Origin: Alphaproteobacteria bacterium
Lineage (GTDB): Bacteria; Pseudomonadota; Alphaproteobacteria; Puniceispirillales; UBA1172
Reading direction: 5' to 3'
Length of the DNA: 35,016 nt
NCBI GenBank assembly: GCA_024639485.1
Contig: JAHEII010000009.1
Location: 1 to 35,016 of the forward strand
Numbering within the stretch: position 1 is the stretch's first letter; every line of letters starts with the position of its first letter. This document shows positions 1 to 35,016 of the stretch, in pieces. Position numbers and translations under genes: made by a program. Below the pieces are notes generated by a model, which saw only the letters and a list, made by a program, of their open reading frames with translations, did no database searches and was not told where the DNA came from.

Positions 1-22
1 ATTTTATAAACATTGTCAATGT

Positions 23-460
23 CTATTTATCCATATTCGATTTTTGTTGCGCCAATACCAGAATTTCTTGTAACGCGACCTGCTCGATTTTCCGTAATGT
101 AGTATGGCTTCTGCCATCCATTTCCTCTAACCGTCGCCATGTTATACCCATTGCTCTTGCCATGACGATGCGCCGTGATTGGGTATCCAGCCCCGATATG
201 ACGTTCAGCCAGTATTCGGCTCTACTGATGTCTTTCGCTGATGGTATGGGTTTACTTGATCTTCTATACACACTTGATACCATGCCACCTTTCTGATTGT
301 AATCCGGCCATGATGCTCGGATTGCCATTGGTTTATCCATCTGTGTTAATGGCAACGCGGATAGTATTTTGCCCATTTGCCGCAAGAGCTGTTTGACCTG
401 ATCTGTTTTATTTATGATGCTACTACCATCTGCAAGCATAGGTGATGATGCTAATTTCAT
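23..460 (-). CDS. DUF6362-like helix-turn-helix protein
   Basis: A small basic protein resembling the DUF6362 family of alphaproteobacteria and their phages, whose molecular role is not established. The family-like pattern is visible: a conserved 'SWPDY' segment near residue 50, an 'RAEYWLNVISGLD' helix, then 'RRIVMARAMGITWRRLEE' and a C-terminal helix pair ('HTTLRKIEQVALQEIL') that looks like a sigma-region-4-type HTH. DNA binding is inferred from this. The track starts at 466, but a GGAG motif lies directly against that ATG and six bases before the second ATG, so I prefer MKLASSP at 460 (145 aa). It is divergent from the S24-like repressor with about 85 bp between them, so the two may share a control region. 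The family assignment is from memory of its sequence pattern. Confidence 0.7.
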   Translation of the reverse strand: MKLASSPMLADGSSIINKTDQVKQLLRQMGKILSALPLTQMDKPMAIRASWPDYNQKGGMVSSVYRRSSKPIPSAKDISRAEYWLNVISGLDTQSRRIVMARAMGITWRRLEEMDGRSHTTLRKIEQVALQEILVLAQQKSNMDK

Positions 461-482
461 TGCCATCTCCGAAAAAGAATGT

Positions 483-511
483 TTTACAATATTTCATATT
501 TGGAATAGGAT
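483..511 (+). promoter_or_regulatory. Possible sigma70 promoter for the S24-like repressor gene
   Basis: TTTACA, 17 bases, then TAGGAT: 5/6 and 4/6 matches to the -35 and -10 consensus. It lies in the AT-rich divergent spacer, about 35 bp before the start codon, and the gene has a clear AAGGA ribosome-binding site at the right distance. Predicted by eye only. Confidence 0.4.
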
Positions 512-545
512 AAATCTTATTTCAATTTATTCTTAAGGATAGGTA

Positions 546-1211
546 ATGACTAAACACTATCATTCTTACGACCGCCCCCGTCAGGCATTGCTTAACGCTA
601 TTTCCAAATGTTCACCCCCACAAACGCTGAAACAACTCTCGCTAGCTTGTGGTCGCAATCACGCCTATCTACAACAATATGTTGAACGCGGATCACCGCT
701 TAGCCTGCCCGAAGATATCCGCCATAAACTGGCGGCCATGCTTGATATTCCCCATGAATCCCTTATGTCTGAACAACTGGAAAATGAGCTATCAAAACAG
801 CCTAAACGCCGAAAGAATGATACGATAACAACTGTTGCTTTTCTTGATCATCCGCAACATGCCGGATTTGATCGCCAGCCATGGAAAATGTCCGGCCATT
901 TGCTGACATCCATGGGTTATAAAAATCTATCTGCATTGGCACTGGTGCAGGTTGGCGATAATGCCATTAAGCCGACCGCCAATTTAGGCGACTTTGCCAT
1001 CATTGATCAAACCGATAAAAACCCACAGCATGCCGGGCTTTTTGCTATTGACGGGTCTGATCATATCAAGCTTCGTTTTTTGGAACAGCCACATCCGGAT
1101 GCCGATACGGTATTTGTCCGTCACGCCCCGGATGATCAAGGGGGCTTTACCATGAGCTTATCTTCTATCAATATAATCGGGCGGGCATTCTGGAAATTAT
1201 GTCTGATTTAA
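546..1211 (+). CDS. LexA/S24-like HTH repressor lacking the catalytic serine
   Basis: A probable DNA-binding regulator of the LexA/CI-like type. Residues about 25-70 form an XRE-like HTH region ('LACGRNHAYLQQYVERG' followed by 'LPEDIRHKLAAMLDI'), a pattern I recognise from alphaproteobacterial S24-family repressors. Residues about 95-220 form an S24-like domain. The usual catalytic motif GDSM-P reads 'VGDNAIKP' here, so the expected serine is Asn139, while a lysine at the expected second position (Lys175 in 'HIKLRFLE') remains. Autocleavage is therefore probably lost, although the fold may still dimerise. The ATG at 546 has AAGGA just upstream. A ribbon-helix-helix gene follows after 21 bp and a DUF6362-like gene diverges upstream. 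Function beyond regulation is not inferable. Confidence 0.75.
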   Translation: MTKHYHSYDRPRQALLNAISKCSPPQTLKQLSLACGRNHAYLQQYVERGSPLSLPEDIRHKLAAMLDIPHESLMSEQLENELSKQPKRRKNDTITTVAFLDHPQHAGFDRQPWKMSGHLLTSMGYKNLSALALVQVGDNAIKPTANLGDFAIIDQTDKNPQHAGLFAIDGSDHIKLRFLEQPHPDADTVFVRHAPDDQGGFTMSLSSINIIGRAFWKLCLI

Positions 1212-1232
1212 GCATGATAAGGATATCTGTCT

Positions 1233-1487
1233 ATGATCAAGCGTTCCATGACAATAAACGGTCACCGAACATCCATTTCCCTTGAATCCGATTTCTGGGA
1301 TGCGCTTCGCCGTATTTCCATACAGAAAAACTGCTCACTTGCCCGTCTTGTGGCGGATATAGATATCCAGCGCAGCAACAAACTAGGCACAGACACGGCG
1401 GTTGGCGGACTTTCCAGCGCTATCCGGCTATATATTCTTGCGGAACTGACGGCAATGGCCGGCCAATCCAACGCTGAAATCTGTTAG
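1233..1487 (+). CDS. Ribbon-helix-helix domain protein (RHH_4 type)
   Basis: A compact 84-aa protein matching the RHH_4-like family widespread in alphaproteobacteria: 'KRSMTINGHRTSISLESDFWDALRRIS' supplies the N-terminal strand and first helix, 'SLARLVADID' the second helix, and 'GLSSAIRLYIL' the C-terminal signature. Proteins of this type are thought to bind DNA as dimers; targets are unknown. Its start has AAGGA nine to ten bases upstream. It follows the S24-like gene by 21 bp and is probably co-transcribed with it. The overlapping minus-strand ORF at 1262-1471 is a shadow. Confidence 0.8.
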   Translation: MIKRSMTINGHRTSISLESDFWDALRRISIQKNCSLARLVADIDIQRSNKLGTDTAVGGLSSAIRLYILAELTAMAGQSNAEIC

Positions 1488-1550
1488 AATCTTACGCAAT
1501 TCGGCAAGATCATATTGCATCCATCACAGTTGTCGTTTTATATGGACAAA

Positions 1551-1610
1551 GAGCGGTATTTTTTACCGTTTCATTTTCATATTCTCGGCCTTGAACGGTC
1601 GGGGTTTTTA
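1551..1610 (+). terminator. Two tandem hairpins, possible terminators after the regulator pair
   Basis: The first hairpin is CGGTA-TTTTT-TACCG (1554-1568), followed by a T-rich run. The second is CGGCC-TTGAAC-GGTCG (1586-1601, one G-T pair), followed by GGGTTTTT. They sit between the RHH gene and the amidotransferase ORF. They could end the regulator transcript or act as a leader for the next operon. Both stems are short, so confidence is low. Confidence 0.3.
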
Positions 1611-1625
1611 CATCGGGTGATTGAT

Positions 1626-2402
1626 ATGACTTTAAAACATCGTATCCGCATTGGCATTTTACTGGCTGGCGAAACTGGCGTTGATATGCGCCCACATAAC
1701 CCGACTTATCAGGATATGTTTTCCGCGTTTTTTGCCCCGATTGCGGATATGGTGGATATATCTTTTATTCACACACGGCATGGCGATTTTCCAGATCAGC
1801 TGTCTGATTATGATGCTTATCTGGTTTCGGGTAGCCGGCATGGTGTCTATGATGATTTACCATGGATACCACGGCTAAAAGATTTTATCACTTCTGCCTA
1901 TTCTGCACATATTCCGCTTATCGGTGTCTGCTTTGGCCATCAATTACTGGCACATACTTTGGGCGGGGAAGCGGTGTTATCCGATAAAGGCTGGGGGGTT
2001 GGGGTAAAAGACATGTCTCTGCAAGCCAGTTTACCGAAATCATCACATCACCACAAAACCGCTGATCACCATATTGATAAAGGCCAATCCGTTCGCCTGC
2101 TTTATATGCATCAGGATCAGGTGATTAGTATTCCACCGGCGGCAATTCCGCTTCTGGGTGATGAATTCTGCCCATTTGCGGCGTTTACCATCCCCGGCCG
2201 GGTTCTGTCTTTTCAAGGCCATCCGGAATTTACAGCAGATTATCTGGCGGCCTTGATTGACCGGCGCAACGATTCCATCGGCAAGGATAAGGCAGAAATG
2301 GCCAGACAGACGCTGACCACACGAACAGATAATGATCAGGTGCTTGAATGGATGTACGGCTTTCTTGAGCAAGCTCTGAATATCCAATCGCGCGTAGCCT
2401 AA
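1626..2402 (+). CDS. Class-I glutamine amidotransferase-like protein
   Basis: A stand-alone type-1 glutamine amidotransferase (258 aa). The nucleophile elbow is clear ('PLIGVCFGHQLLAHTLGG') and the C-terminal His-Glu pair appears in 'FQGHPEFTADY', so hydrolysis of glutamine or a gamma-glutamyl compound is plausible. The N-terminus ('RIGILLAGETGVDMRPHNPTY') matches GMP-synthase-like stand-alone members. The track begins at a TTG at 1515, but the extra 37 residues have no family character and cover two hairpins, so I chose the ATG at 1626 with weak GGGTG upstream. The hydantoinase A-type gene starts 27 bp downstream, suggesting an operon. The acceptor or substrate is unknown. The start is moderately certain; the family is very likely. 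Confidence 0.8.
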   Translation: MTLKHRIRIGILLAGETGVDMRPHNPTYQDMFSAFFAPIADMVDISFIHTRHGDFPDQLSDYDAYLVSGSRHGVYDDLPWIPRLKDFITSAYSAHIPLIGVCFGHQLLAHTLGGEAVLSDKGWGVGVKDMSLQASLPKSSHHHKTADHHIDKGQSVRLLYMHQDQVISIPPAAIPLLGDEFCPFAAFTIPGRVLSFQGHPEFTADYLAALIDRRNDSIGKDKAEMARQTLTTRTDNDQVLEWMYGFLEQALNIQSRVA

Positions 2403-2429
2403 AACAAAAACATCATAGCGGAACATCAC

Positions 2430-4439
2430 ATGGCATATATTCTGGGTCTTGATACCGGCGGCACATTCACGGATGCCGCCATTATCGACAGCAAAAATGG
2501 CGCACTCATTGCCAAGGCGAAAGCACCGACCACACGCGAAGATTTATCCATCGGATTAGGCGCGGCCATTCAATCTGTGATCAGCCAGATGACAAAAGAT
2601 CAGCATAAGGCGCTCAAACAGGTTTGCTTATCAACAACGCTGGCCACAAACGCTGTGGTTGAGGGCATGGGCGGCCGTATCGGGCTTGTCATGATCGGCT
2701 TTGATGAAAACAGCTTAACCAAAAATAATCTGGGGAAATCGCTAGGCAATGATCCGGTTGCCATCATTGCCGGCGGGCATAAAACCGACGGCAAACAGCA
2801 AGCGCATCTGGATATGGCGGCATTAGAGGCATTTGCCAATGAACACGGCAAAGATATCAGCGCGATTGCCATTGCCGGCCATTTTGCTACCCGAAATCCC
2901 GAACATGAAATAGCGGCGCGTGATTTTCTGCGCAAAAAAACCGGATGCCCCATCACTTGTAGCCATGAATTATCATCCGAACTTGGCGGGCCTAAACGGG
3001 CGTTGACAGCTTTGCTGAATGCACGGCTTATTGATTTGCTGGATCGCCAGATCAATGCCACAAATGACATTATCAAAACATCCGGTATCGATGCCGAATT
3101 AATGGTGGTCAAAGGCGATGGCTCGCTGATCAATCAACAACTGGCACGCATCCGGCCGGTGGAAACCATTCTTTCCGGGCCTGCCGCCAGCATTTCCGGC
3201 GCCGCGCATCTGGCCGGTGTGACAGATGCAATCATTAGCGATATTGGCGGCACGACAACCGATATCACTATCATGTCTAACGGCACGCCACGGCTATCCC
3301 CTAAAGGCGCAACCATTGGCGGCTGGTCAACCATGGTAGAAGCCGCAGATATCCGCACTGGCGGCCTTGGTGGTGATAGCGAAGTCAGTGTTATTGATCG
3401 CGGCATCAAAGGCGGGGTCACATTAGGCCCCAGACGCGCTATCCCGATATCCTCATTGGCACAGCAACATCCGCATATCCATAAAATACTGGATGATCAG
3501 CTGGAAAATCCCATTGCCAGCGCAACAGATGCCCGATTTGTTGTCCCAATCTTTACTGGTGAGCCACCGGAATGGCTAACCCGTTCAGAATACCGCATGG
3601 CGATAGATTGCCGTGACGCTGGCGTGACGGCCATTTCGGAACTGGCAGAAACCCGCCTTGCCATGGGCGCGATTGATCGGCTTGTGGCGCGTGGATTGGT
3701 GCTTATTTCCACCTTCACCCCGACAGATGCCGTTCATATCCTCAATCAGTTTAACGAATTTGATACTTCCGCCGCCGAAAAAGCAGGCAAGCTGATGGCC
3801 AGACAACGTTCGGGTTCTGGAAAACCCCAAGCCGAAAATATTCATATCTTTGCCCAGATGGTGCTTGATCGTCTGGCTATTCAATCCGGACTGGCCTTGA
3901 TTGATGCGGTGAACGCGCATGAAAATAATCGCCATGCCATGTCAGAACAGAACCCCATTCTTGTTCAGATGATCGCGTCTGCGCTGAAGCCATCTGATAG
4001 CACATTGATCTCAACCGGTATCCGTTTTCACCGGCCACTAATTGCCCTAGGCGCATCTGCTGCGTGTTATTATCCGGCCATCGCCAAGGTTCTTAATGCT
4101 GATCTGATTGTCCCCGAAGACGCTGACGTTGCCGGTGCTATCGGGGCGGCAGTCGGTAGCATCCGGCAAAGCGCCCGCGTGACTATCACGCAACCGTCTG
4201 ATGGAACATACCGCGTGCATCTGATCAAAGGCCCTGTTGATTTCGGCGAACTGGAACAAGCGCTTGATCATGCCGAACATGTTGTCCGTGACGATGCCGA
4301 AGCCAAAGCAAAAATTGCCGGCGGTCATAACATTGATTTGACAGCGTCACGCAAGGTAGAAAACATTGATCTGGGGGGGGGCAAAACCCTGTTCATTGAG
4401 GCTATCGTCAGCGCAACAGCATCAGCACAGGTGAACTAA
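2430..4439 (+). CDS. Hydantoinase/oxoprolinase family protein (HyuA-type)
   Basis: A 669-aa member of the HyuA/OplA N-terminal family, related to ATP-dependent N-methylhydantoinase, 5-oxoprolinase and acetone carboxylase subunits. The phosphate-binding 'LGLDTGGTFTDAAI' opens the protein, and a second glycine-rich motif, 'SDIGGTTTDITI', lies near residue 270. These place it in the actin-like ATPase fold. The family usually works with a HyuB partner, and none is present in the window. The upstream gene is a glutamine amidotransferase, so a link to gamma-glutamyl or cyclic-amide metabolism is possible but only inferred. Nine consecutive G bases near codon 648 encode 'LGGGK'; slippage there would change only the last roughly 20 residues. 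The exact substrate cannot be assigned. Confidence 0.8.
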   Translation: MAYILGLDTGGTFTDAAIIDSKNGALIAKAKAPTTREDLSIGLGAAIQSVISQMTKDQHKALKQVCLSTTLATNAVVEGMGGRIGLVMIGFDENSLTKNNLGKSLGNDPVAIIAGGHKTDGKQQAHLDMAALEAFANEHGKDISAIAIAGHFATRNPEHEIAARDFLRKKTGCPITCSHELSSELGGPKRALTALLNARLIDLLDRQINATNDIIKTSGIDAELMVVKGDGSLINQQLARIRPVETILSGPAASISGAAHLAGVTDAIISDIGGTTTDITIMSNGTPRLSPKGATIGGWSTMVEAADIRTGGLGGDSEVSVIDRGIKGGVTLGPRRAIPISSLAQQHPHIHKILDDQLENPIASATDARFVVPIFTGEPPEWLTRSEYRMAIDCRDAGVTAISELAETRLAMGAIDRLVARGLVLISTFTPTDAVHILNQFNEFDTSAAEKAGKLMARQRSGSGKPQAENIHIFAQMVLDRLAIQSGLALIDAVNAHENNRHAMSEQNPILVQMIASALKPSDSTLISTGIRFHRPLIALGASAACYYPAIAKVLNADLIVPEDADVAGAIGAAVGSIRQSARVTITQPSDGTYRVHLIKGPVDFGELEQALDHAEHVVRDDAEAKAKIAGGHNIDLTASRKVENIDLGGGKTLFIEAIVSATASAQVN

Positions 4440-4479
4440 ATTAATCTGGCAGGCGGTTAATGGGCTGCTGGTGGGATGC

Positions 4480-4556
4480 TGGTGGGCCCGGAGGGACTCG
4501 AACCCCCAACAACACCGTTATGAGCGGTGCGTTCTAACCAGTTGAACTACAGGCCC
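4480..4556 (-). tRNA. tRNA with CAU anticodon, probably tRNA-Ile2 (lysidine type)
   Basis: A full 77-nt cloverleaf on the minus strand with encoded CCA. The acceptor GGGCCTG pairs with CGGGCCC, the D stem is GTTC/GAAC, the anticodon stem is CACCG/CGGTG with loop CTCATAA (anticodon at 4520-4522), the variable loop has five bases, and the T stem is GGGGG/CCCTC with loop TTCGAGT. CAU can be elongator Met, initiator Met or Ile2. The standard G1-C72 pair argues against initiator. The acceptor resembles alphaproteobacterial tRNA-Ile(GAU), which favours Ile2, read after TilS modification. It begins 27 bp after rpoD on the same strand and could be processed from that transcript. The tRNA is certain; the Ile2 identity is moderate. 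Confidence 0.93.
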
Positions 4557-4583
4557 AGCAATCATTGGATAGCCGAATTGCGA

Positions 4584-6644
4584 TTAATTATCAAGGAAAC
4601 TTCTCAGTTTCTTAGACCGTGACGGATGCTTAAGCTTACGCAAGGCTTTTGCCTCAATCTGTCGAATCCGTTCGCGCGTTACGCTAAACTGCTGGCCGAC
4701 TTCTTCCAGAGTATGATCAGAGTTCATGCCGATGCCAAAACGCATCCGCAGAACACGTTCTTCACGCGGCGTTAATTCTGCCAGAACAAGCGTTGTTTTG
4801 GCTCGCAAGCTCACATAAATGGCGGAATCAAGCGGCTGAACAGCGTTCTTGTCTTCGATAAAGTCACCCAGATGGCTATCGTCTTCATCACCAACAGGGG
4901 TTTCCAGACTAATCGGCTCTTTAGCAATTTTCAGAACATTCCGCACCTTATGAATGGGCATGGACAGCTTTTCCGCCAATTCTTCAGGCGTCGGTTCACG
5001 GCCAATTTCATGAAGCATCTGCCGTGATGTCCGCACCAGTTTATTAATCGTTTCAATCATATGAACGGGAATACGAATAGTTCTGGCCTGATCAGCGATT
5101 GAACGGGTAATTGCCTGTCTGATCCACCATGTGGCATAAGTTGAAAACTTATACCCACGGCGATATTCAAATTTATCAACAGCCTTCATCAGACCGATAT
5201 TGCCTTCTTGGATCAGATCAAGGAATTGCAATCCACGATTCGTATATTTCTTGGCAATAGATATCACTAGCCGCAGATTAGCCTCAACCATTTCCTTTTT
5301 GGCGCGTGCCGCCTCACGTTCGCCGCGCTGGATCACTTGAATCAGCTCTTTGAACTCAGACACGGACATACCAATCTCGGTCATCATCTGGATAATGGAT
5401 TTGCGAATTTCTTCAATTTCTTCGGTGTGATTTTCACGAAGTTTCTTCCATCCGGCGGTATCGGCTTCTTCTGGTGGCCATTCTTTATCCAGCTCATGCC
5501 CTGACCAGAACCCCAGAAATTGCGGACGCTTGATATTACATTTCATTGAGATGCGTAACATCTGGCCTTCTAGTGAAGACAGATGTTTGTTAAGTCCGTA
5601 AAGCTGTAACATCAGCGCTTCTATCCGGCCGGTGTTCAGCAGGATATGTTCCATCTGTTCAATCAGCTTTAGCCGGAGAGAGATATAGCGTTCTTCTGTT
5701 TTGGCATTGACGCTAGACCCTTTTTTGAACTGAACAATGCGTTTATCACGCAATTGGCTTAGCTCTTTATAGGTGACAAAAACGTCTTCCATTTTTTGCA
5801 TGACATCGTCACGGATAGCGTCTTCCATGGCGGCCAGTGACATATTCAGATCATCGCCGTCATTATCATCATCATTATCGCTATCGCTTGAATCCTTATC
5901 GCCGCCGCCATCTTCGCCTGATTCGGCATTATCATCTTCGTCTTCGTCTTCGTCTTCATTAGACTCGGTTTTGATGTTCAAACCTGTGCTGTTGATTAAA
6001 ATACTGTCATCATCATCGGTAGCAATGGCAATAGCCGCGCTGTCTTCACCGTTGATACGGGTAAAGGTTGTTTCCAGATCAATGACATCACGCATCAAGA
6101 CCAGGCCTTGTTCAATCTCATCACGCCACTGGATTAACGCACGGATAGTCAATGGCGATTCGTAAACACCGCCAAGCATAAGCTCACGCCCAGCTTCTAT
6201 CCGTTTGGCAATGGCAATTTCACCTTCACGGGTTAACAGCTCAACTGTTCCCATTTCCCGCAGATACATGCGCACCGGATCATCAGACCCACGGCTTTCA
6301 TCGCTAATGTTACCGGCTGGGGTATTTGATGTGCCTTCGCTGTCGTCACTGTCTTCGACCACGTCTTCCTGATCGGCGTTATCGACAACATTAACTCCCA
6401 TTGAGTTCAATTCAGCCATAACATCTTCGATTTGTTCAGACGTAAGCTCACCTTGCGGTAATGCTTTATTTAATTCGTCATGCGTAACAAATCCGCGCTC
6501 GCGACCAGTTTTGATCAGCGTTTTGATCGCTTCATCAGAAATGTTTACCGATTCGCCCGAATCATTACTAGCGGACTTTGCTAGCGATTCGCTTTCGGAC
6601 AATTGCTCATCGGTTTGTGATTTCTTCTTCTTGCTTTGTGCCAT
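4584..6644 (-). CDS. rpoD: Primary RNA polymerase sigma factor RpoD (sigma70)
   Basis: The housekeeping sigma factor, which directs core RNA polymerase to -35/-10 promoters. Region 1.1 is at the N-terminus, region 1.2 is '[18 protein letters not shown]', the region 2 core includes '[19 protein letters not shown]' and '[17 protein letters not shown]', and region 4 ends in '[19 protein letters not shown]'. The non-conserved region between 1.2 and 2 contains an extreme acidic stretch at about residues 225-266, partly encoded by a 6-bp tandem repeat. The track starts four codons earlier at 6656, but a GGGA motif is better placed before MAQSKKKK, so I use 6644 (686 aa). It lies 29 bp after dnaG in the classic macromolecular-synthesis order. 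Confidence 0.96.
5935..5958 (-). repeat. Hexanucleotide tandem repeat inside rpoD
   Basis: On the plus strand TCTTCG occurs three times in a row, followed by one TCTTCA, within the acidic linker of rpoD. On the coding strand this gives alternating Glu-Asp codons. The array is in frame, so gain or loss of units would lengthen or shorten the acidic tract without a frameshift. Confidence 0.75.
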
Positions 6645-6673
6645 GGAACATCCCATCAGCTAATGTGGTTAGA

Positions 6674-8365
6674 TTAAATTTGTTTCGTGGAGCGGGCTCT
6701 ATTACCGCGGATTTCAAGCGTTATCAGCTCATCCAGCTTCGTTTTTGCGTCTTGCTTGGATAGTGTTTCAGGATCAAATCGTACTCTTGATTTAATACTT
6801 TCCAACAGACTCAACTGGTCTTTCTCGCCTACTCCTACTGACTCTAAATGATGACGAAAGGTGGTTTCGTCAAGGTGATCATATATTGTAACACTCTCAG
6901 AAATGATGTTTAGCATTTTTTTTACTAAATCATCCTTTATATCCAATTTTACTAGCTCTTCATGCAGGTCATGTATCAATTCGGGGTGATACATCAGAAT
7001 AGTCATAATCGCTCTGGGGCGAATATTCTTTGCCGAAAGCGCATGTTGACGGCCAATATACGTCGTCTGGCCATAGGATTGGCCTGATTTATTCTGACGC
7101 GGTCTTTGCCGCATTGCCTGTATGCGGGCATGTATCTCATCACCTAGCGAATCGCGCATGGCCGGATTATTTACCTGCCGGATATAATCACGCATCATTT
7201 GCCAGAATTTAGCGCGTTGTTCCGCTTCGTTCAGATCAAAATCAGCCGCCGTGGAATGCCATAACGCATCAACCAGACTTTCTGAGGCATCCATAATACG
7301 CCGCATGGCATCAGCCCCACCAGATTTCAACAGATCATCCGGATCCTGTCCTTTTTCCAACCGCATCACGCGAACCGTCTTGCCCGGCTCAAGAATGGGT
7401 AGTATCCGCGCCAGCGTCTTATTTGCGGCTCTCTGTCCGGCGGTATCACCATCAAAACATAAATACGGCGCCGGTGCAGATTTCCAAATCAACATGATCT
7501 GATCTTCGGTTAGTGCTGTGCCTAATGGGGCAACCGCGCCGGCAACCTTGAACTGATCAATCGCAATAACGTCCATATATCCTTCGGCCACAATAACCGG
7601 CAAGCCGTCTTTCATCTGTTCTCTTGCCTGTTTCAACCCGTATAAAACCTGTTTTTTATGGAACATCGGGCTATCGGCAGAGTTCAGATATTTAGGTTCC
7701 TGATCACCATCCAGCGCTCTTCCACCAAAGGCAATAACCTCACCACGCGGATTTGTAATTGGGAACATCAACCGGTGACGGAAATTGTCATATAAGCTTT
7801 CATCGCGTGTTGATTTTCGCACTAATCCGGCCGCCAGCATATCTTCGGGGGTAAATCCCTTAGCCTGCAAATATGGTAATAATCCACTTGCCGGCGCATA
7901 ACCAATGCGATAGCGGGACAAACTATTCGGGCTGACTTGCCGATCACTCAGATAACGTCTGGCCTGAGTACCAGCCGGACTATTTAGCTGTTGTTGATAG
8001 AAAACGGCCGCATCTTCGTTCATTGCCGCCATACTATTGCGTTGGGCTTTTTCTTGTGGGCTGATGTCTTTCTGTTCGGGAACGGTAAGTCCGGCAAGTC
8101 CGGCCAGATGATGGATCGCATCCATAAATCCCAGCCCGTCCTGCTCTCGCAGAAAGGATATGGCATCACCACTAGCCCCACAACCAAAGCAATGATAGAA
8201 TCCTTCATCGTCACGCACATGGAATGATGGTGTTTTTTCCTGATGAAACGGGCATAACCCAACCATGCGGTTGCCGCGATTAATCAATTTGGTTTTTTTG
8301 CTAATGATTGAGGAAAGCGACACGCGCCGCCTGAGCTCATCCATAAATTGCTGTGGCAATGCCAT
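6674..8365 (-). CDS. dnaG: DNA primase DnaG
   Basis: Synthesises RNA primers for replication. The N-terminal zinc-binding domain has the CHC2 pattern with Cys38, His41, Cys59 and Cys62 ('CPFHQEKTPSF' and 'YHCFGCGASGD'). The RNA polymerase core and Toprim fold follow, with 'VIVAEGYMDVIAID' near residue 255 and 'FDGDTAGQRAA' near residue 303 supplying the acidic metal-binding residues. The C-terminal part (about 430-563) should be the helicase-interacting domain and is poorly conserved, as usual. At 563 aa it is slightly shorter than E. coli DnaG. The start is well supported by AGGAGG eight bases upstream. It sits between yqeY and rpoD, all on the minus strand. Confidence 0.96.
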   Translation of the reverse strand: MALPQQFMDELRRRVSLSSIISKKTKLINRGNRMVGLCPFHQEKTPSFHVRDDEGFYHCFGCGASGDAISFLREQDGLGFMDAIHHLAGLAGLTVPEQKDISPQEKAQRNSMAAMNEDAAVFYQQQLNSPAGTQARRYLSDRQVSPNSLSRYRIGYAPASGLLPYLQAKGFTPEDMLAAGLVRKSTRDESLYDNFRHRLMFPITNPRGEVIAFGGRALDGDQEPKYLNSADSPMFHKKQVLYGLKQAREQMKDGLPVIVAEGYMDVIAIDQFKVAGAVAPLGTALTEDQIMLIWKSAPAPYLCFDGDTAGQRAANKTLARILPILEPGKTVRVMRLEKGQDPDDLLKSGGADAMRRIMDASESLVDALWHSTAADFDLNEAEQRAKFWQMMRDYIRQVNNPAMRDSLGDEIHARIQAMRQRPRQNKSGQSYGQTTYIGRQHALSAKNIRPRAIMTILMYHPELIHDLHEELVKLDIKDDLVKKMLNIISESVTIYDHLDETTFRHHLESVGVGEKDQLSLLESIKSRVRFDPETLSKQDAKTKLDELITLEIRGNRARSTKQI

Positions 8366-8406
8366 TGCATCAACCTCCTGCTGTTCACATTCGGATCAGC
8401 CATATC

Positions 8407-8423
8407 GTCATAATCATTATGAC
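8407..8423. repeat. Perfect palindrome between yqeY and dnaG
   Basis: GTCATAAT-C-ATTATGAC: two perfect 8-bp arms around one central base, in the 85-bp gap upstream of dnaG and downstream of yqeY. The symmetry suits a dimeric regulator site. No known operator is recognised, and neither strand carries a T-run that would make it a terminator. Confidence 0.4.
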
Positions 8424-8450
8424 AATGGCGGCCAATCATATGTTTTCAGC

Positions 8451-8912
8451 CTATTGATTGAGAAGCAATTCTTTCACAGCAGTGCTGGCAGTGGAAAAAT
8501 CCATCTGGCCTGTGAAACGCTGTTTCAACAACCCCATGACCTTACCCATATCCTTAACCGACGCGGCACCGACTTCTGATATGACGCTATTAATGGCTGA
8601 GATAACCGCATCATGATCCATCTGGGTTGGCATGAAATCTCTGATAATATGAATCTCATTATCTTCGTTTTCTGCCAGCTCATCTCGTCCAGCTTCGCGA
8701 TACATGCGGACGGATTCTTGCCGTTGCTTAATCATTGTCTGAAGCATGGAAAGGATATCTTCGTCATTAATGGCATCACCACTTCCTTTGGTTCGCGCCG
8801 CGATATCCTTGTCCTTTAATGCTGCTGATATTAAACGCAATGTTCCTAGCCGTTTTGTCTGGCCAGACTTCAGAGCCTCATTCAAAGCGGTTTGAATGGC
8901 TTCTCTTAACAT
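8451..8912 (-). CDS. GatB/YqeY domain-containing protein
   Basis: A 153-aa YqeY-type protein, related to the tail domain of GatB (the amidotransferase that corrects mischarged Glu-tRNA-Gln). The stand-alone form has no firmly established role. The helical pattern is typical: 'IQTALNEALKSGQTKRLGTLRLISAALKDKDI', 'SMLQTMIKQRQESVRMYREAGR' and 'IIRDFMPTQM', ending in 'MGKVMGLLKQRFTGQMDFS'. The track start (TTG at 8924) adds four residues. The ATG at 8912 is preceded by GGGGG and is preferred. It is the first gene of the yqeY-dnaG-rpoD block and is divergent from carA. Confidence 0.92.
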   Translation of the reverse strand: MLREAIQTALNEALKSGQTKRLGTLRLISAALKDKDIAARTKGSGDAINDEDILSMLQTMIKQRQESVRMYREAGRDELAENEDNEIHIIRDFMPTQMDHDAVISAINSVISEVGAASVKDMGKVMGLLKQRFTGQMDFSTASTAVKELLLNQ

Positions 8913-9026
8913 AGTAACCCCCAATAAAGCGTAAAAGCTTGACGTATATCTAGACCAATTCGGGCTGATGTATCAAGTCATCATTCCAGATAGAGTCATT
9001 GGCAAAAATAAATTTCCTTAATTCAC

Positions 9027-9055
9027 TTGACGAAAGCAAGCCATACAGATATTAC
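9027..9055 (+). promoter_or_regulatory. Probable sigma70 promoter of the carA-carB operon
   Basis: TTGACG, a 17-base spacer, then TATTAC: 5/6 and 4/6 matches to consensus at ideal spacing. It predicts transcription starting near 9062, about 49 bases before the chosen carA start. The TTG of this -35 box is the codon the ORF track used as the carA start, which argues against that longer start. Confidence 0.55.
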
Positions 9056-9110
9056 CCCTGACCAAGAGTCCTGCCTTTCATGGGGCTCGAAGACAGGATT
9101 GATAGGGCGA

Positions 9111-10316
9111 ATGAAACCAACATCATTTGACATATTTCAACCCACTCCCAAAAAACCCACAGCATTATTGATTCTAGACGACAACACTATCCTTCAGGGA
9201 CATGGTTTTGGCGCTGAATCCATTCGCGTAGGTGAGGTTTGTTTCAATACATCCATGACCGGTTATCAGGAAATAATTACTGATCTGTCTTACGCTGGCC
9301 AGATCATAACCTTTACCTTTCCGCATATTGGCAACACCGGCACGAACAGCATCGATATGGAATCGGCATCGCCTGCCGCGCTTGGTATTGTTTTATCACA
9401 TTTGCCTACACCTGCATCAAATTATCGGGCTGATGCTTCGCTAGATCAATGGCTCAAATCGCTTAACATTCCCGGTATTGCCGGTATCGATACCCGATCA
9501 TTAACCCACCGCATCCGTGATAATGGCGCCCCTAAAGGCGTGCTTGCCGTCAATTATAACGGTGAGTTTGATATTCCAGCTTTACAGGCTATGGCGCAAA
9601 ACTGGCATGGATTGGCCGGGATGGAACTGGCCGGACAGGTTACATCCGAGAATACCCATGACTGGACTATCGCCGGCTGGAACAAAGAAAATGATACCTA
9701 CCGCAAGATCAATTCAGATGGATTGCATATTGTTTCCTATGATTATGGATGCAAGCTCAATATCCTCCGCTGTCTTGGTGATGTCGCTGGTAAGGTTACG
9801 GTCGTGCCGGCTGATACTGATGCCGATACCGTCATGGCATTACGTCCGGATGGCGTATTTTTATCAAACGGCCCCGGCGACCCTGCTGAAACCGCGCGTT
9901 ATGCCTCAACACATATTCGCCGCATCGCTGATAGCGGTATTCCTGTATTCGGGATTTGCATCGGGCATCAGCTGATTGCAGAAGCATTTGGTGCCAAGAC
10001 ATTCAAAATGGAACGCGGGCATCGCGGGGCTAATCATCCGGTCAAGGAACTGGCGACCGGCAAGATCGAAATCACCAGCCAGAATCACGGCTTTGCAGTT
10101 GATCCGGACAGCTTGCCCGATGATCTGGACATCACGCATATATCTCTGTTTGATCAGAGCGTTGAGGGATTAAAGCATAGATCACTTCCCGTGTTCTGTG
10201 TCCAATATCACCCTGAGGCATCACCGGGGCCACATGATGCACATCATCTGTTCAAACGGTTTGCCCAGTTGATAAGCAAAACACAAGCAGACAGGTCACA
10301 TCATGCCAAGGCGTAG
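9111..10316 (+). CDS. carA: Carbamoyl-phosphate synthase small (glutaminase) subunit
   Basis: Hydrolyses glutamine and channels ammonia to CarB for carbamoyl phosphate, the precursor of pyrimidines and arginine. The N-terminal CarA domain begins '[18 protein letters not shown]' and includes '[18 protein letters not shown]'. The C-terminal class-I amidotransferase domain has the nucleophile Cys283 in '[14 protein letters not shown]' and the His/Glu pair in '[13 protein letters not shown]'. The track begins at a TTG at 9027, which is better read as a -35 box. Starting at ATG 9111 gives 401 aa, the usual family length, with AGGG close by. It overlaps carB by 14 bp, indicating translational coupling. 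Confidence 0.96.
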
Positions 10317-13300
10317 CGATATTCAATCCATCATGATCATTGGTGCGGGGCCTATCATTATCGGGCAAGCATGTGAGTTTGATTATTCTGGCGCCCAGGC
10401 ATGTAAAGCGCTCCGCGAAGAAGGCTATCGCGTCATTCTGGTTAATTCCAATCCGGCAACCATCATGACTGATCCGGATATGGCTGATGCGACTTATATC
10501 GAACCCATTACCCCGGAAATGGTCAGCAAGATTATTGAGCTAGAACAGCCGGACGCATTGCTGCCAACTATGGGCGGTCAGACTGCGTTGAACACCGCCC
10601 TTGATCTGGCGCGTAATGGCTTTCTGGCAAAACAGGGTGTTGAGCTGATCGGGGCAACGATTGATGCTATTGAAAAAGCCGAAGACAGAGAGCTTTTCCG
10701 TAAAGCGATGGATAAAATCGGACTGGAAAGCCCACGTTCCAAGCTGATCAAAAACTTGGATGAAGCGTTGGAATCGCTTGATATGGTTGGTCTGCCAGCA
10801 ATTATCCGGCCATCTTTTACGCTTGGCGGCGAAGGCGGTGGCATTGCTTATAACCGGATTGAGTTCGAAAATATTGTCAAAAACGGATTAAACAAATCCC
10901 CTGTTGGTGAGGTTTTAATCGAAGAATCCGTGCTTGGCTGGAAAGAATTTGAAATGGAAGTCGTCCGCGATAAAGCGGACAACGCAATCATTATCTGCTC
11001 GATTGAAAATATGGACCCGATGGGTGTGCATACCGGTGACAGCATCACCGTTGCCCCTGCCCTCACTCTTACCGATAAAGAATATCAGGACATGCGGGAT
11101 GCCTCGCTAGCCGTCCTCCGTGAAATTGGCGTTGATACCGGCGGCTCGAATGTTCAATTTGCGGTCTGCCCGAATACAGGCCGCCAACTGGTTATTGAAA
11201 TGAACCCAAGGGTGAGCCGGTCATCCGCGCTTGCATCTAAAGCCACCGGTTTTCCTATTGCCAGAATTGCCGCAAAACTGGCTATCGGATACACGCTGGA
11301 TGAACTGAATAACGATATTACCGGCGTGACACCGGCCAGCTTTGAGCCGACCATTGATTATATTGTCACCAAAATTCCGCGTTTCACATTTGAGAAATTC
11401 CCCGGTGCTGATAACCATCTCAGCACCTCAATGAAATCGGTTGGTGAGACTATGGCAATCGGCCGGAGCTTCCGTGAATCATTTCAAAAAGCACTGCGGT
11501 CGCTTGAAATTGGTCTTGATGGGCTTGGCACTACTGACATGCCAACCACAACCAGCGGGATTCTGTCTGATGATATGATCAGAGGCTGGCTTGGTGAGCG
11601 TATTCCTGAACGGCTGATGCGCATTGCAACCGCGTTTCATCATGGTATCAGCATTGATCTGATTGCTGAGGCGACCAGCTGGGATATGTGGTTCTTGCGG
11701 GAAATCGAAGCCATTATTAATGCCGAAAAATCCGTTACCGCCAATGGCCTGCCTGAACAGCCCGGTGATATGCTATCATTGAAAGCAATGGGATTTAGCG
11801 ATAGCAGACTGGCAACGCTTACCGGCCAAACCGAAAGTGATATCCGTAAAACCCGCGAAGCCATGGGGGTTCGTCCGGTGTTCAAGCGGATTGACACTTG
11901 CGCGGCGGAATTTTCATCCGATACGGCTTATCTGTATTCTACTTATGAAGCCACATCAGGTCGCCAATGCGAATCCCGACCATCTGATCGGGAAAAAATC
12001 GTCATTCTTGGGGGCGGCCCCAACCGTATCGGACAGGGTATTGAGTTTGATTATTGCTGTGTGCATGCGGCCTATGCGTTGCGTGAACAGGGTTATGAAA
12101 CCATTATGATCAATTGTAATCCGGAAACGGTATCCACGGATTATGATACATCTGACCGTCTGTATTTTGAGCCATTAACCGCCGAAGACGTGCTGGCCAT
12201 TCTCAAGAATGAGCAGCAGAACGGCGTGCTGAAAGGCGTAGTGGTGCAATTGGGCGGGCAAACCCCACTTAAAATTGCCGCCGCATTAGAGGCAGAAAAT
12301 ATCCCTATTCTTGGCACTAGCCCGAATGCGATTGATCTGGCCGAAGACAGAGAACGGTTTCAGCATCTGATTCAGGATTTGAACATGCATCAGCCCGCTA
12401 ATGGCATTGCAACATCACTTGATGATGCCTGTGCGATTGTTGAACGGATTGGCTTCCCTGTGGTGATCCGGCCATCTTATGTGCTTGGTGGGCGCGCAAT
12501 GGAAGTGGTGCATAATCTGGATCAGCTCAAACATTACATGGATAAAGCGGTTGTTGTTTCCGGCAATAATCCGGTTTTGATTGATGGCTTTCTTAATCAG
12601 GCGACCGAAATTGACGTTGATGCGCTTTGTGATGGCATTGACGTATATATCGGCGGCATCATGGAACATATTGAAGAGGCCGGAATTCATTCCGGTGATA
12701 GCGCGTGTTCATTACCGCCACAAACGCTGTCGGATGAATTGCTGGCTGAGATTAAACGCCAGACTATTGATCTGGCCATGGCGTTAGGCGTTGTCGGATT
12801 GATGAATATCCAGTTTGCGATCAAGGATGATGTTGTTTATCTGCTTGAGGTGAACCCAAGGGCTAGCCGGACAGTGCCTTTTGTAGCCAAAGCGACTGGC
12901 GTTGCCATGGCAAAATTAGCGGCACGCATCATGGCCGGTGAAAAGATTGCTGATTTTGATCTGAAACAGAAACCTATGGAGCATGTTGCCGTCAAAGAAG
13001 CGGTATTTCCTTTTCAGCGGTTCCCCGGGGTTGATGTGTTTTTAGGGCCAGAAATGAAATCTACTGGCGAGGTGATGGGAATTGGGCCCGATTTTGCCCA
13101 TGCTTTCACCAAAAGCCAGCTTGGTGCTAGCGTATTTTTACCCGCTGAAGGCGCGGTGTTTATATCGGTCAAAGACGAAGACAAGCCACCGATTATTGAT
13201 ATTTGCCGCGCGTTGCACGGGTTAGGATTTACCATTATTGCCACATCCGGCACGGCTAAAGCCATATCAGATGCTGGTATTCCGGCACAATCAGTGAATA

Positions 13301-13548
13301 AAGTAATGCAGGGACGGCCACATGCCGTTGATTTTATGCTGGATGGAAAAATTGATCTGGTATTCAATACGGCACAAGGCGAAGCGTCAATCAAGGATAG
13401 CTTTTCATTGCGCCAGACAGCTCTGACGAATAATATTCCCTATTATACCACCATACCAGAAGCCAAAGCCGCCGTTACCGCGATCCAAACAATTAAAAAA
13501 GATACTCTTGCAGTTCGGTCTATCCAATCTTATCTAAATAATAATTAA
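10303..13548 (+). CDS. carB: Carbamoyl-phosphate synthase large subunit
   Basis: Makes carbamoyl phosphate from bicarbonate, ammonia and two ATP. Full length at 1081 aa. The N-terminal carboxyphosphate half opens with '[18 protein letters not shown]' and contains '[12 protein letters not shown]' and the ATP-grasp loop '[12 protein letters not shown]'. The second, carbamoyl-phosphate half opens with '[17 protein letters not shown]' near residue 568 and contains the ATP-grasp loop '[11 protein letters not shown]'. The final 140 or so residues form the MGS-like allosteric domain ('[18 protein letters not shown]'). The start is the canonical [10 protein letters not shown], overlapping the end of carA. 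greA follows 61 bp later, possibly on the same transcript. Confidence 0.97.
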
Positions 13549-13609
13549 TTTTTTTCTGGCAAAATGGCATAAGTCCTTGCTAGATTTAAATAAAGATAAG
13601 GATATTGCT

Positions 13610-14089
13610 ATGGAAAAAGTTCCATTTACTGCTTCTGGACTTGAAACGATCAAGACAGAATTGATGAAATTAAAAACCGAGGAACGGCCTGCGGTCATCA
13701 AAGCTATTGCCGCGGCAAGAGAACATGGTGATTTATCAGAAAATGCCGAATATCACGCCGCCCGTGAACGCCAGTCATTTATTGAGGGGCGTGTCGCCGA
13801 GCTAGAAGACGTGGTTAGTCGGGCAGAAGTTATTAATACATCACAGCTCACTGGTGAGACGATTACGTTTGGCACTATCGTTACCGTTGCTGACGAAGAC
13901 ACAGACGAAGAATCCGAGTTTTCTATTGTTGGCCCTTATGAAGCCGATTTATCCAAAGGGTTGATATCAACATCCTCACCTATTGCCAGAGCGCTGATAG
14001 GTAAGCGCGTGAGCGACAGCGTAGAAGTCCGGACACCACGCGGAACAAAAATGTTTGAAGTGATCGGCGTCAAGCTTCTAAACTCCTAG
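13610..14089 (+). CDS. greA: Transcription elongation factor GreA
   Basis: Rescues backtracked RNA polymerase by stimulating transcript cleavage. The N-terminal coiled-coil domain contains the hallmark 'REHGDLSENAEYHAARERQ', whose acidic tip acts in the secondary channel. The C-terminal FKBP-like domain runs from about residue 80 ('TFGTIVTVADEDTDEESEF') to 'PRGTKMFEVIGVKLL'. The track start adds 11 non-family residues. ATG 13610 has AAGGA seven bases upstream and gives 159 aa, the normal length. Its stop lies only 6 bp from the stop of the convergent Lrp-family gene. Confidence 0.96.
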   Translation: MEKVPFTASGLETIKTELMKLKTEERPAVIKAIAAAREHGDLSENAEYHAARERQSFIEGRVAELEDVVSRAEVINTSQLTGETITFGTIVTVADEDTDEESEFSIVGPYEADLSKGLISTSSPIARALIGKRVSDSVEVRTPRGTKMFEVIGVKLLNS

Positions 14090-14095
14090 ATACCG

Positions 14096-14569
14096 CTATT
14101 CAATAGGAACGCCTATGCCTTCTTTACCGGAACGGATAACCAGCGCGGTTTTGACATGGCTGACATTCGCCGCCGGCGTTAACTTGGAAGTCAGGAATGT
14201 CTGAAAGGCATCCCAATCCTGAGCCATGATTTTCAATAGAAAATCAGTTTCACCAACCAGCATATGACATTCGCGCACCTCCGGCCATTCACCCACCGTG
14301 TGCTCAAACTCTTTTAAATCGTGTTCAGCCTGACTGGATAATCCGACAAAAGCAAAAACTGTCACCGAATAACCCATGGCATCCGGATTAATATCAGCAT
14401 GATATCCACGGATTACATTGCTTTTTTCGAGCGCACGTACCCGCCGCAAACATGGCGGAGCGGAAATACCAATTCGTTTCGCTAATTCGACATTGGTCAT
14501 GCGGCCGTCTTCCTGCAAATCGCGCAGAATGCGGCGGTCAACATCATCTAATTTTCCACGATTGGACAT
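14096..14569 (-). CDS. Lrp/AsnC family transcriptional regulator
   Basis: A 157-aa feast/famine-type regulator. The N-terminal winged HTH is clear ('LDDVDRRILRDLQEDGRMTNVELAKRIG' then 'SAPPCLRRVRALEKSNVIRGY'). The C-terminal RAM ligand-binding and oligomerisation domain covers residues about 65-150 ('VRECHMLVGETDFLLKIMAQD'). Ligand and regulon are unknown, although amino acids are typical ligands for the family. It is divergent from the ELM1-family gene, and the spacer between them holds perfect inverted repeats that could be its operator. Related regulators lie close to carB-greA in other alphaproteobacteria, often with trxB; no trxB is present here. Confidence 0.92.
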   Translation of the reverse strand: MSNRGKLDDVDRRILRDLQEDGRMTNVELAKRIGISAPPCLRRVRALEKSNVIRGYHADINPDAMGYSVTVFAFVGLSSQAEHDLKEFEHTVGEWPEVRECHMLVGETDFLLKIMAQDWDAFQTFLTSKLTPAANVSHVKTALVIRSGKEGIGVPIE

Positions 14570-14635
14570 ATATTCTTCCTATGTAGCCAAAAACCGGCTC
14601 AAACAACGCTTTTGATATATAATAACTATTCTAAT

Positions 14636-14648
14636 CTCTTAAAAAGAG
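14636..14648. repeat. Short inverted repeat in the lrp-ELM1 spacer
   Basis: CTCTT-AAA-AAGAG, perfect 5-bp arms. It directly precedes the larger AT-rich inverted repeat at 14650-14679. It could be part of a regulator-binding region; no specific protein is recognised. Confidence 0.3.
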
Positions 14649-14649
14649 C

Positions 14650-14679
14650 AATAATATTACTCAATTTTGTAATATTATT
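14650..14679. promoter_or_regulatory. Perfect 11-bp-arm inverted repeat, candidate Lrp-type operator
   Basis: AATAATATTAC, 8 bases, GTAATATTATT. The arms are exact reverse complements. It lies in the divergent spacer about 45 bp before the ELM1-family start and 80 bp before the lrp start. AT-rich symmetric sites next to an Lrp-family gene are commonly autoregulatory. The assignment to this regulator is inference. Confidence 0.45.
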
Positions 14680-14723
14680 TCTATATTGTATCCATAAACC
14701 ATGCTGACAATAAGGTTTCCGTC

Positions 14724-15701
14724 ATGACAACAGCAACATCATCACCGTCTATATGGGTCATTAGCGATGGCACCAAGGGCATGGAAGTGCAATCGCTTGG
14801 GCTTGCCGAAAGCCTATCTGAAAATGTCCGGTTAATTCATGTTAAGCCGGATAAATTATTGCGGGCTTTCCCCCGTCTGGCGCGAATGGGCGTTTGCCCC
14901 ATGCCATCCCCGCTAAAAACTGCTATCGCGGAACATGGCATGCCTGATATTGTCATTACCACTGGCCGCCGTCACGCACCTTTATCCATGCTGATGCGCC
15001 GTTATGGAGGGGGTAAAATCAAAACGGTTCATATTCAGGACCCGCGCATGCCAGCCGCATGGTTTGACTGGCTAGTTGTTCCCTCCCATGATCCCCTGCG
15101 CGGTGAAAACGTTCTGGTATCGCTGGGATCATTAAACCGGATGGTGACATTGATGCGCGACAGACCGCCATTACCTGCGGCGGTGACCGAAATGGACGGC
15201 AAGAAAATCGTTGTGTTGATTGGCGGGTCAAATCGCCGCTATCAGGTGCATGATCAGGATTATGCCCATTTTGGCCAGACGCTAGCTGATGTGGCGGCTA
15301 TGACATCCTCATCGCTTATTCTTATCCCGTCACGCCGTAGCCTTGATACGGTCATGCAAGCGATGGCACCCGAATTATCTGACACAAAACACTGGTGGTG
15401 GGATGGCACAACCCCAAACCCGTATCCGTGGATTCTCACCGCAGCTGATGCGATTATCGTGACAGCTGATAGTGTCAATATGACATCGGAAGCGGCATGT
15501 ATGGGCAAGCCGGTATATGTTGCAGAATTAAAACCGGAATCCGGTCGTGTGGCGCTATTTCATAAAATCCTGCAAGAAGGCAATTACACGGAATCGCTAA
15601 ACCAGCTGTCATTTTATCATTTCTTTCTACACAATGATAAAAGACTCGACGAAACCACAAGAATTGCCGCCATTCTGTCCGAAAAGCTATCGCTTCATTA
15701 G
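14724..15701 (+). CDS. ELM1-family protein (COG3660-like)
   Basis: A 325-aa protein of the 'mitochondrial fission ELM1' family, common in alphaproteobacteria and named after a plant protein; its bacterial function is not known. The opening 'IWVISDGTKGMEVQSLGLAESL' is typical. Later 'PDIVITTGRRHAPLSMLMRRYGG', 'IVVLIGGSNRRYQ' and 'ADAIIVTADSVNMTSEAACMGKPVYV' form two Rossmann-like halves with the look of a GT-B glycosyltransferase fold, so a sugar-transfer role is possible but unproven. No signal peptide or membrane segment is seen. It converges on msrP, with 37 bp between the stops. The family is confident, the function open. Confidence 0.85.
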   Translation: MTTATSSPSIWVISDGTKGMEVQSLGLAESLSENVRLIHVKPDKLLRAFPRLARMGVCPMPSPLKTAIAEHGMPDIVITTGRRHAPLSMLMRRYGGGKIKTVHIQDPRMPAAWFDWLVVPSHDPLRGENVLVSLGSLNRMVTLMRDRPPLPAAVTEMDGKKIVVLIGGSNRRYQVHDQDYAHFGQTLADVAAMTSSSLILIPSRRSLDTVMQAMAPELSDTKHWWWDGTTPNPYPWILTAADAIIVTADSVNMTSEAACMGKPVYVAELKPESGRVALFHKILQEGNYTESLNQLSFYHFFLHNDKRLDETTRIAAILSEKLSLH

Positions 15702-15738
15702 CCCAGAATTAGCAGATTTTAGGCTAGAACCATATCGT

Positions 15739-16692
15739 CTAGAAAAACAGATTTCGCTCTTGCGGCATATCTGCATAAAGATCAGCGACCTGTTCGGCAT
15801 AGCCATTATATAGCTGGGTGGGAACCCGATCACCACTGCCTAGCAAGCGTTCGGTTTTCTGGCTCCAGCGCGGATGATCAAAGGCCGGATTAACATTAGC
15901 CCAGAATCCATATTCCTTTGCCTGCAATCCTTCCCAGAAGCTCACCGGACGTTCATCGGTAAAGGTGATGCGTGATATGGATTTGATGGATTTAAATCCG
16001 TATTTCCACGGCAGAACCAGCCGCAACGGCGCGCCATTCTGATTAGGCAGGGCTTTGCCATAAATGCCAGTAACCAGCATGGGTAGCTCATTTCTGGCTT
16101 CGGCCATGGTGATGCCTTCAACATATGGCCACGGATACCAGCGTTGGCGTTGACCGGGGGCAATATCGGGATCAAGAAATGTCTCAAAACGGAGATATTT
16201 TGCACCGGCGGCAGGCTTGGCAAACTTTACCAGTTTTTCTAGCGGAACTCCTGTCCACGGAACAGCCATTGCCCATGCCTCAACACAGCGATGCCGGTAA
16301 AGCCGTTCTTCCTGATCACCAAGCTGGGCAATCAGATCAGATGCATCTATCTTGATTTTTTCTTCGACCATGCCATCAATCGTCACCTGCCACGGGTCAG
16401 GTTTTAGCCGCTTGGCTTTGCGCCAGATATTCTTGGATGATCCGAACTCATAAAAATTGGTATATGTGGTGGCGTCGTCTTCGGGGGTAATATCCCGATC
16501 AAGCTGATAAGCCGGATTACGCGGTGCCGGAATGCCGGAAATAGCCGCCTCAGCCAGAGATGGCAAGATACCCATCCCGCCAGCAATGCCAAAACCCATC
16601 GCGGCTAATATCTGTCGCCGGTTAAGATAAGCGCTTTCTGCAGTCGCTTCATTTTCGGGAATAAACCAGCTTGGCTTTTTCTGGATCAGCAT
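15739..16692 (-). CDS. msrP: Protein-methionine-sulfoxide reductase catalytic subunit MsrP (YedY)
   Basis: A periplasmic molybdoenzyme that repairs oxidised methionines. A twin-arginine signal is visible ('NRRQILAAMGFGIAGGMG', Arg25-Arg26), followed by an Ala-x-Ala-like cleavage region. The molybdopterin domain contains the metal-ligand cysteine, Cys136 in 'HRCVEAWAMAVPW', and the family motif 'PLRLVLPWKYGFKSIKSI'. The GTG track start is replaced by ATG 16692, which has GGAG six to seven bases upstream (317 aa). The membrane haem partner MsrQ is not in the window. A terminator-like hairpin separates it from aspC, so it likely has its own promoter. The Moco genes mobB-moeA-moaDE lie further right. 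Confidence 0.93.
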   Translation of the reverse strand: MLIQKKPSWFIPENEATAESAYLNRRQILAAMGFGIAGGMGILPSLAEAAISGIPAPRNPAYQLDRDITPEDDATTYTNFYEFGSSKNIWRKAKRLKPDPWQVTIDGMVEEKIKIDASDLIAQLGDQEERLYRHRCVEAWAMAVPWTGVPLEKLVKFAKPAAGAKYLRFETFLDPDIAPGQRQRWYPWPYVEGITMAEARNELPMLVTGIYGKALPNQNGAPLRLVLPWKYGFKSIKSISRITFTDERPVSFWEGLQAKEYGFWANVNPAFDHPRWSQKTERLLGSGDRVPTQLYNGYAEQVADLYADMPQERNLFF

Positions 16693-16768
16693 TATTGTCT
16701 CCACAACATCTGTTTCGCCTGATATCTATCATAGCGCAAAATATGGCCAACATAAGATCAGCAATGCC

Positions 16769-16797
16769 AAAAGCTGATCACATTATCGTGATCAGCT
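16769..16797 (-). terminator. Rho-independent-like terminator after aspC
   Basis: A perfect 10-bp stem, AGCTGATCAC/GTGATCAGCT, with a 6-base loop. On the minus strand it is followed by TTTT. It lies 17 bp beyond the aspC stop and before msrP, as expected for the end of the aspC transcript. The T-run is short. Confidence 0.6.
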
Positions 16798-16813
16798 CAT
16801 ACATGATGATCTG

Positions 16814-18037
<1,224 letters not shown>

Positions 18038-18096
18038 CTATATTCATGTCGTAAAAGCCGCCGCCATATCTTGCAAGTAAAATCTGTATCAGCCTA

Positions 18097-18125
18097 TTCA
18101 CGATACGCTAACAATGCCCTATATT
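18097..18125 (+). promoter_or_regulatory. Candidate uvrB promoter placed for a leaderless transcript
   Basis: TTCACG, 17 bases, TATATT (4/6 and 5/6 to consensus). The -10 ends only seven bases before the uvrB ATG at 18133, so initiation would fall at or next to the start codon. No Shine-Dalgarno motif is seen upstream of that ATG, which fits leaderless translation. No LexA-type box is present. Confidence 0.4.
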
Positions 18126-18132
18126 GTCCTTT

Positions 18133-20232
18133 ATGGATGATAATAGTCTTACAAAATCTGTTCAGCCGCTTTTTGCTGATGAATACGATAAACATATACC
18201 GCTTCGGCTGGAAACCGATTACGAACCTGCTGGTGATCAGCCAGCGGCTATTCGTGATCTGGTTGATGGGGTCACGCAAAATGAACGCGATCAGGTGTTA
18301 TTGGGGGTAACCGGTTCCGGCAAAACATTCACCATGGCGCATATTATTTCTGCCATGCAGAAACCATCGCTTATTCTCGCGCCAAATAAAACACTGGCGG
18401 CACAGCTTTATGGTGAGATGAAAACGCTGTTTCCGGATAATGCGGTTGAATATTTTGTGTCTTATTATGATTATTATCAACCCGAAGCCTATGTTCCCCG
18501 TTCCGATACCTTTATCGAAAAAGAAGCAACCATCAACGAACAGATTGATCGCATGCGGCATAGCGCAACCCGTGCTTTACTGGAACGCCGTGATGTGGTG
18601 ATTGTGGCCTCGGTGTCCTGCATTTATGGCATTGGTTCTGTTGAAACCTATTCCGGCATGGTGATCCGGTTGCTGAAAGGCCAGCGCATCGAACGCCAAC
18701 AGCTATTGCGCCAGTTAACTGAATTACAATATTCCCGAAATGACATGTCTTTTCAGCGCGGCTGTTTCAGAGTACGTGGCGATGTTGTTGAAATCTTCCC
18801 CGCCCACCTTGAGGTCAGCGCATGGCGCATATCTCTATTCGGCGATGAAATTGAATCCATCACCAGCTTTGATCCACTTACCGGACAACGCGACGATGAT
18901 CTGGATTCGGTTCGTATATTTGCCAATTCGCATTACGTCACCCCGAAACCAACACTTCAGCAAGCCAGCAAGAGCATCAGGAAAGAGCTCAAAACCCGTC
19001 TGCATGAACTAGAACAGGGTGGGCGACTGCTAGAAGCCCAGCGACTGGAACAGCGCACTAATTTTGATCTGGAAATGATCGAAGCCACCGGCGTTTGTAA
19101 CGGCATTGAAAATTATTCACGTTATCTATCTGGCCGTGGTCAGGGTGAACCGCCCCCAACATTATTCGAATATCTGCCCAAGGACGCGTTGCTTTTTATT
19201 GATGAAAGCCATGTGACTGTGCCGCAAATTGGCGCCATGTATAAAGGCGATAGAGCACGCAAAACGACTTTATCCGAATATGGCTTCCGTCTGCCATCCT
19301 GTCTTGATAACCGGCCGCTTAAATTCGAAGAATGGGATGCGTTCAGGCCGCAAACAATTTATGTTTCTGCCACACCTAGCACATGGGAGCTGGAACAAAC
19401 CGGCGGGGTATTCGTTGAACAGATTGTCCGGCCAACCGGATTGGTTGAACCGCCATGTATTATCCGGCCAACCGAACATCAGGTTGATGACGTGATTGCC
19501 GAATGCCGTGAGGCTAGTGTAAAAAACCAGCGGGTGCTAATCACCACACTAACCAAGAAAATGGCTGAGGATTTAACCGAATATATGCATGAAGCCGGAG
19601 TTAAAGTCCGCTATATGCATTCTGACGTGGAAACCCTCGAACGGATTGAGATTATTCGTGATCTGCGGTTAGGTGTGTTTGATGTTTTGATTGGCATTAA
19701 CCTGTTGCGTGAGGGGCTGGATATTCCGGAATGTGCGCTGGTCGCTATTCTGGATGCCGATAAAGAAGGCTATTTGCGGTCACGCACATCACTGGTTCAA
19801 ACGATTGGCCGCGCCGCCCGCAATGTCGAAGGACGCGTTATTCTTTATGCGGATAAAATGACCGGAAGCATGGAATATGCCATATCCGAAACTGACCGGC
19901 GACGCACAAAACAGCTGGCCTATAACGCGGCCAATAACATCACGCCAGCCACCATTAATTCAAAAATCAAAGATATCCTCAGCTCAGTCCATGATCGCGC
20001 GGATCGGGTGGAAGTATCAACAGAAACTGGCCCCATGGTGGGTAAATCCATGCGTGATACTGTGGCAAGTCTGGAACAGAAAATGCAGAATGCCGCCGCT
20101 AATCTGGAATTTGAAGAAGCCGCCCGTATCAGAGATGAAATTCGCCGATTAGAAGCCTCAGAACTGGAAATTGGCTCTGCCCCGCAACTGGCATTCAAAC
20201 GAAACGAACGTCACCGCAGAAAAAAAACCTAA
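18133..20232 (+). CDS. uvrB: Excinuclease ABC subunit UvrB
   Basis: The damage-verification helicase of nucleotide excision repair; it loads with UvrA and recruits UvrC. Walker A is '[13 protein letters not shown]'. The beta-hairpin that clamps DNA is in '[20 protein letters not shown]', the DEAD-like motif is '[15 protein letters not shown]', and the helicase C motif includes '[21 protein letters not shown]'. The C-terminal UVR domain ('[18 protein letters not shown]') binds UvrC. The TTG track start at 18124 is replaced by ATG 18133 (699 aa). uvrC follows after a 359-bp AT-rich gap, so the two are neighbours but probably not one transcript. Confidence 0.97.
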
Positions 20233-20591
20233 ATAAATCCGTGCCTTGGGTTTTTGTCTTAAATCAGCCAGATAGGTAACTTCACGGCGTAACTTGTTAA
20301 CAACACAAGATTTTTGAAATAAATCGTTCAAAAAACAGACATTTCATAAATATTTTTAATAAAAACTTTTCACTTGATATTATCTAACATATTGAAAAAT
20401 ATACATTTTGACTATTATGCCTAATTTTTGTGCAATTTTGTATTTTTGGCAGAATAGTCCGATTCCTGTTCAGGTTTGGGAATGATATCCACAACTTTAT
20501 CCACAGATTCAGGGGATGACAAAGTTATACGCGATTCGGTGTATAAAAACCGCCATACCACCTTGGCAATAGCACGAAATTAGCACACATT
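20233..20591. other. AT-rich, origin-like intergenic region between uvrB and uvrC
   Basis: A gap of 359 bp with no supported gene. Its left part holds a palindrome (TTGTTAACAA, 20294-20303) and an inverted repeat (TTTTTGAA-N8-TTCAAAAA, 20311-20334). The middle (about 20310-20455) is strikingly AT-rich with A and T runs. The right part carries two tandem DnaA-box matches and three GANTC sites. A loose promoter-like pair (ATGACA...TATAAA) precedes uvrC. An unwinding element plus DnaA boxes plus CcrM sites is what an alphaproteobacterial origin would show, but a DnaA-regulated promoter is equally possible. Confidence 0.4.
20485..20505 (+). promoter_or_regulatory. Two tandem DnaA-box matches
   Basis: TTATCCACA at 20497-20505 is a perfect match to the TTATNCACA DnaA box. 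ATATCCACA at 20485-20493 differs at the first base. Both face the same way, 12 bp start to start, right beside the AT-rich tract. Confidence 0.55.
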
Positions 20592-22550
20592 ATGACTATG
20601 ACTGATCCCGCACCAGATAAAACCGGCAAAAATACATCTTTGCCTGCTGAAGACACAAAAACAGCCAAGGATACGGCTTTGCCTGATCTTAATCACGGGT
20701 TGCAGATTATCCGTGATATGGCAAGACGTCTGGATACCAGCCCCGGTGTTTACCGGATGCTGGGGCATGATGGTCAGGTGCTTTATGTAGGTAAAGCCAA
20801 GGGCTTGAAAAGCCGCGTTCTCAGCTATACCCGTGCGAACGGATTAAGCCACCGCTTAACCCGGATGGTTGCCGAAACCCGAAGTATGGAAATCATCACC
20901 ACCCGCACCGAAGTAGAAGCGTTATTACTGGAATCCAATTTGATCAAAACGCTGAAACCGCGTTTTAATATCCTTCTTCGTGATGATAAAAGCTTTCCGT
21001 ATATAATGATCACACGCGATCATGAATGGGCACAGATTAACAAGCATCGCGGATCACGCAAGCGCAAGGCGTGGTGGTTCGGGCCCTTTGCATCAGCCAA
21101 CGCGGTCAACCGCACGGTAACAGAATTAACACGCGCGTTTTTATTGCGGAACTGTTCAGATTCTGTTTTTTCGGCACGGACACGGCCTTGTCTGCAATAT
21201 CAGATCAAGCGATGCACCGCTCCATGCGCGGGCAAGATCAGCAAAGAGGATTACCAGAAACAGGTGGATCAGGCAGTACGCTTTCTTAACGGTGAATCGC
21301 GATCCGTACAGGATGAATTCGCAACCTATATGCAAGCCGCCGCAGAAGAATTGAGGTTTGAGGATGCCGCGCTCTGGCGCAACCGGATTCGTGCTCTTAC
21401 CATGATACAGGCGCATCAGGATATTAATCTGCCGGGTGAGCTGAATGCAGATATCATAGCCTTTACCAGCGATAGCGGACGCAGTTGTGTGCAGGTGTTT
21501 TTCATGCGCAACGGATCTAATTTTGGCAATCGGGCCTATTTTCCACGCCATGATAAAGACGATGAACCCGCCGCTATTATTGCCGCTTTTATCGGCCAGT
21601 TTTATGATGATAAACCACCACCACCTGATATTTTTGTTAATCATGCCATGCCAGAAGCCGCACTAATAACAGAAGCCCTGAGCAATAAAGCTGGCCGGAA
21701 AGTGCAGATATCTGTTCCTGCCCGTGGCCAGCGCCGAAAATTAATGGCTAATGCCGAACGTAATGCCCGCGAAGCACTGGCCCGAGAGCTAACAGCCAGC
21801 TCTACCCAGAAAAAAATGCTGGATGCCGTTCAGGAATTATTTGATCTTGATGAACGCCCCGGCCGCATAGAAGTTTATGATAATTCCCATATTCAGGGCA
21901 GTCATGCGGTTGGTGCCATGATTGTTGCCGGCGAAGATGGATTCATGAAACCGTTTTACCGCAAGTTTAACATCGATAAAGATAAAACAGACACCGAACA
22001 AACCGGCATTGGCGGTGATGATTATGCCATGATGCGTGAAGTATTAACCCGGCGATTTTCCCGCGCTATCCGCGAAGACCCTGATCGGGAAACTGGCATC
22101 TGGCCTGATCTGGTTTTGCTTGATGGCGGCAAAGGCCAGTTATCAACGGCAAGAGAGGTCATGAATACGCTTGGTATTACCGATGTCCCCATGGTTGCTA
22201 TATCCAAAGGCGTTGACCGTAACGCCGGCCGGGAAGAATTCCATCAAACCGGTAAAGACAGTTTTAATCTGCCGCATCATACGCCTGTTCTGCATTTCTT
22301 ACAGCGTTTGCGTGACGAAGCTCACCGTTTTGCCATTGGCGCGCACAGAACGCGCCGGTCTGCCGCACAGAAAAGTAATCCGCTTGACGATATTCCGGGC
22401 ATAGGTGCATATAGAAAGAAATCATTATTAACGCATTTTGGTTCTGCCAGAGCAGTGGCAAACGCCGATATTCCCGATTTGATGAAAGTAAATGGTATAT
22501 CACAGCATGTTGCCGATATCATTTATCATTGGTTTCATGATAAAAGCTAA
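20592..22550 (+). CDS. uvrC: Excinuclease ABC subunit UvrC
   Basis: Makes the dual incisions in nucleotide excision repair. After a polar N-terminal extension of about 45 residues comes the GIY-YIG nuclease ('SPGVYRMLGHDGQVLYVGKA'). A cysteine cluster follows ('CLQYQIKRCTAPCAG'), then a UVR domain near residue 250 ('MQAAAEELRFEDAALWRNRI'), the RNase H-like endonuclease ('IEVYDNSHIQGSHAVGAMI', 'WPDLVLLDGGKGQLSTA'), and C-terminal helix-hairpin-helix motifs ('IPGIGAYRKKSLLTHFG'). At 652 aa it is slightly longer than E. coli UvrC, mainly through the N-terminal extension; a start at the second methionine would differ by only two residues. It leads the pgsA-Moco gene run. Confidence 0.96.
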   Translation: MTMTDPAPDKTGKNTSLPAEDTKTAKDTALPDLNHGLQIIRDMARRLDTSPGVYRMLGHDGQVLYVGKAKGLKSRVLSYTRANGLSHRLTRMVAETRSMEIITTRTEVEALLLESNLIKTLKPRFNILLRDDKSFPYIMITRDHEWAQINKHRGSRKRKAWWFGPFASANAVNRTVTELTRAFLLRNCSDSVFSARTRPCLQYQIKRCTAPCAGKISKEDYQKQVDQAVRFLNGESRSVQDEFATYMQAAAEELRFEDAALWRNRIRALTMIQAHQDINLPGELNADIIAFTSDSGRSCVQVFFMRNGSNFGNRAYFPRHDKDDEPAAIIAAFIGQFYDDKPPPPDIFVNHAMPEAALITEALSNKAGRKVQISVPARGQRRKLMANAERNAREALARELTASSTQKKMLDAVQELFDLDERPGRIEVYDNSHIQGSHAVGAMIVAGEDGFMKPFYRKFNIDKDKTDTEQTGIGGDDYAMMREVLTRRFSRAIREDPDRETGIWPDLVLLDGGKGQLSTAREVMNTLGITDVPMVAISKGVDRNAGREEFHQTGKDSFNLPHHTPVLHFLQRLRDEAHRFAIGAHRTRRSAAQKSNPLDDIPGIGAYRKKSLLTHFGSARAVANADIPDLMKVNGISQHVADIIYHWFHDKS

Positions 22551-22580
22551 TACAATAAACGCATGCCGGAATAGCGGAAC

Positions 22581-23144
22581 ATGAGAACGGATACAATGAT
22601 GCGACAATTGCCAAATGCCATAACAATTTTGCGGGTAGGCATAGCTATTATTGTGCCCTTGCTGATCTTTGATGGCAGAAACGCTCTCCGCGTGATGGCG
22701 TTCGGTCTGTTTACCGTTGCCGCCCTCACCGATTGGCTGGATGGCTATCTGGCGCGGCGCTGGAATGTGTTAAGCGGGTTTGGCCGGATGCTTGATCCGA
22801 TTGCTGATAAATTGCTGATTGTCGGGTGCTTGCTGGCATTAGTAGCCACAGATAAAAATACTCTGCCAATCCTTTATCCTTCGCTGATCATCCTTTTTCG
22901 TGAAGTTTTTGTATCCGGCCTGCGTGAACACATGGCCGATAAAGGCGTAACACTTCATGTGACGCAAATAGCAAAATTCAAAACAACTCTGCAATTCATC
23001 GCCATTGGACTGGTTATTCTATACCCGTTTTTCAACCATTGGACTTACGCGCTGGATGTCACTATATCCACGTTTTATCTGGCGGCGGGGCTAACACTTT
23101 ACACCGGTCTTGATTACTTCACAAAAGCATTGCGCCATGTCTGA
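22581..23144 (+). CDS. pgsA: CDP-diacylglycerol-glycerol-3-phosphate 3-phosphatidyltransferase
   Basis: An inner-membrane enzyme that commits CDP-diacylglycerol to phosphatidylglycerol synthesis. The CDP-alcohol phosphatidyltransferase signature DGx2ARx8Gx3Dx3D is complete in 'DGYLARRWNVLSGFGRMLD' plus 'PIAD'. Several hydrophobic membrane segments are visible. Length 187 aa is normal. The start could be ATG 22581 or ATG 22596 (MMRQLPNAIT, the usual family N-terminus); I keep the longer one because both have only weak ribosome-binding sites. It starts 30 bp after uvrC and overlaps mobB by 8 bp, so it is probably in one operon. Confidence 0.94.
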   Translation: MRTDTMMRQLPNAITILRVGIAIIVPLLIFDGRNALRVMAFGLFTVAALTDWLDGYLARRWNVLSGFGRMLDPIADKLLIVGCLLALVATDKNTLPILYPSLIILFREVFVSGLREHMADKGVTLHVTQIAKFKTTLQFIAIGLVILYPFFNHWTYALDVTISTFYLAAGLTLYTGLDYFTKALRHV

Positions 23145-23667
23145 TCTGCATATCCCCAATCTGTCCCGGCACCGACTAGTCATAGGGTTAGCCGGATTTT
23201 CCGGATCAGGAAAAACCACATTAGCAGAAAAACTGATCACGTTGATCACCCAGCGCGGACTTCATATGGCTACGATCAAACATGCGCATCATGCGTTTGA
23301 TGCGGATATACCGGGCAAGGATAGCTGGCGCCATCGCAAAGCTGGTGCAAGCCAAGTTCTTGTTTCCTCAGCGATGCGGCGCGTTAAGTTTACAGAAACC
23401 ACAAATACTGGTGAGGCTGATCTCAACATGCTTCTTGGGGAATTATTGCCAAGTGATATCGTGCTAGTAGAAGGCTATAAAAATGAACCTATCCCGAAAA
23501 TTGAAATCCGGCGGGCAGGCATGGAACACCCTCCCCTGTATCTGACCATGCCGCATATTGTTGCAGTGGCAAGCAACACTCCGCTTGCCGATTGCCCGCT
23601 ACCATGTTTTGATCTTGATGATCCTGCGTCAATTGCCGATTTTATCACAGCCAGATTGCCAGCATGA
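23137..23667 (+). CDS. mobB: Molybdopterin-guanine dinucleotide biosynthesis adaptor MobB
   Basis: A P-loop GTP-binding protein that assists MobA in attaching GMP to molybdopterin. Walker A is 'GLAGFSGSGKTTLAEKL' near residue 20, the MobB-typical 'MATIKHAHHAFDADIPGKDS' follows, and 'DIVLVEGYKNEPIPKIEI' is the family motif. The track start (23110) adds nine residues inside pgsA. ATG 23137 (MSDLHIPN, 176 aa) overlaps the pgsA stop by 8 bp and is preferred. It overlaps moeA by 4 bp (ATGA). No mobA is seen in the window. Confidence 0.92.
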   Translation: MSDLHIPNLSRHRLVIGLAGFSGSGKTTLAEKLITLITQRGLHMATIKHAHHAFDADIPGKDSWRHRKAGASQVLVSSAMRRVKFTETTNTGEADLNMLLGELLPSDIVLVEGYKNEPIPKIEIRRAGMEHPPLYLTMPHIVAVASNTPLADCPLPCFDLDDPASIADFITARLPA

Positions 23668-24965
23668 CCCCTAGCCCTGATATGCCCTTAACGGAATTAA
23701 CCCTTGATGAAGCCAGGATAAGGCTTCAACGGCTCATCACGCCAATGGATACAAACGCGACGCGCCCGATTGATCAGGCGCATGGCGCTATTCTGGGACA
23801 GGATGTCATCTCAGATGTCAATGTGCCGCCGGCCAATACTGCCGCTGTTGACGGATATGCCTGCTGTTATGCTGATCTGTTAGCCGCTCCAAACAGAACA
23901 CTGCCCTTATCCGGTAAAGCATATGCCGGTTATCCGCTTGCCCATGCCTTCACACCAGATAGCGCAATATATATTACAACAGGCACGCCAATGCCGCTGG
24001 CCAATGACCCCGCGCATCATCCGGATACTATCGCCATGCAGGAACATTGCCAGATATCCGAACAAGACGGCATCACATGGATTACGTTTCCCGATCATAT
24101 AAAACCGATGAGTAATTTTAGACCAGCTGGCGAAAACATTAAAGCTGGCGACATCGCATTGCGGAAAAATACCCGGCTTGGCTCAGCTGAAATCGGATTA
24201 GCCGCCGCCATTGGTAAGAACATGTTAATATGCCGCAAGACGTTAATGGTAGGAATACTTTCCACCGGCGAAGAATTGAAAGATATCCATGATCAGGTAT
24301 CCGGCGATAGGTTGAAATCTGCACCGAATGACGGCTATATTTATGATTCTAACCGCCCCATGCTGAACAGTTTGCTGATCAATGATGGCTATCAGGTGCA
24401 TGATGGCGGCATTATTGGCGATAATCGTGACCAGCTGTCCCATGCCATGAATGATCTGACCACGCGCTGTGATGCAATTATCCTTACTGGCGGCAGCTCT
24501 GGCGGTTCCGAAGATTTCGCTCGCGCGGCGATTACCGCTAGCGGCGGTGTCATTGATTTTGCCGGACTAAAAATAAAACCCGGCCGGCCGTTTGCGGCAG
24601 GATCAATAGGCCAGACCCCTGTGTTCTGTATTCCCGGCAATCCGGTGGCGGTTTATGTGACCTATCTGTTGCTTGTTTCTGATGCTTTGCGGATACAGGC
24701 TGGCGGTATACCGCGCCCACCGCGCCGTTTTCCGGTGACTTGCGGCATTGATATCAAACATAAACCCGGCCGGACAGATTTTATCCGTGTCACGTTAACC
24801 CCAACTGATACCGGTTTACCTGTGGCTAATCCACATGGACGATTTGGTGCCGGTGTCTTAACATCGCTAACCGGAGCTGATGGATTGCTTGAAATTTCTG
24901 CTGAAATTGGCGATGTTAAATCTGGTGATACATGTCAATTCATCCCCTTAGGTGAGGCATTATGA
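23664..24965 (+). CDS. moeA: Molybdopterin molybdenumtransferase MoeA
   Basis: Inserts molybdenum into adenylylated molybdopterin. Family motifs are in order: 'LTLDEARIRLQRLI', 'NVPPANTAAVDGYACCY' (normally PxxxxSxxDGYA), 'MVGILSTGEELKDI', a MogA/MoeA-type 'IILTGGSSGGSEDF', and 'KPGRPFAAGSIGQTPVFCIPGNPVAVYVTYLLL', shown here only in part of its span. Length 433 aa is slightly above the usual 400 or so. It is coupled by ATGA overlaps to mobB upstream and moaD downstream. The two-cysteine 'CCY' after DGYA is unusual but lies outside the metal site. Confidence 0.94.
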   Translation: MTPSPDMPLTELTLDEARIRLQRLITPMDTNATRPIDQAHGAILGQDVISDVNVPPANTAAVDGYACCYADLLAAPNRTLPLSGKAYAGYPLAHAFTPDSAIYITTGTPMPLANDPAHHPDTIAMQEHCQISEQDGITWITFPDHIKPMSNFRPAGENIKAGDIALRKNTRLGSAEIGLAAAIGKNMLICRKTLMVGILSTGEELKDIHDQVSGDRLKSAPNDGYIYDSNRPMLNSLLINDGYQVHDGGIIGDNRDQLSHAMNDLTTRCDAIILTGGSSGGSEDFARAAITASGGVIDFAGLKIKPGRPFAAGSIGQTPVFCIPGNPVAVYVTYLLLVSDALRIQAGGIPRPPRRFPVTCGIDIKHKPGRTDFIRVTLTPTDTGLPVANPHGRFGAGVLTSLTGADGLLEISAEIGDVKSGDTCQFIPLGEAL

Positions 24966-25213
24966 ACATACGGTATTTTGCATGGCTAAGAGAACATATC
25001 GGCGCGTCTAGCGAAGATATTGCCCATGATCAGACGATGAAAACCGTTTCTGATCTGGTGGATGTTCTGCGCCAGCAATCCACTGGCCACCAGAAAGCAC
25101 TGGCCGATATGACCTTGGTGCGGGTGGCAGTTAATCAGGTTTATGTTGATATCGATCATCCGGTAACAGCACATGACGAGGTGGCGTTCTTCCCACCAGT
25201 GACAGGCGGTTAA
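24962..25213 (+). CDS. moaD: Molybdopterin synthase sulfur carrier subunit MoaD
   Basis: A small ubiquitin-like sulfur carrier that, as C-terminal thiocarboxylate, supplies sulfur for molybdopterin. It is 83 aa, begins 'MNIRYFAWLREHIG' and ends in the essential Gly-Gly ('VAFFPPVTGG'). The start overlaps the moeA stop by 4 bp. moaE begins 2 bp after its stop, as expected for the two halves of MPT synthase. Confidence 0.94.
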   Translation: MNIRYFAWLREHIGASSEDIAHDQTMKTVSDLVDVLRQQSTGHQKALADMTLVRVAVNQVYVDIDHPVTAHDEVAFFPPVTGG

Positions 25214-25215
25214 TC

Positions 25216-25686
25216 ATGACTATCCGTGTTCAGGAAGACGATTTTGACTTAACCCGCATTTATGCCGAACTGCGCGAAGCACCAACCGGCCAGCACACGC
25301 CGGGGGCTATTTCGCTTTTTGTCGGGCTAGTGCGTGATATGAACAACAATCATTCTGTTGCGGCCATGACGCTGGAACATTATCCGGGCATGACGGAAAC
25401 CAAATTAACGGCTATTCATGATGCCGCAATGACACGCTGGCCATTAGGAAAAGCTATCATTATTCATCGGGTGGGAAAGCTATACCCCAATGACCAGATT
25501 GTTCTGGTAGGGGCAACATCATCCCACCGTCAGGCCGCGACTGAGGCAACGGCATTCATGATGGACTATCTGAAAACAGAAGCACCGTTCTGGAAATCCG
25601 AACAAACCGCTGATGGCGTGACGGAATGGGTGTCCACGCGGGAAAGCGACATGACGGCACGATCCCGCTGGCAGGAAACCAAATAG
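25216..25686 (+). CDS. moaE: Molybdopterin synthase catalytic subunit MoaE
   Basis: Converts precursor Z (cPMP) to molybdopterin using MoaD thiocarboxylate. Typical segments are 'GAISLFVGLVRDMNNN', 'LEHYPGMTETKL', 'IIHRVGKLYPNDQIVLVG' and the catalytic lysine region 'DYLKTEAPFWKSE'. Length 156 aa is normal. It is the last gene of the uvrC-pgsA-mobB-moeA-moaD-moaE run and converges on ilvE with 47 bp between stops. No clear hairpin terminator is visible there. Confidence 0.95.
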   Translation: MTIRVQEDDFDLTRIYAELREAPTGQHTPGAISLFVGLVRDMNNNHSVAAMTLEHYPGMTETKLTAIHDAAMTRWPLGKAIIIHRVGKLYPNDQIVLVGATSSHRQAATEATAFMMDYLKTEAPFWKSEQTADGVTEWVSTRESDMTARSRWQETK

Positions 25687-25733
25687 CACCGATCAGCCAA
25701 TCCCCCGCTTATTAATCTCTAATATATCAACCT

Positions 25734-26609
25734 CTAGCCACGGACTAATTTTGCGTATTGCTCAACAATGTTGCGGCAATCTGATCCGGGGTTCATGTGG
25801 TGATCACCAATTTGCGAAACAGGGGTGATTTCGGCAGCGGTGCCTGTCAGAAAACACTCTTTCGCTTGTGCCAGATCATCCGGCATAATATGACGTTCCA
25901 CCACTTCATACCCCATATCCTTTACCATACCGATAACTGCTTTTCTGGTAATCCCGTTTAGAAAACAATCCGCAATCGGTGTATGTATCTTGCCGTCTTC
26001 CATCAAAAAGAAAATGTTAGCACCTGTGGCTTCGGCGACATAACCACGATAATCCAGCATAAGCGCGTCCTGAAACCCTTTGCGCTCAGCGGCATGTTTG
26101 GACAAGGTGCAGATCATATAAAGCCCTGCGGCTTTCGAATGAACCGGTGCGCTTTGCGGGCTTGGCCTTGCCCATTCTGATACATCCAGCGTGATGCCTT
26201 TCATCTTGGCATCCATATCAAACATGCTTGGCCATTCCCAGCACGCAATAGCAACATGTATCTTAGTATTCTGTGCGGATACCGCCATCATCTCACTTCC
26301 GCGCCAAGCAAATGGCCGGATATACGCATCTTTCAGCCCGCTTTTTGCCAGCAACGCTTCTTTTGCGGCAATAATTTCATCATCCGTATATGGCAGATCA
26401 AAATCCAGATATTGAGCGGATAAACGTAATCTCTCCGTGTGTTTGCGGCTCTCAAAAATCTTGCTGTCATAGGCGCGTTCACCCTCAAACACCAGACTGG
26501 CATAATGCAATCCATGGGAAAGCACATGGGTTTTGGCGTTGCGCCAGTCTACCATCTCGCCATTATACCAAATATGTCCGTCACGATCGTCAAAAGGCAC
26601 GATATTCAT
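25734..26609 (-). CDS. ilvE: Branched-chain amino acid aminotransferase
   Basis: The last step of valine, leucine and isoleucine synthesis, and the first step of their breakdown. It is a fold-type IV PLP enzyme of 291 aa with the Schiff-base lysine at position 159 ('APVHSKAAGLYM') and the cofactor-binding 'YVAEATGANIFFLMEDG'. The 'SHGLHYASLVFEGERAY' segment near residue 31 is typical of the family. The ATG has GGTGG about six bases upstream. It is divergent from the MarR-family gene, a pairing I recall from other alphaproteobacteria, though any regulatory link is inference. Confidence 0.95.
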   Translation of the reverse strand: MNIVPFDDRDGHIWYNGEMVDWRNAKTHVLSHGLHYASLVFEGERAYDSKIFESRKHTERLRLSAQYLDFDLPYTDDEIIAAKEALLAKSGLKDAYIRPFAWRGSEMMAVSAQNTKIHVAIACWEWPSMFDMDAKMKGITLDVSEWARPSPQSAPVHSKAAGLYMICTLSKHAAERKGFQDALMLDYRGYVAEATGANIFFLMEDGKIHTPIADCFLNGITRKAVIGMVKDMGYEVVERHIMPDDLAQAKECFLTGTAAEITPVSQIGDHHMNPGSDCRNIVEQYAKLVRG

Positions 26610-26704
26610 TTTGTTCCACCTTTAGGGCTTGTTGATGCTTGATCTTCGCCTTGAATAGCGATAACCATCTATCATAGTAACGACATCCTGAAAAATATGT
26701 CAAC

Positions 26705-27205
26705 ATGGCTGACTTAAAAACACCACATCACCCGCTTTTTCTTCGCGAAGAGGAGCTCCGATACAGCATTGAGCTTATGTTCTTTGCTTATCGTGATTTC
26801 ACGGCCGAAGCAGATACCATGCTAGCCAGCTGTGGTCTGGGTCGGGCGCATCATCGGGTGATTTATTTTGTTGGCCGGAATCCGGGCATCAATGTCAGCG
26901 ATCTTCTGGCTATTCTCAACATTACCAAACAATCCTTGTCGCGGGTTCTGTCACATCTGATCACCGATGATTATATTTGTCAGGAACAGGGAACAACCGA
27001 TAAACGGCAACGCTTGCTATCGCTCACCGATAAAGGCAAAACGCTGGAACATGATGTCACCATGATTCAGCGGCGGCGATTTGCTCAGGCATTTAAATCT
27101 GTCAGCACCAATGATGTCACCGGTTTCATATCAGTGATGGAAGCCATGCTGGATGATAAAACGCTACCATTGCTTCGGCGCACGCCAATGACTAGAATGA
27201 AATAA
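26705..27205 (+). CDS. MarR-family transcriptional regulator (PetP-like)
   Basis: A 166-aa winged-helix regulator. The helix-rich N-terminus 'LRYSIELMFFAYRDFTAEAD' and the recognition region 'NVSDLLAILNITKQSLSRVLSHLITDDYI' followed by the wing 'EQGTTDKRQRLLSLTDKG' are clear. This subgroup resembles PetP, which in Rhodobacter capsulatus sits next to the response regulator PetR and affects cytochrome bc1 production. The same order with a response regulator and kinase occurs here, supporting that comparison. Ligand and targets are unknown. The start lacks an obvious Shine-Dalgarno site. Confidence 0.88.
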   Translation: MADLKTPHHPLFLREEELRYSIELMFFAYRDFTAEADTMLASCGLGRAHHRVIYFVGRNPGINVSDLLAILNITKQSLSRVLSHLITDDYICQEQGTTDKRQRLLSLTDKGKTLEHDVTMIQRRRFAQAFKSVSTNDVTGFISVMEAMLDDKTLPLLRRTPMTRMK

Positions 27206-27238
27206 AGACAAAATCAGGATAAAATCCGGACACAATGT

Positions 27239-27274
27239 GCATTTATGCTAGCATGAATATTCGCATGATAAACA
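27239..27274 (+). repeat. Three GCAT direct repeats at 12-bp spacing
   Basis: GCATTTATGCTA, GCATGAATATTC and GCATGATAAACA stand end to end, so GCAT recurs at 27239, 27251 and 27263. The array ends nine bases before the response-regulator start. Direct repeats of this kind suit binding of OmpR-family dimers, so autoregulation is likely but inferred. The first unit overlaps the palindrome ATGCTAGCAT (27245-27254). Confidence 0.5.
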
Positions 27275-27282
27275 GGTGATAT

Positions 27283-28017
27283 GTGCAAGAAAGAAAACAT
27301 CATATTCTGGTCATTGAAGATGATGAACGGTTATTGAAATTGCTATTGCAGTTTCTTAATAGCAAAGACTATCGCTCAACAGGTGCCGGATCAGTAGAAG
27401 AAGCCCGCGACCGGATCAAGGGCACGTTTTTTGATGCCTTTGTTGTTGACGTTATGTTGCCCAGAGAAAGCGGACTTGATTTTGTTCGCTCGCTAAAAAC
27501 CGGTGGAGTAACAACGCCATGCTTGGTTCTAACCGCGATGGGTGAGCCGGGCGAACGCTTGATAGGACTTGAATCCGGCGCTGATGATTACATGACCAAA
27601 CCGTTTGAACCTGAAGAACTGGTTTTACGGCTTCGCAATCTGTTGCGTCGTTCCGATGGGGATAACTTATCCATACGGCCGGAATCTGATCCGGCACGCG
27701 CGTCACTTATCCGTTTTGGCCCGCATGAATATGATACAGAAATGGGACAGCTACGAACCGGCCAACAACGCAATGCGCTTACATCTGCTGAACGTGATTT
27801 GCTTTCCTGTTTTACCAGCCGCCCGAATGTGATTCTATCCCGAACAGAACTGGCTGATATGATGGTAAGCCAAATGGAAGGCCGCAGTCTGGATGTAGCG
27901 GTGGCCAGATTGCGCCGCAAGCTGGAACCAAACCCAAGAAAGCCAATCTATTTATTGACGGCACGCGGGCAAGGGTGGATGCTTCAGGTTGATCATATGG
28001 GAACACAGGAAAACTGA
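27283..28017 (+). CDS. OmpR/PetR-type response regulator
   Basis: A two-component DNA-binding regulator of 244 aa. The receiver domain (1-125) has the acidic pair Asp13-Asp14, the phospho-acceptor Asp56 ('FVVDVMLPRESGLDF'), the conserved 'CLVLTAMGEPGER' and Lys in 'DDYMTKPFEPEEL'. The winged-helix output domain covers about 145-240 ('LTSAERDLLSCF', 'GRSLDVAVARLRRKLEPNP'). It starts at GTG with AGG six bases or so upstream; an ATG two bases earlier is out of frame. The kinase gene overlaps its stop by one base. The input signal is unknown. Confidence 0.93.
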   Translation: MQERKHHILVIEDDERLLKLLLQFLNSKDYRSTGAGSVEEARDRIKGTFFDAFVVDVMLPRESGLDFVRSLKTGGVTTPCLVLTAMGEPGERLIGLESGADDYMTKPFEPEELVLRLRNLLRRSDGDNLSIRPESDPARASLIRFGPHEYDTEMGQLRTGQQRNALTSAERDLLSCFTSRPNVILSRTELADMMVSQMEGRSLDVAVARLRRKLEPNPRKPIYLLTARGQGWMLQVDHMGTQEN

Positions 28018-29324
28018 TGCTGGCTTATCTCAAACCCAAAACATTATTTGGCCGTATGCTGGCGATTATTCTTATCCCGCTTATTTTGGTTCAAGTCATC
28101 ACGGTTCTGGTATTTTATGGGCGGCACTGGGATAACATCACCCGCTATATGGCGGCTAATCTGGCCGCTGATATTACGGTTGTTGTTGATCAGGTATCCG
28201 CATCACCATCGGCGGAAATACTACGTGATGTCAATCTTTTTGCCCGATCCTATTTTCTGTTCAAAACCAGATGGGAGCCGGGGGGCATTGTCCAGCCACA
28301 TTCGGATCAGGTCACATCAACCTATGCTGGTCGCCAGTTAAAACTTAGCCTTGAGCAAAAACTGGATTTGCCTTTCCGCATGAATCTGGATGATAGTGCT
28401 GATTTTATTACCATTTCAGTGCAATATCCCGAAGGTGTGTTTCATATTGATGCTGGCCGAAAGCGTATTTTCAGCTCGACATCATGGCTGTTTATCCTCT
28501 GGACAATCAGCACGACCATTGTTCTTGCGCTGGTTGCTATTCTATTTTTACGCGGGCAAATCCGCCCAATTCGCCGCTTGGCCAAAGCTGCCAGACAAAT
28601 CGGACTAGGCCGTCCAGCCATCAATTATCGCGTTGAGGGCGCGACCGAAGTCCGGCAGGCCGGGCACGCTTTTCAAGCGATGTATAATCGTATCCAGCGT
28701 CAGATATCCGAACGAACGGAAATGCTGGCCGGGGTATCCCATGATTTGCGAACGCCACTCACCCGCATGAAATTATCACTGGCCATGATTGCGGATGAAC
28801 AGGCACGAACGGAGCTGGAAAAAGATATTACGGAAATGGAAAATATGATCACCGGATATCTGAATTATGCTAGCGGCACCATATCCGAAGACGTCGAAAA
28901 AACGAATATCATGGAACAGATTAACCATGCTATTACGCGCGACCACGGGGAAAATCCGGCTATTCATTTCACGCCACCACATCAAACCCTGCCAGATATT
29001 CCGTTGCGCCAGATGGCTTTTCGCCGAACGATCAGTAATCTGATCAACAATGCGATCACCCATGCTGGACAATGTTTTGTTTCTGTTGAATATCAGGATA
29101 ATCTGATCACTATTCTGGTCGATGATGATGGCGCCGGCATCCCCAAAGATATGCGCCGTGCCGCGGTAAAACCGTTTAGCCGTAATCTGGACGGTGATAC
29201 CAGCACCGGTGTTGGTCTAGGGCTTTCTATTGCGAAAGAGTTTGCGACAACTCATGGTGGTGAGCTTTTGCTTGGTGATGCCCCACAAGGCGGATTGCGG
29301 GTTCGTTTGCAATTACCGGTTTAG
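28017..29324 (+). CDS. EnvZ-type sensor histidine kinase
   Basis: A 435-aa membrane kinase, the partner of the adjacent response regulator. TM1 lies at about residues 12-30 ('MLAIILIPLILVQVITVLVF'). A periplasmic loop of about 125 residues follows, then TM2 at about 158-178, and a HAMP linker ('IRPIRRLAKAARQIGLG'). The HisKA domain has phospho-accepting His242 in 'AGVSHDLRTPLTRMKLSL'. The HATPase domain shows the N box ('RRTISNLINNAITHAG'), 'VDDDGAGIP' and 'STGVGLGLSIAKEF'. The short periplasmic loop has no recognised sensor domain. It converges on csaA, and the stop codons overlap by 4 bp. Confidence 0.93.
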   Translation: MLAYLKPKTLFGRMLAIILIPLILVQVITVLVFYGRHWDNITRYMAANLAADITVVVDQVSASPSAEILRDVNLFARSYFLFKTRWEPGGIVQPHSDQVTSTYAGRQLKLSLEQKLDLPFRMNLDDSADFITISVQYPEGVFHIDAGRKRIFSSTSWLFILWTISTTIVLALVAILFLRGQIRPIRRLAKAARQIGLGRPAINYRVEGATEVRQAGHAFQAMYNRIQRQISERTEMLAGVSHDLRTPLTRMKLSLAMIADEQARTELEKDITEMENMITGYLNYASGTISEDVEKTNIMEQINHAITRDHGENPAIHFTPPHQTLPDIPLRQMAFRRTISNLINNAITHAGQCFVSVEYQDNLITILVDDDGAGIPKDMRRAAVKPFSRNLDGDTSTGVGLGLSIAKEFATTHGGELLLGDAPQGGLRVRLQLPV

Positions 29325-29665
29325 TGCAAACGGCCGCCATCTGGTACATTCTGGGTGGGTTGTAGCAAAACAACCTCACCATCAGGATCAGGCAAGCCAA
29401 GTGTTAATACTTCTGACATAAACGGCCCGATTTGCCGTGGCGGAAAGTTTACCACCGCAATAACCTGCCGTCCGATCAGATCATCTTTGCCATAATGCGC
29501 CGTGATTTGGGCAGATGATTTTTTCACCCCAATCTCCTCGCCGAAATCAATATCCAGCTTCCATGCCGGTTTTCTGGCTTCGGGGAAATCATAAACATTT
29601 ACAATCGTACCAACGCGAATATCGACCTTCATGAAATCATCAAAACTGATTGGGCTATTTGTCAT
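29321..29665 (-). CDS. csaA: tRNA-binding protein, CsaA family
   Basis: A small OB-fold tRNA-binding protein (114 aa) related to the C-terminal domain of methionyl-tRNA synthetases; CsaA has been linked to chaperone-like activity. Family motifs are 'DFMKVDIRVGTIVNV', 'PAWKLDIDFGEEIGVKKSSAQIT' in part, 'VNFPPRQIGPFMSEVL' and 'VLLQPTQNVPDGGRL'. The track start adds eight residues. ATG 29665 (MTNSPISFDD) fits the family N-terminus and has AAGG nine or so bases upstream. It overlaps the upstream TetR-like gene by 11 bp, so the two are coupled. Confidence 0.92.
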   Translation of the reverse strand: MTNSPISFDDFMKVDIRVGTIVNVYDFPEARKPAWKLDIDFGEEIGVKKSSAQITAHYGKDDLIGRQVIAVVNFPPRQIGPFMSEVLTLGLPDPDGEVVLLQPTQNVPDGGRLH

Positions 29666-30344
29666 GCGTTTCTGCCTTATCACCGTCATGTGATGTCTGA
29701 GTTGTTGCGTTCTGATCTGGTTCAGGGGTAATCAGCCGCAATGTTATCGCCAGATTTTCCCCTTGCTGAAGCCGTTTATCCAGCATCCTGATCGTTTCTG
29801 CCATATCCGGGGTATCATCTTTGAGCCAGTCATTGAGAACAGACAGGCAAATACCAGCCAGTCCTTTTGCGCGAATCCGTCCGGCAATGCCTGTCCCGCC
29901 ACCGCCAGTAACCTGCAGCAATTGCCCCATCGCATGCGTCAGGCGGTTAACCATAACCAACCCGATTTTCGGCTGTGTCAGGGACGCGCTATTCATGGCA
30001 CGGATCACCGGTTTATATGACCGATACGCCTCAAAACGTTGTATCAGACCTTCGAATATCTTTTCGCGTGTAGTGGACACATGATCATCAGCAACATCAT
30101 GTGCCAGATTTGCCGCCAGATCAGCATCAATATTTGCTAATCCTGTTTCTACCATATCCAGCACCTGTTGATACAGACAACGCGCCAGATCAGCATCAGC
30201 GTCATCAATATCTGCCGCCGCAATCACCTGATCAACGGTCAGATCAGAAAATGGCCTATCAGCAAGCAAAGCCAATGCTGCCGAGCCAATGGCACGGCGC
30301 GTCTGATCAACCGGATGTGGTGTGTCTTGCTTATGTGTTGTCAT
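29655..30344 (-). CDS. TetR-like protein with degenerate HTH
   Basis: A 229-aa all-helical protein whose layout resembles TetR-family regulators. The N-terminal 'AIGSAALALLADRPFSDLTVDQVIAAADI' fits HTH helices 1 and 2, but the place of the recognition helix reads 'DDADADLARCLYQQVLDMVE', acidic and lacking the usual small/aromatic pattern, so DNA binding is doubtful. The C-terminal part ('GLAGICLSVLNDWLKDDTPDMAETIRMLDKRL') resembles a TetR/COQ9-like group common in alphaproteobacteria. The C-terminal tail is polar. It sits between proC and csaA on the minus strand, 51 bp after proC. Function is unknown. Confidence 0.6.
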   Translation of the reverse strand: MTTHKQDTPHPVDQTRRAIGSAALALLADRPFSDLTVDQVIAAADIDDADADLARCLYQQVLDMVETGLANIDADLAANLAHDVADDHVSTTREKIFEGLIQRFEAYRSYKPVIRAMNSASLTQPKIGLVMVNRLTHAMGQLLQVTGGGGTGIAGRIRAKGLAGICLSVLNDWLKDDTPDMAETIRMLDKRLQQGENLAITLRLITPEPDQNATTQTSHDGDKAETHDK

Positions 30345-30395
30345 GCCGAAATGCCTGTTTTTCTGTTCCTGATTATAGATTTAGGGTGTAAATCC

Positions 30396-31220
30396 CTATT
30401 TGCCAAGTTCTGCAGACCGATTCCGCGCGGCTTCCATCGCTTTCGCCATTAATTTGATCAGCGCATCGTTACCCATCAGGTGATCCAGCGCGGCCAGTGT
30501 TGTGCCGCCCGGACTGCTCACATTCTGGCGCAATTTTGCTGGCGGCTCATCGCTTTGCCACATTAGCTCTGCCGCACCACGGATCGTTGCCATGGTCATC
30601 AGCCGTGCCGCGTCTGCATCAATACCCATAGCTATGGCTTTGGCTTCCATCGCTTCTTGCAGGTGAAAAATATAGGCAGGGCCGCTACCAGATACCGCGG
30701 TTACAGCATCCATCAGATGTTCTTCGACTTCTATCACCTCACCAACCGCATTTAGCATGGCAAGGCCAAATTGCCGGTTGTCAGCGGTTAATGCCGGATG
30801 GCCGGATAACGCCGTTATACCCATCCCCAGTGCTGAAGGCGTGTTGGGCATGGCGCGAATAATCTGTTGTCCCATATCGCCATGGATAGAAATATGTTCG
30901 GCCATCCATTCCACCGATATGCCCGCCGCAATGGAAAGCCAGATCGTATCAGCCGTGGCCAGCGGAATCATATCCGCAATTGCCGCCGCCATATCCTGCG
31001 GTTTGCAGGCAAGGACAATCACTTGCGCCTTTTGTTGTGGGGGGGCGGCATAATTATTTAAATATGTCACCAGCGGATGATCCGGTAAGCCGGTCAGCTT
31101 ATCCAGATTGGGATCAATAATTGTTACCTTGCTGATCCCGATAGAATCAGCATGATTGAGCCAGCCATGAAGCATCGCTTGCCCCATTTTGCCGCATCCG
31201 CAAAGCATAATATGTGTCAT
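30396..31220 (-). CDS. proC: Pyrroline-5-carboxylate reductase
   Basis: The last step of proline synthesis, reducing pyrroline-5-carboxylate with NAD(P)H. The Rossmann motif is 'IMLCGCGKMGQAMLHGW', 'VLACKPQDM' marks the end of the nucleotide-binding part, and the C-terminal dimerisation domain has 'DAVTAVSGSGPAYIFHLQEAM' and 'ASPGGTT'-type sequence 'NVSSPGGTTLAALDHL'. Length 274 aa is normal. It lies 34 bp downstream of ybjN on the minus strand, with a 7-bp-arm hairpin in the gap. Confidence 0.96.
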   Translation of the reverse strand: MTHIMLCGCGKMGQAMLHGWLNHADSIGISKVTIIDPNLDKLTGLPDHPLVTYLNNYAAPPQQKAQVIVLACKPQDMAAAIADMIPLATADTIWLSIAAGISVEWMAEHISIHGDMGQQIIRAMPNTPSALGMGITALSGHPALTADNRQFGLAMLNAVGEVIEVEEHLMDAVTAVSGSGPAYIFHLQEAMEAKAIAMGIDADAARLMTMATIRGAAELMWQSDEPPAKLRQNVSSPGGTTLAALDHLMGNDALIKLMAKAMEAARNRSAELGK

Positions 31221-31241
31221 TGGTATATACCGTTACTGTTT

Positions 31242-31263
31242 CACGCCTATTATATCAGGCGTG
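31242..31263. repeat. Hairpin at the ybjN-proC junction
   Basis: CACGCCT, 8 bases, AGGCGTG: perfect 7-bp arms that include the ybjN stop codon. No T-run follows on either strand, so it is not a typical terminator. It could be an RNA-processing or mRNA-stability element. Confidence 0.4.
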
Positions 31264-31758
31264 GCCAGCGGTTTCCATCAAAACGGTTTCTGTTGCAGAA
31301 TTTGCCGATACGCTTCCAATAGAGAGCTGGAATAATGCAGGATAATATTTTTCACATTCGGCAACAGTGGCTTCAATCAGGTCAATGACCTGTTCCTGGG
31401 TTGCACCGCCAGTACCGCGCATTGGCGTTGTATGCCGAAACAACAGACAACCGTCTTCTTGGGTGAGTACAAAATGCCCAAGCCATGTACGTTCATTCAG
31501 GCGGCTGATCAATTCCATCATTTCGGATTTTTGCTGCTCAATCACAAAAATATCCAGCAATGCCGATATATGCACAGAAGAATGATCATCATGCCACTTG
31601 ATGCTGATATAATAATCAGACCAGTAACCAGATATTTCTATGGCTATTTCATCATTAGACTGATGGTGGATTTGCCAGTCATTAGCCTCAACCAGACCTT
31701 GCATAATGGCAATAGGATGATCCAGAACAGTGTCAGATTGTGATGGTCGAATATGCAT
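31255..31758 (-). CDS. YbjN domain-containing protein
   Basis: A 167-aa YbjN-family protein, built like type III secretion chaperones and of unknown function in alphaproteobacteria. It shows 'HPIAIMQGLVEANDWQIH', 'EIAIEISGYWSDYYISIKWHDD' (the predicted beta sheet), 'LNERTWLGHFVLTQEDGCLLFRH' in part, and a closing helix 'EQVIDLIEATVAECEKYYPAL'. The track start adds 27 hydrophobic residues without family support. ATG 31758 has AGG about six bases upstream. It heads the minus-strand ybjN-proC-TetR-csaA run and is divergent from lgt. Confidence 0.85.
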   Translation of the reverse strand: MHIRPSQSDTVLDHPIAIMQGLVEANDWQIHHQSNDEIAIEISGYWSDYYISIKWHDDHSSVHISALLDIFVIEQQKSEMMELISRLNERTWLGHFVLTQEDGCLLFRHTTPMRGTGGATQEQVIDLIEATVAECEKYYPALFQLSIGSVSANSATETVLMETAGHA

Positions 31759-31868
31759 AATGTGCCTGTGCCTTATATTGAACGGCTGATATGATTCATC
31801 ATAGATACATCTCAGCCAGAAAACAAGATATAGTAGCACTAAACATAAAAACTACATCTTATTGTGGT

Positions 31869-31896
31869 TTGGCAGAAGCATTTGCCATGCTATACC
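31869..31896 (+). promoter_or_regulatory. Candidate sigma70 promoter for lgt
   Basis: TTGGCA, 16 bases, TATACC, in the 190-bp spacer between ybjN and lgt, about 50 bp before the lgt start. The -35 matches 5/6 and the -10 matches 4/6. No other gene or clear structure is seen in this spacer. Confidence 0.35.
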
Positions 31897-31948
31897 CTTA
31901 TTTTAGAGGCAATATGTATACGGCCAGCAAACAGGGAATACGCTATTC

Positions 31949-32848
31949 ATGATCCAGCCATCAACACAAACACCCTGGAATCTTATTGATAGCCCAGCGA
32001 TAGCGGCGATTCCCTTTCCTTTTGTCGATGAAGTGCTGTTTCAAATAGGGCCAGTGGCTATCAGATGGTATGCGCTTTCCTATATAGCCGGCATCCTGAT
32101 CGGCTGGTTCATTTTGCGTCTTATCACACGGCCAGCGCATGATCCGGTGGGGCATCCGCCGCTCGAATCGCTGCTTAATGCTGGCATTATCGGCATTATT
32201 CTTGGCGGCAGACTTGCCTATGTGTTGTTCTACAATTTGCCTTATTATGCTAACCAGCCGCTAGAAGCACTCGCCGTCTGGAAAGGCGGCATGTCATTTC
32301 ATGGCGGCATGCTGGGCATGATAGGGGCGGTTTATATCGTCAGCCGCCGGCACCGTATCCGTTTTTTACAGCTGGCTGATCTGGTTGCTATCGTAGCTCC
32401 GATAGGATTGTTTCTGGGACGGACAGCCAATTTCATTAATTGTGAGCTTTATGGACGGATAACCGACATGCCGTGGGGCGTAGTGTTTAATCAGGGCACT
32501 TGCATCAAATCAGGCGACACAAGCATGGCTGGTGATCTGCCGCGCCATCCTAGCCAGATATATGAAGCGCTTCTCGAAGGGCTGATGCTATTTATCATCA
32601 TGCTTATTCTGTTACGGCTAGGGGCCAGACAACGGCTTGGTCGTCTGTCTGGTATTTTTCTGACTGGCTACGGCCTATCCCGCAGTGTTGTTGAGCTGTT
32701 CCGCGAACCGGATAGCCAGCTTGGGTTTCTGATTAGCGGTACCACAATGGGGCAATGGCTTAGCTTGCCAATGGTTATCGCCGGGTTATATCTGATCATC
32801 CAATCATCATCTGCTAGCCGTCATATCCAGCGTGAGGCGGGTAAATGA
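31949..32848 (+). CDS. lgt: Prolipoprotein diacylglyceryl transferase
   Basis: An inner-membrane enzyme that adds diacylglycerol to the lipobox cysteine of prolipoproteins. It has about seven hydrophobic segments. Family motifs include 'IGPVAIRWYALSYIAGIL', 'WKGGMSFHGGMLGMI' and the signature 'GLFLGRTANFINCELYGR', plus 'RHPSQIYEALLEGL' near residue 205. Length 299 aa is normal. It overlaps the methyltransferase gene by 4 bp (ATGA) and heads the lgt-midA-pgeF run. The start has only a distant AGGGA. Confidence 0.96.
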   Translation: MIQPSTQTPWNLIDSPAIAAIPFPFVDEVLFQIGPVAIRWYALSYIAGILIGWFILRLITRPAHDPVGHPPLESLLNAGIIGIILGGRLAYVLFYNLPYYANQPLEALAVWKGGMSFHGGMLGMIGAVYIVSRRHRIRFLQLADLVAIVAPIGLFLGRTANFINCELYGRITDMPWGVVFNQGTCIKSGDTSMAGDLPRHPSQIYEALLEGLMLFIIMLILLRLGARQRLGRLSGIFLTGYGLSRSVVELFREPDSQLGFLISGTTMGQWLSLPMVIAGLYLIIQSSSASRHIQREAGK

Positions 32849-33960
32849 CCGCACTCCGTGATTATATTGATAAAAGCATATCCGCTGATGGTTTCATCAG
32901 CCTTCATGACTATATGGATATTGCGCTCTATCATCCGACACTGGGTTATTATCGCCGTGATCAGGTTATTGGCGCGGATGGCGATTTTATCACTGCTCCC
33001 GAAATATCACAGATGTTCGGGGAATTAACCGGATTGTGGCTAGCTCATCAATGCCAGTCACAGCACATGGAATCAAAATCAGCACTGGTTGAACTTGGCC
33101 CCGGACGCGGCACATTAATGGCTGATCTGTTACGGGCATGGCAACAGACATCATTGGCTGTTCCGCCTGTCCATATGATTGAAACCAGTCCTGCATTGAT
33201 CCGTGTTCAGCAAGATGCGCTCAGCCATATATCTGACACCGATATCCAGTGGCATCAATCGGTGGACACGCTACCCGATCAGCCATTACTGATTATCGCG
33301 AATGAGTTTTTTGACGCGCTTCCTGTCCGGCAATTCCGCCTATCCGATAGCGGCTGGCAGGAACAGGTCATTACATCCGGTGCGGATGGCTGGCAGTTGG
33401 GCTGGATGGCTATTCCATCTGATGCTGTTCCAGATCATATCAGCGATATCTATTCGGATATCACAACAGATGCTGATCTGTCATGCATCACTTACGCCCC
33501 TGCCTTACCCGCGATTATGGCCAGCCTTAGCCGCCGCATTAAGGCATATGGCGGGGCTATGCTAATCATTGATTACGGCAAAGATGATGGTTTCGGTGAT
33601 AGCATTCAAGCGGTTTATCAGCATCAACCGGTTGATATTCTGGAACATACCGGTCAGGCTGATCTGACCGCATGGGTTGATTTCTCACACATAAAGGCCG
33701 TGGCTATGGCACATGGTTTAGCGGCAACACCATTGCAACCTCAAGGCCAGTTTCTAACATTGATTGGAATCAAGGAACGCACCGAACAACTGGCTGAACA
33801 GGCTGATCCGGAATTGCGGCGGCGGCTTTTGTCTGAACTTGACCGGCTTGTCAATCCGGCACAGATGGGGCAGGCTTTTAAAGTCATGGCGTTAGCACCA
33901 CAACATATTGTTAACCCTGATCATGTGAATGCCGCGCCCTTACCGGGGTGGCAAGCATAG
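32845..33960 (+). CDS. SAM-dependent methyltransferase, MidA/NDUFAF7 family
   Basis: A 371-aa class I methyltransferase of the NDUFAF7/MidA family (COG1565). The mitochondrial homologue methylates an arginine of a complex I subunit; the bacterial substrate is not settled. Markers are the N-terminal 'ISLHDYMDIALYHPTLGYY', 'GDFITAPEISQMFGELTGLW', the SAM loop 'LVELGPGRGTLMADLLRA', 'LIIANEFFDALPVRQF' and 'MLIIDYGKDDGFGDS'. It is coupled to lgt by an ATGA overlap and followed 37 bp later by pgeF. The lgt-midA-pgeF order is common in alphaproteobacteria. Confidence 0.92.
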   Translation: MTALRDYIDKSISADGFISLHDYMDIALYHPTLGYYRRDQVIGADGDFITAPEISQMFGELTGLWLAHQCQSQHMESKSALVELGPGRGTLMADLLRAWQQTSLAVPPVHMIETSPALIRVQQDALSHISDTDIQWHQSVDTLPDQPLLIIANEFFDALPVRQFRLSDSGWQEQVITSGADGWQLGWMAIPSDAVPDHISDIYSDITTDADLSCITYAPALPAIMASLSRRIKAYGGAMLIIDYGKDDGFGDSIQAVYQHQPVDILEHTGQADLTAWVDFSHIKAVAMAHGLAATPLQPQGQFLTLIGIKERTEQLAEQADPELRRRLLSELDRLVNPAQMGQAFKVMALAPQHIVNPDHVNAAPLPGWQA

Positions 33961-33997
33961 CCCGACACCGAACAGTAAAACAAAGTTTATATCCATC

Positions 33998-34768
33998 ATG
34001 TCTTTATCACATCCCCCCTATCTCACACATGAAGATTTCCAGCCGCCGCATATCCGCTATGGATTTTTCACGCGGCAGGGCGGGGTTAGCACAGGACATT
34101 ATGACAGCCTGAATGGGGGCTTTGGTTCTGATGATGATAACCATCTGATCAGCCAGAACCGGCATATGGCCGCCGCCGCGCTTGGGTTTTCTGCTGACCA
34201 GATATGTAGCTTGTATCAAGTACATTCAGCCCGCGCCATCACCGTCACCGAACCATTATCCAACCCTGTTGAGGCGGATGCGCTGGTAACAAACACGCCG
34301 GGGCTTGGGCTTTTGATTCTGACTGCCGATTGTGTACCTGTCATTTTTGCCGATACCACTCATGGCGTAATTGGTGCGGCGCATGCCGGATGGCGCGGGG
34401 CGGTAACCGGTATATTATCAGCAACCGTCAATGCCATGTGTGATCTGGGGGCAAGTCGTGATCATATCACCGCTGTCATTGGCCCTGCAATTCAACAGCA
34501 ATCCTATCAGGTAGGGGCAGATTTGCGCGATGCGGCTTTAGCCTATGACGCGGCGGCAGAAACATGTTTTGCCCCTGATGCGGCAGATCATAAATATCGC
34601 TTTGATCTGACCGGATTTGCTGCCCATTGTCTGACATCCAACCATATCCGGCACCTGACCATAAATCGTGATACATATAGCGAGCCTGATGTTTTTTTCA
34701 GCCATCGCCGCGCTACCCATCAATCCGCGCCAGATACCGGCCGTTTAATGACTATTATCGGGCTATGA
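33998..34768 (+). CDS. pgeF: Purine nucleoside phosphorylase/laccase-domain protein PgeF
   Basis: A YfiH/PgeF-family protein: members act on purine nucleosides, and PgeF is tied to peptidoglycan editing; older annotations call it multicopper polyphenol oxidase. Metal-site motifs are present: 'IRYGFFTRQGGVSTGHYDSLN', 'QVHSARAI', 'LTADCVPVIFADTTHGVIG' and 'AAHAGWRGAVTGIL'. The track start at 33929 lies inside midA and adds 23 residues; ATG 33998 (256 aa) fits the family. No clear Shine-Dalgarno site is seen. After its TGA the same frame stays open for a further 66 codons, which is noted separately. Confidence 0.93.
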   Translation: MSLSHPPYLTHEDFQPPHIRYGFFTRQGGVSTGHYDSLNGGFGSDDDNHLISQNRHMAAAALGFSADQICSLYQVHSARAITVTEPLSNPVEADALVTNTPGLGLLILTADCVPVIFADTTHGVIGAAHAGWRGAVTGILSATVNAMCDLGASRDHITAVIGPAIQQQSYQVGADLRDAALAYDAAAETCFAPDAADHKYRFDLTGFAAHCLTSNHIRHLTINRDTYSEPDVFFSHRRATHQSAPDTGRLMTIIGL

Positions 34769-34846
34769 ATTGCGCTAGATATCAACTATCCATGCCAGCG
34801 CATATTCATTTTGATAGTATATCATTTTTGTAAAAGGACATCTGAC

Positions 34847-35016
34847 TCATATGCCGCATCTGATTATTTTTTTTATGATCTGTTTTCTGGGCTTGCTGGC
34901 TTCATGTATCATTACATGACCAAAAAATCGGTCTTTGCCAAAAAACCTGCCCGGGTAGTTGTCTTTTAACTTGATCGCCTGCCCCACAATTGGTATCACT
35001 TTTTTATCATAAATCA
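34847..35016 (-). CDS. Partial open frame at the right edge (unrecognised)
   Basis: An open frame of 56 sense codons runs in from the right edge on the minus strand and stops at 34847. The translation includes 'VIPIVGQAIKLKDNYPGRFF' and 'GKDRFFGHVMIHEASKPRK', which looks protein-like, but I recognise no family. It uses several codons (ATA, AGA, AGG, CGA) that seem uncommon in its neighbours. It could be the end of a real gene or chance. The sequence beyond the window would decide. Confidence 0.25.
   Translation of the reverse strand, partial: IYDKKVIPIVGQAIKLKDNYPGRFFGKDRFFGHVMIHEASKPRKQIIKKIIRCGI
34851..34919 (+). CDS. Possible 22-aa lipoprotein-like mini-ORF
   Basis: An ATG-initiated ORF of 22 codons encoding a short hydrophobic signal ending in a lipobox-like 'GLLASC' and stopping three residues later. 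AAAGGA lies about 12 bases upstream, rather far. Eight T bases interrupt the signal region. It resembles the start of a lipoprotein with no mature part, so it may be a broken gene, a tiny lipoprotein or chance. It overlaps the opposite-strand edge frame, and both cannot easily be real. Confidence 0.2.
   Translation: MPHLIIFFMICFLGLLASCIIT

Follow-up and report, generated by a model that had tools for sequence, protein, structure and literature searches.

Results

The gap between uvrB and uvrC

The window analysed here is the whole stretch of 35,016 nucleotides (positions 1-35016) from an alphaproteobacterial contig of the order Puniceispirillales. Membership of the class Alphaproteobacteria is also indicated by the gene content and by the named matches. 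In this window, uvrB and uvrC are separated by a 359-bp gap (20233-20591), in agreement with the coordinates given in a preliminary description of the same DNA; the gap is 67% AT. The features of the locus are as follows.

18124-20232, plus strand: uvrB, the upstream neighbour, named from its sequence and homologues
20300-20460, no strand: AT-rich tract, 78% AT, no function assigned
20461-20465, no strand: GANTC site upstream of the triad; it lies about 20-25 bp before box III in most relatives of family f1
20485-20493, plus strand: DnaA box III, ATATCCACA, one mismatch, at the same position in 24 relatives
20497-20505, plus strand: DnaA box II, TTATCCACA, perfect, 12 bp from box III (start to start)
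20506-20510, no strand: GANTC site (GATTC) that exactly fills the 5 bp separating box II from box I
20511-20519, minus strand: DnaA box I, inverted and degenerate, AGGGGATGA on the plus strand, 14 bp from box II (start to start)
20533-20537, no strand: GANTC site downstream of the triad
20592-22550, plus strand: uvrC, the downstream neighbour, in the same orientation as the triad

The two inverted repeats that were said to flank the AT-rich tract proved to be imperfect and of a kind that is ordinary for AT-rich DNA. A scan for sigma-70 promoters returned promoter-like sites only at chance level, and a terminator scan returned three terminator-like stems, every one of them on the minus strand.

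A module of three DnaA boxes

The preliminary description had listed a perfect DnaA box and, 12 bp away in the same orientation, a second box with one mismatch, and both are present (boxes II and III). The inverted box I was absent from that list, and it was the recognition of this third box that allowed the element to be identified. The complete triad (20485-20519) reads ATATCCACA act TTATCCACA gattc AGGGGATGA. When the uvrC upstream regions of 24 relatives were aligned, the boxes formed a module with strict spacing, in which two boxes in forward orientation are separated by 3 bp and followed, after a further 5 bp, by a box in reverse orientation.

Three boxes at this spacing, with box I opposite to boxes II and III, are common to the Escherichia coli sites DARS1 and DARS2 (PMC5742627). 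The window triad has the same arrangement of orientations and the same start-to-start distances of 12 and 14 bp; it is intergenic and, judged from the distances between uvrC and hemE in relatives, located between oriC and the terminus. On the opposite strand of the E. coli K-12 bioD-uvrB gap, the sequence TAATACACA tgg TTATCCACA ggaat AGTGGATAA constitutes DARS1.

Conservation of the triad

Upstream of uvrC, the triad scored 22-25 (matches out of 27) in all 24 tested relatives, which belong to three of the order's four families (f1-f3), while shuffled sequences reached at most 19. Among 21 relatives, the box columns carried 1.4-1.9 bits compared to 0.2-0.5 bits in the flanks; box II was the most conserved part (1.90 bits per column), box I reached 1.39 bits, and the 60 bp upstream of the triad, on the side of the AT-rich tract, were weakly conserved at 0.54 bits per column. 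Comparison across relatives, a check proposed in the preliminary description, thus showed strong conservation of the DnaA boxes rather than their loss. In the five genomes of the fourth family (f4, L104-L108), the region upstream of uvrC scored at shuffle level and lacked the triad. In these f4 genomes, uvrB and uvrC are just 65-141 bp apart, and Hda-like and CcrM-type genes are still present.

With up to three mismatches allowed, six of the seven genomes that were searched contained no match other than the site upstream of uvrC; the seventh (G001) had one extra match with three mismatches that overlaps the uvrC site on the other strand. Across the class, a degenerate core pattern matched 82 of 385 genomes, whereas the reversed-pattern control matched none of the 385, and neither did patterns in which both gaps were changed by one base each way. 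Of 30 class loci that we fetched, about 20 had uvrC directly downstream, co-oriented every time. To count occurrences independently of the motif, 28 class genomes were picked without reference to it, and a triad with a score of at least 18 lay within 500 bp upstream of uvrC in 18 of them (including G144 despite its poor box I), a result matched by none of 100 shuffles. About ten of the 28 lacked a triad near uvrC; in G168, which is outside the 18 counted, it lies about 600 bp upstream. In alphaproteobacteria, the distance between triad and uvrC is mostly about 50-400 bp, and the orientation is constant.

Approximately one third of the fetched class matches do not adjoin uvrC (L147-L152, L154, L162, L168). 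Two of them (L148 and L149) are next to a small heat-shock protein gene and one (L162) is next to ndk; it is possible that the loci away from uvrC are relocated or second DARS-like sites.

The same triad at other genes

A scan of 84,980 species genomes yielded at least 117 triad loci among the matches listed. These matches include uvrC-linked triads in Komagataeibacter, Asaia, Acetobacter, Novacetimonas and a Rhodospirillales bacterium, and uvrB-linked triads in Citrobacter, Klebsiella, Photorhabdus, Rodentibacter and Shewanella. Large groups of beta- and gammaproteobacteria have the triad at places specific to the lineage, mostly upstream of priA (at least 22 loci among the matches listed), between xseA and an exbB/tolQ-like gene (at least 10-11), or near hemW (at least 12-14), with the names of these genes taken from our reading of the sequences. 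No triad among the matches listed was beside dnaA, dnaN or mnmG, and one was 2.3 kb from an rsmG-like gene. The occurrence of the same triad at uvrB, priA, xseA/exbB or hemW in other lineages shows that it is not bound to a single gene.

GANTC sites in and around the triad

Three GANTC sites within 77 bp, starting at 20461, 20506 and 20533, had been reported as far above chance. The sites are there, but their clustering is less rare than proposed: although GANTC is depleted across the window (69 sites compared to 131.6 expected from shuffles), two further triples within 77 bp occur at 5890-5966 and 6550-6590, so the cluster by itself is not striking. In the 60 bp after the triad, 21 relatives average one GANTC per 58 bp compared to one per about 507 bp in the window, and the spacer that parts box II from box I contains GANTC in 16 of 86 alphaproteobacterial sites compared to 5 of 109 other sites. 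The positions of GANTC near the triad vary among relatives, and none occurs near the site in family f2. The conserved boxes back the earlier proposal of a DnaA-binding regulatory element, the origin aside, and its surroundings are enriched in GANTC. Because a CcrM-type methylase gene (RAMA domain) and Hda-like genes are encoded and GANTC is enriched by the triad, methylation control of the triad is possible on sequence grounds. At a different locus near the skew minimum of the complete congener G004 (L043, G004:C1:874001-878000), we observed 56 GANTC sites in 4 kb, or 28 per 2 kb compared to about 6 elsewhere.

The probable chromosomal origin at hemE

The hemE|RP001 region is the origin neighbourhood in Caulobacter. 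In the genome from which the window derives (G000), hemE (C121:12340-13353, minus strand) and ppsR (start at about 13729, plus strand) flank a gap (G000:C121, approximately 13354-13729) with two perfect DnaA boxes at 13444 and 13630, 186 bp apart. The preliminary description had itself remarked that typical origin neighbours are not visible around the uvrB-uvrC gap, and hemE and ppsR/RP001 do indeed flank this other place.

The assembly consists of 198 contigs, and GC skew was sampled in two complete relatives, G004 and G007. In G004 (2.33 Mb), a region of constant negative skew (-0.13 on either side) surrounds the uvrB-uvrC gap at 642 kb. Skew switches sign at about 862-873 kb, where we find the cluster dnaQ-coaE-maf-ppsR / hemE-rho, which we take to be the alphaproteobacterial origin neighbourhood (hemE/ppsR gap at G004:C1:866881-867213). 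In G007, uvrC is at 0.40 Mb, and hemE, at 2.49 Mb, falls within the interval of the sampled sign change (between 2.45 and 2.6 Mb). The genes uvrC and hemE are 225 kb apart in G004 and 608 kb apart in G016; in G007 the distance is about 615 kb, and in G022 it is 760 kb. The skew minimum, which was to be sought at the gap, is therefore at hemE in both complete relatives, and the suggestion of a bacterial origin between uvrB and uvrC does not hold: skew and the separate hemE|ppsR gap rule out a chromosomal origin. A plasmid origin was also ruled out, as no similar plasmid record was found.

Two side observations concern G004. Its hemE (L109) is just 59-61% identical to the hemE of congeners, compared to 73-83% for uvrB and uvrC. 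Another pair of perfect DnaA boxes (1739274 and 1739424; L137, G004:C1:1734001-1745000) shares its stretch of DNA with genes for a ParA-like ATPase and a plasmid-replication-like protein; this stretch is probably an integrated plasmid or phage-like element.

Discussion

By analogy with E. coli, we consider the triad to be probably a DARS-type site that converts ADP-DnaA to ATP-DnaA and that probably overlaps a DnaA-responsive uvrC promoter. In E. coli, ADP is released when DnaA molecules on boxes I and II make head-to-head contact (PMC8682772, PMC5742627), and our alignments indicate that the conserved feature of the triad is precisely this head-to-head box I/II geometry. As at DARS1, the ADP-DnaA molecules on boxes I and II would meet head-to-head and would then release ADP; apo-DnaA would leave the triad and rebind ATP. 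In this way, the triad would provide ATP-DnaA for the following round of initiation at the hemE|ppsR origin. The ADP-DnaA itself would be made by RIDA, which we infer from encoded Hda-like genes whose matches are below the curated cut-off.

DnaA bound to the triad would also tune uvrC transcription, as at DARS1 over uvrBp3. Such tuning is probable because the triad keeps a constant orientation and a position that is mostly 50-400 bp ahead of uvrC. Because E. coli uvrB is repressed by DnaA through boxes that overlap DARS1 (PMC6015884), a similar added role at the uvrC promoter is likely for the triad. Speaking against a DARS-type site are the degenerate box I in the window, family f4, and the sampled class genomes without a triad near uvrC.

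The constant position and orientation fit a promoter role as well, and one could suppose that the boxes merely repress or activate uvrC, linking repair to replication with no nucleotide exchange. The uvrC-linked alphaproteobacterial triads are invariably upstream and co-oriented, and the E. coli uvrB precedent (PMC6015884) favours this view as well. We nevertheless regard a pure promoter as unlikely, if credible, since the exact geometry, including the inverted box I, is kept while the neighbours and their orientation differ by lineage (uvrC, uvrB, priA, xseA, hemW) and since the distance to uvrC ranges from about 50 to 400 bp and extends to 600 bp in G168. A site that titrates DnaA and leaves its nucleotide state unchanged is highly improbable. 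In E. coli, DnaA can be titrated by clusters of its boxes away from oriC, and one strong plus two weaker boxes could act in this way, but there are just three boxes, and titration needs no fixed spacing, in conflict with the zero of 385 genomes that match once both spacings are shifted by one base. An AT-rich tract adjoining DnaA boxes and GANTC sites also recalls an origin, chromosomal or secondary. This reading is hardly tenable given the two perfect boxes at hemE|ppsR, the location of uvrC inside a replichore of constant skew sign in G004 and G007, the negative skew on both sides of the gap in the window, and the poor conservation of the AT-rich tract.

A DARS-type site at uvrC would matter in several ways. 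Inactivation of DnaA by HdaA is known in Caulobacter-type bacteria, and in the literature we examined we found no description of a chromosomal site that regenerates ATP-DnaA in them. The candidate comprises about 35 bp, and its location can be predicted in many families, so small deletions would give a direct test of ATP-DnaA regeneration. That the triad recurs by uvrB, uvrC, priA and xseA, and that DARS2 lies at mutH, suggests that DnaA recharging is linked in general to genes for DNA repair or restart. More speculatively, and we think it rather doubtful, the single-copy uvrC site may recharge alphaproteobacterial DnaA with CcrM methylation of GANTC in or beside the triad tying its use to the cell cycle; if true, chromosome position, methylation and excision repair would all feed one initiation switch.

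Comparison with known systems

DARS1/DARS2-like sequences are conserved in many proteobacterial species according to a review (PMC10380432), and conservation of the DARS2 core has been described for gammaproteobacteria (PMC4245941). We found no report of a uvrC-linked DARS in the literature on DARS with alphaproteobacteria, Caulobacter or uvrC, a coverage outside which the original 2009 paper (Fujimitsu) lies.

Alphaproteobacterial hemE-linked origins resemble the gap in having DnaA boxes by AT-rich DNA and GANTC sites. They differ in that the organism's own hemE|ppsR gap is separate and its boxes are arranged differently, 186 bp apart. DARS2, in the mutH promoter region (L142; boxes at 636 forward, 650 reverse and 662 reverse), shares the three-box core arrangement but has its own regulatory region, which spans about 400 bp and contains sites for IHF and Fis; Fis is reported only from E. 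coli and related gammaproteobacteria (PMC4245941).

The closest counterpart is DARS1. Its box order, orientation and spacing are identical to those of the window triad, its box III TAATACACA aligns in register with ATATCCACA, and its box I has the same offset and orientation. Both sites are intergenic, beside an excision-repair gene and distant from oriC (PMC5835720). DARS1, however, is at uvrB, where it sits in the promoter and overlaps uvrBp3, whereas the window triad is upstream of uvrC and points the other way with respect to its repair gene. The window site, known here from its sequence, further differs in its weaker box I and in the GANTC sites in and around the triad.
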